Shown: piece by piece, positions 1 to 58,648 of the stretch | Layout: the number at the start of each line of letters is the position of its first letter | How positions within the stretch are numbered: position 1 is the first letter of the stretch | Source of the DNA: Alphaproteobacteria bacterium | GTDB lineage: Bacteria; Pseudomonadota; Alphaproteobacteria; Caulobacterales; Hyphomonadaceae | NCBI GenBank assembly: GCA_016125405.1 | Contig: WGLW01000002.1 | Coordinates: 1 to 58,648, forward strand | Direction of reading: 5' to 3' | Length of the DNA: 58,648 nucleotides | Translations under genes and position numbers: made by a program | The notes under the pieces: generated by a model | Told to the model about the DNA's origin: nothing | Seen by the model: the letters and a program-made list of their open reading frames with translations, nothing else | The model's database searches: none

Positions 1-44
1 GCAACCACTCGCTCACGGATGTCTTCTGAATACGGCCTCGCCAT
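1..44 (-). CDS. IS630-family transposase, N-terminal fragment cut by the window edge
   Basis: Read on the minus strand from an ATG at 44, the sequence encodes MARPYSEDIRERVV and then runs off the window. That string matches the typical N-terminus of IS630/Tc1-mariner-type transposases (MA-x-PYS-x-DLRERVV). A strong ribosome binding site (GGAAGGATGAG) lies directly upstream at about 48-58. Only 14 complete codons are visible, so the catalytic DDE domain and the terminal repeats cannot be judged. It could be a complete insertion sequence or a remnant. The left end of the neighbouring chromosomal DNA must lie between about 45 and 154. Confidence 0.6.
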   Translation of the reverse strand, partial: MARPYSEDIRERVV

Positions 45-154
45 GGCTCATCCTTCCCAGGTCCGAATCACCGGGTAAGACTCGCCCCACTGTCGCCGTT
101 TGGGAATCCCCAGATTCCTTCAGACCGGAAAATGCTTTAGGACAGGCCCCGGCG

Positions 155-892
155 TCAGGTGCATCCCGGCGCCTTGCCGCGCTGGCCAGCGTCGAGCGCA
201 GTTTCGACCAGAGGCGTCCAGAGCTTGTAGCCCTCGGGCGTCATGTGCAGTCCGTCCTCACGGAAGATGTCCTTCGGCGTTCCGTCTGGCTTGAGCATGA
301 CCGGGACAACGTCAATGAAAGCGAGATCATCGCGCCGGTCGGCCATCGCCTTCACGCGCGCGTTCACTTTCTGCATGTCGGGCAGCATGTCGAACCGCAG
401 TTTCGAGGGCTTGATCGCAATGAACCAGACGGGCGTCTGGCCCAGCGCTTTGGTCTTCAGCTTCATGAAGGTCTGGAAGTCGGCGTAAACCTGCTCGGGC
501 GAATGGTGATTGGACCCGATGTCGTTGTCGCCTGCGTAATAGACAATCTGTTTCGGATGGTATGGCGCCACCACGCGATCGAAATAGTGGTTGATTTCCC
601 AGACCGTCGAACCGCCGAAGCCGCGATTGATCACCGTGTGGGTTGGGAAATCTTCCTTCAGCGTGCTCCAGAAGCGGATCGTCGATGACCCGACGAAAAG
701 AATGGCGCATTTGGGCGGTGGATTGGCCTTGTCCTGCTCCTCGAAGGCGGCGATGGCCGCATCAAAACGGGGAGCCGGCGTGGCAAGCCGTTCGGCGGGG
801 GCGGCTGGCGCCGGCTGGGCGGACGTCGTGCAGGCCGCCAGTGTGGCGCTAGCCGCAAGGGCCATAAACAGCCGGTTCAATCCCCAGGACAT
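155..892 (-). CDS. SGNH/GDSL-family hydrolase lipoprotein
   Basis: A 245-residue predicted esterase or lipase-like hydrolase anchored in the cell envelope. The N-terminus has a hydrophobic segment ending in a lipobox (LAAC, Cys21), followed by an Ala/Pro-rich linker to about residue 42. The SGNH blocks are visible: block I is VGSSTI with the likely nucleophile Ser70, block III is GDND at 121-124, and block V is DGLHMTPEGY with Asp213 and His216. The start at 892 is supported by a GGGGAG ribosome binding site. The family includes acyl-esterases and acetyl-xylan or peptidoglycan-type deacetylases, and the substrate here cannot be read from the sequence. Confidence 0.85.
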   Translation of the reverse strand: MSWGLNRLFMALAASATLAACTTSAQPAPAAPAERLATPAPRFDAAIAAFEEQDKANPPPKCAILFVGSSTIRFWSTLKEDFPTHTVINRGFGGSTVWEINHYFDRVVAPYHPKQIVYYAGDNDIGSNHHSPEQVYADFQTFMKLKTKALGQTPVWFIAIKPSKLRFDMLPDMQKVNARVKAMADRRDDLAFIDVVPVMLKPDGTPKDIFREDGLHMTPEGYKLWTPLVETALDAGQRGKAPGCT

Positions 893-950
893 GTCGCTCC
901 CCTTCGTTTCTTTCCGGGGAAGCTAGATCGGCGGCGGCGTCGGGCCAATG

Positions 951-3068
951 CTAGAAGTTCTTGCGTAGCGACAGGCGGAAGGAGCGCGGCTCCAACGGGT
1001 GGACGATGAGGTCGTCGACCGGCGTCGTCTCGTTCTGCAGCTGGCTGGTGTAATAGTATTCGATCTCGTTATCCTTCGAGTTGGTGAGATTGAGGATGTC
1101 GAGCCCGATCTTCCATGTGTCGAACGTCTTCGATACGCCGGCATTCATAAGGAAAGACGGGTCAGAGCGCACGGAATTGTCCTCGATCAGTGCGGATTCG
1201 CCCATATAGCGGACGCGAAGGCTGCCCTCCCAGCCGTCACCGGGCGTAAAGGTGATGCCTGCCGATCCGACAAAGTTGAGTGCGTTGGGGATGCGGTCCT
1301 CGCCCTTGGGCACGTCCTTGAAGCGTGCGTGGCTCCAGGCGCCGGAGCCGTCGAAGGTCAGCCAGTCGAAAGGCCTGTAGAAGGTCGAGACTTCCAGGCC
1401 GTAGCGCCGCGTCGCGCCCGAGGGTTCTGACGTCCCGGCGTCGCCAGAGAAGATCAACTCCGAGTCGAAGTCGAGTTCGAACGCTGCCGCCGTGAGGTTG
1501 AACCTGTCCGACGGCTCGAAGCGCGCGCCGACTTCCCCGCCATGACTGCGGACGAAGACGGGCGAGGGGGTGACCGGATCGCCGGTGTTGGGATCGACGT
1601 GCAGCACCGCGCCGCGCGGATCATTGGTGTGGTACGACACGCCGTAGGAGCCATAGACTTCGAGGTCGTTGGTCAGCGTGTAAGCAGCGTTGAACTTGGG
1701 GCTGAAGATATTCGCCTCGTGGTTGCCCGAGTTTTCCGGCTGGATGGCGCGGAAATCGAGATAGATGATGTCCTCGCGTCCGCCAAAGGTGGTGCGGAAC
1801 TTGTGGGTCCAGTGGACGGTGGCGTCAGCCCAGACATCCGCCAGAGTGACGTCGCCGCTATCGTCGCGGATGACCTGATAAGGGATGCGGTTCTCGGTCA
1901 GGCGCAGGCCGTCGCGGTTGATGAAGTCGGCCTGAATGTCGGCGCCGATCTGCGTATCCACGTCGAAGCCGGCGAGCTGATAGGTGTGTTTCATCTTACC
2001 GCGCGCGCCGAGCTGGCTGCGGTCGGTGACCTGCTGGAATTCATCGCCGTGAACCTGGTCGAGGTAGAAGGTCGGGTTGTTGAACAGGCCGAACGTGTAT
2101 TTCTGGCCATAGACCAGCACGCTTGCATTGTCCCAGTCGAGGCCAGCCGAGACGATATAGCGCTGCGTGTGGCCGCCCAGATCGGGATCGAGGAATCCGA
2201 AGCGGTCGATCTGGCCGGATGAAATGGCACGCTCGGGCAGCTGGTCGGTGGCGTGCCAGTCGTTGGAGTAGAAGATTGCTTCGGCGTGCAGCTTGGCGCC
2301 GAGCACGTCCTGCTGCGTCCATTTTAGGAAAGCTGAATACTTGTGCAGGTCCGCCGGATTTTCGAAGGCGCCATCGCCCCATTCGTATTCGCCCGCCGCC
2401 ATCAGCGTGCCGGGACCGATATCATAGCCAGCAGCGCCGACGGCGCGGTATTCGCTCCGGTCCGAGCCTTCGATCTGAACGAAGTTCTGTTCCGGCCGGT
2501 CATGGCTCCTGAAGTCGGCGGCGGCGGCGGCCGAGAAGTCGCCATTCTGGGCGTAGCCGGTGCCTTTGTAGAAGTTCACATACTGGACGACCTCGGGGAT
2601 CATGAAGTTGAGATCGAGATATCCGTTCATATGCGGGTGGGCGCGCAGGTTCAGTGGCACGCCGTCGAACGATCCAGCGAAGTCGGTGCCGTGGTCGAGG
2701 TTGAAGCCGCGCAGGAAGTACTGGTTGGCCTTGCCGCCTTCGGAATGCTGGGCGGCGATCATTCCGGGGATCACTTCCGCCAGTTCGCCAGGACGGAGCA
2801 GGGGGCGCGTCTCGAAGTCGGCCTCGCCGACCACACCCTCGGAGGCGGACTTGGCCTCGCCGATCAGTTCGGTCGAGCGGCCAAAGACGTAGACCACGTC
2901 GCTCTTAGATTTGTCTGCGGCCTTTTTGCCGTCGGTCGCGTCCGGAGGAGGGGCGTCCGGCGTCGTTGCATCAGGGGCGGATGCCTCCGGCGCAGACTGG
3001 GCGAAGGCGGCCGGATCCACGACCAGCATCGAGACGAGGGCAAGGGCGGCGCAGGCAGTACGTGTCAT
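951..3068 (-). CDS. TonB-dependent outer-membrane receptor
   Basis: A 705-residue receptor. It has a signal peptide (cleavage near AFA-Q, about residue 23), a charged Asp/Pro/Lys-rich stretch, a plug domain (about 80-200, including YFLRGFNLDHGTDFAGS) and a long beta-barrel ending in the aromatic residue typical of outer-membrane proteins (LRKNF at the C-terminus). It would import a scarce substrate using energy from TonB/ExbBD. The plug carries a His-containing loop (NLRAHPHMNGY), compatible with a metal or metal complex, but the substrate is not established. A possible Zur half-site lies about 105 bp upstream (3173-3190), which would suggest zinc. No TonB or inner-membrane transporter genes are adjacent. 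Confidence 0.9.
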   Translation of the reverse strand: MTRTACAALALVSMLVVDPAAFAQSAPEASAPDATTPDAPPPDATDGKKAADKSKSDVVYVFGRSTELIGEAKSASEGVVGEADFETRPLLRPGELAEVIPGMIAAQHSEGGKANQYFLRGFNLDHGTDFAGSFDGVPLNLRAHPHMNGYLDLNFMIPEVVQYVNFYKGTGYAQNGDFSAAAAADFRSHDRPEQNFVQIEGSDRSEYRAVGAAGYDIGPGTLMAAGEYEWGDGAFENPADLHKYSAFLKWTQQDVLGAKLHAEAIFYSNDWHATDQLPERAISSGQIDRFGFLDPDLGGHTQRYIVSAGLDWDNASVLVYGQKYTFGLFNNPTFYLDQVHGDEFQQVTDRSQLGARGKMKHTYQLAGFDVDTQIGADIQADFINRDGLRLTENRIPYQVIRDDSGDVTLADVWADATVHWTHKFRTTFGGREDIIYLDFRAIQPENSGNHEANIFSPKFNAAYTLTNDLEVYGSYGVSYHTNDPRGAVLHVDPNTGDPVTPSPVFVRSHGGEVGARFEPSDRFNLTAAAFELDFDSELIFSGDAGTSEPSGATRRYGLEVSTFYRPFDWLTFDGSGAWSHARFKDVPKGEDRIPNALNFVGSAGITFTPGDGWEGSLRVRYMGESALIEDNSVRSDPSFLMNAGVSKTFDTWKIGLDILNLTNSKDNEIEYYYTSQLQNETTPVDDLIVHPLEPRSFRLSLRKNF

Positions 3069-3092
3069 CAGCAGACTCCGGAGGAGGCCACT

Positions 3093-3102
3093 TTGTATAC
3101 AA
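3093..3102. promoter_or_regulatory. Perfect 10-bp palindrome in the receptor leader
   Basis: TTGTATACAA is a perfect palindrome 25-34 bp upstream of the TonB-dependent receptor start. It could be part of an operator or of the promoter core region. No specific regulator is recognised. Confidence 0.2.
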
Positions 3103-3172
3103 TCTCGATGCGAATGCCACTCACTTTCCGTCGCGTCGCCGTGAAAGCGCGCAATCGCAGCCCGGGCAATTC

Positions 3173-3190
3173 GAAATGTTATATGATTTC
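3173..3190. promoter_or_regulatory. Possible Zur (zinc uptake regulator) site
   Basis: GAAATGTTATATGATTTC contains an exact 11-nt match to one half of the classical Zur operator (GAAATGTTATA) and has short GAAAT/ATTTC inverted ends. The second half-site is shortened or degenerate relative to the 23-bp consensus, so this is a candidate only. It lies about 105 bp upstream of the TonB-dependent receptor. Confidence 0.35.
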
Positions 3191-3242
3191 AAAGCGTACC
3201 AGCGTCGCTGGCGAGCGAAACGGCACCTGTGACTTGCGGCGA

Positions 3243-3452
3243 TCAGCCGTGCGGGTCGTGGCTTCCGCCCTTCAGGACGTAGACGCGATCGCAGTATTTG
3301 CACTCGACCCACTCGTCCTCGGACATGTCGTACCAGACCTTGGGATGGCCGAGCGCGCCGCCGCCGCCGTCGCACGAGACCTTCTTGGTCGTGACGACGA
3401 TCACTTCAGGGTGGTCGATGTACCAGCTCGGGTCTCGGGGGGTCGCGCTCAT
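3243..3452 (-). CDS. Zinc-finger domain-containing protein (CHCC type)
   Basis: A 69-residue protein with the CHCC zinc-finger pattern C-x8-H-x14-C-x2-C: Cys in VSCDGGGG, His in LGHPKV, and the pair CKYC. This is the zf-CHCC family (PF10276), related to the zinc-binding NDUFS6 accessory subunit of mitochondrial complex I and widespread as a small stand-alone protein in alphaproteobacteria. Its role is likely in complex I or another metal-dependent assembly, which is inference from the family. It is divergently transcribed from the ABC ATPase gene, with 124 bp between the two starts. Confidence 0.85.
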   Translation of the reverse strand: MSATPRDPSWYIDHPEVIVVTTKKVSCDGGGGALGHPKVWYDMSEDEWVECKYCDRVYVLKGGSHDPHG

Positions 3453-3576
3453 GTCCGTCCTCTTCGCCCCGATCCGGCCCGCCCTCTTTGCGCGCGTCGG
3501 GAAGCGCCCTACCTATGGGTGCGCCGCGCCTCCCGTCAATCTGAGCGGCCGACACCGAGAGACGAGGGACAAGGCC

Positions 3577-4521
3577 ATGCGCGATACCGCGGCGCCCGAA
3601 TACGCCATTGAAGCTGTCGGCCTGACCAAGACCTACGCCGCCTCACGCAAGCAGGGGCCGAAGCTGGCCCTGAAAGGCGTCGATCTGGCGATCCCGCGCG
3701 GATCGATCTTTGGCCTGCTGGGACCCAATGGCGCGGGCAAGTCGACCTTCATCAACATCCTCGCCGGGCTGGTGAACAAGTCCGGCGGCATGGCGAAAAT
3801 CTGGGGCATCGACATCGACAAGGACCCGCGCGAGGCGCGCGCGGCGCTGGGCGTGGTGCCGCAGGAGGTCAACATGGACCCCTTCTTCACGCCGATGGAA
3901 TCGCTCGACCTCATGGCCGGCTTCTACGGCGTGCCGAAGGCGGAGCGCCGCTCGGAAGAGATTCTCGAGGCGCTGGGGCTGGGCGACAAGAAGAACGCCT
4001 ATGTGCGCCAGCTCTCGGGAGGCATGAAGCGGCGCCTGATGGTGGCGAAGGCGCTGGTGCACAACCCGCCGATCCTGATCCTCGACGAGCCGACCGCCGG
4101 CGTTGACGTCGAACTGCGCCGCAGTCTCTGGGAATATGTGCGCAAGCTGAACGCACAAGGGACGACCATCGTGCTGACGACGCACTATCTCGAGGAAGCC
4201 CAGGAGATGTGCGACACCATCGCCATCATCAACCAGGGCAATGTCGTCGCCTGCGAACCAACCGCCAAATTGCTGCAGCGGCTCAATTACCGCACGCTGG
4301 TGATCTGGCCCGGCGAGAGCGTGGCGGCGATCCCGGACTCCCTGCAGCCGCTTGAGCCGGTCGTGCGCAAGGACGGCGCACTGGCGGTGACCTACCGCAC
4401 CGGCGAGACCTCGATCGAGCAATTGCTGACCCGCTTCCGTCAGGCCGGGGTCTCCATCGGCGACCTCGCGACCGAGGAGCCGGACCTTGAAGACGTGTTC
4501 GTGGCGCTGACGAGTGGGTGA
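3577..4521 (+). CDS. ABC transporter ATP-binding protein (ABC-2 / YadG type)
   Basis: A 314-residue ATPase subunit. Walker A is GPNGAGKST (49-57), the Q-loop Gln is near 96, the signature is LSGGM (146-150) and Walker B is LILDEP (about 167-172), followed by the switch-His region TTHYLEEAQ. After the nucleotide-binding domain is a C-terminal region of about 80 residues, as in ABC-2 export ATPases. The ATG at 3577 was chosen because homology begins just after it and the preceding codons read through non-conserved sequence. An ABC-2 permease would normally follow, but the next gene is a DUF3291 protein and no permease is found in the window. Confidence 0.92.
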   Translation: MRDTAAPEYAIEAVGLTKTYAASRKQGPKLALKGVDLAIPRGSIFGLLGPNGAGKSTFINILAGLVNKSGGMAKIWGIDIDKDPREARAALGVVPQEVNMDPFFTPMESLDLMAGFYGVPKAERRSEEILEALGLGDKKNAYVRQLSGGMKRRLMVAKALVHNPPILILDEPTAGVDVELRRSLWEYVRKLNAQGTTIVLTTHYLEEAQEMCDTIAIINQGNVVACEPTAKLLQRLNYRTLVIWPGESVAAIPDSLQPLEPVVRKDGALAVTYRTGETSIEQLLTRFRQAGVSIGDLATEEPDLEDVFVALTSG

Positions 4522-4538
4522 AATACAGCGAGGGCCAG

Positions 4539-5024
4539 ATGACCGGCTTCCATCTTGCGCAGGTGAACATCGGCCGTTTCATCAAGCCGATTGATGATCC
4601 GGCCAACGCCGATTTCATGGATGCGCTGGATCGCGTCAACGCGCTGGCGGAGGGCTCGCCGGGTTTTGTATGGCGGCTGACGGGCGAGGGCGGCAACGCC
4701 ACAGACATCCGCGCCTTCGACGATCCGCAGATGGCGATCAACATGTCGGTGTGGGAAAGCGTCGACGCTCTGGCCGGCTTCGCCTACCGCAACATGGATC
4801 ATCGGTCGGTCATGCGCCGCCGCGGTGAATGGTTCGAGGAGATGAAAATCTACATGGCGCTGTGGTGGGTCCCCGCCGGAACGCTGCCGACGCTGGAAGA
4901 TGCAAAAGCGAAGCTCGACCTGCTGGCGCGGCTGGGACCGACGCAGGAAGCTTTTACGTTCAAACAGCCATTTCCGCCGCCCGGCGGCGCGACGGTCAAG
5001 CCGGTTCTGGAAGAGTGCAGCTAG
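4539..5024 (+). CDS. DUF3291 domain-containing protein
   Basis: A 161-residue protein of the DUF3291 family (possibly a dimeric alpha+beta-barrel, antibiotic-monooxygenase-like fold). Typical features are the start MTGFHLAQVNIGR, the segment GSPGFVWRL and the Trp-rich MALWWVPAG. An in-frame GTG at 4518 overlaps the stop of the preceding ABC ATPase gene, but the ATG at 4539, with a GAGG ribosome binding site 4 nt upstream, matches the family start better. Either way the two genes are probably translationally coupled. The function is unknown; the fold would suit a small-molecule or haem-related role, which is inference. Confidence 0.8.
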   Translation: MTGFHLAQVNIGRFIKPIDDPANADFMDALDRVNALAEGSPGFVWRLTGEGGNATDIRAFDDPQMAINMSVWESVDALAGFAYRNMDHRSVMRRRGEWFEEMKIYMALWWVPAGTLPTLEDAKAKLDLLARLGPTQEAFTFKQPFPPPGGATVKPVLEECS

Positions 5025-5207
5025 CTAGCCTTTCTTCTTCGGCAGGTTCTTCTGTTTGGTGTGAGCGAACTCCTTGAGCTGTTTCTCACTCATCGATTTG
5101 ACCATCTCCTTCGACGCGCCCCGGAGACTCGATTTCGAGCGTTCGCCACGCTTGGCGGCGAGGGCGGCGCCGGCGGCTTCCTGCTGGGCTTTTGATTTTG
5201 CGGGCAT
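5025..5207 (-). CDS. DUF3008 family small basic protein
   Basis: A 60-residue, Lys-rich, highly charged protein (starts MPAKSKAQQEAAG, ends NLPKKKG). This matches DUF3008, a family of small basic proteins in proteobacteria often found next to stress genes. There are no membrane segments or cysteines, and it is probably disordered or helical. It is convergent with the DUF3291 gene and abuts its stop codon. A sequence resembling an EcfG (general stress sigma factor) promoter lies just upstream (5232-5256). Confidence 0.8.
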   Translation of the reverse strand: MPAKSKAQQEAAGAALAAKRGERSKSSLRGASKEMVKSMSEKQLKEFAHTKQKNLPKKKG

Positions 5208-5231
5208 GAGTTCCTCCGTGTGTCCGTGAGG

Positions 5232-5256
5232 AACGCGCGCGTGCCGATCCGGTTCG
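5232..5256 (-). promoter_or_regulatory. EcfG-like stress promoter for the DUF3008 gene
   Basis: On the minus strand the sequence reads CGAAC-N16-CGTT, one mismatch from the alphaproteobacterial EcfG consensus GGAAC-N16/17-CGTT. It ends 25 bp upstream of the DUF3008 start codon, a plausible distance for a short leader. Because one base deviates in the -35 element, this is a moderate-confidence prediction. Confidence 0.4.
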
Positions 5257-5261
5257 CAGTA

Positions 5262-5648
5262 TCAGTGCAACGAGAGGATGCGCTGGTCAGGAACTTCAAA
5301 CAATCCACTCTCAACCCTGAAGCCTGAAGCCCGCCAGGCGCGAAGCAGATACCAGTCGCCGCGATCCCTGTCCTCAGTCGCGAACGTGTCCAATTCCGCT
5401 ATGCCCCTTGCCAGCCGTGAGCGAACCAACTCGGGATCGCGCGGGATCGGCAACCCGCGGACATCGGCGATGGCGCCATTCACGATCGCTAGAAGTCTTG
5501 GCTTGTCCTCTGGCGTGTCTGCTCCTGCGTACAAGAGTGTCCGCTCGAACTTTGGCTCGGCCAGCAGAAGGCTCAATGGGTCCCTCTGGGCTTCAGCCGG
5601 GCCACTAAAGGCAACTGCCAACACCGCTCCGAGCAGGATCGCTCTCAT
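5262..5648 (-). CDS. Hypothetical secreted protein
   Basis: A 128-residue protein with a clear signal peptide (MRAILLGAVLAVAFSG..., predicted cleavage after AEA before QRD). The mature part is Arg/Leu/Asp-rich, with no cysteines and no recognised domain. An in-frame TTG at 5678 could extend it by 10 residues, but the ATG at 5648 puts the signal peptide at the N-terminus. A purine-rich GGGGAG lies immediately before that ATG, closer than usual. It is the second gene of a short minus-strand pair with DUF3008. I do not recognise the family. Confidence 0.6.
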   Translation of the reverse strand: MRAILLGAVLAVAFSGPAEAQRDPLSLLLAEPKFERTLLYAGADTPEDKPRLLAIVNGAIADVRGLPIPRDPELVRSRLARGIAELDTFATEDRDRGDWYLLRAWRASGFRVESGLFEVPDQRILSLH

Positions 5649-5730
5649 CTCCCCAAGGCTCCATGGTTTGAGACGCAATTGGAGTGTAGGCAGAAGCCAA
5701 ATGCGGACAAGATCCGTTGGGAGCTAGTAA

Positions 5731-6591
5731 GTGTCAGAAATTGGCAACGACAAGCCCAAAGGCCGCGTGCTGATCGTCGCCGGGTCGGATTCCAGCGGCG
5801 GGGCGGGGGTGCAGGCCGACATAAAGACGGTGACGGCGCTGGGCGGCTATGCGGCGACGGCGATCACCGCGCTGACCGTCCAGAACACGCTGGGCGTCTC
5901 CGGCGTCATCCCGGTCGAGCCGCGCGCCGTTCGTGCGCAGATGGAGGCGGTGCTCTCCGACATCGGCGCCGATACGATCAAGACCGGGATGCTGGGCGAC
6001 AAGTCCCTGATCGAGATGCTGGCTGAGGCGTTCGAGGAACGAGCCGCCGGAACGCCCCGCATTGTCGATCCAGTCATGGCGGCGACATCGGGCGATCTCT
6101 TGCTGCCGTCGGCGGCAGTGGATGTCGTGCGACGGCTAATGATTCCGGGTGCAGCACTTGTGACGCCGAATGCGCGCGAGGCGGAAATTCTCACCGGCAA
6201 GGCGGTGGACGGGATCAACGGCCAGCGCCGCGCGGCCGAGCGCGTGCTGGACATGGGCGCCAGGGCTGTTCTCGTGAAGGGCGGTCACGTTCCCGGCGAT
6301 CCCATCGTCGACGTGCTGGCGACAACCGACGGCGAGCGTTTCTTTGAGGGCCCGCGCATCGAAACGACCTCCACGCATGGCACAGGCTGCACGCTGGCCT
6401 CCGGCATCGCCGCCGGCCTGGCTCGGGGCCTGGCGCTGGGTGATGCAGTGGCGCTCTCCCGGGCTTACCTGATCGAGGCGATCCGACGTGCGCCGGGGCT
6501 GGGCAAGGGCCATGGCCCGGTCGACCATGGCTGGCCCAGCCGCGACCCGGAAGCGTTCGCCGCCATGTTCGGGAAGTGGCGACCGGCCTAG
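5731..6591 (+). CDS. thiD: Bifunctional hydroxymethylpyrimidine kinase/phosphomethylpyrimidine kinase
   Basis: ThiD (286 residues) phosphorylates 4-amino-5-hydroxymethyl-2-methylpyrimidine and its monophosphate in thiamine diphosphate synthesis or salvage. The ribokinase-fold substrate motif GSDSSGGAGVQAD is at 18-30, DPVMAATSG is near 113-121, and the anion-hole/catalytic motif HGTGC ends at Cys220. The start is a GTG at 5731 with a GGGAG ribosome binding site 8 nt upstream. No other thiamine genes are nearby, and I see no TPP riboswitch in front of it. Confidence 0.93.
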   Translation: MSEIGNDKPKGRVLIVAGSDSSGGAGVQADIKTVTALGGYAATAITALTVQNTLGVSGVIPVEPRAVRAQMEAVLSDIGADTIKTGMLGDKSLIEMLAEAFEERAAGTPRIVDPVMAATSGDLLLPSAAVDVVRRLMIPGAALVTPNAREAEILTGKAVDGINGQRRAAERVLDMGARAVLVKGGHVPGDPIVDVLATTDGERFFEGPRIETTSTHGTGCTLASGIAAGLARGLALGDAVALSRAYLIEAIRRAPGLGKGHGPVDHGWPSRDPEAFAAMFGKWRPA

Positions 6592-6688
6592 GCTATCGGC
6601 GAGAAAATCTCATCGACCGCTGAGGGAATATCGTTCGGCAGGAGCTTCAGGCCGGTGCTAATTCCCGATCTCGTTGCGGGAGGTGGCT

Positions 6689-7501
6689 ATGGCCGATTTC
6701 ACGTTCTTCCAGATCGATGCGTTTGCGGAGCGCCCGATGTCGGGCGGCCCGGCCGCCGTGATGCCGATGGACGCCTTTCCGGCGGATGCGGTGATGCAGG
6801 CCATTGCGGCCGAGAACAACCTCGCGGAGACGGCTTTTGTCGTTGCGAAAGGCGATGGCGTCTGGGATCTGCGGTGGTTCACGCCGACGCTGGAGGTGCC
6901 GTTGTGCGGGCATGCGACGCTGGCCTCGGCCCATGCCATCTACAGCCATCTTTCGTTTGACGGGCCGTCCATCGGCTTTGACACGAAGTCGGGCCGGCTG
7001 ACCGTAAAGCGTCTTGAAGGCGGGCGGCTGGAGATGGATTTCCCGGCGACGATGCCTCACCGCATCGATCCGCCGAATGGACTGGCCGCTGCGATCGGCG
7101 CCGAGCCGGCGGAAGTGTGGGCGGCGCAGTTCCTGCTGGCGGTGTTCGAAACGCCGGAACTGGTGCGTGCGCTGGCGCCCGACCTTGCGGCGATCAAGGA
7201 GATATCCGGCGGCGCCACTGGCGGCCGCGGCAACCTGATCTGTTCCGCGCCGGGAACGGACGGTTACGACGTTGTCTCGCGTTTCTTTGCGCCCGGATCC
7301 GGCATCCCCGAAGACCCGGCGACGGGCTCTGCACACTGCATCATCGCGCCGCTGTTTTCGCAGAAGCTGGGCAAGGCGGAGCTGAAATGCTTCCAGGCCT
7401 ATCCGGGTCGCGGCGCTGATATCGGAACGCGGATGGATGGCGAGCGGGTGAAACTGAGCGGCCGGGCGCGGACTGTCATTGAAGGCGTGTTCCGCACCTA
7501 G
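6689..7501 (+). CDS. PhzF family isomerase/epimerase-like protein
   Basis: A 270-residue member of the PhzF (phenazine biosynthesis-like, diaminopimelate-epimerase-fold) family. Family motifs are NNLAETAF with the catalytic-type Glu47, LCGHATLASAHA, and the conserved C-terminal motif GIPEDPATGSAHC. The ATG at 6689, with a GGGAGG ribosome binding site, is preferred over an in-frame TTG at 6674. Outside phenazine clusters these proteins catalyse isomerisation or are uncharacterised, and no phenazine genes occur here, so a phenazine role should not be assumed. Confidence 0.9.
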   Translation: MADFTFFQIDAFAERPMSGGPAAVMPMDAFPADAVMQAIAAENNLAETAFVVAKGDGVWDLRWFTPTLEVPLCGHATLASAHAIYSHLSFDGPSIGFDTKSGRLTVKRLEGGRLEMDFPATMPHRIDPPNGLAAAIGAEPAEVWAAQFLLAVFETPELVRALAPDLAAIKEISGGATGGRGNLICSAPGTDGYDVVSRFFAPGSGIPEDPATGSAHCIIAPLFSQKLGKAELKCFQAYPGRGADIGTRMDGERVKLSGRARTVIEGVFRT

Positions 7502-7573
7502 CGCGCTCGACCACTCGTGAAAAAGTTCCCCGGAATATTTTCGCGGAACAGTGCTGTCCCGGTCACTCGCGCC

Positions 7574-7598
7574 GGAACGCTTCCCCAGGCGTCACGTT
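7574..7598 (+). promoter_or_regulatory. EcfG-type general stress promoter for the csbD-like gene
   Basis: GGAAC (7574-7578) and CGTT (7595-7598) are separated by exactly 16 nt, an exact match to the EcfG/SigT general stress promoter consensus of alphaproteobacteria. The -10 element is 42 bp from the CsbD start codon. CsbD-family genes are common members of general stress regulons, which supports the assignment. Confidence 0.7.
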
Positions 7599-7640
7599 CT
7601 TTAAACGGGCGAAACGAGCCCGTAATGAAAGGACTCCGCC

Positions 7641-7850
7641 ATGAACAAGGATCAAGTGAAAGGCGCGACGAAAGAAGTCGCAGGCAAGACCGAAAAAGCA
7701 TTCGGTGATGCCGTGGATTCGCCGAAGCATCAGATCAAAGGCGCCGCCAATGAGGCCATCGGCAAGACGCAGAAGGCCATGGGCGACATGAAAGACGACG
7801 CGAAAAAACAGGACAAGGAAATCAAGAAGGAAGAGCGCCGCTCCTGGTGA
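7641..7850 (+). CDS. CsbD family stress protein
   Basis: A 69-residue, Lys/Ala/Glu-rich protein (starts MNKDQVKGATKEVAGK). It has the repeated pattern KG-A-(K/N)E(V/A)-GK around residues 7-16 and again near 33-42, typical of CsbD, a small general-stress protein family of unknown molecular role. It is predicted to be soluble and partly disordered. It has its own EcfG-type promoter and a hairpin terminator downstream, so it is most likely a monocistronic stress gene. Confidence 0.88.
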   Translation: MNKDQVKGATKEVAGKTEKAFGDAVDSPKHQIKGAANEAIGKTQKAMGDMKDDAKKQDKEIKKEERRSW

Positions 7851-7939
7851 CGCACAAACCCCGGATGGCAGGCTCTCTCGTTCCCTCGGATGGGCCTGCC
7901 GCCATCCGCACGGCGTTATCCCCTTGGCGCCGCGCGATA

Positions 7940-7975
7940 GCCCGGAAAGCGCCTGACGCTTTCCGGGCAGGCGCG
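7940..7975 (+). terminator. Hairpin terminator after the csbD-like gene
   Basis: A perfect 12-bp stem (GCCCGGAAAGCG at 7940-7951 with CGCTTTCCGGGC at 7957-7968) closes a 5-nt loop and is followed shortly by a GTTTTG stretch. It lies 90 bp after the CsbD stop codon and before the serC leader. Confidence 0.6.
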
Positions 7976-8045
7976 TTTTGAGAGGGGCTGTCACGACAAG
8001 TTAATTGACGTGCAACCGGTTCGGGGCCATATCGCCCCCGGGCCA

Positions 8046-8090
8046 GTCGCCCCCAACGGCGACCAGCCCATCTGTAAGGATGGGAGACAA
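8046..8090 (+). ncRNA. Candidate serC leader RNA (tandem hairpins before serC)
   Basis: Two small hairpins lie directly before the serC ribosome binding site: GTCGCC (8046-8051) with GGCGAC (8058-8063), and CCCATC (8067-8072) with GATGGG (8079-8084). The second stem runs into the GGGAGA Shine-Dalgarno sequence. The published serC RNA motif of alphaproteobacteria is described as two tandem hairpins just before the serC ribosome binding site, and this arrangement fits. The identification is from layout and position, not from a covariance search. Confidence 0.55.
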
Positions 8091-8094
8091 ACAG

Positions 8095-9258
8095 ATGACG
8101 AACCCGGCAAAGCCGGCCGCGAAACCTTCGCGCCCGAACTTTTCTTCCGGCCCCTGCGCCAAGCGCCCCGGCTGGTCCCCTGACAATCTCAAGCTCGACA
8201 GCCTGGGCCGGTCGCACCGCTCCAAGCTCGGCAAGGCGCGCCTGAAGCTGGCGATCGACAAGACGCGTGAGCTTCTGAAGATCCCCGCCGACTACCGCAT
8301 CGGCATCATGCCGGGCTCGGATACCGGCGCCATCGAGGCGGCGTTCTGGTCGATGCTGGGCGCCCGTCCGGTTGATGTCTTCGCCTTTGAAAGCTTTGGC
8401 GAGGATTGGGTGACGGACGTCACCAAGCAGCTCAAGGTCGATGCGACGGTCCACAAGGCGGGCTATGGCCAGCTGCCGGACATGTCGAAGGCGCGCAAGG
8501 ACGCGGACGTCATCTTCACCTGGAACGGCACGACCTCCGGCGTGAAGGTTCCCAATGCGGACTGGATCGCGGCCAACCGTGAAGGTCTTGTGTTCTGCGA
8601 CGCGACCTCGGCCGTGTTCGCCATGCCGATCGACTGGTCGAAGGTCGATGTACTGACCTATTCCTGGCAGAAGGTGCTCGGCGGGGAGGGCGCACACGGC
8701 ATGCTGATCCTCAGCCCGCGCGCCATCCAGCGGCTGGAAACCTACACGCCCGCCTGGCCGATGCCGAAGCTGTTCCGCATGGCCAAGGGCGGCAAGGTCA
8801 CCGAAGGCATCTTTGCAGGCGAGACGATCAACACGCCCTCGATGCTGGCGGTCGAGGACTATCTCGATGCGCTTGGCTGGGTCGAAAGCCTGGGCGGTGT
8901 CGAGGCGATGTACAAACGCTCGGACGCCAATCTCGCCGTCATGGAAAAATGGGTTGCGAAAACGCCCTGGGTCGAATTCCTCGCGGCCGATCCGAAAGTC
9001 CGCTCCAACACATCGGTGACCTTCTCGATTGTCGACCCGCGCGTCACCAAACTGGACGAAGCGGGCCAGCAGGCGTTCGTGAAGAGCTTCACGGGCCTTC
9101 TCGAAAAGGAAGGCGCGGCGTTCGATATTGGCGGCTACAAGGCGGCCCCGCCCGGCCTCCGCATCTGGTGCGGCGCAACGGTGGACGCTTCGGACCTTGA
9201 GGCCGTGACGCCGTGGCTCGACTGGGCGTTCGCAACGGCGGCGGCCGAGCTCTCGTAG
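8095..9258 (+). CDS. serC: Phosphoserine aminotransferase
   Basis: SerC (387 residues) converts 3-phosphohydroxypyruvate and glutamate to phosphoserine and 2-oxoglutarate, the second step of serine synthesis. It is the longer alphaproteobacterial type, with an N-terminal [13 protein letters not shown] motif and the PLP-binding lysine Lys193 in [14 protein letters not shown]. The ATG at 8095 follows a GGGAGA ribosome binding site; upstream in-frame codons fall in the structured leader. serA follows 70 bp downstream, so the two steps are probably co-transcribed. Confidence 0.96.
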
Positions 9259-9328
9259 ATTCTGGCTCCGGCTCCATGACGCAGCCGGAGCAGTTCCCTT
9301 CACAATTTTTCCTCTCGGAGGATTTCCA

Positions 9329-10903
9329 ATGGTCAAAGTACTTATCGCCGACGATCTCGCGGATGGTGCAACCGACATTTTCAGGAACCGCGGTATCGAG
9401 GTCGACCGGAAGGTCGGGCTCAAGAAGGACGAACTTATCAAGATTATCGGTGAGTACGACGGCCTTGCCGTCCGCTCGGCCTGCAAGCCGGACAAGGACG
9501 TCATCGCTGCCGGCGAAAATCTGAAGGTGATCGGCCGCGCCGGGATCGGCGTCGACAACGTCGATGTGAAGGCGGCGACGGCCAAAGGCGTCGTGGTGAT
9601 GAACACGCCGTTCGGCAACGCCATCACCACGGCCGAGCACGCCATCGCGATGATGTTTTCCGCCGCGCGCCAGATCCCGTCGGCGAGCCAGCGGACCCAG
9701 GCGGGCGAGTGGCCGAAGAAGGACTATGTCGGCGTCGAACTGTTCGCCAAGACGCTGGGCCTGATCGGCGCCGGCAATATCGGGTCCATCGTGGCCGATC
9801 GGGCGCTGGGCCTGAAGATGAAGGTCGTCGCCTACGACCCCTTCCTTTCGGCTGAGCGCGCCGTGCAGATTGGCGTCGAGAAGGTCGAACTTGACGACCT
9901 GCTGGCCCGCGCCGACGTGATCACGCTGCACACGCCGCTGACCGACCAGACCCGCAACATCCTCTCTGCGGATGCGCTGAAGAAGACGAAAAAGGGCGTC
10001 ATCATCGTCAACTGCGCGCGCGGCGGGCTGGTGGATGAGGCGGCCGTCCGTGCGGGCCTCGACAGCGGCGATATCGGCGCTGCGGCGTTCGACGTCTTCG
10101 TTGAAGAGCCGGCGAAATCCAACGTGCTGTTCGGCGCGAAGAACTTCGTGGCGACGCCGCACCTGGGCGCGTCCACCGTCGAGGCGCAGGACAATGTAGC
10201 CTTCCAGGTCGCCGAACAGATGGCGGACTACCTGCTGACCGGCGCCGTCACCAACGCGCTCAACATGCCGAGCGTAACCGCTGAGGAAGCGCCGCGCCTC
10301 AAGCCCTTCGTGGCGCTGGCCGAGAAACTGGGTCAGTTCGCGGGGCAGGTGGCCGACGGCGAACTCTCCGAGGTCGAGATCGAGTACGAAGGCGAAGTCA
10401 GCCAGCTCAACCGCAAGCCGATGACGGCGGCGGCGCTGGCCGGCCTGCTGCGGCCCTTCCTGGAAGAGGTCAACATGGTCTCGGCGCCCGCCCTGCTGCA
10501 GGAGCGCGGCGGACAGCTCAAGGAAAGCAAGCGCGACGACAGCCCGGTCTATGACAGCCTGATGCGCATCAAGGTGAAGGTGGGCGGCAAGTGGCGTTCG
10601 GTCGCCGGGGCCATCGCCGCAGGCCGTCCGCGCATTGTCGAGGTCAAGGGGATGGCGCTGGAGGCCGACTTCCAGCCCTACATGCTGTTCGTCAACAACT
10701 CCGACAAGCCGGGCTTTATCGGCGCCATGGCGGGCCTGCTGGGCGAGGCGAAGGTCAACATTGCGACCTTCAATCTCGGCCGCGAGGCCTCGGGCGGTGA
10801 TGCGATCGCGCTGGTCGGCGTCGATCAGGACGTACCGGTGAAAACGCTGGACGCGATCAAGGCGCTGCCGGCCGTGCGCTATGTGACGGTGTTGAAGTTC
10901 TGA
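9329..10903 (+). CDS. serA: D-3-phosphoglycerate dehydrogenase
   Basis: SerA (524 residues) oxidises 3-phosphoglycerate to 3-phosphohydroxypyruvate, the first step of serine synthesis. The domain order is substrate-binding (1-100), NAD-binding Rossmann fold with GLIGAGNIG (144-152), then catalytic Arg (NCARGGLVDE) and His (TPHLGAST). An intervening allosteric substrate-binding domain and a C-terminal ACT domain (about 450-524) follow. This is the long SerA form that usually has an ACT domain for serine sensing. A GGAGG ribosome binding site lies upstream of the ATG. Confidence 0.97.
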   Translation: MVKVLIADDLADGATDIFRNRGIEVDRKVGLKKDELIKIIGEYDGLAVRSACKPDKDVIAAGENLKVIGRAGIGVDNVDVKAATAKGVVVMNTPFGNAITTAEHAIAMMFSAARQIPSASQRTQAGEWPKKDYVGVELFAKTLGLIGAGNIGSIVADRALGLKMKVVAYDPFLSAERAVQIGVEKVELDDLLARADVITLHTPLTDQTRNILSADALKKTKKGVIIVNCARGGLVDEAAVRAGLDSGDIGAAAFDVFVEEPAKSNVLFGAKNFVATPHLGASTVEAQDNVAFQVAEQMADYLLTGAVTNALNMPSVTAEEAPRLKPFVALAEKLGQFAGQVADGELSEVEIEYEGEVSQLNRKPMTAAALAGLLRPFLEEVNMVSAPALLQERGGQLKESKRDDSPVYDSLMRIKVKVGGKWRSVAGAIAAGRPRIVEVKGMALEADFQPYMLFVNNSDKPGFIGAMAGLLGEAKVNIATFNLGREASGGDAIALVGVDQDVPVKTLDAIKALPAVRYVTVLKF

Positions 10904-10923
10904 GCCGCTGATTGCAGGTTGCG

Positions 10924-10951
10924 CCGGCGGCCCGTGTTTCCCGGCCGCCGG
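10924..10951 (+). terminator. Hairpin after serA, possible terminator
   Basis: A 9-bp perfect GC stem, CCGGCGGCC (10924-10932) with GGCCGCCGG (10943-10951), sits between serA and the caspase-like gene. There is only a short TT after it, so it could be a weak terminator or an attenuating hairpin. Confidence 0.35.
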
Positions 10952-10968
10952 TTAACCGGGCGCAGAAA

Positions 10969-11694
10969 ATGATCAGGCGCATCGCTATTCTTGCCGTCAC
11001 CGCGCTGATCGCGGGCGGTTTCGCTGCGCGGGCGCAAACGTCTGCGCCGCCCCTGATCTACTATGGCAACGCTGCAGGGCAGCTGACCATGGATCGCGAC
11101 AGGGAAGGCGGCAATCCGCTGGCGAGCGGGCTGATTGACGTGCTGCAGAAATTGCCGGTGTCGCTGTCCGAGTTCAGCTCGCGCCTTGCCGTGTCGACCT
11201 GGATGCACAGCGGCGAATGGCAACGCGTGCAGGTTCCAAAACGCTTGCCGGACCCGGGCTTCAGGCTGGCCCCGGGCGCCGGACAGACGCGCGTGGCGCT
11301 GGTGCTGACCAATTCGGATTATGGAAACAGCGGCGTCGCATCGCTGCCCGGCGCGCGCTTTGATGCGAAACGGCTGACGGAGGCTCTGGAGAAGGCCGGT
11401 TTCGAAACGCAGTCGCTCCTTGACGCCAGTGATGCTGCAGTGCGCGACGCGCTCTCGGAGTTTGCGGCGCGCTCGACCCATGCGGACGTGTCGTTGATCT
11501 ATCTCGGCGGACACGGCGTGCAGCACGCCCGCGTGGTCTACTGGATCCTGCGGGACTATCCCGATCCGAGAAGCGATGCATACCTTGCAAGCCACGCGCT
11601 GACGCTGGCGCAGGTAAGTGCGGCCGCGAAGGCGCGCGATCTCAATCTCATTCTGTATGGCGGCTGCAGGGACGATCCGTTTCGACATGATTGA
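10969..11694 (+). CDS. Secreted caspase-fold (C14-like) protein with apparent circular permutation
   Basis: A 241-residue protein with a signal peptide (about 1-23, ending ARAQT). Residues 108-240 are the caspase p20-like half: strand RVALVLTNSDYG, helix region with RFDAKRLTEALEKAGF, catalytic His182 in YLGGHGVQ and catalytic Cys233 in LYGGCRDDPF. The chain ends eight residues after the Cys. The segment that normally follows the Cys in bacterial caspase-like proteins (pattern LIAYATAPG, then an N-x-x-(S/T)-x-x-L helix) appears instead at the N-terminus: LIYYGNAAGQLTMD (29-42), NPLASGLIDVLQ (49-60) and an S-x-R-L-A-V segment to about 91. This indicates p10-like before p20-like order, joined by a Pro/Gly linker (92-107). 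The stop overlaps the start of the next gene by 8 nt. Protease activity and target are not established. Confidence 0.75.
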   Translation: MIRRIAILAVTALIAGGFAARAQTSAPPLIYYGNAAGQLTMDRDREGGNPLASGLIDVLQKLPVSLSEFSSRLAVSTWMHSGEWQRVQVPKRLPDPGFRLAPGAGQTRVALVLTNSDYGNSGVASLPGARFDAKRLTEALEKAGFETQSLLDASDAAVRDALSEFAARSTHADVSLIYLGGHGVQHARVVYWILRDYPDPRSDAYLASHALTLAQVSAAAKARDLNLILYGGCRDDPFRHD

Positions 11695-12043
11695 TGCCGA
11701 TTTTGCGACAACGTTCACGCGTGATTGGGTGCAGGCGTGGAACGATCACGACCTAGAGCGCATCCTCACGCACTATGCCGAAGACGTGGTGTTTCACAGT
11801 CCGCGCATTCGCGTGGTGACGGGAAGAAACGTCGACACGGTGACGGGCAAGACGGAGCTTCGCGCCTACTGGGGCAAGGCGCTGGGCCTGCTGCGGGACC
11901 TCTATTTCGAGGTTGACCAGGTTCTTACAGGGTCGGACGCGCTGACCATTCTCTACACCAACGAGCGCTCGCAAAGCGTCGCGGAGACTTTCGTCTTTGG
12001 TGCGGACGGCAAGGTTGTCACCAGCATCGCGGCCTACGTCTGA
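11687..12043 (+). CDS. SnoaL/NTF2-like protein
   Basis: A 118-residue protein of the NTF2/SnoaL-like fold (cone-shaped alpha+beta barrel). Indicators are the N-terminal helix with WVQAWNDHDLERILTHYAEDVVFHSP, a mid-region with TELRAYWGKAL, and the closing strands ETFVFGADGKVV. Such proteins act as small isomerases or hydrolases, or as ligand-binding domains; the ligand here is unknown. The ATG at 11687 overlaps the end of the caspase-like gene by 8 nt, suggesting translational coupling. An upstream in-frame extension would lie entirely inside that gene and has no family support. Confidence 0.8.
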   Translation: MIDADFATTFTRDWVQAWNDHDLERILTHYAEDVVFHSPRIRVVTGRNVDTVTGKTELRAYWGKALGLLRDLYFEVDQVLTGSDALTILYTNERSQSVAETFVFGADGKVVTSIAAYV

Positions 12044-12050
12044 CGCGCAA

Positions 12051-12078
12051 TCGCCGCCCATCTTGCGATGAGCGGCGA
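12051..12078. terminator. Possible terminator between convergent genes
   Basis: TCGCCGC (12051-12057) pairs with GCGGCGA (12072-12078) across a 14-nt loop and is followed by a pyrimidine-rich CTTCTCTCCC. It sits between the SnoaL-like gene and the convergent fasciclin gene. The long loop makes it weak. Confidence 0.3.
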
Positions 12079-12110
12079 CGCTTCTCTCCCAGCGGGGGGA
12101 CGTGGGGGGA

Positions 12111-12752
12111 CTAGGTCGCTGGGAGCAGAACCTTGTCGACCGGGTGAATGATCCCGTTCGACGTTGTGATGTCGGGGCCAACCACATTGGCGTCGGCGAC
12201 CTTCATCTGATCCGGATTGGCGGCGTCGATTGACAGCGTGCCGTTCATCGCCGTTTCAGTCGTCGTACCCTGAAGGTCGGTAGAGGTGACCTTGCCGGAT
12301 ACGATGTGGTGCTTCAGAAGCGCCGCGAGCTGGTCCTTGTTTTCAGGCTTCATCAGGTCGTCGAGCTTGCCCGGCGGCAGTGCGGCGAACGCGGCGTCGG
12401 TCGGCGCGAAGACGGTAATCGGGCCCGGGGCCGCCAATTCGTCCTCAAGGCCGGCCGCCTTCGCGGCGGTCAGCAGTGTGGAGAACTGGCTATCGGATGC
12501 CGCGACATCCGCAATTGTCTTGGTCGATGCATCCGGCATGGCCCCGCCGGGGGCCGTAGAGACTGGCGCCGTTGAGTCGGTCGTGGCCGGCATGGTGGTG
12601 CTGGGTGTTGTATTGGCCGCAACCTGGTCTGCCGGCGTCGTGGAGGGCGGGGTATAGTTGTCATTGGCCAGATCTGTCTGCTTCGAGCAGGCGCCAAGGG
12701 CCAGGGCGGAAAGGGCGACTGCTCCCAGGGCAGCCTTGTAATACCGTGTCAT
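12111..12752 (-). CDS. Fasciclin-domain lipoprotein
   Basis: A 213-residue protein with a lipoprotein signal (ALALGAC lipobox near residue 20-22), a Thr/Pro/Ala-rich linker to about residue 75, and one C-terminal fasciclin (FAS1/BIgH3) domain. The FAS1 motifs are visible: the FAPTDAAFAALP segment, LLKHHIVSGKVTS, and the closing NGIIHPVDKVLLP. Bacterial FAS1 proteins are adhesion or surface proteins, often stress-associated. The ATG at 12752 begins the signal peptide; the longer reading frame upstream has no signal and is not used. Confidence 0.92.
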   Translation of the reverse strand: MTRYYKAALGAVALSALALGACSKQTDLANDNYTPPSTTPADQVAANTTPSTTMPATTDSTAPVSTAPGGAMPDASTKTIADVAASDSQFSTLLTAAKAAGLEDELAAPGPITVFAPTDAAFAALPPGKLDDLMKPENKDQLAALLKHHIVSGKVTSTDLQGTTTETAMNGTLSIDAANPDQMKVADANVVGPDITTSNGIIHPVDKVLLPAT

Positions 12753-12971
12753 TTTCAAACTCCGTGTCAGGGCTGGATGCGAACTGGCCAAAATCACGTT
12801 CACGCGCGTGTCTCGCGCCCACCGGCCGCGCTCAGGCGCGACGTCCATGGGCTATTAAGGCATTGGGACGGGCCGGAGTTCCCGGTCTGACGCATAGTTA
12901 ATCGGGGGCTGGGACAAGTTGGCGCCGATTGCGCCTTACCAGCGCCCTCTTGGCGGGCCATACAGGAAGTC

Positions 12972-13697
12972 ATGAGCATCTGGTCGCAACTGGCGCGGCT
13001 CGCGCGGCGGGCCTTCGAAGAGCCTGAGGAGCCCGGCCTGGCGCTGGCCACAGCCGGGGCCGCGGGTCCGCTGGCCTGCGCACCCGATCCGGGGGACGTC
13101 GATTTCACCGCTGCAATCGTCGGGTTGGGCGCCAAGCTCGCCAAAGCGGACGGGTTGGTCACCGACGATGAAATGAACGTATTTGCGCGTGTGTTTCGCG
13201 CCGCGCCGCGCGACGAGCCGGCCATGCGGCGGGTCTTCAATATCGCCCGCCAGACCGTGCTCGGGTATGAGAGCTATGCGAGACGTATTGCCCGCAAGTA
13301 TCACGACCGTCCCTGCCTTCTCGAAGGCGTGCTGGATGGCCTGTTCCAGATCGCCATCGCCGACGGCGTCGTGACCAGCGAGGAGATGGATTATCTCCGC
13401 AGCGTGTCGGACGCCTTTGGCTTCAGCGACGCGGATTTCCGGCGGATCAAGGCCAGCCACATAGGGCCGGACGCCGATGATCCCTACGCGGTACTGGGAC
13501 TTCCCCATACTGCGAGCTTCGATGAGGTGCGGACGGCCTATCGCCAGCTGATGCGGGAGAATCACCCGGATACCGCGACGGGCGCGAAATCGGCGCCGCG
13601 AGAGTTCGAGCCGGTGGCGCATGAAAAGGCCGCAGCGATCACCACGGCCTATGCACGAATCCGCACGGAGCGGGGATTTCTCACACGCGCCGATTGA
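12972..13697 (+). CDS. DjlA-like TerB/J-domain co-chaperone, soluble form
   Basis: A 241-residue protein with a TerB-like helical domain (about 45-160, including two related acidic motifs KADGLVTDDEM and IADGVVTSEEM) and a C-terminal J-domain (about 170-235) with the essential HPD motif at 198-200 (ENHPDTATG). This is the architecture of DjlA, a DnaK co-chaperone. Unlike E. coli DjlA, there is no N-terminal transmembrane segment: the start MSIWSQLARLARRAF is amphipathic and then acidic. The J-domain should stimulate DnaK ATPase; the TerB part may bind metal or membrane. Confidence 0.88.
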   Translation: MSIWSQLARLARRAFEEPEEPGLALATAGAAGPLACAPDPGDVDFTAAIVGLGAKLAKADGLVTDDEMNVFARVFRAAPRDEPAMRRVFNIARQTVLGYESYARRIARKYHDRPCLLEGVLDGLFQIAIADGVVTSEEMDYLRSVSDAFGFSDADFRRIKASHIGPDADDPYAVLGLPHTASFDEVRTAYRQLMRENHPDTATGAKSAPREFEPVAHEKAAAITTAYARIRTERGFLTRAD

Positions 13698-13739
13698 CTT
13701 CCGGCCGGCCGGGCGCACCTTTTGAGGCAGGAGGACCAG

Positions 13740-14033
13740 ATGACGGAGACACTCGGACAGCCTTCGAGTTTCAGCGTTTTCCTCAAGCGGTTTGTCGCTT
13801 TCATGGGGCGCGCCGGATTTGGGCTGTTTGTCGTGGCGGCGATTGCGATCGCCCTTGTAGCGACCACCTTTATCGGCCTGATGCTTGCCGTCGCCGCCGG
13901 TTTCCTGACCCTCGCCTATCATCTCGGCCGGGGATCCCGGTCGGGCCGGCAGCCGGACGACCCAAATACGCTGGACGCCCACCGCACGCCGGATGGCTGG
14001 GTGATCGAGCGGCACGGCGCGAACTGGCGCTAA
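13740..14033 (+). CDS. Small hypothetical membrane protein
   Basis: A 97-residue protein with a strongly hydrophobic central part (about residues 26-62) that could form one long or two closely spaced transmembrane helices. A polar C-terminal tail of about 35 residues follows, rich in Arg/Asp and ending IERHGANWR. The ATG at 13740 has a GGAGG ribosome binding site. It starts 42 bp after the DjlA-like gene and may be in the same operon. I do not recognise the family. Confidence 0.65.
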   Translation: MTETLGQPSSFSVFLKRFVAFMGRAGFGLFVVAAIAIALVATTFIGLMLAVAAGFLTLAYHLGRGSRSGRQPDDPNTLDAHRTPDGWVIERHGANWR

Positions 14034-14092
14034 CCTTCACGGCAAATTGATGAGCTTCTCAGCGGTCGCGGATCGCGACATGCTCTTAGTCC

Positions 14093-14839
14093 ATGACGCT
14101 CCGAGTCGTTGACGCCCCCAGCCCTAATTCCAACGAACGGCGGCACCCGGTCGACATGCTCGTGCTGCACTACACCGGCATGGCTGATGGTCCATCGGCG
14201 CTGGCGCGTCTTCGCGACCCGGGAAGCGAGGTGTCCGCCCACTATCTGGTCGAGGAGGATGGGACGGTCTTCGCGCTGGTCCCGGAGCGGAAACGCGCCT
14301 GGCACGCGGGAAGGAGCTGGTGGCGCGGAGACGACGATCTCAATTCACGCTCGATCGGCATCGAAATCGTCAATGGCGGCCATGATTACGGCCTGCCACC
14401 GTTTCCGGACGTGCAGATCGAGGCTGTGACAGAACTGGCGCAGGGCATCCTGTCGCGATGGGCCATTCCGCAGAACCGGATCGTGGCGCATTCCGACATA
14501 GCGCCCGACCGCAAGGAGGATCCCGGCGAACGGTTTCCCTGGAAGCGCCTTGCAGACGCCGGAATCGGTCTGTGGCCGGAGTCCTCCGGCGATGATCGTG
14601 TCGCGCCGGTGGGGTTGAGGCCGGGCGATCGCGGCGAACAGGTTGCCGCCCTGCAGCGCGCGCTCGCCAACATCGGCTATCGCATCGAGGTCACAGACCG
14701 TTTTGATGTGGCGACCGAAACGGTGGTCCGCGCATTTCAGCGACGCTGGCGTCCTGCGTCGGTGACCGGGCAGGGGGATCTGGCCACGGTGCTTCTGATC
14801 AACGCAGTGGCGAAGCTTGCGGCGCCGCCGATTAGGTAA
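14093..14839 (+). CDS. N-acetylmuramoyl-L-alanine amidase (AmpD/amidase_2) with peptidoglycan-binding domain
   Basis: A 248-residue amidase that cleaves the bond between N-acetylmuramic acid and L-alanine. The amidase_2 domain spans about 15-165. The zinc ligands are recognisable: His26 (LHYTGM), His133 (VAHSDIAP) and Asp143 (KEDPG). The His133-to-Asp143 spacing equals that of AmpD. A C-terminal PG_binding_1 domain (about 180-245, with RPGDRGEQVAALQRAL) follows. No signal peptide is evident, so it may act on recycled anhydro-muropeptides in the cytoplasm like AmpD; the substrate specificity is inferred. Confidence 0.92.
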   Translation: MTLRVVDAPSPNSNERRHPVDMLVLHYTGMADGPSALARLRDPGSEVSAHYLVEEDGTVFALVPERKRAWHAGRSWWRGDDDLNSRSIGIEIVNGGHDYGLPPFPDVQIEAVTELAQGILSRWAIPQNRIVAHSDIAPDRKEDPGERFPWKRLADAGIGLWPESSGDDRVAPVGLRPGDRGEQVAALQRALANIGYRIEVTDRFDVATETVVRAFQRRWRPASVTGQGDLATVLLINAVAKLAAPPIR

Positions 14840-14985
14840 CGGCGCAGCGCGAGTGCGAGGAAGTCACACTCGCCCCCAGAGTCGTCGTGCTGATCAATTG
14901 TCGCATGGAACTCCTGCGGGGGGTGGGCGCTAATCTTGTGTTTACCAAACGCTGTGAGCGTATTGGTACGTCAGAGGAGCCAGTC

Positions 14986-15447
14986 ATGGCGCCTGCAGAC
15001 CAACCCGGACTACATCGCCTGATCTATGTCAGCTCGGTTGCTGGCGTGCTGCCCGCTCACCAGCTTGATCGCATTCTTCTGCGCTCGCAGGCATTCAACG
15101 CAAGCGCTGGAATTACCGGGCTTCTGCTGTTCCACGAGGGCGATTTTCTTCAGTGTATCGAGGGGCCGGGTCTGGCCGTTCACACGCTGATGGAACGCAT
15201 CCAGCGCGACCGGCGTCACACGAACCTCGACATCCTTGAATCAGCGGCCTGTGAGACCCGCGCATTCCCCGACTGGCCGATGGGATATGTCGCGCCGCGG
15301 AATCTGTCGAATGGACGGCGCACGCACTTTGCCGACCTGCTAGCCGCCACCCGTGCGCGAACGCCCGCGCGCCCGGCGCCGCAAACCTCGATTGGCGATC
15401 ATCTCTGGTCGTTTCTTTCAAGTTTTCGCGAGTTCGCGGCAGTCTAG
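14986..15447 (+). CDS. BLUF-domain blue-light sensor protein
   Basis: A 153-residue, short-type BLUF photoreceptor that would bind FAD and respond to blue light. All signature residues are present with spacing identical to AppA: Tyr14 (LIYVSS), Asn38 (FNASAGITG), Gln56 (FLQCIEG), Trp97 and Met99 (DWPMG). The BLUF domain covers about 10-105. A short C-terminal tail with helical potential follows (about 130-153) and carries no recognised output domain, so signalling is likely through a partner protein. The ATG at 14986 has an AGAGGAG ribosome binding site. A rho-independent-type hairpin follows at 15485. Confidence 0.9.
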   Translation: MAPADQPGLHRLIYVSSVAGVLPAHQLDRILLRSQAFNASAGITGLLLFHEGDFLQCIEGPGLAVHTLMERIQRDRRHTNLDILESAACETRAFPDWPMGYVAPRNLSNGRRTHFADLLAATRARTPARPAPQTSIGDHLWSFLSSFREFAAV

Positions 15448-15484
15448 AGTTCTTTCGAAATCCCCCCCGAAAGCGAGCAAATGG

Positions 15485-15508
15485 CGCTGCTATCCAGCAG
15501 CGGTTTTC
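15485..15508 (+). terminator. Hairpin terminator after the BLUF gene
   Basis: A 7-bp perfect stem, CGCTGCT (15485-15491) with AGCAGCG (15496-15502), with a 4-nt loop is followed by GTTTTCT. It has the typical form of an intrinsic terminator and lies 37 bp after the BLUF stop codon. Confidence 0.6.
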
Positions 15509-15571
15509 TGTTGCCGCTCCGCGAACCGATGCTAAGACTTGGGCCATCAACATACGGGGATTTCTGGAAAT

Positions 15572-16015
15572 ATGAGCTTCCGCCGCCCACCTGCGACTGT
15601 CGTGCTCGCCGCCCTGGCCGCCATCGCTGCGACTGCATGCGCCTCCCAACCGGCGACAGCGCCCGCGGCGGCCAGCGCCCCGGCTGCTGCACCTGCGGCG
15701 GCCGCAACTCCCGCAGTGGTGGAACGGCCAGCCGCATTCGCGGTTTGCGCAGCCTGCCACGGAACCACGGCCGACGCGCCTCCGTCGCTGGGACCGAACC
15801 TGTTCGGCGTCGCCGGCAAGAAGGCCGGCAGCGTTCCGGGCTACGATTATTCCGACGCGATGAAGGCATCCACGATTGTCTGGACGCCGGAGAACCTGGC
15901 GGCGTTCGTCGCTGACCCTGCCAAGGTCATCCCTGACAACAATATGGACTTCCCTGGCGTGTCGGATTCCGACGCCGACAAGGCGATCGCCGCGTATCTG
16001 GCGAGCCTTCACTAG
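15572..16015 (+). CDS. Class I c-type cytochrome, envelope-exported
   Basis: A 147-residue cytochrome c. It has an N-terminal hydrophobic signal followed by a Cys at 23 that could be a lipobox (ATAC, weak match), an Ala/Pro-rich linker to about residue 52, and one haem-binding CxxCH (Cys59, Cys62, His63 in VCAACHG). The probable axial Met is in NNMDFPGV. The arrangement LGPNLFGVAGKKAGSVPGYDYSDAM is typical of cytochrome c2/c550-like electron carriers. It is the first of three c-type cytochrome genes on this strand. Confidence 0.92.
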   Translation: MSFRRPPATVVLAALAAIAATACASQPATAPAAASAPAAAPAAAATPAVVERPAAFAVCAACHGTTADAPPSLGPNLFGVAGKKAGSVPGYDYSDAMKASTIVWTPENLAAFVADPAKVIPDNNMDFPGVSDSDADKAIAAYLASLH

Positions 16016-16065
16016 CCCCTAACCTCGGCCCGCCGTCTTTGCGGGTGCATCCGGAGTTTCGAATC

Positions 16066-16518
16066 ATGCGTTCCACGAGCTTCATTCGCGCGCTTGCGGC
16101 CGCTGCCGTAATGACCGCCGGTCTGTCTTCCCTCGCCGTCGCGTCGGCCGATCCGGTGAGCGAACGGCAGGACACGATGAAGTCCATCGGCCAGGCGATG
16201 AAGGACGGCGTTGGTCTCACGGCGCCGGCCACATTCGACGCAGCCAAGGCAAAGGCCGCCATGGGAACCGTCGCCGCCGACGCCAAGAAGCTGTCGACGC
16301 TGTTCCCTGCCGGGAGCGATACGGATCCGAAGACGGCCGCCGACCCGAAAATTTGGCAGAACAGCGACGATTTCAACAAGCGCCTCGTCGAACTGGCGAC
16401 CCTGGCGACCACGGCCGGCAATGCGACCAGCCTTGATGACTATCGTCCGGCGTTCAAGGCGGTGGGCGCGACCTGCAAGTCGTGCCATGACGTCTATCGC
16501 AAGAAGAAGCCGGGCTGA
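16066..16518 (+). CDS. Cytochrome c' / c-556 family protein
   Basis: A 150-residue periplasmic cytochrome of class II. A signal peptide ends near VASA (about 25-28). The mature part is a predicted four-helix bundle (opening SERQDTMKSIGQAMK), and the haem site CKSCH lies near the C-terminus (TCKSCHDVYRKKKPG), which is diagnostic for cytochromes c' and c-556. These can bind NO or CO or act in electron transfer. It lies 50 bp after the preceding cytochrome gene. Confidence 0.92.
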   Translation: MRSTSFIRALAAAAVMTAGLSSLAVASADPVSERQDTMKSIGQAMKDGVGLTAPATFDAAKAKAAMGTVAADAKKLSTLFPAGSDTDPKTAADPKIWQNSDDFNKRLVELATLATTAGNATSLDDYRPAFKAVGATCKSCHDVYRKKKPG

Positions 16519-16562
16519 TAAGAGACCCGGCTCGCGCCTGACGGACGGACACATCGGGGAGG

Positions 16563-17498
16563 ATGGCGGCAATGCTGGGACGCATTCTGATTGGCTTGTT
16601 GGTGCTTGCCATCGTTGTGGCGGGCGTCGGCCTGTTCATCACCCGTCCGCAGACGGTGCCGGCTTCGCAGTTTGCCGCGGACTACAAGCCTGACGTCGCC
16701 AATGGCGAGGTGATCTTCAACGCCGGCAACTGTTCGGCCTGCCACATGGCGCCGGGCCAGGATGACCGCACGGTTCTCGCCGGTGGGCTGGAGATGAAGT
16801 CCCAGTTCGGAACCTTCGTTACACCGAACATTTCAAGCGACAAGCAGTACGGGATTGGCGCCTGGACGGAACGTCAGTTCGTCAACGCCATGAAACGCGG
16901 CACGGGTCGTCACGGCGAGCATCTCTATCCGGCTTTCCCGTACGCATCCTACAGTCTGCTGAAAACGTCCGACGTGCGCGATCTTTTCGCCTACATGCAG
17001 ACGCTGCCGGCGGTGGCGAAGCCGACCGCTCCCCATCAGCTGAAGTTCCCGTTCAACATCCGCCTCGCCGTCGGCGGCTGGAAGTTTCTCTACTTCCATC
17101 CGCACGAGTTCAAAGCGGACCCGTCAAAGTCGGACGAATGGAACCGCGGCGCCTATCTCGCGGAGGGCCCGGCCCACTGCGCGGAATGCCATACCCCGCG
17201 CAACGCACTGGGCGGCGTCGAGGAAGACAAGATGTACGCTGGCGCGCCCAACCTCGAGGCGGGCGGCCGCTTCGCCAACAACATCACGCCGTCGAAGGAC
17301 GGTATCGGCGACTGGAGCGCTCAGGACATCACCGACTTCCTGCAGTCGGGGACCGACAAGTGCTTCAACGAGCCGGAAGGCATGCGGGACGTGATCGCCT
17401 CGACCAGCAAATACTCCGATGAGGATGCAACAGCGCTCGGCGTCTACATCCACGAGCTGCCGCCCAAGGATGGCAACGGCAAGGAAAAAACCTGCTGA
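16563..17498 (+). CDS. Dihaem c-type cytochrome, membrane-anchored
   Basis: A 311-residue protein with an N-terminal transmembrane anchor (about 5-26) and two cytochrome c domains. The CxxCH motifs are CSACH near residue 57 and CAECH near 206. The sequence style (GHGEHLYPAFPY-like segment, NITPSKDGIGDWS) resembles the cytochrome subunits of periplasmic dehydrogenases, such as those of membrane alcohol, aldehyde or sugar dehydrogenases, which pass electrons to quinone or oxidases. No dehydrogenase partner is adjacent. The three cytochrome genes are spaced 44-50 bp apart and are likely one operon. Confidence 0.9.
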   Translation: MAAMLGRILIGLLVLAIVVAGVGLFITRPQTVPASQFAADYKPDVANGEVIFNAGNCSACHMAPGQDDRTVLAGGLEMKSQFGTFVTPNISSDKQYGIGAWTERQFVNAMKRGTGRHGEHLYPAFPYASYSLLKTSDVRDLFAYMQTLPAVAKPTAPHQLKFPFNIRLAVGGWKFLYFHPHEFKADPSKSDEWNRGAYLAEGPAHCAECHTPRNALGGVEEDKMYAGAPNLEAGGRFANNITPSKDGIGDWSAQDITDFLQSGTDKCFNEPEGMRDVIASTSKYSDEDATALGVYIHELPPKDGNGKEKTC

Positions 17499-17524
17499 GC
17501 TCGCAGGGTGCTGAGCTCGCAGGG
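17493..17524. repeat. Perfect 16-bp tandem duplication at the cytochrome stop codon
   Basis: TGCTGAGCTCGCAGGG occurs twice in direct contact (17493-17508 and 17509-17524). The first copy contains the TGA stop of the dihaem cytochrome gene. It looks like a recent slippage event and has no obvious function. Confidence 0.85.
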
Positions 17525-17558
17525 CTGCCGTTCCCTCCCGCCTGTGCTAAACTTGAAA

Positions 17559-17963
17559 ATCGATCAGGCGGCCGGGCGACCGCTGGCGGGGAGCGATCCC
17601 TGCTGGAGGAAAGTCCGGGCTCCACGGAGGCAAGGCGGCGGGTAACGCCCGCCCGGGGAAACCCGCGGGATAGCGCCACAGAAAGCAAACCGCCCGGTCG
17701 CTTCGGCGTCAGGGTAAGGGTGAAAGGGTGGGGTAAGAGCCCACCGCGGTTCTGGTGACAGGGCCGGTATGGCAAGCCCCGCCTGGAGCAAGACCGAATA
17801 GGGACGGGCGCCCGGTTTCCGGGCAGACGCGCCTTCGCGTTCCGTCCGGGTTGGTCGCGTGAGGCGGTCCGCAAGGGCCGTCCCAGAGGAATGGTCGCCC
17901 ATCCGCGCCGATCTTCGGATCCGGGCGGTGGACAGAACCCGGCTTACAGGCCGCCTGATCGAT
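17559..17963 (+). ncRNA. rnpB: RNase P RNA (class A)
   Basis: This is the catalytic RNA of ribonuclease P, which matures tRNA 5' ends. The P1 helix is visible as ATCGATCAGGCGGCC (17559-17573) pairing with GGCCGCCTGATCGAT (17949-17963). Universally conserved elements are present: GAGGAAAGTCCGGGC near 17605, ACAGAAA near 17680, and the 3' conserved GGACAGAACCCGGCTTACAGG near 17930-17950. The ends are set from P1 and could be off by a few bases. A weak -10-like TAAACT lies just upstream at 17548-17553. Confidence 0.95.
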
Positions 17964-17999
17964 ATATTGTGAAATTCTGCCGCACGTATCGCAATATAT
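17962..17999. repeat. Inverted repeat just after rnpB
   Basis: ATATATTG (17962-17969) and CAATATAT (17992-17999) form perfect 8-bp arms around a 22-nt spacer, AT-rich in a GC-rich genome. It might fold in the rnpB primary transcript or be a protein-binding site. It lacks a U-tract and is not a standard terminator. Confidence 0.4.
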
Positions 18000-18144
18000 T
18001 GGGATCGTTGCGCGCGTGGCTGGCAGCTGAGATCCCCTTCTCGCGACATGTCGTCCAGTTCAACTGGCGCTTTCGTCGTCTTTACTTTTCACTAACAGAA
18101 TATCCACAGGTTCGGCACTTGGATTATCTGGGTATATCCGCTTT

Positions 18145-18172
18145 TTGTTCCCGAAGTATTCCTGTCTAGATT
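18145..18172 (+). promoter_or_regulatory. Candidate sigma-70 promoter for the dcw cluster
   Basis: TTGTTC (18145-18150) and TAGATT (18167-18172) are spaced by 16 nt. Each matches the vegetative consensus at four of six positions. The start would fall near 18180, at the beginning of the MraZ-type repeats. Confidence 0.35.
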
Positions 18173-18173
18173 T

Positions 18174-18189
18174 GTTAATACCCATTAAC
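18174..18189. promoter_or_regulatory. GTTAAT-N4-ATTAAC palindrome, possible CtrA-like operator
   Basis: GTTAAT (18174-18179) and ATTAAC (18184-18189) are perfect inverted arms. The core reads TTAA-N6-TTAA, one base shorter than the CtrA consensus TTAA-N7-TTAA, so CtrA binding is uncertain. It overlaps the first repeat of the adjoining CCCAN array. Confidence 0.3.
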
Positions 18190-18226
18190 TCCCATTGTTT
18201 GCCCACGAGGTCCCATGCTATCCCTT
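18181..18226 (-). promoter_or_regulatory. MraZ operator: five CCCAN (TGGG) repeats
   Basis: CCCAT (18181), CCCAT (18191), CCCAC (18202), CCCAT (18212) and a degenerate CCCTT (18222) recur every 10, 11, 10 and 10 bp. On the minus strand these are NTGGG units. MraZ of E. coli binds direct TGGGN repeats separated by 5 nt, so period, sequence and position 89-134 bp before mraZ all agree with an autoregulatory MraZ operator. Confidence 0.65.
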
Positions 18227-18314
18227 ATGGGTCGCTGCGCTTCGGGGGCGAAGCGCAATTCGGAACGAAATCGGGGCCCATTCGGGCGGGCGTAAGCGGA
18301 CAGGCTGACGGGGT

Positions 18315-18773
18315 ATGTTCCTCTCCTCGTATGAGAGTGGCGTGGATGCGAAGAAGCGGGTGTCCATCCCCGCTTCTTTTCGCAAGGCGCTGGCTGGCGA
18401 GGACAGCGTTTTCCTCTGGCCTGCGCTCGACAAGGGGTGTCTGGAGGGGGGCGGCGAAGCGCTGGTCACACGCTTCCAGCGCGCCATATCCCGGCTGAGG
18501 CCAATGGACCCGCGCCGCGAAGCGCTGGCCACCAACATCTTCGGCGCCGGCCGGCACTGCAAGTTCGACGAGGGTGGACGGATCGTGCTCGAGGGCGACT
18601 TCCTTTTGCATGCGGGCATTTCCGGCAAGGCGCGCTTCGTCGGCCTGGGCGACCGCTTCCAGATCTGGTCGCCGGAGGCGCATCTCGCGCGCGTCGAGTC
18701 GATGCGCAAGCTCGCGCTGGAGAGCCTCGATCTGCTTGACCCTTTTGACGATGTGGAGGCCGCGATTTCGTGA
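18315..18773 (+). CDS. mraZ: Transcriptional regulator MraZ
   Basis: MraZ (152 residues) is the first gene of the dcw cluster and acts as a DNA-binding repressor of it. It has two SpoVT-AbrB-type domains: the N-terminal half opens MFLSSYESGVDAKKRVSIPA and the C-terminal half has KFDEGGRIVLEGDFLLHAG. Length and motif positions are normal. A CCCAN repeat array upstream is its probable operator. Its stop codon overlaps the rsmH start. Confidence 0.95.
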   Translation: MFLSSYESGVDAKKRVSIPASFRKALAGEDSVFLWPALDKGCLEGGGEALVTRFQRAISRLRPMDPRREALATNIFGAGRHCKFDEGGRIVLEGDFLLHAGISGKARFVGLGDRFQIWSPEAHLARVESMRKLALESLDLLDPFDDVEAAIS

Positions 18774-19798
18774 TGTCCGCACCGTCCGACTCCGCTGCCG
18801 CTCAGGCTCATGTTCCCGTCCTGGTTGAGAAGGTGATCGAGGCGGTCGCCCCGGTAGAGGGCGCTGTGATCGTCGATGGCACTTATGGTGGCGGAGGGTA
18901 TTCGCGGGCCGTGCTGGCGGTGGCCAACTGCACGGTGCTCGCAGTCGATCGCGATCCCGAGGCGATGGAGCGTGCATGGGCGCATGCCGGAAAGGACAGC
19001 CGGCTGGTTCCGGCCGCCGGGCGCTTTGGCGAGCTTGAGGCCATCGTTCGCGCCGCCGGCCACGAACAGGTCGATGGCGTCATGCTTGATCTCGGCGTGT
19101 CCTCTTTCCAGATCGACGAGGCGGACCGCGGCTTCTCCTTCATGCGTGACGGCCCGCTCGACATGCGCATGGCCAGGCGCGGTCCCTCGGCTGCCGACGC
19201 CGTCAATGAACTCACCGAAGCTGAACTTGCGGATATCTTTCACGTGCTCGGAGAGGAGCCGGCTGCGCGGCGCATCGCCAGGGGCATCGTGCACAGGCGG
19301 AAAGAGCAGCCGTTCGTCACGACGATGGACCTCGCTGATTTCATTGAGCGGACGGTTGGCGGGCGGCAGGGCAAGCGGACGCATCCGGCGACGCGCGCCT
19401 TTCAGGCCTTGCGGATGTTCGTGAACGACGAGCGAGGCGAGCTGGTCCGGGCTCTGCTGGACGCCGAGAAGGTGCTGAAACCGCACGGCCGCCTGGTTGT
19501 CGTAACCTTCCATTCAATCGAAGACCGCATCGTCAAGACCTTCCTGCGCGACCGGTCTGGCCATGCGCCCGGCATGTCGCGGCATACGCCCGGCGCGCCG
19601 CGCGCCGTTGCACCGTCCTTTGAGGTCCTGCAGCGCAAGGCGATCGAAGCGACGGACGAGGAGGTCGACGCCAACCCCAGGGCGCGGTCCGCCCGCCTGC
19701 GCTGGGCTCTGCGAACCGAGGCTCCATGCTGGAGCGGCGGGATTGATGACGGGCCCCGCCTGCCGGGCCTGCAGCAACTTGAAGGAGTCGCGGGATGA
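18773..19798 (+). CDS. rsmH: 16S rRNA (cytosine1402-N4)-methyltransferase RsmH
   Basis: RsmH (MraW; 341 residues) methylates N4 of C1402 in 16S rRNA using S-adenosylmethionine. Motifs are HVPVLVEKVIEAV at the N-terminus, the SAM-binding DGTYGGGGYSRAVL, and the catalytic region VMLDLGVSSFQID, with ALRMFVNDE and VTFHSIEDRIVK further on. The ATG at 18773 overlaps the mraZ stop (TGATG); an adjacent GTG at 18770 is also possible. The stop overlaps the ftsL start by ATGA. Confidence 0.96.
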   Translation: MSAPSDSAAAQAHVPVLVEKVIEAVAPVEGAVIVDGTYGGGGYSRAVLAVANCTVLAVDRDPEAMERAWAHAGKDSRLVPAAGRFGELEAIVRAAGHEQVDGVMLDLGVSSFQIDEADRGFSFMRDGPLDMRMARRGPSAADAVNELTEAELADIFHVLGEEPAARRIARGIVHRRKEQPFVTTMDLADFIERTVGGRQGKRTHPATRAFQALRMFVNDERGELVRALLDAEKVLKPHGRLVVVTFHSIEDRIVKTFLRDRSGHAPGMSRHTPGAPRAVAPSFEVLQRKAIEATDEEVDANPRARSARLRWALRTEAPCWSGGIDDGPRLPGLQQLEGVAG

Positions 19799-20127
19799 AA
19801 CGCTGGTGGATCGTCGGTCTGCTTCTCGTCGCCGGCCTCGCTGTCGGGCTCTATCGCGCCAAGCTGGGCGCGCGCGAGAACGAGGATCGTATCGCGGCTC
19901 TCAACACCGAAATCCGCAAGGCTTCGGAGGAGGTTTCGGTTCTGAAGGCCGATGAGGCGTATCTTTCCCGCCCGGAGCGCATCGGGCCGCTCGCGCGTGA
20001 GCGGCTTGGCTTGCAGCCCGCCGCGCCGGAACAATTCACTGCGCCGGAAATGATCGCCCGGCGCGCGGGCGCCGTTCCCGCCGCCGCGACGCCGGCGCCA
20101 GCGCAGGGTCAACAGCCCGCACAATGA
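19795..20127 (+). CDS. ftsL: Cell division protein FtsL
   Basis: A 110-residue bitopic membrane protein at the ftsL position of the dcw cluster. It has a short cytoplasmic start (MKRWW), one transmembrane helix (about 6-21), a periplasmic helical coiled-coil-like region (about 25-60, NEDRIAALNTEIRKASEEVS) and an Ala/Pro-rich tail. FtsL forms the FtsQLB subcomplex of the divisome that activates FtsWI. Sequence conservation in this family is low, so position and topology support the call. It overlaps rsmH and ftsI by 4 nt each. Confidence 0.88.
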   Translation: MKRWWIVGLLLVAGLAVGLYRAKLGARENEDRIAALNTEIRKASEEVSVLKADEAYLSRPERIGPLARERLGLQPAAPEQFTAPEMIARRAGAVPAAATPAPAQGQQPAQ

Positions 20128-21791
20128 GGAATGAGGCGGAGCCAGCCGAGGACCGATGGGGGTCGAGCCGGGCGCGACTGGTCGCGGTCGTGATCGGCGC
20201 TGCGTTCACGGTCATTGTCGGAAGGTCTGCGCAAGTGGCTCTGGCCGGCGACGCCAGCACATCGCGCCCGCACGCCAGTCGGGAAGTCGCCCGCAGGGCC
20301 GACATCGTCGACCGCAAGGGTGAACTGCTCGCGACAACTTTGCCGGCCTATTCGCTCTCCGCCGACCCCAGCGTGATCTGGGACGCAGGCGATGTCGCAA
20401 GGGGTCTCGCTTCGGTTCTGCCGGGCCTAGATGTTCGCGATCTCACCAAGCGGCTGTCGGACAAGGACAGGCAGTTTGTCTGGGTGCAGCGGGGCCTCAC
20501 GCCGGCCCAGCGCCAGGCGGTGTTCAAGCTTGGCCTTGAAGGACTGCATTTCCAGGAGGAGCAGGTCCGCGTCTATCCAGGCGGTCATCTGGCGGGTCAC
20601 CTGCTTGGTTTTGCAAACGTCGACGGCAAGGGGATCGACGGCGTCGAGCGCGTCTTTAACACCCAGCTGGCGAAGGGCGGGGCGCCGCTGAAGCTGACGA
20701 TCGATTCAGGCGTGCAGTTCGCGCTTGAATCCGAACTCGAGCGCGCCACCGAGGATTTCACGTTCAAGGGCGCCGCCGGCATCGTCGTTGACGCCAGCAC
20801 CGGCGCCGTTCGCGCCATCGCTTCCTGGCCGTTCATTGATCCCAATCACCCCGGCGACCGCACCGACACGGCGGCCACGGATCGTGCGACGAATTCGGTT
20901 TTCGAACTGGGGTCGATCTACAAGCCGCTCACGGTCGCCGCCGCGATCGAAGCGGGCGATCTGACGCCGCAGGATACGTTCGACGTCACCAACCCGATCA
21001 AGGTCGGCTCGGCGCTTATTCACGACGAACATCCGTTCGAGCATTCGAGCGCCTTCACGGCGACAGACATCATCGCCTATTCCTCGAACGTCGGCGCCGT
21101 TCAGATCGGGCAGCGTCTTGGCCCGGAGAAGCTGAAGGCGTTTCTCGACAGCGTGGGTCTGCTGGACCGCCCGTCGTTTGACGGGCCGTCGTCGGCCGCG
21201 CCCCTGACGCCCGCTTCATGGGATCCGCTCACCGCCGCAACGGTCAGCTTTGGCCACGGCATCGCCGTCTCGCCGCTGTCGTTCGTCATGAGCTACGTGC
21301 CGTTCGCCAATGGCGGGGACTATCTCCAGCCCTTGTTCGTGGAGCCGGCTGACCCCGCCGCGATCAAGCGCCGCCGGGTCATGTCCCCGGAAACCGCCCA
21401 CACGGTCGTGGCCATGATGCGCCAGACCGTCCTGGTCGGTACCGGCAAGAACGCCGCGGCGCCCGGCTATGAAGTGGCCGGAAAGACCGGCACGGCCGAA
21501 AAGCCAGGACCGGACGGTTACGATCCCAACGCCAACGTCACCTCCTTCGCCGCGGTTTTCCCGGCATCCCGCCCTCAATATGTCGTGCTTGTCGTGCTGG
21601 ATGACGCCCAGCCCAAGACCGGGGACCGGAGAACGGCCGCCTATACCTCCGCCTCGATCGTCGGGCGCTTCATTGCGCGCGCGGCGCCGCTGCTCGACGT
21701 CCACCCGGTTCTTCAGGAACCGGTCGAGACGCCCATCGGGCCGGCGGGCCAGCCGGGTACGCGCACGGCATCGGAGTCGCGGACGCTATGA
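20124..21791 (+). CDS. ftsI: Peptidoglycan D,D-transpeptidase FtsI (PBP3)
   Basis: FtsI (555 residues) is the septal penicillin-binding protein that cross-links peptidoglycan at division. It has an N-terminal membrane anchor (about 18-40), a non-catalytic domain (about 50-210) and the transpeptidase domain. The three active-site motifs are S264-I-Y-K267, SSN at 320-322, and KTG at 454-456. Its length is typical of alphaproteobacteria. It overlaps ftsL and murE by ATGA. Confidence 0.96.
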   Translation: MRNEAEPAEDRWGSSRARLVAVVIGAAFTVIVGRSAQVALAGDASTSRPHASREVARRADIVDRKGELLATTLPAYSLSADPSVIWDAGDVARGLASVLPGLDVRDLTKRLSDKDRQFVWVQRGLTPAQRQAVFKLGLEGLHFQEEQVRVYPGGHLAGHLLGFANVDGKGIDGVERVFNTQLAKGGAPLKLTIDSGVQFALESELERATEDFTFKGAAGIVVDASTGAVRAIASWPFIDPNHPGDRTDTAATDRATNSVFELGSIYKPLTVAAAIEAGDLTPQDTFDVTNPIKVGSALIHDEHPFEHSSAFTATDIIAYSSNVGAVQIGQRLGPEKLKAFLDSVGLLDRPSFDGPSSAAPLTPASWDPLTAATVSFGHGIAVSPLSFVMSYVPFANGGDYLQPLFVEPADPAAIKRRRVMSPETAHTVVAMMRQTVLVGTGKNAAAPGYEVAGKTGTAEKPGPDGYDPNANVTSFAAVFPASRPQYVVLVVLDDAQPKTGDRRTAAYTSASIVGRFIARAAPLLDVHPVLQEPVETPIGPAGQPGTRTASESRTL

Positions 21792-23248
21792 AACTCGCCC
21801 AGCTCATTCCCGGCGCCCCGGCGCCCGCATCCGGCATCGAGATCGCTGGCCTTACCGCCGACAGCCGGAAGGTGAAACCCGGCTACCTGTTCGCCGCGCT
21901 GAAGGGTGTGGCCGCCGATGGACGCGACTACATCGATGCGGCGATCAAGGCGGGGGCTGTCGCCATCCTGACGGACGACCGGCCGGGCGAATGGTCCGTA
22001 CCCGCGATCAAGGCCGCCGAGCCGCGCACAGTGTTGGCGCATGCCGCCGCCGCCGTCTTCCCGCGGCAGCCGGCGACGATCGCGGCGGTGACCGGCACCA
22101 ACGGCAAGAGTTCGACGGTCGACTTCCTCCGCCAGATCTGGGCGCACAGGGGGCGCAAGGCGGCGTCGATGGGCACGCTGGGCGCCATCGGACCATCCGG
22201 CGTCATCGATCTTGGCCACACCACACCCGATCCGGTCGCCATCCACGAAACCCTGGACAGCCTGGCCGGCGAGGGCGTCACGCACGCCGCCATGGAGGCG
22301 TCGTCGCATGGCCTGACGCAGCACCGGCTCGATGGCGTGAAACTGGCGGCGGGCGCCTTCACCAACCTGACGCAGGATCATCTCGACTACCATCCGGACT
22401 TCGACGACTACCGCCGCGCCAAGCTCCGGCTGTTTACCGACTTGCTTCCGAAGGGGGCGCCCGCGGTGATCAACGCCGACAGTCCCGAGCGCGAAACTTT
22501 CGAGGCGGCGGCGAAGGCGGCGGGTCTCAAGCCATTCACCGTCGGCTGGCGCGGCGATCATCTGTGGTTTGACGAGATCACGCCGCGCGGCACAGGGCAG
22601 GACCTGCGCCTGCAATGGGAGCACGCACCCGGCGATGATCGCGAGCGGGTGATCCACCTGCCGCTCATCGGCGAGTTCCAGGCATTGAACGCGATGTGCG
22701 CCGCCGGCATCGCGATCGCGCTCGGCGATCCGGCAGAAGCTGTCCTGGACGCATTGACCACGCTCAAGGGCGTTCACGGGCGGCTGGAACTGGTCGGCGC
22801 AGCGGGCACGAAAACGCCGGTGTTTGTCGATTACGCGCACACGCCTGACGGGCTGGAGACGCTGCTTCGCGCGGCGCGCCCGCACGTGCGCGGCCGGATG
22901 ATCCTTGTGTTCGGCTGCGGCGGCGACCGCGACGCCACCAAACGGCCGATCATGGGCGATGTGGCCCGCCGCCTCGCAGACGAAGTGATTGTCACCGACG
23001 ACAACCCCCGCTCCGAAGAGCCCGCCGCCATTCGCGCCGCGATCCGCAAGGCGGCTCCGGAATCGAGCGAAATCGGTGATCGCGCCGCCGCCATTCAGGA
23101 GGGCGTGCGCCGCCTCAAGCCGGGCGATGCGCTGCTGATCGCCGGCAAGGGCCACGAGACCGGCCAGACGATCAAGGGCAAGACCATTCCGTTCTCGGAT
23201 TTCGATGTCGCCAGCGCCGCGCTGGCCGAAGCCGGGGAGGGACGCTGA
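21788..23248 (+). CDS. murE: UDP-N-acetylmuramoyl-L-alanyl-D-glutamate-2,6-diaminopimelate ligase
   Basis: MurE (486 residues) adds meso-diaminopimelate to the peptidoglycan precursor. The ATP-binding motif is TGTNGKSST (102-110). The DNPR motif (DDNPRSEEP) is the signature of meso-DAP rather than lysine specificity. The C-terminal glutamate ligase domain includes VFVDYAHTPDGLE and FGCGGDRDATKR. It overlaps ftsI by 4 nt and touches murF (TGATG). Confidence 0.97.
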   Translation: MKLAQLIPGAPAPASGIEIAGLTADSRKVKPGYLFAALKGVAADGRDYIDAAIKAGAVAILTDDRPGEWSVPAIKAAEPRTVLAHAAAAVFPRQPATIAAVTGTNGKSSTVDFLRQIWAHRGRKAASMGTLGAIGPSGVIDLGHTTPDPVAIHETLDSLAGEGVTHAAMEASSHGLTQHRLDGVKLAAGAFTNLTQDHLDYHPDFDDYRRAKLRLFTDLLPKGAPAVINADSPERETFEAAAKAAGLKPFTVGWRGDHLWFDEITPRGTGQDLRLQWEHAPGDDRERVIHLPLIGEFQALNAMCAAGIAIALGDPAEAVLDALTTLKGVHGRLELVGAAGTKTPVFVDYAHTPDGLETLLRAARPHVRGRMILVFGCGGDRDATKRPIMGDVARRLADEVIVTDDNPRSEEPAAIRAAIRKAAPESSEIGDRAAAIQEGVRRLKPGDALLIAGKGHETGQTIKGKTIPFSDFDVASAALAEAGEGR

Positions 23249-24684
23249 TGGCGGATCCGCTCTGGACATCCGACGAAGCTGCGAAGGCGACGGGCGGCCA
23301 TGCCTCGGGAAGCTGGTCGGTCAATGACGTATCGATCGACACGCGCTCGCTGAAACCGGGCGCGTTGTTCGTGGCGCTCAAGGATGTGCGCGACGGCCAT
23401 GATTTTCTCGACGCAGCGTTCGATGCAGGCGCCGCCGCCGCGCTGGTGTCGCGCGATCTGCTCGGCCAGCGTCCCGGCCTGCTGGTCCCGGATGTGCTGC
23501 AGGGACTCGAAAAGCTTGGCGTGGCGGCGCGCGCGCGCACGAGCGGAACCTGCGCAGCGGTAACCGGCAGCGTCGGCAAGACCAGCGTCAAGGAAATGCT
23601 CGCCCGCATCTTTCGCGCGGTGGGTCATGCGCACTGGTCGGACAAGTCATTCAACAACCACTGGGGCGTGCCGCTGACACTGGCGCGGATGCCGCGCGAA
23701 ACCGAGCGTGCGATCTTCGAGATCGGGATGAACACGCCCGGCGAAATCGCACCCCGGTCCAGAATGGTCCGTCCGCAGATTGCGATGGTCACCAAGATTG
23801 CCGGCGCGCACCTCGAAGGCATGGGCACGATCGAGGCGGTGGCGGAAGAAAAGTCCCAGATATTCGCCGGTCTCGAGGCCGGCGGCGCTGCGATCCTGCC
23901 GGCGAAGGACAGGTTCTTCGACTATCTGAAGGCGGCCGCCCTGCGGTTGCAGCCATCGGCGGAAATCCTCGACTTTGGCGGGGCGCCATCGAAAACGGGC
24001 GCCGCGCCTGTGGAATACGCAACCGATGGCGTCACGTCGCGCGTGCGGGTCGACGTGATGGGCGATGTGGTCGACGTGACGATCAACGCCGTCGGCGAGC
24101 ACTGGGCGGCGAACGTCGCGCTGGCGCTGCTGGCGGCGACAATGACCGGTGTTGCGCCAAGGACGGCGGCCGAAGCGCTGTCAGGCTATGCCCCGCCGGC
24201 GGGCAGGGGTGTGGCCGAAACGCTCAACCTGCCTGGCGGCGGCACATTCACGCTGATCGACGACAGCTACAACGCCAATCCGGAATCGATGCGCGCCGCG
24301 ATCTCCGGTTTCGCCAGCCGGCCGGGGCGGCGCATCGTCGCGTTGGGCGAGATGCGCGAGCTGGGCGCTGCCAGCGCGGAGCTGCATGCCAGTCTCGCTG
24401 GACCGATCGTCGCAGCCGGTGTTGCGGCCGCAGTGCTTTCAGGCCCGGGAATGGCGCCTCTGGGCAAGGAACTTTCGAGTCGCCACGGGGCGATCAGGGT
24501 TGAGTGTGTCGATGGCGCCGCGCAGGCGGCAGACGTTGTCCGGAAGTGGTTGATGCCGGGCGATGCGGTCTTGATAAAAGGCTCGAATGCGTCCGGCATG
24601 GCCCGGGTAGGAACGGCGCTTCGGAAGTTGAGCGAAAGCGTCGCGAAGCCGCAGAAAGCTGGTGGGGCGTCGGATGCTGTTTGA
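23248..24684 (+). CDS. murF: UDP-N-acetylmuramoyl-tripeptide-D-alanyl-D-alanine ligase
   Basis: MurF (478 residues) adds D-Ala-D-Ala to the UDP-MurNAc-tripeptide, completing the pentapeptide. The P-loop is TGSVGKTS (106-113), followed by the [12 protein letters not shown] segment and the [14 protein letters not shown] motif. It is in the cytoplasm and uses the product of Ddl, which is encoded 16 kb downstream in the same cluster. It overlaps mraY by 11 nt. Confidence 0.96.
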
Positions 24685-25819
24685 ACTCTTGTCGCCCCTG
24701 GCGGGCGGCTCCCTCAACCTGTTCAGCTACATCACGTTCCGCGTCGGGCTGGCGCTGGCGACGTCGCTCTTCCTGACGCTGATTGTCGGCGGTCCGATGA
24801 TCAACTTCCTGCGCAAGCGTCAGGGCAAGGGCCAGCCGATCCGCGAGGACGGGCCAGCGAGCCACGCCTCCAAGAAGGGCACGCCCACGATGGGCGGCTT
24901 CCTGATCCTGACCGGGCTCTCGGCTGGCGTCCTCCTGTGGGCTGACCTGCGCAACCAGTATGTCTGGATTGTCTTCCTCGTGACGCTGGCCTTTGGCGCC
25001 GTGGGCTTCATCGACGACTACCAGAAAGTCGCCAAGAGCGGCACGGCCGGCCTTTCGGGCAAGGTTCGGTTGTTGATGGAGTTCGTCATCGCCGGCGCCG
25101 CAGTGTTCTGGATCACCCAATACGCTCCAATCGCCTACAACGATGCCATCGCAGAAGCGGCCTCGCGCGGGCTGACGATCAAGCCGCCTCCAGCGGAATT
25201 CCAGCAGTCGCTGGCGCTGCCCTTTCTCAAGGATGTGCTGATCAATCTCACCATCTATGGCTTTATCGCCTTTGGCGCGTTTGTCGTGGTGGGCGCCGGC
25301 AACGCGGTCAACTTCACTGATGGCCTTGATGGACTGGCGATCGGACCCGTGATGATTGCGGGCGCCACGTTCGGCTTCATTGCTTACGCGTGCGGTACCC
25401 CGCGCTTCGCCGACTATCTCCTGCTGACTGCGACGCCGGGAACGGCAGAGCTGGCGGTCGTCGCCGGTTCGCTGGTCGGCGCCGGCATGGGATTTCTGTG
25501 GTACAACACGCCGCCCGCCCGCGTGTTCATGGGCGACACCGGTTCGCTCGCCCTCGGCGGCGGACTGGGCATTACGGCGGTTTGCGTCAAGCACGAGATC
25601 GTGTTGGCGATCGTCGGCGGCCTGTTTCTGTTCGAGGCGCTTTCGGTGATTATCCAGGTTGGCTACTTCAAGCTGACGGGCAAGCGCTTCTTCCTGATGG
25701 CGCCGATCCACCACCATTTCGAAAAGAAGGGCTGGTCCGAGCCTACCGTCGTCATCCGCTTCTGGATTATCGCCTTTCTTCTCGCCCTCGCGGGCCTTGC
25801 AACCCTGAAGTTGAGGTGA
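24674..25819 (+). CDS. mraY: Phospho-N-acetylmuramoyl-pentapeptide-transferase
   Basis: MraY (381 residues) transfers phospho-MurNAc-pentapeptide to undecaprenyl phosphate to form lipid I in the inner membrane. It is a polytopic protein (about ten hydrophobic segments). Active-site motifs are [19 protein letters not shown] and the HHHFEKKGW loop near the end. The ATG at 24674 is used; a GTG at 24662 lies four codons upstream inside murF. The start overlaps the murF end. Confidence 0.97.
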
Positions 25820-25826
25820 GGCGAGG

Positions 25827-27242
25827 GTGATCCCGGTTCACACCTTCAATGGCAAGGATGTCGCGGTCTACGGCCTTGGCCGGTCGGGCCTCGCGACATG
25901 CCGCGCGCTGATGGCCGGAGGCGCGCGCGTCTGCGCGTGGGACGACAACGAGGCGGCGCGCAAGGTGGCGGCGGATGCAGGCATCCCGCTGGTCGATCTC
26001 AACCGTCGCGACTGGCAGACGTTTGCAGCCCTCGTGCTGGCGCCAGGAATTCCCTACCGTTTCCCCGAGCCCCATCGTCTCGTGAAGATGGCGCAGATGG
26101 TCGGCGTCCCGGTCATCGGCGACATGGAGTTGTTCGCCCGCGCCGTCTCCGACCTCAAGGAATACGAGCGGCCGCGCATCGTGGGCGTCACCGGAACCAA
26201 CGGAAAATCCACCACCACGGCGCTGATTGGCCACATTCTCCGGCAGGCAGGCAAGGATGTCCGCGTCGGCGGCAATATCGGCGTGGGCGTTCTGGATCTT
26301 GAGCGCCTGCATGGCGGCGCGATCTACGTGCTGGAGCTGTCCTCCTACCAGCTGGACCTGATCGAGACGCTTCGTTGCGATGTCGCGGTGATGCTCAACA
26401 TTTCGCCGGATCATCTCGCGCGGCATGGCGGAATGGATGGCTATGTTCAGGCCAAACGGCGCATCTTCCGCAACCAGGCGCCGAACGACTGGGCCATCGT
26501 CGGCGTCGACGACGTGCGCAGTCAGGTGATGTGTACACAGCTTTCGGCCGAGTGCTCTCGCCATGTCGTGCCGATTTCGGCCGAGTATGCGCTGGGGCGC
26601 GGCGTTTCCGTGCTCGACGGGCGGCTGTGCGATTCCATGATGGGCCGCGCCAGCGATCCGGTCGACATTTCCGGCGCGCGCGCCCTGCCAGGCCGGCACA
26701 ACGAGCAGAACGCCGCCGCCGCCTACGCCGCCTGCCGGGCGCTGGGGCTCGATGCGCGCGAAATTCTCTCAGGCATAGCAACCTTCCCTGGTCTCCCGCA
26801 CCGGCTGGAGACCATCGGCGCGATCGAGGGCGTACGCTTCATCAACGATTCCAAGGCCACCAACGCCCAGGCCGCCGAGCAGGCGTTGCGCGCCTTTCCC
26901 AGCGCCTACTGGATCGTCGGCGGCCGCCCCAAGGAAGAGGGCATCGACGATCTCGAGCCGTACTTCTCCTCGGTCCGCAAGGCCTATCTGATCGGCGAGT
27001 CGACAGAGGCCTTTGCACGCACGCTCGCCGGCAAGGTTGATGCCGTCAAATGCCGCACGCTCGATGTCGCTGTTGAGACGGCGTTCAACGATGCGCGCAC
27101 ATCCGGCGATCCGGCGCCTGTCGTGCTCTTTTCTCCGGCCTGCGCCAGCTTCGACCAGTTTCGCGATTTCGAGCAGCGCGGCGACACCTTCCGCACCATC
27201 GCCTCGCAGACCGCACGCCGCTTCCTGAAGCAGACCGCGTGA
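25827..27242 (+). CDS. murD: UDP-N-acetylmuramoyl-L-alanine-D-glutamate ligase
   Basis: MurD (471 residues) adds D-glutamate to UDP-MurNAc-L-Ala. Motifs are the N-terminal GLGRSGLATCRAL nucleotide-binding segment, the ATP-binding GVTGTNGKSTTTALIG, the conserved NISPDHLARHG and the C-terminal FINDSKATNAQA. It starts with GTG at 25827, with GAGG just upstream, 7 nt after the mraY stop. Confidence 0.96.
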   Translation: MIPVHTFNGKDVAVYGLGRSGLATCRALMAGGARVCAWDDNEAARKVAADAGIPLVDLNRRDWQTFAALVLAPGIPYRFPEPHRLVKMAQMVGVPVIGDMELFARAVSDLKEYERPRIVGVTGTNGKSTTTALIGHILRQAGKDVRVGGNIGVGVLDLERLHGGAIYVLELSSYQLDLIETLRCDVAVMLNISPDHLARHGGMDGYVQAKRRIFRNQAPNDWAIVGVDDVRSQVMCTQLSAECSRHVVPISAEYALGRGVSVLDGRLCDSMMGRASDPVDISGARALPGRHNEQNAAAAYAACRALGLDAREILSGIATFPGLPHRLETIGAIEGVRFINDSKATNAQAAEQALRAFPSAYWIVGGRPKEEGIDDLEPYFSSVRKAYLIGESTEAFARTLAGKVDAVKCRTLDVAVETAFNDARTSGDPAPVVLFSPACASFDQFRDFEQRGDTFRTIASQTARRFLKQTA

Positions 27243-27246
27243 CGCC

Positions 27247-28386
27247 ATGCAGGTGTTCCGGCGCTCCGATGCATCCCCGCTCGCAGAGTGGTGGCGCACG
27301 GTGGACAAGGGCCTCATCGCAGCGGCGCTGATCCTTCTGGGCGCCGGGCTCGTGCTGTCGCTCGCGGCCGGACCGGCGGCTGCGGCGCGCATCGGTTACG
27401 CCGACCCGTTCCACTTCGTTTACCGCCAGGCGGTGTTCGCCACGCTCGCGGCGCTACTGATGGTCGCCGCTTCGACCCTCGACGCCACATGGGCGCGGCG
27501 CTTTTGCGCGCTGCTGTTTCTCGTATGTTTCGTCCTCATGGCTGCGACGCTGCTCGTGGGCCACGAGGCCAAGGGCGCCTCGCGCTGGATCCGGGTCGGC
27601 GGCTCGACCTTCCAGCCGTCGGAGCTGATCAAGCCTGCCGTGATCGTGCTGACGGCCTGGCTGCTGGCGCAACGTCGGAAATTTCCCAAGGGACCCTGGG
27701 CGCCGATCGCCTTCGCGATCTACGCCGTCACGGTGGGCATGCTCCTGCTTCAGCCCGATGTCGGACAGTCCGTGCTGCTCACCGCCGGTTTCATTATTGT
27801 CTTCTTCGTTTCCGGCCTGCCATGGCTCTGGGCCGGCGCCTTCGGACTGGGCGGCGCTGCGCTCGCCTTCGGGCTCTACAACCTGCTGCCCCACGTGCGG
27901 CTGCGCATCAATTCCTTCCTCAACCCGTCGGACTACGACACCTACCAGATCGACAAGGCGCGCGAGGCGATCGAACGCGGCGGCCTCTTCGGCGTCGGAC
28001 CGGGAGAGGGCACGGTCAAGTCCGACCTGCCGGATGCGCACACGGATTTCATCTATTCGGTGGCGGGCGAGGAATTCGGCCTCGTGCTCTGCGCCGGGCT
28101 GGCGCTGGTTTTCGCCGTCATAACGGTCAAGGGCATTGTCGCGGCCTCGAAACATCCGGACGTCTATTCGCGCGCCGCCGGTGTGGGGCTCTTTTCACTG
28201 TTTGGCCTTCAGGCCGCCATCAACATGGCCGTGAATGTCAGCCTGATTCCGCCAAAGGGGATGACTTTGCCATTGATTTCCTCCGGCGGATCGTCGCTGC
28301 TTGGATCGGCGCTCACGCTGGGCCTCGCCTTCGCGCTGACGCGCTATCGGCCCGAGACCAAATTCTCGCAACTGAGACCGGCATGA
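27247..28386 (+). CDS. ftsW: Peptidoglycan glycosyltransferase FtsW
   Basis: FtsW (379 residues) is the SEDS-family septal glycosyltransferase that works with FtsI. It is a polytopic membrane protein with about ten helices. Diagnostic motifs are GHEAKGASRWI near residue 98, FQPSELIK, the LQPDVGQSVLL segment with the catalytic Asp, DAHTDFIYSVAGEE, and the closing LPLISSGGSSLL. The 4-nt gap to murD and the ATGA overlap with murG place it in one transcript. Confidence 0.96.
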   Translation: MQVFRRSDASPLAEWWRTVDKGLIAAALILLGAGLVLSLAAGPAAAARIGYADPFHFVYRQAVFATLAALLMVAASTLDATWARRFCALLFLVCFVLMAATLLVGHEAKGASRWIRVGGSTFQPSELIKPAVIVLTAWLLAQRRKFPKGPWAPIAFAIYAVTVGMLLLQPDVGQSVLLTAGFIIVFFVSGLPWLWAGAFGLGGAALAFGLYNLLPHVRLRINSFLNPSDYDTYQIDKAREAIERGGLFGVGPGEGTVKSDLPDAHTDFIYSVAGEEFGLVLCAGLALVFAVITVKGIVAASKHPDVYSRAAGVGLFSLFGLQAAINMAVNVSLIPPKGMTLPLISSGGSSLLGSALTLGLAFALTRYRPETKFSQLRPA

Positions 28387-29519
28387 CCGATCAAACTCCG
28401 CCGACCAAACCGCTGGTCGTCATCGCCGCCGGCGGAACCGGCGGCCACATGTTCCCCGCCCAGGCCTTTGCGGACGAAATGCGCAGCCGTGGCTGGACGA
28501 TTGCGCTGGTCACGGACGAGCGCGGCAAGAAATACGCACGGGATTTCCCGTCCGACTGGAAGCAGGAAGTCGAGGCGGCGACCTTTGGCTCGAAGATGCC
28601 GCACAAGCTGATCGAGGCGGCGCTGAAGCTGCGCGCCGGCACGGCGGCGGCGAAACGGAATTTCGTTCTTACCAAACCCAGGCTGATCGCGGGATTCGGC
28701 GGTTATCCATCCTATCCCTCGCTGTCGGCGGCGCGTGCGCTCGGCTTGCCGATCATCATCCATGAGCAGAATTCGGTTCTTGGCCGGGTGAACCGCTTGT
28801 TTGCGACGTCGGCGAAATATGTCGCCTGTGGTTTCGACCGGCTCGACCGTCTGCCGCCCGCCGCCGCCCAGGCGAAGCGCGTCGTTGGCAATCCGGTCCG
28901 GAACGCCATCCGGGCGGTGCGCGAAAAGCCGTATCCTCCGATGCCGGACGGCGGCCCGATCCATCTTCTCGTCACCGGCGGCAGCCAGGGTGCGCGGCTC
29001 TTCGGCGAGGTCATTCCCGCGGCGATCAGCGCCCTGCCGGCGCCGTTGCGCAGCCGCCTGGACGTCGTACAGCAGGCCCGCGAGGAGCAGGTCGACGCCG
29101 TGCGCGCCGCCTACGCCGAAGCTGGCGTAAAAGCCGTGGTCGAGCCCTTCTTCAGCGACATGCAGGACCGGCTGGCGGCCGCCCACCTCGTCATCGCCCG
29201 CGCCGGCGCCTCCACGGTCACCGAGCTGGCCATAGCCGGGCGCCCGTCCATCCTCGTGCCGCTCGCGATCGCCATGGACGACCACCAGACCGCCAACGCA
29301 GAAGGTATGGTGATGGGCGCTGCGGCGGACGTTCTGGTCGAGGAGAAATTCAGCCCCGCCGCGCTCACCTCGCTCCTGTCTGAACGCCTGCCCAATGCGG
29401 GCGTCCTGCGCGCCCGGGCGAAGGCCGCCCTGTCGCTGGGCCGCCCGAATGCAGCCCGCGATCTGGCGGACCTTGCCGAACAGGCGGCAGGCGTTAAGGC
29501 TGCCGTGCATGCGCAGTGA
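28383..29519 (+). CDS. murG: UDP-N-acetylglucosamine-N-acetylmuramyl-pentapeptide transferase MurG
   Basis: MurG (378 residues) adds GlcNAc to lipid I, giving lipid II, on the inner face of the membrane. The GT28 motifs are [12 protein letters not shown] near residue 16 and the lipid-binding [20 protein letters not shown] and the UDP-GlcNAc-binding [12 protein letters not shown] follow later. The ATG overlaps the ftsW stop (ATGA). A much longer in-frame reading region upstream lies within ftsW and is not coding. Confidence 0.96.
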
Positions 29520-30924
29520 AATCCCCTTCGAAGTCGGCCCCGTCCATTTTGTCGGCATTGGCGGCATCGGCATGTCCGGCATCGCCGAGGTGATGCTGAA
29601 CCTCGGCTATCAGGTCCAGGGCTCAGATATCCGCGACAACCCCAACGCCCAGCGGCTGGCCAAACTGGGCGCCAAGATCTTCATCGGTCACAAGCCGGAA
29701 AACATCGAAGGCGCCGGCGCGCTCGTGATTTCGACTGCCATCAAGGGCGGCAACCCCGAGGTGGACGCCGCACGTGAGCGGGCGATCCCCGTCGTGCGCC
29801 GCGCCGACATGCTGGCCGAGCTGATCCGCCTGAAATGGACGGTCGCCATCGCCGGGACGCACGGCAAGACGACAACGACATCGATGGTTGCGGCGCTGCT
29901 CGATGGCGTGGGTCTGGACCCCACGGTCATCAATGGCGGCGTCATCAACGCCTACGGGTCGAACGCCAAACGCGGCGAGGGCCAGTGGATGGTGGTCGAA
30001 GCCGACGAAAGCGACGGCACCTTCACCAAACTCCGCCCCACGGTGTGCATCGTCACGAACATCGACCCCGAACACATGGACCACTACGGATCGATGGAAG
30101 CGCTGCGCAAGGGCTTCGACACCTTCGTGGAAAACCTGCCATTCTATGGCTTCGCCGTCCTTTGCGCCGATCATCCCGAGGTGCAGGCGCTGACCAGCCG
30201 GATGTCGGATCGCCGCCGCATTACCTATGGCTTCAACCCTCAGGCCGACATCTGGGCTGTCAACGTCCGGTCCGAGGCGACGGGCTCAACTTTCGATCTG
30301 GTGATCCGCGCGCGCGGCGAGGCGGATCAGGCGCGTTGGGTCGGACTCAAGATTCCCATGGCTGGTCGGCACAACGTGCAGAACTCGCTCGCCGCCATCG
30401 CCGTGGCGCGCGAACTTGGCGGCACGGAAGAACAGGTCCGCGTGGCGCTGTCGAAGTTCGGCGGCGTGAAGCGGCGCTTCACGCCGGTCGGGTCGTGGAA
30501 GGGCGTCAGCATCATCGATGATTACGGCCACCATCCCGTCGAGATCGCCGCCGTGCTGCGCGCCGCGCGCGACGTGCAGGGACGCGACAAGCGCGTCATC
30601 GCCGTCGTCCAGCCGCACCGCTACACGCGCCTGCGCGATCTCTTCGAAGAATTCTGCACCTGCTTCAACAATGCCGACGAGGTTCTTGTCGCGCCCGTCT
30701 ATGCGGCCGGCGAGCAAGCCATCCCGGGCGTCACGGCTGAAGCGCTGGTGAAGGGCCTGATCGACCACGGTCATCGGTCGGCCCGCGCGCTGGACAGCCT
30801 GGCCAATCTGCCTCAAGCCGTGCGCGCCGCCGTGAAGACGGGGGACGAGATGGTCGTCTGCCTCGGGGCGGGGGATATCACCAGCCACGCGGCGACGCTG
30901 GCCGAAGACCTGAAATCGGCCTGA
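29509..30924 (+). CDS. murC: UDP-N-acetylmuramate-L-alanine ligase
   Basis: MurC (471 residues) adds L-alanine to UDP-MurNAc. The start [18 protein letters not shown] leads into the UDP-binding [14 protein letters not shown], then the P-loop [11 protein letters not shown], and [14 protein letters not shown] with FQPHR-like VVQPHRYTR near the C-terminus. It overlaps murG by 11 nt. A 185-bp gap follows. Confidence 0.96.
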
Positions 30925-31109
30925 GCCTTCGCACAACCCTTGGTCGCTTGGCCGCGGGGCGGTTTGTAGTGAAAATGGTTCGTCGGGCCCGCCAATATTA
31001 ACAGTCGCGTTTTCCCGGGAGCCATTCCATTAGGATTCCGGCAACTTTCCGGGCGCTTTACCTGCGTGTTCGCCAATTCCTGCGGACCGGGATCGACGCC
31101 AACCCTGCG

Positions 31110-31853
31110 ATGAAACGCGCCCTGCCACTTCTTGCACTTGCCGGCGGTCTTCTCGCTGTGGCGACCCTTGGCGCCACCGTCATGGTGACGCGTCCGGCAT
31201 TGGCTTCGGCACGCTCGCCCTTCGTCCGGCCGAATTTCGAACCGGCGCGTCCGGGCGATGCGGTCAACCTCAACCGTTTCTGGATGCTGGGCGAACGTGC
31301 GCGGCTTGCGTCGCTGTCCTCGCATCCGCAAGCCTGTTACGACGCCCTCGCAGGGGCGGGCGTGCACTACACCCGCGTTTCCGCAACCCGAAACCAGAAG
31401 GGCTGCGGCTACTACGACGACGCTGTGTTGCTCGATACGCCGTTCGTCAGGATGTCCGGCCCGGGCGACCTGATCATGACGTGCGGCATGGCCGCCCGCC
31501 TTGAGCTGTGGGAACGCGAGGTCGTCGCCCCGGCGGCCGAGAAGTATTTCGGATCGCAGCTCACCGGCGTGACGGCGCTGGGCACATTTTCCTGCCGCCG
31601 CATCCGTGGCGAAGGCCGGATGAGCGAGCATGCCTATGCGCGCGCCGCCGACATCGCCGGATTCAGGCTGGCTGACGGGCGCACGATCACCGTCGAGGAC
31701 AGTTTCCGGTCGAAGGGAGCGGATGGCGCGTTCCTGCGCGAGATCCACGATCGCGCCTGCGATATCTTCGATGTCACGCTCGGCCCGGACTACAACGCCG
31801 ACCATTACAACCATTTCCATCTCGACGTTGGCGGCGGGCATTCCTGCCGGTGA
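31110..31853 (+). CDS. Extensin-like family protein (M15/DD-peptidase-like fold)
   Basis: A 247-residue exported protein. It has a hydrophobic N-terminal signal or anchor (about 1-33) followed by the extensin-like C-terminal domain (PF06904). Domain features are several Cys (HPQACYDALAGAG, QKGCGYYDD, IMTCGMAARLE, TFSCRRIRG), the SEHAYARAADIAGF segment and YNADHYNHFHLDVGGG. The His and Asp residues in the last two motifs resemble the metal-binding arrangement of M15 D,D-carboxypeptidases, so cell-wall cleavage is plausible but inferred. It lies between murC and murB. Confidence 0.88.
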   Translation: MKRALPLLALAGGLLAVATLGATVMVTRPALASARSPFVRPNFEPARPGDAVNLNRFWMLGERARLASLSSHPQACYDALAGAGVHYTRVSATRNQKGCGYYDDAVLLDTPFVRMSGPGDLIMTCGMAARLELWEREVVAPAAEKYFGSQLTGVTALGTFSCRRIRGEGRMSEHAYARAADIAGFRLADGRTITVEDSFRSKGADGAFLREIHDRACDIFDVTLGPDYNADHYNHFHLDVGGGHSCR

Positions 31854-31899
31854 CGCAGCGAGCTTGCCTCCGGGCGCGGGCGCAAGCTAAGTCCGGTGG

Positions 31900-32856
31900 A
31901 TGACATCCATCATCGATCCGCTTCCGACCGTGCGCGGCCGGCTTCTCGCCAGCGAGGGCCTCGCGCCCTTCACCTGGTTTCGGGTCGGCGGCCCGGCGGA
32001 TGCGCTGTTCCTGCCGAAGGACGAACAGGACCTGGCTGACTTCCTCGCCGCACTGCCCGGCGACGTGCCCGTGACTGTGCTTGGCGCCTCCTCCAATGTC
32101 ATCGTCCGTGATGGCGGCATTGAGGGCGTTGTGGTCCGCCTGACGCCCGCGTTCGGAAAGGTCGCCGCCGACGGCATGACCGTTACGGCCGGCGCGGCGG
32201 CGCTCGACGCGCGCGTCTCCCAGGCGGCGGCGCAAGTCGGCATCGCGGGGCTGGAATTCTTCTCCGGCGTTCCCGGCACGATCGGCGGCGCGCTGCGCAT
32301 GAACGCCGGCTGCTACGAGCGCGAGACGCGCGACGTGCTGGTCTCCGCGATAGCCTTGGATCGCAAGGGCAGGCGCGTGACGCTTTCACCGGCCGACTTC
32401 GGCTTTTCCTACCGCCACACGGACATCCCGGAAGACCTGATCTTCATCGAAGCGACATTCGCCGGTACGCCCGACGATCCCGCCGCCATCCTCGCGCGGG
32501 TGGAGGCGTTGAAGGCGCGACGCGAACAGACGCAGCCGATCCGCGAGAAGACAGGCGGCTCCACCTTCGCCAACCCCGATCCGCCCGGCACGCCCAACCA
32601 GCGGCGGGCCTGGAAGCTGGTGGATGAGGCCGGCATGCGCGGCGCCCGGCGGGGCGGGGCGCAGGTGAGCGAACTGCATTGCAACTTCCTGATCAACACG
32701 GGCGGGGCCACCGCGGCCGATATCGAGGGGCTGGGCGAGGATGTCCGCGCCGCCGTGAAGGCCAAATCGGGCGTCGAACTTCGCTGGGAAATCCGGCGCA
32801 TAGGCCGCCCGGCGTGGACCGGCGAAACCGATCCCTTCGCCACCCGCGACGCCTGA
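31900..32856 (+). CDS. murB: UDP-N-acetylenolpyruvoylglucosamine reductase
   Basis: MurB (318 residues) reduces UDP-GlcNAc-enolpyruvate to UDP-MurNAc using FAD and NADPH. FAD-binding motifs are [12 protein letters not shown] and [12 protein letters not shown] near 56-67, plus the [17 protein letters not shown] segment. The catalytic Ser is in GGSTFANP, and a typical C-terminal glutamate lies near SGVELRWEI. It follows the extensin-like gene by 46 bp. Confidence 0.95.
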
Positions 32857-32869
32857 CGGCGCGTCCGCC

Positions 32870-32883
32870 TTGGCGCAGATCAA
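32870..32883. promoter_or_regulatory. Candidate FNR/FixK-type site upstream of the flavin monooxygenase
   Basis: TTGGCGCAGATCAA matches TTG-N8-CAA and differs by one base from the frequent alphaproteobacterial FNR/FixK half-asymmetric box TTGACGCAGATCAA. It lies 92 bp before the monooxygenase start and 14 bp after murB. This would suggest oxygen-responsive control, but a single-site match is weak evidence. Confidence 0.35.
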
Positions 32884-32974
32884 GGCGAAGGGCGGCAAAC
32901 ACCGGAAGGTGTTGCACTGACGTCGGCGGCGCGCAAGGATTGGCGCCATCGCTCGGCAATGAAAGCGGATCATC

Positions 32975-34486
32975 ATGGCTCAGGCGTCGGCTGTCGCGGA
33001 CCGTTCACCAGCCCGGTCGCCAAAGACCGAACATTTCGACGTGCTGATTGTCGGCGCAGGAATATCCGGCGTCGGCGGCGCCTGGCACCTCGCCACGCGA
33101 ATGCCGGGAACCAGTTTCGTCGTGCTGGAATCCCAGGAAAGCTTCGGCGGCACCTGGTTGACGCACAAATATCCGGGCATCCGCTCCGACAGCGATCTCT
33201 ACACGTTCGGCTACCGCTTCAAGCCCTGGGTCGGCGCGCCCATCGCATCGGCCGAGGAAATCCTGCGCTACATGGGCGAGGTGATCGACGAGAACGATCT
33301 GGGCCGCCACATCCGCTACGGGCACGAGATCAGGTCCGCCAGCTGGTCGGGCAAGGACAAGCTCTGGACTATCGAAGCCGTCCGCAAGGACACCGGCGAG
33401 GCGGCGCGCTTCACCGCGAACTTCCTCTGGATGTGCCAGGGCTATTACCGCCATTCCGAAGGCTACACGCCCGAATGGCCGGGCATGAAGAGCTTCAAGG
33501 GCCGCATTGTTCATCCGCAGACCTGGCCTGAAGACCTCGACTACAAGGACAAGCGCATTATCGTCATCGGATCCGGCGCCACGGCGGCGACACTGATCCC
33601 CTCGATCGCGAAGGCCTGCAAGCATGTCACCATGCTGCAGCGCTCGCCGACCTATTTCATTCCGGCCCGCAACGCGATCGATCTCGCCGACACGCTGCGG
33701 CAGCTCGATGTCGATGAAACCTGGATCCACGAAATCGTCCGGCGCAAAATCCTCTACGATCAGGACGAGTTCACCCGCCGCACGTTTGAAGAGCCCGAGG
33801 CGGCGCGCGAGGAGTTGCTTGCCGGCGTAAAAGCGTATCTTGGCGAGAACTTCGAGATCGAGCCGCATTTCTCGCCAAGCTACCGGCCCTGGCGCCAGCG
33901 CATCGCCTTTGTTCCGGACGGCGATCTCTTCATGGCGATCCGGTCCGGCAAGGCCTCCGTGGCGACCGACGAGATCGAACGCTTCACCGAAACCGGCATC
34001 CAGCTGAAATCCGGGAAGACGCTGGAGGCCGACATCATCGTCACGGCGACAGGCTTCAATCTCAATGTGCTCGGCGACATCGCCTTCAGCATCGACGGCA
34101 AGCCGCTGGATTTCGGGAAGACGGTCACCTATCGCGGCATGATGTTCACCGGCGTGCCGAACATGGTCTGGGTGTTCGGGTATTTCCGCGCCAGCTGGAC
34201 CTTGCGCGCCGATCTGATCGGCGACTTTGTCGTCCGTCTGCTCACCCACATGAAGGAGAAGGGCGCCCGTCAGGTCTCCGTCGCGCTTCGCCCGGAAGAC
34301 AGGGATATGCCGTTGTCGACCTGGATCGACCCGGAGAATTTCAATCCGGGCTATCTGATGCGCGGCATGCACCTGCTGCCGAAGCGCGGCGCCAAGCCGG
34401 AGTGGCAACACACGCAGGACTATTGGTCCGAGCGGAAGTCCCTGCCGGAAACCGATCTCGACGATCCGGCTTTCGTTTACGAATAG
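32975..34486 (+). CDS. Flavin-containing monooxygenase (Baeyer-Villiger type)
   Basis: A 503-residue NAD(P)H- and FAD-dependent monooxygenase. The N-terminal FAD Rossmann motif is GAGISGVGGAWHL, and the second nucleotide-binding motif is GSGATAATLIPSIA. The segment FKGRIVHPQTWP fits the Baeyer-Villiger fingerprint FxGxxxHxxxW(P/D). WLTHKYPGIRSDSDLY is also typical of class B flavoproteins. The substrate could be ketones, steroids or sulfides; this is not readable from the sequence. It begins the block that separates murB from ddl. A strong hairpin follows the gene. Confidence 0.92.
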   Translation: MAQASAVADRSPARSPKTEHFDVLIVGAGISGVGGAWHLATRMPGTSFVVLESQESFGGTWLTHKYPGIRSDSDLYTFGYRFKPWVGAPIASAEEILRYMGEVIDENDLGRHIRYGHEIRSASWSGKDKLWTIEAVRKDTGEAARFTANFLWMCQGYYRHSEGYTPEWPGMKSFKGRIVHPQTWPEDLDYKDKRIIVIGSGATAATLIPSIAKACKHVTMLQRSPTYFIPARNAIDLADTLRQLDVDETWIHEIVRRKILYDQDEFTRRTFEEPEAAREELLAGVKAYLGENFEIEPHFSPSYRPWRQRIAFVPDGDLFMAIRSGKASVATDEIERFTETGIQLKSGKTLEADIIVTATGFNLNVLGDIAFSIDGKPLDFGKTVTYRGMMFTGVPNMVWVFGYFRASWTLRADLIGDFVVRLLTHMKEKGARQVSVALRPEDRDMPLSTWIDPENFNPGYLMRGMHLLPKRGAKPEWQHTQDYWSERKSLPETDLDDPAFVYE

Positions 34487-34497
34487 GCGGAAAGCAA

Positions 34498-34525
34498 AGG
34501 CCCGGCGGATCGCTCCGCCGGGCCT
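34498..34525. terminator. Hairpin between convergent genes (terminator)
   Basis: A perfect 12-bp stem, AGGCCCGGCGGA (34498-34509) with TCCGCCGGGCCT (34514-34525), with a 4-nt loop lies between the monooxygenase gene and the convergent serine hydrolase gene. The U-tract is poor (CGTTCG). Confidence 0.55.
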
Positions 34526-34549
34526 CGTTCGTCAGGTTTTGCGTCGCCG

Positions 34550-35860
34550 CTATTTCTGCAGCGCGTCGTAGACGATCCTGGCGGAATCGCCGCGGAAATC
34601 GACGGCGCCCGGGCCGCCGCCGCCACGGCGCTGGATCATGCCGACAAAGCCGAGGTTGTTCTTGGCGTCGGCCCAGAACCATGACCCATCAATGCCGAAC
34701 CACCAGAAGGTGCCTTCCGGTTGCGGCGAGCGCGCATTGGTCGGCCCCGTGATGGCGCCGCCAAGGCCCCAGCCGCCGCCGCCCATCGCGCTCACGCCGT
34801 CAGGCAGGTGGTTCTTGAACATCATGTCCACCGTCTCGGCCTTCAGGATGCGATGGCCGTCGAGTTCGCCCTTGTTGAGCAGCATCTGCACGAAGCGCGC
34901 ATAGTCATGCGTCGTGGAGACGAGGCCGCCGCCGCCGGATTCCTCGTGGTCCGGCTTGAAGAAGTCGCGGTCCGGCAGGTCCGGATAATCGACCATCTTG
35001 CCGGTCTTGGGATCGCGCGTGATGACTTCGGCGAAGCGCGGGCGGTCCTTCTCGGTCAGCCAGAAGCCCGAATCGTTCATGCCCAGCGGCGTGAAGATGT
35101 TCTTCTTCAGGTACTCGCCGAACGTCATTCCCGAAATGCGTTCGACGATAGCGCCCTGCACATCGATGCCGATGGAGTAGGACCATTTTTCGCCCGGCTG
35201 GGCGAGCAGCGGAATTGCGGCGATGCGGTCGATCATCGCCTTGAAGTCCTTCTTGGTCATCGGGTTGTCGGCGATGAACATGCGGTCCGTCGGCGTGCGG
35301 TCCGAGAGGCCATAGCCGAGGCCCGCCGTGTGCGTGAACAGCTCCTGCATCGTCGCGGGGCGGTTGGCGTTCACGATGATCGGCTCGTGCGTTGTCGGAT
35401 CCTCGCCGGTGATGACCTTGAGGTTCGCGAATTCAGGCACGAACTTGGTCACCGGATCGTCCAGCTTCCACTTGCCCTGTTCGTAGAGCTGCATCATCGC
35501 GACGCCGGTGATCGGCTTGGACATGGAGCGGATGCGGAAGAGCGTGTTCGGCGTCATCGGCGGGCCGTCGAACGACTGGTTTCCGTAAACCTTGAAGTCG
35601 TCGAGCTTGCCGTCCTTGAACAGGGCGTATTGAACCCCTGTCACCTGACCCTTGTCGACGGCTTCCTTCATGCGGGCGTCGAGTTCGGCAAGTTTGTCGG
35701 GCGCAAACGCCTTCTGGTCGGCGACGACATTGGCCGGCGAGGGCCACGCCGCAGACGCAGACCCGCCGCCGCCGGCGCCGGTCGCGCAGGCGGCCAGCAC
35801 GCTGGCCAGGCCAGCCACCAGCCAGAATCTGGCTCGCCCGCTGAAGTTTCGATTGGACAT
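34550..35860 (-). CDS. Serine hydrolase / beta-lactamase-fold lipoprotein, paralogue A
   Basis: A 436-residue lipoprotein (lipobox LAAC, Cys25) with a Gly/Ala/Pro-rich linker and a beta-lactamase-related (PF00144, EstB/class C type) domain from about residue 55. The SxxK motif is S112-M-S-K115 in RIRSMSKPITGV. A Tyr-containing second motif (KWSYSIGIDVQG) and a Gly-rich late segment (GGGGWGLGG) follow. It is probably an esterase, D-Ala peptidase or similar envelope hydrolase. It shares about 69 of 73 identical bases with paralogue B around the motif region (35452-35524). Confidence 0.9.
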   Translation of the reverse strand: MSNRNFSGRARFWLVAGLASVLAACATGAGGGGSASAAWPSPANVVADQKAFAPDKLAELDARMKEAVDKGQVTGVQYALFKDGKLDDFKVYGNQSFDGPPMTPNTLFRIRSMSKPITGVAMMQLYEQGKWKLDDPVTKFVPEFANLKVITGEDPTTHEPIIVNANRPATMQELFTHTAGLGYGLSDRTPTDRMFIADNPMTKKDFKAMIDRIAAIPLLAQPGEKWSYSIGIDVQGAIVERISGMTFGEYLKKNIFTPLGMNDSGFWLTEKDRPRFAEVITRDPKTGKMVDYPDLPDRDFFKPDHEESGGGGLVSTTHDYARFVQMLLNKGELDGHRILKAETVDMMFKNHLPDGVSAMGGGGWGLGGAITGPTNARSPQPEGTFWWFGIDGSWFWADAKNNLGFVGMIQRRGGGGPGAVDFRGDSARIVYDALQK

Positions 35861-35929
35861 CTAAGGATGCTCCCTTTGCGTTATGGATCGTCACAGGCGG
35901 CTGTATCCACCGCTTGTGAAAGTCGGTCG

Positions 35930-36661
35930 TTACTGGTCGGGCCCGGGCCGGATCCAGTCGTAGGTAAAGTCCGGAAGCCTGTCCTGAAGCGCGTTGTCGA
36001 CGAGCTTCGCGGCGTTGTAGCTGGCGCTCTTGGCTGTCCGGTTCAGCGCGGCTTCGGCCTGGAAGTCCGGCAAGGTCTTCATCAGGTCGACCATCATGTC
36101 GCGAAACGGGGAATAGCCGTTCTGCAGCGTGCTGTGCTGCGCTTCCGGGTAAAGCTTGCTGGCGACGAACTGCTCCACGCGTGCCTTCGCCGTAGGGCCA
36201 CAGGAAGCGAACACCCAGAGTTTGCGCATCTGGTCATTGCCGGCCATCCAGTAGGCATTGAGGTTCCGCTTCGAGGCGAACAGGTCCACAACGCCGCGGC
36301 CTTCGGACGTGACGCTCACATTGAGCGGCTCCTTGTTGTCCGCCTCCACCGTAACAGCGCCCGGCGCGGCGTTCAGCTCCGCCAGCAGGTCCTCTTCGTC
36401 CGGCGTCAGGGTGTGATCCGCGAGCAGGTATGTAACGAGCTGGATTCCGTCCGCCTCGCCCAGCGGACCGGCGCCGAGTTTCACGAGACGGTCGAACGTG
36501 TCGGCATTGGCGATCACGGCTTTCCCGTCGAGCGCCGGCGCCGATGGCGGTTCAGCGAAAGCGCCCGGCGCCGCAAGCGCGGCGAGACCGACAGCTGCGA
36601 GCGCCGAGGAAACGCCGGTGCGGGCGGAACAGGTTTGTGCGTTCCGCCCGTCCACGGTCAT
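35930..36661 (-). CDS. Hypothetical exported protein between two serine hydrolase genes
   Basis: A 243-residue protein with a signal peptide (start MTVDGRNAQTC, hydrophobic stretch about 15-38, likely cleavage at AFA-E). The mature protein is acidic and helical, with a conserved-looking Trp/Tyr core (NLNAYWMAGNDQMRK) and a C-terminal helix rich in Ala/Leu. No domain is recognised. The ATG at 36661 overlaps the stop of the upstream serine hydrolase (ATGA), so translation is coupled, and the other paralogue follows 69 bp downstream. A role with the hydrolases is inference. Confidence 0.7.
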   Translation of the reverse strand: MTVDGRNAQTCSARTGVSSALAAVGLAALAAPGAFAEPPSAPALDGKAVIANADTFDRLVKLGAGPLGEADGIQLVTYLLADHTLTPDEEDLLAELNAAPGAVTVEADNKEPLNVSVTSEGRGVVDLFASKRNLNAYWMAGNDQMRKLWVFASCGPTAKARVEQFVASKLYPEAQHSTLQNGYSPFRDMMVDLMKTLPDFQAEAALNRTAKSASYNAAKLVDNALQDRLPDFTYDWIRPGPDQ

Positions 36662-38085
36662 TGCGCCTTCGCGGGCTCCGCCGGGGCGCCCCCGCTGGCC
36701 GGCGCGGAGAGCGCCGAATAGACCAGCTTCGCCGACTCGTTGCGGTAGTTCATGGCGTCGGGCCGCGCGCCACCCATGCTCTGGATCATGCCGATGAAGA
36801 AGAGGTCGTTGACCGGGTCGATCCAGAACCACGTGCCCGCAGCGCCGCCCCAGTAGAACGTGCCCTTGCCATAGGGATTCTGGCCGGCGGCGGGGTCGGT
36901 GTAGACCGCGAAGTCGAGACCGAAGCCGACGCCCGGCAAGCCCGGATTGGCGTTGGTGCCGTCGCTGTAAAGGCGAAGGTCGCCGATATGGTTCTGCGTC
37001 ATCAGGTCGATGGTTTCAGGTTTCAGCACGCGGTTGCCGCCCAGTTCGCCTTTCTGCAGGAACATTTCGCAGAGGCGCGCATAATCGTGCGTCGAGGAGA
37101 CTAGGCCGCCGCCGCCGGATTCGAGGCGGTTGGGATCGGTGAAGCCGGGACGGTCGGGCCGGTCCGGATTGGCGACCAGTTTTCCTTCGGTCTTGTCCCA
37201 GTGATAGACGTCGGTGAAGCGGGACACTTTGTCGGGCGCCACGTAGAAGGCCGTGTCGTTCATTCCCAGCGGCGTGAGGACGTGTTCCTTCAGGTAGTCG
37301 CCGAATTTCTGGCCCGACAGTTTCTGAACCAGATAGCCCTGAATATCGACGGCCACCGAATACGACCACCGCGTGCCCGGCTCATAGAGCAGGGGAATGC
37401 TCGAGACCTTCTGCATCAGTTCGTCGAGGTCTTTCGAGGCCAGCACGCCCTCGTCGCGGAACGCCTTGTTCACGGGATCGTCGCCCGAGAGGCCGTAGCC
37501 GAAGCCGGCTGTGTGGGTCATCAGCTCCCGCATCGTCGGCGGGCGCTTGGGCGTCGCCAGCACCGGCTTGCCCGACTTGTCGAGCACCGGCTTGCCGTCC
37601 TTCCAGGTCAGCTCGCGCAGGTTGGCGAGTTCCGGCGCGTACTTCGTGACCGGATCGTCGAGCTGCCATTTGCCCTGTTCGTAGAGCTGCATCATGGCGA
37701 CGCCGGTGATCGGCTTGGACATCGAATAGATCCGGAAGAGCGAATCCTGCGTCATCGGCCGGTCGCCGCCGGCAAGACCGTAAGCCTTGAACTGGGCGAC
37801 GTCGCCGTCCTTGACCAGGATGGTCACCATGCCGGCGACGTCGTGGTCGGCGACCGACTTCGACATGCGGGCGTCGAGCGCCGCAAGGCCGTCGGCCGTA
37901 AAGCCCAGCTTGCCGGGATCGGCGACGGCGGCGGCGGGCCAGGCCTGATTGTCGGAGGGCTTGGCCGCGGCTTCCGCGGCCGGGGTCGCCGGGATTGTCG
38001 GCGTCTTGTTGCAGCCCGCGGCGGCCAGCGCCAATACCGATGCTGCGGCCAGCCAGGCGCGCGCGCCCAGTGTGATGGTCCTCAT
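36658..38085 (-). CDS. Serine hydrolase / beta-lactamase-fold lipoprotein, paralogue B
   Basis: A 475-residue lipoprotein (lipobox AAGC, Cys25) of the same PF00144 family as the gene at 34550-35860. The SxxK motif is S121-M-S-K124 in RIYSMSKPITGVA, with RWSYSVAVDIQG as the likely second motif and a late Trp/Gly-rich GGAAGTWFWIDPVN. The ATG at 38085 has a GGGGAGA ribosome binding site; an upstream in-frame extension lacks a signal peptide. It heads a three-gene minus-strand operon. Confidence 0.9.
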   Translation of the reverse strand: MRTITLGARAWLAAASVLALAAAGCNKTPTIPATPAAEAAAKPSDNQAWPAAAVADPGKLGFTADGLAALDARMSKSVADHDVAGMVTILVKDGDVAQFKAYGLAGGDRPMTQDSLFRIYSMSKPITGVAMMQLYEQGKWQLDDPVTKYAPELANLRELTWKDGKPVLDKSGKPVLATPKRPPTMRELMTHTAGFGYGLSGDDPVNKAFRDEGVLASKDLDELMQKVSSIPLLYEPGTRWSYSVAVDIQGYLVQKLSGQKFGDYLKEHVLTPLGMNDTAFYVAPDKVSRFTDVYHWDKTEGKLVANPDRPDRPGFTDPNRLESGGGGLVSSTHDYARLCEMFLQKGELGGNRVLKPETIDLMTQNHIGDLRLYSDGTNANPGLPGVGFGLDFAVYTDPAAGQNPYGKGTFYWGGAAGTWFWIDPVNDLFFIGMIQSMGGARPDAMNYRNESAKLVYSALSAPASGGAPAEPAKAQ

Positions 38086-38299
38086 GGTCGTCTCCCCTTG
38101 ATACGCGTCTTTTTGTAGGTTTGGCGGCACCATAATCGTGTTTTCCGTGCACCGCCAAGACACTGGCGGTTGACGATGCCGCGAGCCAGGGTGCCCGGAA
38201 TGAAGGCGCCGGCAGGCCTGCGCCGGCCGGTTTGAGAACAAATTGCAAATCTCCCGACCGGGGCTAGGCTGCCCGTTCCCTGATCAACGCGTGCGCCCG

Positions 38300-38719
38300 A
38301 TGTCCGAGACCAGCGCCAGACCTCCAGAGCCGCCGAACGCGGGCGGCGCATTCCGACCGCTCTACCTGGCGGCCGGGCTGGTTTTCGTTGCGCTGGGCAT
38401 AGCGGGCTACATCCTGCCGGTGATGCCGGGCACGGTGTTCCTGATCCTTGCAGCAGGATGTTTCGCCCGATCATCTCCGAGACTGGAGCACTGGCTGGTC
38501 ACCCACCCGAAGCTCGGCCCCACCGTGGTCGCCTGGCGCAAGACTGGCGCGATCCCCCGGCCCATCAAGCTCGTCGCCATCATCTCCATGGCGATCTCCA
38601 TGACCCTAGTCTGCCTCTCCCCGGCGCCGGTCTGGGTGGACTGGCTGGTGGCGGCGATTCTCGTCGGCTCGGCGTTGTTCGTCGGGACCCGACCGGCAGG
38701 TCCGCGCACTGCCGGTTAG
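38300..38719 (+). CDS. DUF454 (YbaN-like) inner-membrane protein
   Basis: A 139-residue membrane protein of the DUF454 family. It has a polar start, a first hydrophobic pair (about 22-55, including the family motif GIAGYILPVMPGTVFLILAA), the conserved segment CFARSSPRLEHWLVTHP, and a second pair of helices (about 85-130). Its molecular function is unknown. It overlaps the convergent HAD gene by 4 nt at the stop codons. Confidence 0.88.
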   Translation: MSETSARPPEPPNAGGAFRPLYLAAGLVFVALGIAGYILPVMPGTVFLILAAGCFARSSPRLEHWLVTHPKLGPTVVAWRKTGAIPRPIKLVAIISMAISMTLVCLSPAPVWVDWLVAAILVGSALFVGTRPAGPRTAG

Positions 38720-39411
38720 GACAGGTCCCCGAGCCAACCGGAAAGTTCCCGCAGGCTCCCCAGCGTCCGGAAACGAGGATGGTTCACAGGCGTCTCCGCC
38801 GCTTCGTGCGCCCATACGAGGGGATAGGGCACGAGCGCCGCCCAGCCGCCGGCCTCCAGCATCGGAAGGATATCTGATCTTACCGAATTGCCGGCCATCA
38901 CCGCGTGATCCACGGACCCGCCATGCCGCGCGAATGTTCGGGCATAGGTCTCTGGCGTTTTTTCGCTGACGATTTCGACGCCGGAAAAATGCGATCCGAG
39001 GCCCGATGCTGCGAGCTTGCTTTCCTGGTGGAAGAGATCGCCCTTCGTGATGAGGATCAGGCGAGCGGCTTGCGCCAGCTCCTTGAGCGCGTCCTCAACG
39101 CCCTCGAGTGGTTCGACCGGATGGGTCATCATTTCGCGACCGAATCCCAGTATCTCCCTGATTGCCGTCGCCGCGATTTTCGAATTGCTGAGCGTGAGCG
39201 CAGTTTCAAGCATGGAGAGCGTGAAGCCCTTTGCGCCGTAACCATAAGTCGCAAGGTTGTGGCGCTCGACCTCCGCCAGTTTGGCCTCGATGACTTCGGC
39301 GTCGGCAAACTCGGCCAGCAGATCGTTGAAGCGCTGGTGCGTCAGCCGGAACACTGGCTCGTTGTGCCAGAGCGTGTCGTCTGCATCGATGCCGACCAGG
39401 GAAAGGGGCAT
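38716..39411 (-). CDS. HAD family hydrolase
   Basis: A 231-residue HAD-superfamily phosphatase-like protein. Motif I is DADDTLW (nucleophile Asp8 and acid/base Asp10), motif II is in LILITKGDLF (Thr), motif III Lys is near SEKTPETY, and motif IV-type acidic residues occur in VMAGNSVRSDILP, where the usual GD is replaced by GN. The helical cap is between about 20 and 90. It may be a phosphoglycolate-type or nucleotide phosphatase; the substrate is unknown. It lies in the murB-ddl block. Confidence 0.85.
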   Translation of the reverse strand: MPLSLVGIDADDTLWHNEPVFRLTHQRFNDLLAEFADAEVIEAKLAEVERHNLATYGYGAKGFTLSMLETALTLSNSKIAATAIREILGFGREMMTHPVEPLEGVEDALKELAQAARLILITKGDLFHQESKLAASGLGSHFSGVEIVSEKTPETYARTFARHGGSVDHAVMAGNSVRSDILPMLEAGGWAALVPYPLVWAHEAAETPVNHPRFRTLGSLRELSGWLGDLS

Positions 39412-39465
39412 AGGGTCTCCGCGAGAGGGGGGAATACCGCCCGTCTCGCGGAATGAAAACCCTCG

Positions 39466-40071
39466 CTACTGTTTCGGCGCAGCCGCGCCCAGCATCGCCT
39501 GCAACTGCTTCAGCGCTTCGACCTGCTCTGGCGGAAGGGCGACCGGCTCGCAGCGGCTGTCGGTGTTCTGGATCGCCTTGGCCATTACTGGCGTGATCGG
39601 GATCGGGGAGCAGCCGTGTGTTTGCTCGCAGATCATGTCGAACTTTTTCGCCGGTGCGTGGCAGGAGAGGCAGTTGCCGCCAAACCGGTTGACCACCTCC
39701 GTCGAGCCGTGGACGTGGATGGTCGTGGTCTTGCCGGTCACCGTGAGTTCGAAGAACTCCCAGTCGTTGGTTTCCGGGCTGTAGCCGGCTTCTCGTTTCA
39801 CCATGGCTTCGGTCGGCACGAGCTGAACGACGGAACCAACGGGGTAAGAGCTGCTTGAAGCTTCGGCGGCCTTAACGGTGGCGTCGACATCGCCGAGGAG
39901 GTTGCCGACATAGTAGCCGCGCACCGGCTTGAGATCGCGGATGCAGTCGAAGCTGGCGTCCGTCACCGTCACCTTGCGGGTGGAATTACCGGCATCCTGA
40001 GCAGAACTGGACAGGCCAAGGACAGATGCGGCTCCCAGCGCTGCGAGAAGGCGAAATGGCGAAAGTTTCAT
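39466..40071 (-). CDS. Exported c-type haem protein, cytochrome P460-like
   Basis: A 201-residue exported protein (signal peptide about 1-24, cleavage near SSA-Q). It has a CxxCH haem site (CLSCH) near residue 135. The preceding segment YPVGSVVQLVPTEAM...REAGYSPETNDWEFFELTV resembles the beta-rich P460 fold, in which one CxxCH lies near the C-terminus. Two further Cys (ICEQTHGC) lie after it. P460 proteins oxidise hydroxylamine or bind NO, but that function is not shown here. It is divergent from ddl. Confidence 0.7.
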   Translation of the reverse strand: MKLSPFRLLAALGAASVLGLSSSAQDAGNSTRKVTVTDASFDCIRDLKPVRGYYVGNLLGDVDATVKAAEASSSSYPVGSVVQLVPTEAMVKREAGYSPETNDWEFFELTVTGKTTTIHVHGSTEVVNRFGGNCLSCHAPAKKFDMICEQTHGCSPIPITPVMAKAIQNTDSRCEPVALPPEQVEALKQLQAMLGAAAPKQ

Positions 40072-40284
40072 ATGAGTCCCCTCGGTCCACGATTACATGG
40101 CGTAGGACCAGCGCGGCTCCCGCGTCAATCGGGTGCAAGCAGGCGCCGCCGGGGCGGCGCGTATCATTTCTTGATGTCGCCGCGATGCCGCCGCTTTGCC
40201 GGGCAAAACGAACACGGATATGCCAATCGGCGGTAGGCCGCCGGTAATCTGTCTGGCGCAAGGCTGTGCCGAAGGAGCAATGAC

Positions 40285-41193
40285 ATGACCCGCGTCGCCG
40301 TCATCATGGGAGGTTGGTCCTCCGAGCGTCAGGTGTCGCTTTCCTCTGGTAAGGGCATGGCCGAAGCGGCGCGGCAGGCAGGTTTCGACGTGGTCGAGAT
40401 CGACGCCAAGCGGACGCTGTCACAGCAATTGCTCGAGGCGCGGCCCGACGTTGCGCTCAACGCGCTGCACGGGCCGTGGGGGGAGGACGGCTGCGTGCAG
40501 GGGCTGCTGGAAATCCTCGCCATTCCCTACACGCACTCGGGCGTGCTGGCCTCGGCCCTGGCGATGGACAAGGACAAGACCCGCGCAATCTATGCCCAGC
40601 ATGGCATCGATATCGCCAAGGGCGGGGCGTACGACGTCAAGGATCTGGCGCGCGAGCACATAATGGCCCCGCCCTATGTGATCAAACCGATCGCCGAGGG
40701 CTCCAGTTTCGGGGTGTTCATCGTCCGGGAAGGGGCCAACCGGCCGCCGAAGGAATTGGTGGACGGAACCTGGACGTTCGGGGACCAGGCCCTGGTCGAG
40801 GAATTCATTCCGGGTAGGGAACTGACGGTCGGTGTCATGGGCGATCGACCCATGGGGGTGACCGAAATTGTGCCGTTAAGAGAGTATTACGATTTTGCCG
40901 CCAAATACGAAGCTGGTGGATCGCGCCACGTCATCCCCGCTGACCTGCCGGCAAAGGTGACTGAAGCAGCGCTTGCGGCGTCGCTGAAGGCTCATCAGGC
41001 GTTGGGTTGCCGGGGCGTGTCGCGATCGGACTTCCGATACGACGATGCGACGGGCCGACTGGTGATACTCGAAACCAATACGCAGCCGGGCATGACCCCT
41101 ACCTCGCTCATCCCGGAGCAGGCTGCGCATATTGGCTATGATTATCCCTCACTCGTTCGCTGGATGATCGAGGACGCTTCCTGTCCCCGTTAG
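40285..41193 (+). CDS. ddl: D-alanine-D-alanine ligase
   Basis: Ddl (302 residues) joins two D-alanines with ATP. ATP-grasp features are the start [19 protein letters not shown], the [11 protein letters not shown] segment, the [18 protein letters not shown] grasp region and the metal-binding [18 protein letters not shown] near the C-terminus. It supplies MurF. A GGAG ribosome binding site precedes the ATG, and ftsQ follows after 22 bp. Confidence 0.96.
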
Positions 41194-41215
41194 CCTGCCG
41201 CCGAGGTATGAGTGC

Positions 41216-42097
41216 ATGGCCAAGGTAAAGCCCCGCATCAAGGCCGCGCCCGCGCGCGATGAAGACGAAGATGAAGCGCCGCCGCCGGCCCTGAGGCCCG
41301 GCCGGCCGATGCCGTATTCCGGCGCCTGGCTGCGCGAAAAGATCGCGACTTACGCGTTCGGCACGATCGTGTGCGGCGCCGCGATGATTACGGCGGCTGC
41401 CTGGATGGGCGGTTCGCTTGGTTCGTTCGGCAAGCGCATGGACGCCGGCATGGGCGTGATCATGCACGCAGCCGGCCTCAGCGTGGACAAGATCCAGATC
41501 GTCGGGCTCGAGCCACTGGTCGAGCAGCGCGCGCGCGAGGCAGCCGGCATCCAGGTTGGCACGAGCATGCTTTCGGCCGATCCCTATCTGATCAAGAAGC
41601 GCATCGAGAAGGTCGACGCCGTCGGCGGGGTGAGCGTTCATCGCCTTTGGCCGGACCAGATCACCATCATCGCGGAGACCCGACAGCCCGTGGCTCTGTG
41701 GCAGGACCAGGGCGACTGGCGGGTCATCGACCAGCACGGCAAGACTTTCGCTCGCGTCGATCCTGACGACTATCTGCATCTGCCCCGCATCACGGGCAGG
41801 GATGGCGCACAGGCGGCGGCGGGCCTGCTCGCGACAATTGCCGAATACCCCGACCTCCGCGGACGCATCGATACCGCCCAGCGCGTCGGTGGCCGGCGCT
41901 GGGACGTTAAATTCAAGGGCGGCGTTGAAGTCGCCCTGCCGGAAGATGCGCATCTGAAGGACGCGCTCACCTCCCTGAATCTGCTGGAAGACCGTAACCG
42001 GCTGCTCGAACTGCCGTTGACGCGCATCGATGCGCGTGACCCCGACCGGTTCGCGCTGCGTCCAACCCCCGGCGCTCCTTCATCCAGGGGGGCCTGA
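41216..42097 (+). CDS. ftsQ: Cell division protein FtsQ
   Basis: FtsQ (293 residues) is a bitopic divisome scaffold. It has a Pro/charged cytoplasmic start (about 1-45), a transmembrane segment (about 48-68), a POTRA domain (about 85-155, with VDKIQIVGLEPL) and the FtsQ beta domain. It bridges early and late division proteins. It lies 22 bp after ddl and 4 bp before ftsA. Confidence 0.93.
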   Translation: MAKVKPRIKAAPARDEDEDEAPPPALRPGRPMPYSGAWLREKIATYAFGTIVCGAAMITAAAWMGGSLGSFGKRMDAGMGVIMHAAGLSVDKIQIVGLEPLVEQRAREAAGIQVGTSMLSADPYLIKKRIEKVDAVGGVSVHRLWPDQITIIAETRQPVALWQDQGDWRVIDQHGKTFARVDPDDYLHLPRITGRDGAQAAAGLLATIAEYPDLRGRIDTAQRVGGRRWDVKFKGGVEVALPEDAHLKDALTSLNLLEDRNRLLELPLTRIDARDPDRFALRPTPGAPSSRGA

Positions 42098-42101
42098 CCT
42101 G

Positions 42102-43400
42102 ATGTCGAGCCTCGCCCATCGCGCGCACGTCCGGGACCGGTCACACGGCCGCAGCCCGGTCATGGCCGCGCTGGACATTGGCTCCTCCAAGGTCACCTGC
42201 ATGATATCGCGCCGGGCGGAGGCGACCGACGGCGAACCGCGCGTCGCCGGCGCCGGCTGCCAGGCGACCAAGGGCGTGCGGTCCGGAGCGGTAGTCGATC
42301 TCGATGCGCTGGAGCGTTCGATACGTCTCGCCGTCGAACAGGCCGAGCGAACCGCAGATGTGCGCATCTCGGAGGTCGTTCTCGGGGTTAGCGGTCCGGA
42401 CATCCGCTCTGACGTAGTGCGTGCGAAACTGCCGCTCAACGGGCGTGAAGTGACGCCCGTCCATGTCCGGGCGGCGCGGGCGGCGGCCCTCGACAGCTTC
42501 AATTCATCCGGTCGGGAAATCCTGCATTCGGCGCCGCTGGGTTTTTCGGTGGACGGCGCGTCTGGGGTGAAGGACCCTTGCGGCATGTATGCCGACACGC
42601 TGACCGCCAGCTTTCTGGTTGTCTCGGCGCCCACATCCGGCCTCCGCAACATCCTTCAGTGCGTTACGCGCGCCCACCTCAAGGCTTCGGCGATCCTGGC
42701 GTCGTCCTATGCCGCGGGGTTGGCCGTGCTGGTCGAGGACGAGGCGGAACACGGCGCCATGGTCATCGATTTCGGGGCGGGGGTGACAAGCGCCGCCGCG
42801 TTCTGCGACGGCGGACTGATCCACGTTGAGGCCATGCCGATGGGCGGGGCGCGCGCCACCGCCGACCTGGCCCAGGGCCTTGGCACCACATTCGCGGCCG
42901 CCGAGCGGATGAAAGCCCTCAAGGGAGCGGTTGGCCTTACAGAAATCGACGCCCTGGAGATGGTCGACGCGCCTCGGCTCGGCGGGGATGGCCGGCTTGA
43001 AGCAGCCCAGTGCTCGCGCGCCGATATCGCCCAGATTCTTCGACCCCGCGTCGAGGAGATATTCGAACTCATCGACATGCGCATTTCCAAGGCGTCGGCG
43101 GCCGGTCGGCCGCTGCCGAGACGGATCGTTCTGACAGGGGGCGGCTCCCAGCTGGCGGGTCTGAGCGAGCTCGCAGAGGACGTGTTCCGCGCTCCCGTGC
43201 GTCTCGCCAAGCCCGCAAATGTGAAGGGATTAGGCGAGACTTACAGTTCTCCGGCTTTCGCCGCTGCGGCAGGCCTGTTAAGGTGGGAGCTAATGGGCGC
43301 GCCGGACGCGAGTCGAAGCAATTCCGAGCGGTCAGCCCATGCAGAGGCGGGAGTCGGGGTATTCCGGCGTGTCGCAAGCTGGCTGCAGGAAAATTTCTGA
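42102..43400 (+). CDS. ftsA: Cell division protein FtsA
   Basis: FtsA (432 residues) is the actin-like membrane tether of FtsZ. The phosphate-1 motif AALDIGSSKVTCMI opens the fold; the 1C domain region and phosphate-2 segment VIDFGAGVTSAAAF follow. The adenosine motif IVLTGGGSQLAG is near the end, and the C-terminus has an amphipathic helix (FRRVASWLQENF) for membrane binding. It is preceded by ftsQ by 4 bp. Confidence 0.95.
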   Translation: MSSLAHRAHVRDRSHGRSPVMAALDIGSSKVTCMISRRAEATDGEPRVAGAGCQATKGVRSGAVVDLDALERSIRLAVEQAERTADVRISEVVLGVSGPDIRSDVVRAKLPLNGREVTPVHVRAARAAALDSFNSSGREILHSAPLGFSVDGASGVKDPCGMYADTLTASFLVVSAPTSGLRNILQCVTRAHLKASAILASSYAAGLAVLVEDEAEHGAMVIDFGAGVTSAAAFCDGGLIHVEAMPMGGARATADLAQGLGTTFAAAERMKALKGAVGLTEIDALEMVDAPRLGGDGRLEAAQCSRADIAQILRPRVEEIFELIDMRISKASAAGRPLPRRIVLTGGGSQLAGLSELAEDVFRAPVRLAKPANVKGLGETYSSPAFAAAAGLLRWELMGAPDASRSNSERSAHAEAGVGVFRRVASWLQENF

Positions 43401-43426
43401 CCGGGATCTCCTGAAACCGTCGGCTC

Positions 43427-43441
43427 TTAAGACGCGCTTAG
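43427..43441 (+). promoter_or_regulatory. Candidate CtrA box in front of ftsZ
   Basis: TTAAGACGCGCTTAG reads TTAA-N7-TTAG, one base from the CtrA consensus TTAA-N7-TTAA. It sits 74 bp before the ftsZ start in the 114-bp ftsA-ftsZ gap. In Caulobacter, CtrA controls ftsZ from sites upstream of it, which supports this reading. Confidence 0.5.
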
Positions 43442-43514
43442 CGAAAACCCGCGAGTCTCCGCAGTAAGTTCGCGGTCCCGAGGGGCTGCGCCGGCGTGTC
43501 GGAGTAAGGCGTTC

Positions 43515-44894
43515 ATGACGGTTGAGCTGAAACCACGGATTGTTGTCATCGGCGTCGGCGGCGCTGGCGGCAATGCCGTGAACAACATGATCGACGCCAA
43601 CCTGCAGGGGGTTGAGTTCGTCGTCGCCAACACGGACGCCCAGGCGTTGGTGAGGTCCAAGGCCCCGGTCCACATTCAGCTGGGCGTTGGAAAGACGGCC
43701 GGCCTGGGCGCCGGCGCCAACCCCGAAGTCGGCGCGGAAGCCGCCAAGGAGTCGTCGGACGAGATCAAGAAGCTCCTCCAGGGAGCCCACATGTGCTTCA
43801 TCGCCGCCGGCATGGGCGGCGGCACGGGCACGGGCGCTGCTCCAATCATCGCGCGCATCGCCAAGGAACAGCAGGTCCTGACAGTTGGTGTCGTGACCAA
43901 GCCCTTCGATTTCGAGGGCAAGCGCCGCATGACGACCGCAGAGAAAGGCATTGTCGACCTGCGCAGCGAAGTCGACACGCTGATCATCGTGCCCAACCAG
44001 AACCTGTTCCGCATCGCCAACAAGGATACGACGATGACGGACGCCTTTCATATGGCGGACCGCGTGCTCTATTCCGGCGTTCGGGGCATTACCGACCTCA
44101 TGGTCATGCCTGGCCTCATCAACCTCGATTTCGCCGACGTTCGCACGGTGATGTCGGCGATGGGCTCGGCGATGATGGGAACGGGCGAGGGCGAGGGCGA
44201 GGGCCGCGCGCTCAAGGCCGCGCAGAACGCCATAGCCAACCCGCTGCTCGATGATGTGTCGATGAAGGGCGCCAAGGGCGTGCTCATCAACATTACCGGC
44301 GGTTACGACATGACGCTGTTCGAGGTCGACGAGGCGGCCAACGAGATCCGCCGGGAAATCGACACGGACGCGCACATCATTCTCGGCTCCACGTTCGATG
44401 AGAACATGGCCGGCAAGATCCGCGTTTCGGTTGTTGCGGCCGGCATTGCGCAGACCCCCGCGGCTGTGCGTCCGTCACCGCAACCCATGCGGCAGGCGCC
44501 GCTGGGCACGAAGCCGGACGCATTCCAGTCGCCGCCGCCGGTGGCGCCGCAACCGCGCCCTGTGGTCGACGAAGTGTCTCCGGCGCCTGCGCCCGCACCG
44601 GAGGCCTCCGCGCCAGCCTATCAGCCCGCACGGCCGGCCGGTCCCGTCATCCGTCCGCGTCCCGCTCCGGCGAGCCCCCCGGAGGACGATCTGTCATCCG
44701 CGCGCGAGGCCGAACCACGTTCCGGGACGCAGGGTGAGAACGGCGGCCGGTCGTTCGCATCGCTCTTCGGCTGGAAGTCCAAGCCGGCGGACGAAGCTCA
44801 GGCTGCGCCGCAGCCGCGCGCGCAGTCCGAGGACGACGGGTTCGATGACGAACTCGAAATTCCTGCCTTCCTTCGCCGCTCCGCGAACAACTAG
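43515..44894 (+). CDS. ftsZ: Cell division GTPase FtsZ
   Basis: FtsZ (459 residues) polymerises into the division ring. The tubulin-type GTP motifs are [12 protein letters not shown] near 12-23 and [13 protein letters not shown] near 101-113, with the synergy region [10 protein letters not shown] later. A long Pro/Ala/Arg-rich linker (about 317-440) leads to the conserved C-terminal peptide LEIPAFLRR, which binds FtsA and other partners. Long linkers are common in alphaproteobacteria. Confidence 0.98.
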
Positions 44895-45006
44895 TCGGTC
44901 CGCGCCGGCTCTTCAGGCACTGCAACAACTGGCAACAACGCTTGCCTTGCGCGGTAGCGCCTCGCAGCTTAGGGCGGTGCGATGATGCCAGGAGCGCGGC
45001 GAGGCC

Positions 45007-45879
45007 ATGGACCGCCAGCAAACCATAATCCGGTCTGCGACCTGTGCCGGGGTTGGTCTTCATTCCGGGGAACGGGTGCGTCTCACCCTGCATCCTGCGA
45101 AGGCAGGTGATGGCGTTCGCTTCGTGCGAAGCGATGTGACGGACCGCGACCCTGTCATTCCCGCGCATGCGCTCAATGTCTCGACGACGCAGCTTGGCAC
45201 CAACCTGACCAACCGGGCCGGAGTGACCGTCGCCACCGTCGAACATTTTCTCGCTGCATGCGCTGGCATGGGCATCGACAACATCACGGCCGAACTTGAA
45301 GGCCCGGAGGCGCCGATCATGGATGGATCGGCGGCGCCCTTCGTTGAGCTGATCGCCGAAGCGGGGCTTGAGGCGCAGGATACTCCGAGACGGAAGTTGC
45401 GGGTATTAAAACCGGTCGAAGTGCGCGATGGCGACAAGTTCGCAAGGCTGTCGCCGGCGGCAGGTTTTTCGATGCGCGTGGCGATCGATTTTGCCTCGCA
45501 GGCGATCGGCCGGCAGACCCTGTCGTTCGACATGCAGCCGGGCGCTTTCGGCCGGGATATCGCATTCGCGCGCACGTTCGGATTTGCGCAGGATGTGGAG
45601 AAGTTGCGGTCGCTCGGCCTGGCTCGCGGAGGATCCCTGGACAACGCCATTGTCGTTGACGGCGACACTATCCTCAATCCGGGCGGTCTTCAGGTGGAGG
45701 ACGAGTTCGTCCGCCACAAAGTGCTCGATGTGATTGGCGATCTTTATCTTGCCGGCGCGCCAATCGAGGGGGCCTATGAAGGCGAGCAACCGGGGCATGC
45801 TCTCAACAATCGCCTGTTGCGGGCATTGTTTTCGGACGAAACCGCTTTTTCATGGTCGACTGGCGCTGCGTCCAGCTGA
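45007..45879 (+). CDS. lpxC: UDP-3-O-acyl-N-acetylglucosamine deacetylase
   Basis: LpxC (290 residues) catalyses the committed zinc-dependent step of lipid A synthesis. Motifs are the CAGVGLHSGERV opening, the Zn ligand in TVEHFLAACAGMGIDN, the FGFAQDVEKLRSLGLA segment, the HKVLDVIGDL zinc-binding region (His and Asp) and the catalytic GHALNN near the C-terminus. It follows ftsZ at 112 bp, the usual dcw order. Confidence 0.97.
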   Translation: MDRQQTIIRSATCAGVGLHSGERVRLTLHPAKAGDGVRFVRSDVTDRDPVIPAHALNVSTTQLGTNLTNRAGVTVATVEHFLAACAGMGIDNITAELEGPEAPIMDGSAAPFVELIAEAGLEAQDTPRRKLRVLKPVEVRDGDKFARLSPAAGFSMRVAIDFASQAIGRQTLSFDMQPGAFGRDIAFARTFGFAQDVEKLRSLGLARGGSLDNAIVVDGDTILNPGGLQVEDEFVRHKVLDVIGDLYLAGAPIEGAYEGEQPGHALNNRLLRALFSDETAFSWSTGAASS

Positions 45880-45960
45880 GTCCTCATGCTCTGCAGGTTG
45901 AATCCGCCTTGATTCTGTCGAACTGCTCGCGCCTGCTGGGACGATGAACAGGGGACGGTG

Positions 45961-46947
45961 ATGCTTCGACACTTCGTGGCGGCGGGCCTGGCAGCGGTTT
46001 CGCTGGCGGCCTGCGGGAATGGCGGCAATGCGAGATACGAGGCGGCGGCGCCTCCGCCTCCGCCAGAGTCCGCGCCGATGCCTGTCGCATCGATCGCGGC
46101 CAAGGCCGCCTACGACCAGGCGCCGCGTCAGACAATCGACCAGCAGTCTCCCGGTGGAGGGGACTCGGCTCAAGCGAGCGACGACCGTCAGATCGCCTAC
46201 ACCTATTCGCGCACGCTCGAGGTTCCGACCAAGCGGATGCAGGACCTGATGGACGCCAATCGCGCCGCCTGCGAAGCAGCGGGCCCTGCGAAATGCTATG
46301 TCTCGAATTCGCAGATCAGCGGTCTGGGCGGTGATAATTCCTCCGGCATGCTGGAGCTGCACGCCACACCGGACTGGCTCAAGACATTTCTCGACGGCCT
46401 GCCGGAAAGCCTGAAACCGTTCGATGCCCTGCTGGACGCCAGCAACACCTCGTCCGAGGACCTCACGGTCCAGATCGTCGACACGTCGGCCAGGCTGAAC
46501 TCATCGAAGATGCTTCGCGAGCGGCTGAATGGCCTTCTGAAAGACCGCCCGGGCAAGCTCTCGGACCTGCTCGATATCGAGCGGGAGCTGGCGCGCGTGC
46601 AGGCCGAGATCGATTCCACCGAATCGGTGATTGCCGCGCTCAAGGCGCGGGTCGCCATGTCCACGCTGACCCTGAATTACGAGGCGCGCTACACCGCCGT
46701 TTCGCGGTCAATCTGGCGTCCGCTGGCCGACGCGTTCAGCGGCTTCCTGCCAAATCTCGTGAGCTCCCTGGCCGCTGTCATCGAGTTCATCAGCTACGCC
46801 CTGCTGTGGATCGTCTTGCTGGCCGGGCTTGTCTGGGGCGGGCTGGCGCTTCTGCGGCGGCGGGCGAGGGCGCGAGACCGCCGCCGTCCGCCGGCCGATC
46901 CGCCGCCCCCGCTGGGTCCAAAAGGGCCCAGGCCGGTCGAGACATGA
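45961..46947 (+). CDS. DUF4349 domain-containing lipoprotein
   Basis: A 328-residue envelope protein with a lipobox (SLAAC near residue 18-19), a Pro-rich linker, and the DUF4349 domain (about 75-245) containing RTLEVP, the NSSKMLRERLNGLLKD helix and an RELARVQAEIDSTES coiled-coil-like helix. A C-terminal transmembrane segment (about 270-297) and a basic, Pro-rich tail follow. It is of unknown function and sits between lpxC and bamD on the same strand. Confidence 0.82.
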   Translation: MLRHFVAAGLAAVSLAACGNGGNARYEAAAPPPPPESAPMPVASIAAKAAYDQAPRQTIDQQSPGGGDSAQASDDRQIAYTYSRTLEVPTKRMQDLMDANRAACEAAGPAKCYVSNSQISGLGGDNSSGMLELHATPDWLKTFLDGLPESLKPFDALLDASNTSSEDLTVQIVDTSARLNSSKMLRERLNGLLKDRPGKLSDLLDIERELARVQAEIDSTESVIAALKARVAMSTLTLNYEARYTAVSRSIWRPLADAFSGFLPNLVSSLAAVIEFISYALLWIVLLAGLVWGGLALLRRRARARDRRRPPADPPPPLGPKGPRPVET

Positions 46948-47122
46948 GCCCTGCGACAGCTAATGAGCTTGGACGTCGGGCGGGCCATGTTCTAGAACGT
47001 CGCCAGCACCTGCATTTCCGGCGAGGTGGGGACCGGTTCGCCGCCATGGAAATGCAAGCAAAATCAGCCTTATCCGACGCCTGGACAGGCGCCCGGAACC
47101 GAACCGCCGGAGTGAGCCCCAC

Positions 47123-47995
47123 ATGACACTCAAGATGGTGACTGGCGAAAAGGCGGCTGTCTCGCCGCTGGTTCGCGTCTGCCTTGCCGCGGGACTGGCC
47201 GTGGCCGTTGGCGCATGCGCAACCAATACCAAACAGAAGAACCTCGCCTACGTCGAACGGCCGGTGGAGCAGATCTACAACGATGCTGTGCACCAGCTGG
47301 ACCGCCACGTGTGGCAGGCGGCGGCGACGCAATTCGACGAGGTCGAGCGCCAGCACCCCTATTCGGTCTGGGCCCAGCGCTCGATGCTGATGGCGGCCTA
47401 CGCCCGGTATCGCGCGCATGACTACGACAAATCGATTTCCAGCGCGCAGGAATACATTTCCCTGCACCCCGGCGGCGATGGCGCGCCCTACGCCTATTAC
47501 CTCATCGCCGTATGCCAGTTCGACCAGATCATCGATGTCGGCCGCGAGCAGGCGCGAACGGAGCTGGCGCTTACGGCGCTGAACGAGGTGATCCAGCGGT
47601 TTCCAGACACGTCCTATGCGCGCGATGCGACGCTGAAGACCGACATGGTCCGCGACCAGCTGGCCGGCAAGGAAATGGAGATCGGCCGCTATTACCTGAA
47701 GCGCAACGAAGACCTTGCGGCGATCAACCGGTTCCGCAAGGTGGTCGAGACCTACGATACGACCAGCCATGCGCCGGAAGCGCTGTACCGGCTTGTCGAG
47801 GCCTATCTGTCGATCGGCCTCAACGGTCAGGCGCAGGCCTCAGCCGCCGTGCTCGGCTACAATTATCCGGGTTCGCAGTGGTATGCCGACGCCTACAAGC
47901 TGATGACCACCGCGGGCGTCGAGGCGGCCAAACCGTCGAACGACATCAACCTGTTCAAGCGGGCCTGGGACGCGATTCTGCCCAAGAAATCCTAG
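47123..47995 (+). CDS. bamD: Outer membrane protein assembly factor BamD
   Basis: BamD (290 residues) is a lipoprotein of the BAM complex that inserts outer-membrane proteins. It has a signal with lipobox VGACA (Cys about 32), then TPR-like helical repeats (about 45-270) with the characteristic VERPVEQIYNDAV start and repeats such as WAQRSMLMAAYARYRAHDYD. A strong terminator follows. Confidence 0.95.
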   Translation: MTLKMVTGEKAAVSPLVRVCLAAGLAVAVGACATNTKQKNLAYVERPVEQIYNDAVHQLDRHVWQAAATQFDEVERQHPYSVWAQRSMLMAAYARYRAHDYDKSISSAQEYISLHPGGDGAPYAYYLIAVCQFDQIIDVGREQARTELALTALNEVIQRFPDTSYARDATLKTDMVRDQLAGKEMEIGRYYLKRNEDLAAINRFRKVVETYDTTSHAPEALYRLVEAYLSIGLNGQAQASAAVLGYNYPGSQWYADAYKLMTTAGVEAAKPSNDINLFKRAWDAILPKKS

Positions 47996-48013
47996 GCTTT
48001 CATCCACTCCAAC

Positions 48014-48050
48014 AGAAAAAGCCCCCGCGAGTGATCGCGGGGGCTTTTCT
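48014..48050. terminator. Strong bidirectional intrinsic terminator
   Basis: A perfect 10-bp GC stem, GCCCCCGCGA (48021-48030) with TCGCGGGGGC (48035-48044), has a GTGA loop. It is flanked by AGAAAAA before and TTTTCTT after, so it can stop transcription from both bamD and the convergent peroxiredoxin gene. Confidence 0.92.
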
Positions 48051-48073
48051 TGTCCCGTCGTGCTCGAGACCGA

Positions 48074-48655
48074 TCAGTGCGCGGCGTTGTAGGCTTTCAC
48101 CGTCTCGAGCGTCTTGGTGATGTGGTCGTTTGGCTTCATGTCGGTGTAGGCGAGAAGGATCTTGCCGTCCTTGCCGACGACGTAGGAGGTGCGGTCGCTC
48201 CAGTCGGGTTTCTGCGGCAGCACGACGTTGTAGGCCTTGATCGTCTCGGGCGTCACGGCCGCGATCGGGAACTTGTCACGGCAATCTTCCTTCGAGAATT
48301 CGGCAAGGCGTTCCAGGTTGTCCTTGGCGTTGGCCATCGTGCCGTCGGCCAGCTTCGCCCCGCCGGTCACGCCGATCAGGGTGGCGCCTGCTGCCTTGAA
48401 CTGGTCGGCGGCGTCAGCGAACGCCTTCGTCTCGATGGTGCAGCCGGCGGTGAACGCGGCCGGGAAGAAGTAGATCACCACAGGACCTTTCTTCACCGCT
48501 TCGGAAAGCTTGAAGGTGAACTCCTTGCCGTCGAGCATGCCTTCGGCCTGGAAGTCCGGCGCGGTCACGCCCTTGTCGAGAGCGGCGAAGGCGGGCGTGG
48601 CCAGCAAGGCTGCGGCTGTGGCGACAGCGGCCGTGGCGGCGAAAAGGCGTTTCAT
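48074..48655 (-). CDS. Exported peroxiredoxin (BCP/AhpC-TSA family)
   Basis: A 193-residue thioredoxin-fold peroxidase with a signal peptide (about 1-24, ending AFA). The peroxidatic Cys is in FFPAAFTAGCTIE, where the usual TPGC is TAGC. Another Cys occurs in SKEDCRDKFP, and the closing motif SYVVGKDGKILLAY is typical. It should reduce peroxides in the periplasm. It is convergent with bamD. Confidence 0.9.
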   Translation of the reverse strand: MKRLFAATAAVATAAALLATPAFAALDKGVTAPDFQAEGMLDGKEFTFKLSEAVKKGPVVIYFFPAAFTAGCTIETKAFADAADQFKAAGATLIGVTGGAKLADGTMANAKDNLERLAEFSKEDCRDKFPIAAVTPETIKAYNVVLPQKPDWSDRTSYVVGKDGKILLAYTDMKPNDHITKTLETVKAYNAAH

Positions 48656-48816
48656 TGGTTTCTCCCATCAAGTCCCAAAGACCCTGGGGGCGGACTATGG
48701 CCAAACCCATGATGGCCGTCACTGCCGCGGCGCATCACGACTGTGTTTTTCTTCGGCCGAAAGCCCCCGGAATGCTTGGGGGAATGCTGGGGACTTCAGC
48801 GACTCCACAAACAAGT

Positions 48817-48831
48817 GTTCACTCTATGTTC
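48817..48831 (+). promoter_or_regulatory. LexA (SOS) box in front of recN
   Basis: GTTCACTCTATGTTC is an exact match to the alphaproteobacterial LexA site GTTC-N7-GTTC. It ends 21 bp before the recN start, and recN is a classic SOS-induced gene. Confidence 0.75.
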
Positions 48832-48852
48832 CAGACGTGATATGGCCCGGTG

Positions 48853-50553
48853 ATGCTGACGGGCCTTTCGATCCGCGACTTCGTTCTGGTCCGCGCCCTC
48901 GATCTCGATCTGGGCGGCGGCTTTACCGCGCTCACAGGGGAGACGGGGGCGGGCAAGTCCATTCTCCTCTCGGCGGTCGGTCTGGCCCTTGGCGACCGCA
49001 GTCATCAGGGCCTGATCCGGCAGGGCGCTGAAGCCGCCAGCGTCGCCGCGAGCTTCGAGTCAGCGACGGACCACCCGGTCTGGGCCTTTCTGGCGGAGCG
49101 TGGGGTGGCCGCCCAACCCGGCGAGCCGCTTGTGTTCCGCCGGACGCTCAAGCGCGGTGGAACGGCGCGCGCCTTTCTCAACGACCAGCCCGTCAGTGCG
49201 AACCTGCTGGAGGAGGCGGGCGCGCTGCTCGCCGACATCCATGGCCAGCACGAGGGACGCGGGCTGCTGAATCAGGGCCGTCACCGGTTCCTGATCGACG
49301 CTTACGCCAAGGCGGAGACCCTGCTCGGCGAAGTTTCCGGCTGTTGGACGCGCTGGCGCTGCGCAAAGGAAGCGCGCGCGGCGCTTGAGGCCCGGCTCGC
49401 CCGCGCGGCGTCGGAACGCACGTGGCTGATGCACGCGCTCGACGAGCTGGAGGCGCTCGATCCGGAAGATGGCGAACCCGAGCGGCTGGCGATAAGCCGG
49501 GCGACCATGCAGGCCGGCGAGCGCGTGGCGGAGGCGATCGATGCAGCCTCCGGGGCGATGGCCAAGGCCAATGTCGAAGGCGTGTTCGCCAACGCGTCGC
49601 GCGCGATATCGCGGGCGCTGGCTTTGCCCTCGCTCACGGGGGAAGCCTCGGGCAGTGATCTGGCGGCGCGCGTGCGGTCGGCCGGCGAGGCGCTGGAACG
49701 CGCGTTGATTGAGGCGGGCGAGGCCCGTGCGGCGCTCGATACGGCCATGGCGGCCTGCGAATATTCCCCGGCGGCGCTCGAAGCCTCAGAGGCGCGTCTG
49801 TTCGCCCTCAGGGCGGCGGCTCGCAAGCATGATGTCGACGCCAGCCAGCTGCCGGCCTTGCGTCGCCGCCTCCGGTTGCAGCTTGACGAGATCGAACAAT
49901 CGGACGGCGCGCTCGCCGCAACTCTGGAAGCCGAGACCCTGGCGCGCGTCGCCTATCTCGACGCGGCATCGAGACTTTCGGCGGCGCGGGAGCAGGCTGG
50001 CCGCAAACTGGCCCGTGCGGTGTCGCGCGAACTGGGGCCGCTGAAACTCGACAAGGCCCGTTTCCGGGTTCTCGTCGCCCGGCGCGAGGAGGCCGATGCA
50101 GGGCCGACCGGGCTCGACGATGTGGCATTCGAGATCGAGACCAACGCCGGCGCGGGCTTTGGGGCGCTGACCCGCATCGCCTCGGGCGGCGAACTGGCGC
50201 GCTTCGCCCTGGCGATCAGCGTCTGTCTTGCGGGCGCATCGCCCTGTGCGACGCTGGTGTTCGATGAAGCCGATGTCGGCGTGGGCGGCGCGGTTGCAGC
50301 TGCGATCGGTGAGCGGCTGTCGGCGCTGGCGCGCGAGCGGCAGGTGCTGGCGATCACGCATTCGCCCCAGGTTGCGGCGGCGGCGACGCACCAGTGGCGT
50401 ATCGCCAAGGATGACGCGAGCGGCGCGGCGGCGACATCGGTCGACGTGCTTGAGCCCAGGGCCCGGCGCGAGGAAATCGCCCGCATGCTGGCCGGCGCCA
50501 GCATCACGCGCGAGGCAAGGGCGGCCGCGACGCGGCTGCTGGCCGGCGCCTAA
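48853..50553 (+). CDS. recN: DNA repair protein RecN
   Basis: RecN (566 residues) is an SMC-like ATPase for double-strand break repair. The N-terminal head has Walker A LTGETGAGKSI; a long coiled-coil-like arm region (about 150-370) follows. The C-terminal head has the signature SGGELARFALAI and Walker B LVFDEADVGVGGAV. The ATG at 48853 is used; a GTG directly before it is also possible. It is preceded by a LexA box and followed 69 bp later by ligA. Confidence 0.95.
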   Translation: MLTGLSIRDFVLVRALDLDLGGGFTALTGETGAGKSILLSAVGLALGDRSHQGLIRQGAEAASVAASFESATDHPVWAFLAERGVAAQPGEPLVFRRTLKRGGTARAFLNDQPVSANLLEEAGALLADIHGQHEGRGLLNQGRHRFLIDAYAKAETLLGEVSGCWTRWRCAKEARAALEARLARAASERTWLMHALDELEALDPEDGEPERLAISRATMQAGERVAEAIDAASGAMAKANVEGVFANASRAISRALALPSLTGEASGSDLAARVRSAGEALERALIEAGEARAALDTAMAACEYSPAALEASEARLFALRAAARKHDVDASQLPALRRRLRLQLDEIEQSDGALAATLEAETLARVAYLDAASRLSAAREQAGRKLARAVSRELGPLKLDKARFRVLVARREEADAGPTGLDDVAFEIETNAGAGFGALTRIASGGELARFALAISVCLAGASPCATLVFDEADVGVGGAVAAAIGERLSALARERQVLAITHSPQVAAAATHQWRIAKDDASGAAATSVDVLEPRARREEIARMLAGASITREARAAATRLLAGA

Positions 50554-52971
<2,418 letters not shown>

Positions 52972-52979
52972 GAGGCGCT

Positions 52980-53450
52980 TCAGAAGCGCTTGAACGGCTT
53001 GGGCGCCTGGGTGGCGCTGGCCTTGGCCACCATCTGGCCGGCGGGATCATAAAGCTCGGCCTCCATGAAGCAGGTGGACTTGCCCCATTTCAGCGCCCGC
53101 GCCTCGCATGTCGCCTTGCCGGCGAAGAGGGGACGCAGGAACGACACCTTCATCTCCAGCGTCGGCGCATTCATCGTGATGTTCGAGGCGATGATCGCGC
53201 AGGTGCTCATCGCCTCGTCCAGCATCGCTGCGATGAAGCCGCCCTGGATGGCGCCGGTCGGATTGGCGAAAGCGGGCACCGCCTCGAATTCCAGGCGAAT
53301 GGTCATCCGTTCCTGGTCGACCGCGGTGAGCGCCATGCCGACTGTTTCGCTGCACGGCGGACGTTTCTTGGAATTGCGGAAGCGCGCCAGCATCGCTTCG
53401 TCGCTGACCCGGGGCGGACCGCCCGCGGCTTCATCCGGAGCGTCGGTCAC
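52980..53450 (-). CDS. PaaI-type thioesterase (hotdog fold)
   Basis: A 156-residue hotdog-fold thioesterase. The family motif is NPTGAIQGGFIAAMLDEAMS, with the catalytic acidic residue in the helix that follows the GG, and the closing strand KVSFLRPLFAGKATCEA is typical. The acyl-CoA substrate is unknown. It ends 8 bp after ligA (convergent) and its start overlaps the sspB stop by 4 nt. Confidence 0.88.
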   Translation of the reverse strand: MTDAPDEAAGGPPRVSDEAMLARFRNSKKRPPCSETVGMALTAVDQERMTIRLEFEAVPAFANPTGAIQGGFIAAMLDEAMSTCAIIASNITMNAPTLEMKVSFLRPLFAGKATCEARALKWGKSTCFMEAELYDPAGQMVAKASATQAPKPFKRF

Positions 53451-53986
53451 TTCCGGCGGAAGGCGTCGAGGGAGACAACCGTGTTGCCTTCCTGCGCCTC
53501 GACATCGGGGGAGGCATCTGCCGGCCGCGAAAGCGGACCGGACGACGGCTGGGCCTTGCGCGGCTCGACCGCCAGCGTTTCACCAACCGGGCTCATCCCT
53601 TCCGGCGGGCGGAACTCGAGCGAAAAGCTCGTCGACGGATCGAAGAAGCGCGTCACGGCGGCGAAAGGCACCCGCAGATGCTGCGGCACGCCGCCGAATT
53701 TCAGGATGATCTCAAAGCGGTCGTCGTGGACCTCGAAGTCCCAGTACTGATGCTGGATGACGATCGTCATCTCGTCGGGGAAGCGGTCCTTGAGATGATC
53801 GGCCATCTGCACGCCAGGCGTGCGCGTACGGAACGTGATGTAGAAGTGGTGCTCGCCGGGCAGGGCGCCGAGGCCGGACACTTTCCTGAGGGCGGCGCGC
53901 ATGACGCCGCGGGCAGCCGCATCGCGTGCGTCTTCGACCAGCGACTGATAGCCGATGTAATCCTTCGGTGTCGCGCCGCGGTCCAA
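53447..53986 (-). CDS. sspB: SspB-family ClpXP adaptor (alphaproteobacterial type)
   Basis: A 179-residue adaptor that delivers ssrA-tagged proteins to ClpXP. The SspB fold covers about 15-130 (GEHHFYITFRTRTPGV, DEMTIVIQHQYWDFEV and FAAVTRFFDPSTSFSLEF). A disordered Pro/Ser-rich linker leads to the C-terminal ClpX-binding motif NTVVSLDAFRRK. It is divergent from the Cys/Met enzyme gene. Confidence 0.93.
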   Translation of the reverse strand: MDRGATPKDYIGYQSLVEDARDAAARGVMRAALRKVSGLGALPGEHHFYITFRTRTPGVQMADHLKDRFPDEMTIVIQHQYWDFEVHDDRFEIILKFGGVPQHLRVPFAAVTRFFDPSTSFSLEFRPPEGMSPVGETLAVEPRKAQPSSGPLSRPADASPDVEAQEGNTVVSLDAFRRK

Positions 53987-54083
53987 TTAGCCCTCCCTCG
54001 CTGTTCTCAGCCTCTAGCAGTGTGGCGTTGATCAGGTAAATCCGGTTCTATCCGAAGGCGAGCAATTTTGCGTTGTCTCGTCT

Positions 54084-54105
54084 GGCTATAAAGATAGCTG
54101 GATTC
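54084..54105. other. Small hairpin in the leader of the Cys/Met-metabolism gene
   Basis: GCTAT-AAAG-ATAGC forms a 5-bp stem with a 4-nt loop within 54084-54105, in the 187-bp gap before 54174. It does not match a known riboswitch that I recognise, in particular not SAM-II. Confidence 0.25.
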
Positions 54106-54173
54106 CATATCCGTCGAGCGTCCTCTGCAAACAAATCACTTCCCTGAGTGAGCAAGGGGTCTATCGTATCGTC

Positions 54174-55472
54174 ATGGCCAAGCCGCCGAAGCCTTACCGC
54201 TCGCGCAAGGTCGGGAACCGGACCCTGTCTCCCGAAACCCTCATGATGGGATTCGGACACTCCCCTGCGCTTTCCGAAGGCGCTCTCAAACTGCCGCTCT
54301 TCCAGACCTCCACCTTCGTGTTTCGCACGGCGGAAGAGGGAAAAGCCTTTTTCGAACTGGCCTATGGCCTACGCGAAAAGCACCAGGGCGAAGAGATAGG
54401 GCTCATCTATTCGCGCATCAACAACCCCAATCTGGAAGTTCTGGAAGATCGCCTGGCGGTCTGGGACCAGGCCGAGAAATCGCTGTCATTCGCGTCCGGC
54501 ATGGCGGCGATTTCGACGGCGATGTGGTCGTATCTGCGGCCGCGCGACACATTCGTGTTTTCCGAGCCAGTCTATGGGGGCACGGAATTTCTTGTGCACA
54601 ACATCCTGCCCCAGTTCGGAATCGAAGGCGTCGGCTTCATGGCCGAATCGGGCGCGGACGGTTTTCGCGAGGCTGCACAGAAGGCGGTCGCCCTTGCCGG
54701 GAAGACAGGCGGCCGGGTGGGCGTGATCTATGTCGAGACGCCCGCGAACCCGACAAACGGCCTGGTGGACATCGCGCTTGCGCGGCAATTGTCCGAAAGC
54801 ATGGCGACACCCGCGGGCCGGCCGGCCGTGCTCGTCGACAACACGTTCCTCGGGCCGCTCTGGCAGACGCCGCTGTCGCTGGGCGCAGATCTCAGCATCA
54901 CGTCGCTTACCAAATATGTCGGCGGCCATTCCGATCTCATCGCGGGAAGCGTGTCGGGCGAGGAAGCCTGGCTCGCGCCGGTGCGTGTCATGCGGACCAT
55001 ACTGGGCACAATGGGCGATCCGCATACGGCATGGCTGCTGTTGCGCTCGCTGGAGACGCTGAAGCTTCGCATGGACGCGGCGGCCGCCGGAGCGAAGATC
55101 GTGGCCGAGTACCTCGCGAACCATCCGCGTGTGAAGTCTGTCTGGTATCTCGGCTTCCTGCCGGAGGATCATCCCGACCGGCCGCTCTACGAGCGTCAGT
55201 GCCGGTCGCCAGGATCGACCTTCTCCTTCGAGGTGAAGGGCGGCGAAAAGGAAGCCTTCGCCGTGCTGAACGCTCTCAAGGTGATCAAGCTGGCGGTCAG
55301 CCTCGGGGGCACGGAAACGCTGGCTTCCCATCCGGCGGCGATGACGCATTCGGACGTGCCGCCGGAAAGCCGCGCGCGCCTCGGCATAACCGAGGCGCTG
55401 ATCCGGCTGTCGATCGGGGTCGAGGACCCCGCCGACCTTGTCGCCGATCTGGAGCAGGCGCTGAGCGCCTGA
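54174..55472 (+). CDS. Cystathionine gamma-synthase family PLP enzyme
   Basis: A 432-residue member of the Cys/Met metabolism PLP-dependent family. Motifs are SRINNPNLEVLEDRLA, SFASGMAAIST, VYGGTEFL, the YVETPANPTN segment, and the PLP lysine in ITSLTKYVGGHSD. It could be a cystathionine gamma-synthase, cystathionine or methionine gamma-lyase, or O-acyl-homoserine sulfhydrylase; the sequence does not decide which. It is convergent with the next gene, with a 6-bp gap. Confidence 0.9.
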   Translation: MAKPPKPYRSRKVGNRTLSPETLMMGFGHSPALSEGALKLPLFQTSTFVFRTAEEGKAFFELAYGLREKHQGEEIGLIYSRINNPNLEVLEDRLAVWDQAEKSLSFASGMAAISTAMWSYLRPRDTFVFSEPVYGGTEFLVHNILPQFGIEGVGFMAESGADGFREAAQKAVALAGKTGGRVGVIYVETPANPTNGLVDIALARQLSESMATPAGRPAVLVDNTFLGPLWQTPLSLGADLSITSLTKYVGGHSDLIAGSVSGEEAWLAPVRVMRTILGTMGDPHTAWLLLRSLETLKLRMDAAAAGAKIVAEYLANHPRVKSVWYLGFLPEDHPDRPLYERQCRSPGSTFSFEVKGGEKEAFAVLNALKVIKLAVSLGGTETLASHPAAMTHSDVPPESRARLGITEALIRLSIGVEDPADLVADLEQALSA

Positions 55473-55478
55473 CCCGGC

Positions 55479-56729
55479 TTATTTCTTCGAGATCAATATC
55501 CAGGCTTTGGCCAGGTTTTCCGCACCATTGTCGGACTTCACCTCGGCCCAGGTCTTGCGCGCCTCTTCCTTCTTGCCGGATTTGTACTGCGCAAGTCCAA
55601 GATCAAGCTTGGCGTAGGCGATCTGGCCCGCGTCCAGGCCGCCCTTGTCCATGCCCTTGCCGATCAGCTCGATCGCCTTGGCGTAGTTGCCCGCGCCCAG
55701 ATAGGTGTCCGCGACGGCGAGATAGCGATCGCCCTTGCCGGCGGCGGCAGCGTCCTTCTCACGCCCCGCAAGGCCGGTCGCTTCGTCGGTTTTCGCGTCC
55801 GATTGCGCCTTGCCGTACATGCTCTTGTAGCGGGCGACCTTCGAGGGATCGATGCCGGAGAACGAGGTCTTGTTCAGCGCATCGAAGATCTTGGCCGATT
55901 CAGCCGGGTTCTCGCGCGAGATCGCCGCTTCGCCCATTTCCGCCTGTTCGAGCGGCTTCAGCTTCACGCCGGCGGCGACGAGGGCGCGCTGGACGTCGAG
56001 CATGTTGTTGGCGCGATCGAAGTGCGGCGCGCTGGTTGCGCGGTTGATCAGGATTTCGAGGTTGGCGGAGCTGGGATAGTCCGCAGCCGTGCGTTCCACC
56101 GTGGCGTAGAAGTGGTCGTTGTCCTTCTGCTCGAAATAGGCGCGCTGAACGATCTGGTACCAGCCTTCCTTCGGCTTCTTGCCGTCCTTCTTGGAAATCT
56201 CGATCGCCTTGTCGGCGTAGGAAATAGCGTCCTTGAAGTTCTTGTGCTGCAGCGCGTCGCTGGCGACGTAGGCGTTCTGTTCGGCCGAACCGCCGTAATC
56301 CTTGATCAGGTCGCGCGTCATCGACACGGCCTTGGCCTGGTTGTGTGTCTGGTCATAGAGGCCGGCGAGCGTCGTGCGGTGGTTCTTGACGACGTTCGCG
56401 GGCAGGCCGCCGATCGCCAGCTGGTTCTCAAGCGACTTGATCAGTTCGGTCTTGTCGCCGAGGCCGGAGTAGCAGGCTGTTTTCAGTTGCTCGATCGCCA
56501 GCTTCTCGCTCTTGCTGGAGGCGTGCGGCTCGGCCTGTGCGAGCTTCGAGAGCGCGCCCTTGTAATCCTTGCTCTGGATGAGATCGCGCGCCGCCATGTA
56601 GGGCTCGCCGAATTCACGCGACACTTTCGCCTGTGCGACGGCAGGTGGAGCGACAATGCCGCTGATCGCCGCCGTGCTGACGGCGCCGGCAAGACCAAAG
56701 GCGATTACAGACAGAATTCGTGTGCGCAT
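55479..56729 (-). CDS. Hypothetical exported TPR-like repeat protein
   Basis: A 416-residue exported protein. The signal peptide (about 1-32) ends in AVAQA. The mature part is helical and Lys/Ala-rich, with TPR-like or Sel1-like repeated patterns (ARDLIQSKDYKGALSKLAQAE, DALQHKNFKDAISYADKAIE, ADTYLGAGNYAKAIELIGKG). These suggest a scaffold or protein-binding role. The ATG at 56729 begins the signal peptide; an upstream in-frame extension is not supported. Confidence 0.8.
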   Translation of the reverse strand: MRTRILSVIAFGLAGAVSTAAISGIVAPPAVAQAKVSREFGEPYMAARDLIQSKDYKGALSKLAQAEPHASSKSEKLAIEQLKTACYSGLGDKTELIKSLENQLAIGGLPANVVKNHRTTLAGLYDQTHNQAKAVSMTRDLIKDYGGSAEQNAYVASDALQHKNFKDAISYADKAIEISKKDGKKPKEGWYQIVQRAYFEQKDNDHFYATVERTAADYPSSANLEILINRATSAPHFDRANNMLDVQRALVAAGVKLKPLEQAEMGEAAISRENPAESAKIFDALNKTSFSGIDPSKVARYKSMYGKAQSDAKTDEATGLAGREKDAAAAGKGDRYLAVADTYLGAGNYAKAIELIGKGMDKGGLDAGQIAYAKLDLGLAQYKSGKKEEARKTWAEVKSDNGAENLAKAWILISKK

Positions 56730-56956
56730 GAGTTCTTCAGACCGTAACTTTGATGATTTGCCCAACCCGAAACCAATTGGGACCATAGAGTAACTCTGAA
56801 GCCGATTCCACCTCCAACCTCACATCAGATGCTGTGGCGCTGCGGCGCCCGGCGGTGCGTCATTCTCGACCCCCGGCGCCGCCAGTGTTAGCACTCGCTC
56901 TGGCGGCGAAGGCCCGGGCGCGCCTTGTCGCCGTCAAGCGAGGCGGCGGACAGCAG

Positions 56957-58354
56957 ATGCACGACACAGGCGCACCCCCATCGATCGATACGGCGCGGGG
57001 CTTTGTGCCGGAAACCATCACGCCGCCCGAGCGGCCGCTGGGGCTGGTGCGCGGGCTGCTGCAGATGGTCGACAATCCGCTGCGGGTCTGGCCGCGCGCG
57101 ATGTACGAAAATCCCTACCACGGCGTGCGGTGGCTGGGGCGTACGTTCCATTACATGCGCAGCCCGGACCACATGAAGGCCATCTTTCTCGATCATGTTG
57201 ACGTGTTCGAGAAATCGCCTTTCCAGCGAAGGCTGGTGCAGCCGGCGACCGGCGACGGGCTGTTGTCGGCGGTGGGCGAGCACTGGAAATTCCAGCGGCG
57301 TGCGGCCTCGCCGGCGTTTCGCATCGATGCGCTGCGGGCTCTGGTTCCGGCCTTCTCGTCCTCCGCATCGGCCACCGTGGGGCGCATCAGGGCGGCGCCG
57401 GCCGGCGCGCCTGTCGATGTGATGGGCGAGATGCAGCATGCGACGCTGGACGTGATCGTCGAGACCATGCTGGGCGGGGAAGACCCCGGTTTTCGCTACG
57501 ATCGCGTGTCGCAATCGGTCAGCGACTACATGGAAAGCATGGGCCATCCGGACATGCTGGACATGTTCGGCGCGCCGCACTGGCTGCCAAGGCCATGGGC
57601 GCAGAAGGGCAGGCGGGCCGCGGCCGGGCTGAAGCAGGCGGCGGTGAACGCGCTGGAGCGGCGGCGCGCGGCGGGTGAGGACCGCAACGACCTGCTCGGC
57701 CTGCTGATGGCGGCGCGCGATCCCGAAACCGGACGGGGCCTGTCGGACATCGAGCTGCGCGACAATATCGTGACGTTCATCGGCGCAGGCCACGAAACGA
57801 CGGCGCTGGCGCTGACCTATTCGCTCTACCTGATCGCCAACGCGCCCGAGGTGCAGGACCGGCTGCTCGCTGAGGTGCGCGCGGTCGCGGGCGATGCGCC
57901 GGTTGACGCCGGCATGGTGGAGGCGATGCCCTTCCACGAGCAGGTCATCAAGGAGGCGATGCGGCTTTATCCGCCCGTCGCGCTGATTGACCGGATGGCG
58001 ACACGGGATATCCGGCTCGGCGACATCGAAATGAAAAAGGGCGACCTGGTGTTCGCCCTGATCTACGTGATGCACCGGCACAAGCTGCTGTGGGACCGGC
58101 CAGAGGCGTTCGATCCGGACAGGTTCTCGGCGGACCGGTCGGGCGGGCTGCAGCGCTTCCAGTACATGCCGTTCGGCGCGGGGCCGCGCATCTGCATCGG
58201 CATGAAGTTCGCCTACATGGAGGCGGTGGCGATCCTCGCGACGCTGGTGCGCGCCCTGCGGTTCCTGCCCAATCCGGATTTCCGCGTGGCGCCGAATATC
58301 CGCATCACGCTTCGGCCCGAGGGCGGCATGAAGCTGTTCGTCGAGCCGCGCTGA
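56957..58354 (+). CDS. Cytochrome P450
   Basis: A 465-residue haem monooxygenase. The I-helix motif is GAGHETTAL, the ExxR motif is in KEAMRLYPP, and the haem-ligand motif is FGAGPRICIG with the axial Cys. It has no clear membrane anchor and is probably soluble, needing a ferredoxin and reductase not present here. The ATG at 56957 was chosen because the preceding codons are Arg/Pro-rich without conserved sequence. The substrate is unknown. Confidence 0.94.
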   Translation: MHDTGAPPSIDTARGFVPETITPPERPLGLVRGLLQMVDNPLRVWPRAMYENPYHGVRWLGRTFHYMRSPDHMKAIFLDHVDVFEKSPFQRRLVQPATGDGLLSAVGEHWKFQRRAASPAFRIDALRALVPAFSSSASATVGRIRAAPAGAPVDVMGEMQHATLDVIVETMLGGEDPGFRYDRVSQSVSDYMESMGHPDMLDMFGAPHWLPRPWAQKGRRAAAGLKQAAVNALERRRAAGEDRNDLLGLLMAARDPETGRGLSDIELRDNIVTFIGAGHETTALALTYSLYLIANAPEVQDRLLAEVRAVAGDAPVDAGMVEAMPFHEQVIKEAMRLYPPVALIDRMATRDIRLGDIEMKKGDLVFALIYVMHRHKLLWDRPEAFDPDRFSADRSGGLQRFQYMPFGAGPRICIGMKFAYMEAVAILATLVRALRFLPNPDFRVAPNIRITLRPEGGMKLFVEPR

Positions 58355-58648
58355 CCGCGCACGCGCCAAACGCTCCACGACGCGGGGTGCGCCTGGAGGG
58401 AAGCTGCCATCTCGCCCTCATGTGGAGGGCCGGGGACGCGGGGAACCCACGTCGGGTTGTTAGTCCGGGTGCGCCGTTGCCGGCGCTTGATGGCGCGGAT
58501 CGCCCCACGTCCCCGCGGCCTGTTCTCGCCGGCCTCGCACAGGCCAGTCTTGTATGGGGAGGTCTTTCACTCCCCTGGCGTTGGACGCCGGCGGCGTGCG
58601 GGCCGGGGCTGTTCGCCCCCGGTCCCCGGAAACACTCCTGCGCCTGGA
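58355..58648. other. Hairpin-rich unassigned stretch at the window end
   Basis: No credible protein gene lies here. There are several inverted repeats: GGGGACGCGGGG (58432-58443) with CCCCACGTCCCC (58503-58514), GGCCTGT (58517-58523) with ACAGGCC (58539-58545), GGGGAG (58556-58561) with CTCCCC (58570-58575), and CCGGGG (58603-58608) with CCCCGG (58617-58622). Small inner hairpins lie at 58444-58458 and 58471-58486. It might be the start of a structured RNA gene that continues beyond the window. Confidence 0.35.

Follow-up and report, generated by a model that had tools for sequence, protein, structure and literature searches.

A bacterial C14 protein with a caspase fold that is very probably circularly permuted, its p10-like segment preceding the p20 half

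Can the caspase fold be built in nature with its two halves in reversed order? This question is raised by a gene in the window, by which we mean the whole stretch of 58,648 nucleotides that was analysed, from an alphaproteobacterium of the Hyphomonadaceae. The encoded protein seems to carry its small-subunit-like (p10-like) segment ahead of the large-subunit-like (p20-like) half, and we think it very probable that the C14 fold is circularly permuted in this way. The gene and its parts are the following.

10969..11694, plus strand: putatively circularly permuted C14 (caspase-fold) protein, 241 residues and a stop codon (ATG at 10969, TGA at 11692-11694)
10969..11034, plus strand: probable N-terminal export signal, residues 1-22 (MIRR...ARA), read from the sequence, with export and cut site presumed
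11053..11259, plus strand: small-subunit (p10-like) segment, residues 29-97, from profile and hhalign comparisons, with strand and helices taken from a structure model
11287..11682, plus strand: large-subunit (p20-like) half, residues 107-238, from Pfam, a match to a solved relative and hhalign

Membership of the C14 family can be assigned by sequence, with a PF00656 (Peptidase_C14) score of 56 bits vs the curated cut-off of 21.4. The Pfam match is confined to residues 107-188, which correspond to model positions 1-86 of 233 (E 6e-15), and the closest solved relative is the MALT1 paracaspase (3v4o), matched over residues 106-234 with E 5e-6. An NCBIfam model of a C14 subfamily also matches the three permuted members compared with it, far under its cut-off (27.5-34.2 bits vs 140). 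Ahead of the p20 half, the p10-like segment is laid out in the model as strand 5 (L29-Y32), a loop with D42 and helices after it, and a linker of about ten residues (98-106) joins the two parts. The sequence-only reading had placed a segment resembling the canonical tail (L29-D42 and N49-Q60) before the half that bears H182 and C233, and had the chain stopping eight residues past Cys233 in the motif GGCRDDPF; all these residues are located there, and the reading frame agrees with such an end. At the very N-terminus, the Tat-like motif RRx[F/L] is found in 10 of the 14 permuted proteins that could be aligned (the window protein among them; a fifteenth, divergent member is G581), and the window protein itself has the RR and lacks the F/L.

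The identity of the N-terminal segment was approached with a profile of residues 27-102, searched against 344 open reading frames, 46 of them with a p20 match, of which 12 are orthologues and 34 are not. At E values up to 10 it gave 34 matches: every orthologue was recovered, together with 22 of the C14 frames outside the orthologues, and there was no match among the frames without p20 or among the reversed sequences of this set. The 22 matches outside the orthologues are individually weak (E 0.006 to 4.8), and all of them lie downstream of a p20 Cys, 20 directly after p20 and 2 between tandem domains; the remaining 12 C14 frames were not matched. By hhalign, the segment aligns with the p10 part of 50 canonical proteins at a probability of 95.4 (E 1.7e-8), vs 20.2 over 9 columns for the canonical p20 part, and so the alignment to the C-terminal part of C14 proteins, which had been proposed as a check, points to p10 homology. 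When the full permuted profile is compared with a single canonical C14 profile, a score of 164.0 is obtained over p20 and p10 appears as a separate second alignment of 44.1; with the canonical profile written twice, one alignment of 200.3 runs across p10-p20.

The reciprocal comparison gives the same picture. A canonical p10 profile matches the N-terminus of 15 out of 15 permuted proteins, with scores of 5.9-23.0 bits and E values (for 15 sequences) of 5.5e-8 to 0.012, the window protein being the weakest (5.9 bits, E 0.012) and the best reversed-sequence control reaching 2.1 bits. Swapping the halves back to canonical order raised the Pfam score in all three proteins treated in this way, by 0.7, 2.2 and 2.6 bits, and the gain over controls with a reversed segment was 1.1, 3.5 and 9.4 bits. 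The Pfam match then extends to 2-193 and 1-225 of 233 model positions in two of the proteins; for the window protein it lengthens only to 1-90 (1-86 before the swap), and the reversed control gave 1-89. A C14 protein of canonical order requires a small-subunit segment after the Cys strand, where the permuted proteins have only 6-9 residues; their p10 is N-terminal to p20, which is the order of type III metacaspases.

A structure model fits with this arrangement. AlphaFold2 was run with an alignment of 22 p20 pieces, taken from canonical proteins encoded on viral contigs, in which the N-terminal half had no homologues, and it gave a pLDDT of 75.4 and a pTM of 0.79; from the single sequence the pLDDT was 35.7 and there was no usable model. 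The predicted elements are a strand, two helices and a short strand, followed by the p20 series, which closes with the Cys strand. Confidence in the N-terminal part is 32-74 per block of ten residues, and it is low at mature residues 10-22 and 51-71. The modelled order of elements agrees with the canonical one in which the last part has been shifted to the front, and the N-terminal strand would lie beside the Cys strand, a placement suggested by sequence together with the element order of the model. In clan CD structures, caspases are cut between strands 4 and 5, the large subunit comprising strands 1-4 and the small one strands 5-6 (PMC4357240). The present chain appears to begin with strand 5 and to end past strand 4, in keeping with the earlier proposal that its ends fall at the caspase inter-subunit cut. 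The reading of a reversed domain order is thus supported by sequence comparison, with homology for both halves.

Among known systems, the canonical bacterial C14 proteins (orthocaspases or metacaspase-like proteins) share both homologous halves, the His-Cys dyad and the motif order within each half, whereas they have p20 followed by a p10-like part, mostly in frames of 400-900 residues; the permuted form has the p10-like part first and ends after the Cys. That a p10-p20 order is known from type III metacaspases, as the sequence-only reading stated, agrees with the descriptions of GtMC2 and PtMCA-IIIc (PMC5756287, PMC6426788, PMC8455989), which are placed in algae that arose by secondary endosymbiosis (PMC5756287, PMC8455989). 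By description, these are set apart from the bacterial protein in being eukaryotic, in their metacaspase-type p10 and in their calcium dependence. Engineered permuted caspases such as cpCasp2 likewise have their ends at the large/small junction and carry the small subunit in front, linked to the beginning of the large one (PMC7760212), but they were made by man from human caspases, whereas the natural protein is bacterial, probably exported, and has S1 acids of the basic type. Permuted caspase-2 is described as a constitutively active single chain, and reversed caspases-3 and -6 are cited as earlier examples (PMC7760212).

The same reading knew of no described bacterial example, and our literature search, which covered few subscription papers, found no natural or bacterial permuted caspase either; the permuted proteins met in it were non-caspase, as far as the available text of the sources goes. 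A survey of 11,208 prokaryotic homologues reports no p10-first type (PMC6426788), and p10 is not mentioned in the available part of PMC3501461. For p10, including that of type III, the survey applies a cut-off of 30 bits in its own model, a different one from our bacterial p10 profile with its maximum of 23.0 bits; the permuted proteins may well score below this cut-off, so the architecture was possibly missed. We think that other surveys with p10 score cut-offs may have overlooked it as well. The above evidence supports a C14 fold that was circularly permuted by nature in a group of bacteria, which would mean that the caspase fold can withstand such a rearrangement in evolution, in parallel to the algal type III metacaspases.

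Whether the permuted protein is also a working protease depends on its active site and S1 pocket, for which four residues are relevant.

11512..11514, plus strand: His182, the predicted catalytic histidine (GGHG), conserved in all 14 rows and in G581
11665..11667, plus strand: Cys233, the predicted catalytic cysteine (GGCRDDPF), conserved in all 14 rows and in G581
11362..11364, plus strand: Asp132, aligned with the helix-1 acid Asp365 of the MALT1 S1 pocket, an Asp in all 14 rows and in G581
11092..11094, plus strand: Asp42, aligned with the loop-5 acid Glu500 of the MALT1 S1 pocket, an Asp in all but one of the 14 rows, and in G581

The His-Gly and Cys dyad of C14 peptidases is found in 15 of 15 permuted proteins. 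MALT1 holds a P1 Arg by means of the acids Asp365, Asp462 and Glu500 (PMC4357240), whose numbers were transferred to the alignment by our own count. All 15 permuted proteins have the helix-1 Asp, 14 have the loop-5 Asp and none has the loop-4 Asp: two residues before the Cys, where MALT1 has Asp462, the 14 rows have Gly, Ala or Ser and G581 has Ala. MALT1 therefore resembles the window protein in the acids aligned with Asp132 and Asp42, and differs from it in its canonical order, its Ig domains and the retained acid beside the Cys. With two of the three S1 acids kept and the loop-4 acid lost, a basic P1 preference seems likely from the sequence but not assured. The one equivalent of Asp42 that differs is an Ala, in the permuted gene of G002 (L068, contig C46, 5182-5871).

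The Asp two positions before the Cys is invariant in 28 canonical proteins, and its loss in all 15 permuted ones means that substrate preference may have changed or that activity may be low. One could go further and suppose that the halves are truly permuted in a pseudo-protease, i.e., a caspase fold with a binding or regulatory role whose useful catalysis disappeared along with this acid, and bacterial pseudo-variants are indeed known (PMC6426788). We regard this as unlikely, as His182, Cys233 and Asp132 are kept in 15 of 15 proteins and it is a changed dyad that defines pseudo-orthocaspases in that survey (PMC6426788).

We lean towards a protease that works independently of cleavage, for which the following scheme can be proposed. 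A C14-family cysteine protease would be exported, judging from its N-terminus, and the strand-helix segment that normally comes after the Cys strand would form the N-terminal part of the mature protein, with the short linker leading on into the large-subunit half. Two chain ends would thereby take the place of the old inter-subunit linker that caspases must cut, and the chain could fold outside the cytoplasm directly into a processed-like arrangement, making inter-subunit cleavage unnecessary. The His-Cys dyad would then cleave after basic residues, with a pocket that retains two of three acids and has lost the one beside the Cys. Protease activity, its constitutive character, the P1 preference, export and the duplication route discussed below are all to be taken as inferred. 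If true, this would be nature's counterpart of the engineered permuted caspases, free of activation by inter-subunit cleavage. In the usual account of caspase activation, the linker that joins the large subunit to the small one has to be cut, and a natural protein with its ends at that place would offer a ready test of the linker.

The p10-like segment might instead complete the p20 half of another copy, in a swapped dimer. Caspases dimerise via p10 strands (PMC5756287) and the linker of residues 98-106 is just about ten residues long, yet the single-chain model reaches its pTM of 0.79 and engineered permuted caspase-2 functions with a short glycine-serine linker (PMC7760212), and we consider such an exchange improbable.

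Returning to the single-chain reading, the most likely route to the reversed order would start from a C14 domain duplicated in tandem, the pair then losing its leading p20 and its trailing p10. This route is suggested by tandem C14-C14 proteins in the same family: four frames (L060-L063, from G097, G102, G112 and G116; the sequence of L063 is cut at its start) contain a canonical C14 domain and then a second C14 domain. The permuted profile aligns on them from the p10 of the first to the p20 of the second domain (E 3.3e-13 to 5.0e-11); the N-terminal profile alone matched two of the four (E 1.4 and 1.8), and Pfam recognises two C14 stretches in the one tandem protein tested. In their second domain the His is lost (AGYG) and the Cys motif DCGRPF is kept, which suggests a chain in which an active domain is paired with a pseudo domain. 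In a p20 tree computed without G581, the 14 permuted proteins form one clade (support 1.0), whose neighbours, with a modest support of 0.72, are four canonical C14 proteins from within the genus, and the second domains of the tandem proteins form a clade of their own, so the sampled tandem proteins are ruled out as direct parents of the permuted gene. We think that such proteins, together with the permuted form in the same family, give a hint at how reversals arise.

The identical p10-p20 order could also mean that the bacterial protein belongs with the algal type III metacaspases, through common descent or gene transfer (PMC5756287, PMC6426788, PMC8455989), but the grouping of the p20 half with canonical proteins of its own genus, in a bacterial-only comparison, and the presence of tandem C14 proteins in the same family make this kinship very improbable. 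The fullest version of our preferred reading, i.e., an independent bacterial reversed caspase that arose via tandem duplication, is exported and cleavage-free, is the first prokaryotic p10-first homologue and serves as the sole C14 protein in some genomes, is one on which we stand evenly divided.

The permuted gene has a narrow distribution. Among the genomes of relatives, 25 of 61 have a match and 14, our own included, a nearly full-length one; in the family a full-length match (E < 1e-100) occurs in 14 of 105 genomes, those of 12 of the 15 genus members and of one genome in each of two other genera, and the 13 other full-length versions are 47-51% identical to the window protein. Two of the three genus members that lack the gene are just 73% and 77% complete, and the third, G014, is 99% complete. 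In the order sample the permuted form was found in 15 of 398 genomes, our own included, the fifteenth member being the divergent G581, from a different family of the order, with 80 of 234 aligned residues identical to the window protein; it is the sole carrier among 60 genomes of its family. The class and phylum samples contained it in 1 of 385 genomes (E up to 1e-13) and 1 of 398 genomes (E up to 1e-20), in both cases our own, and no other match listed there begins before profile position 88; seven candidates were scored per genome in these samples, so distant cases may be missed.

The chain ends are conserved in all members. The 14 aligned proteins stop 6-9 residues past the Cys and G581 stops 6 past it, and a tail after the Cys motif is absent from all 15 permuted proteins. 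Moreover, 101 distinct open reading frames with a p20 match were present in the scanned loci (a set that excludes G581), and only the 14 permuted ones end at most 4 residues past that match, the remainder continuing for at least 71 residues, bar one frame that runs off the edge of its locus. The p10-first order, whose conservation it had been suggested to follow in homologues, is kept in all 15 full-length members, and no close homologue found carries the normal tail that would imply a frameshift. Such a frameshift is excluded by the conserved ends, and with it goes the scarcely credible reading of a truncated ordinary C14 gene with a lost tail and a chance N-terminal likeness, which would account for Pfam recognising just the first third of the domain model but is already refuted, at the level of sequence, by these shared ends, by the reciprocal profile tests that give a p10-like N-terminal segment, and by dS above dN in both halves in eight of eight pairs (ratio from 24-fold down to 1.2-fold).

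The gene is flanked in the window by the following neighbours.

9329..10903, plus strand: D-3-phosphoglycerate dehydrogenase SerA, upstream neighbour, from family search and locus comparison
11687..12043, plus strand: SnoaL/NTF2-like protein (PF12680), downstream neighbour, whose first codon overlaps the 3' end of the permuted gene

Of 13 loci tested, 11 have both neighbours no more than about 1 kb away, serA upstream and the SnoaL-like gene downstream; one of the other two is cut on the serA side, and the other, in G002, has neither, as the permuted gene stands elsewhere in that genome (L068, contig C46, 5182-5871), away from serA-SnoaL. In G002 and G014, both genus members, serA adjoins the SnoaL gene with no permuted gene between them; the neighbourhood is therefore probably not functional, and a functional tie to the SnoaL gene was not adopted. 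For SerA, the eight plasmid records listed as best matches belong to alphaproteobacterial genera. In four of six genomes with the permuted form (G000, G008, G013 and G023), PF00656 (E up to 1e-4) matches the permuted gene and nothing else, two matches being counted in G020, twelve in G581, and two in G014, which has no permuted gene. A defence role is unsupported, the PADLOC caspase match being weak and seen in two of three proteins. On the minus strand of the window, 12111-12848, there is a frame with a lipoprotein-like start (LGACS) and a possibly fasciclin-like pattern.

Several other candidates were considered and set aside. The scan of genome contigs with the single protein gave one locus, L031, in which the match falls in a 459-residue frame, presumably of the GldG/ABC-transport type, and was judged to be chance. 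The 240-residue frame of L088 is canonical with a short tail of 71 residues. Five family matches outside the orthologues start at profile position 50 or before, namely the four tandem proteins and G126 (L064), which was left out as there are stop codons in that stretch. Among plasmid records, 82 match the window protein, and five with an apparent start ahead of the p20 half are read as ordinary canonical proteins, the match starting upstream of the annotated start in four and 18 codons inside the gene in H5. In L155, from the conjugative Sinorhizobium meliloti plasmid pEm1132b, two divergent neighbours are annotated as a caspase family protein and a SUMF1/EgtB family enzyme, and the match to the window protein falls in the second of these genes.
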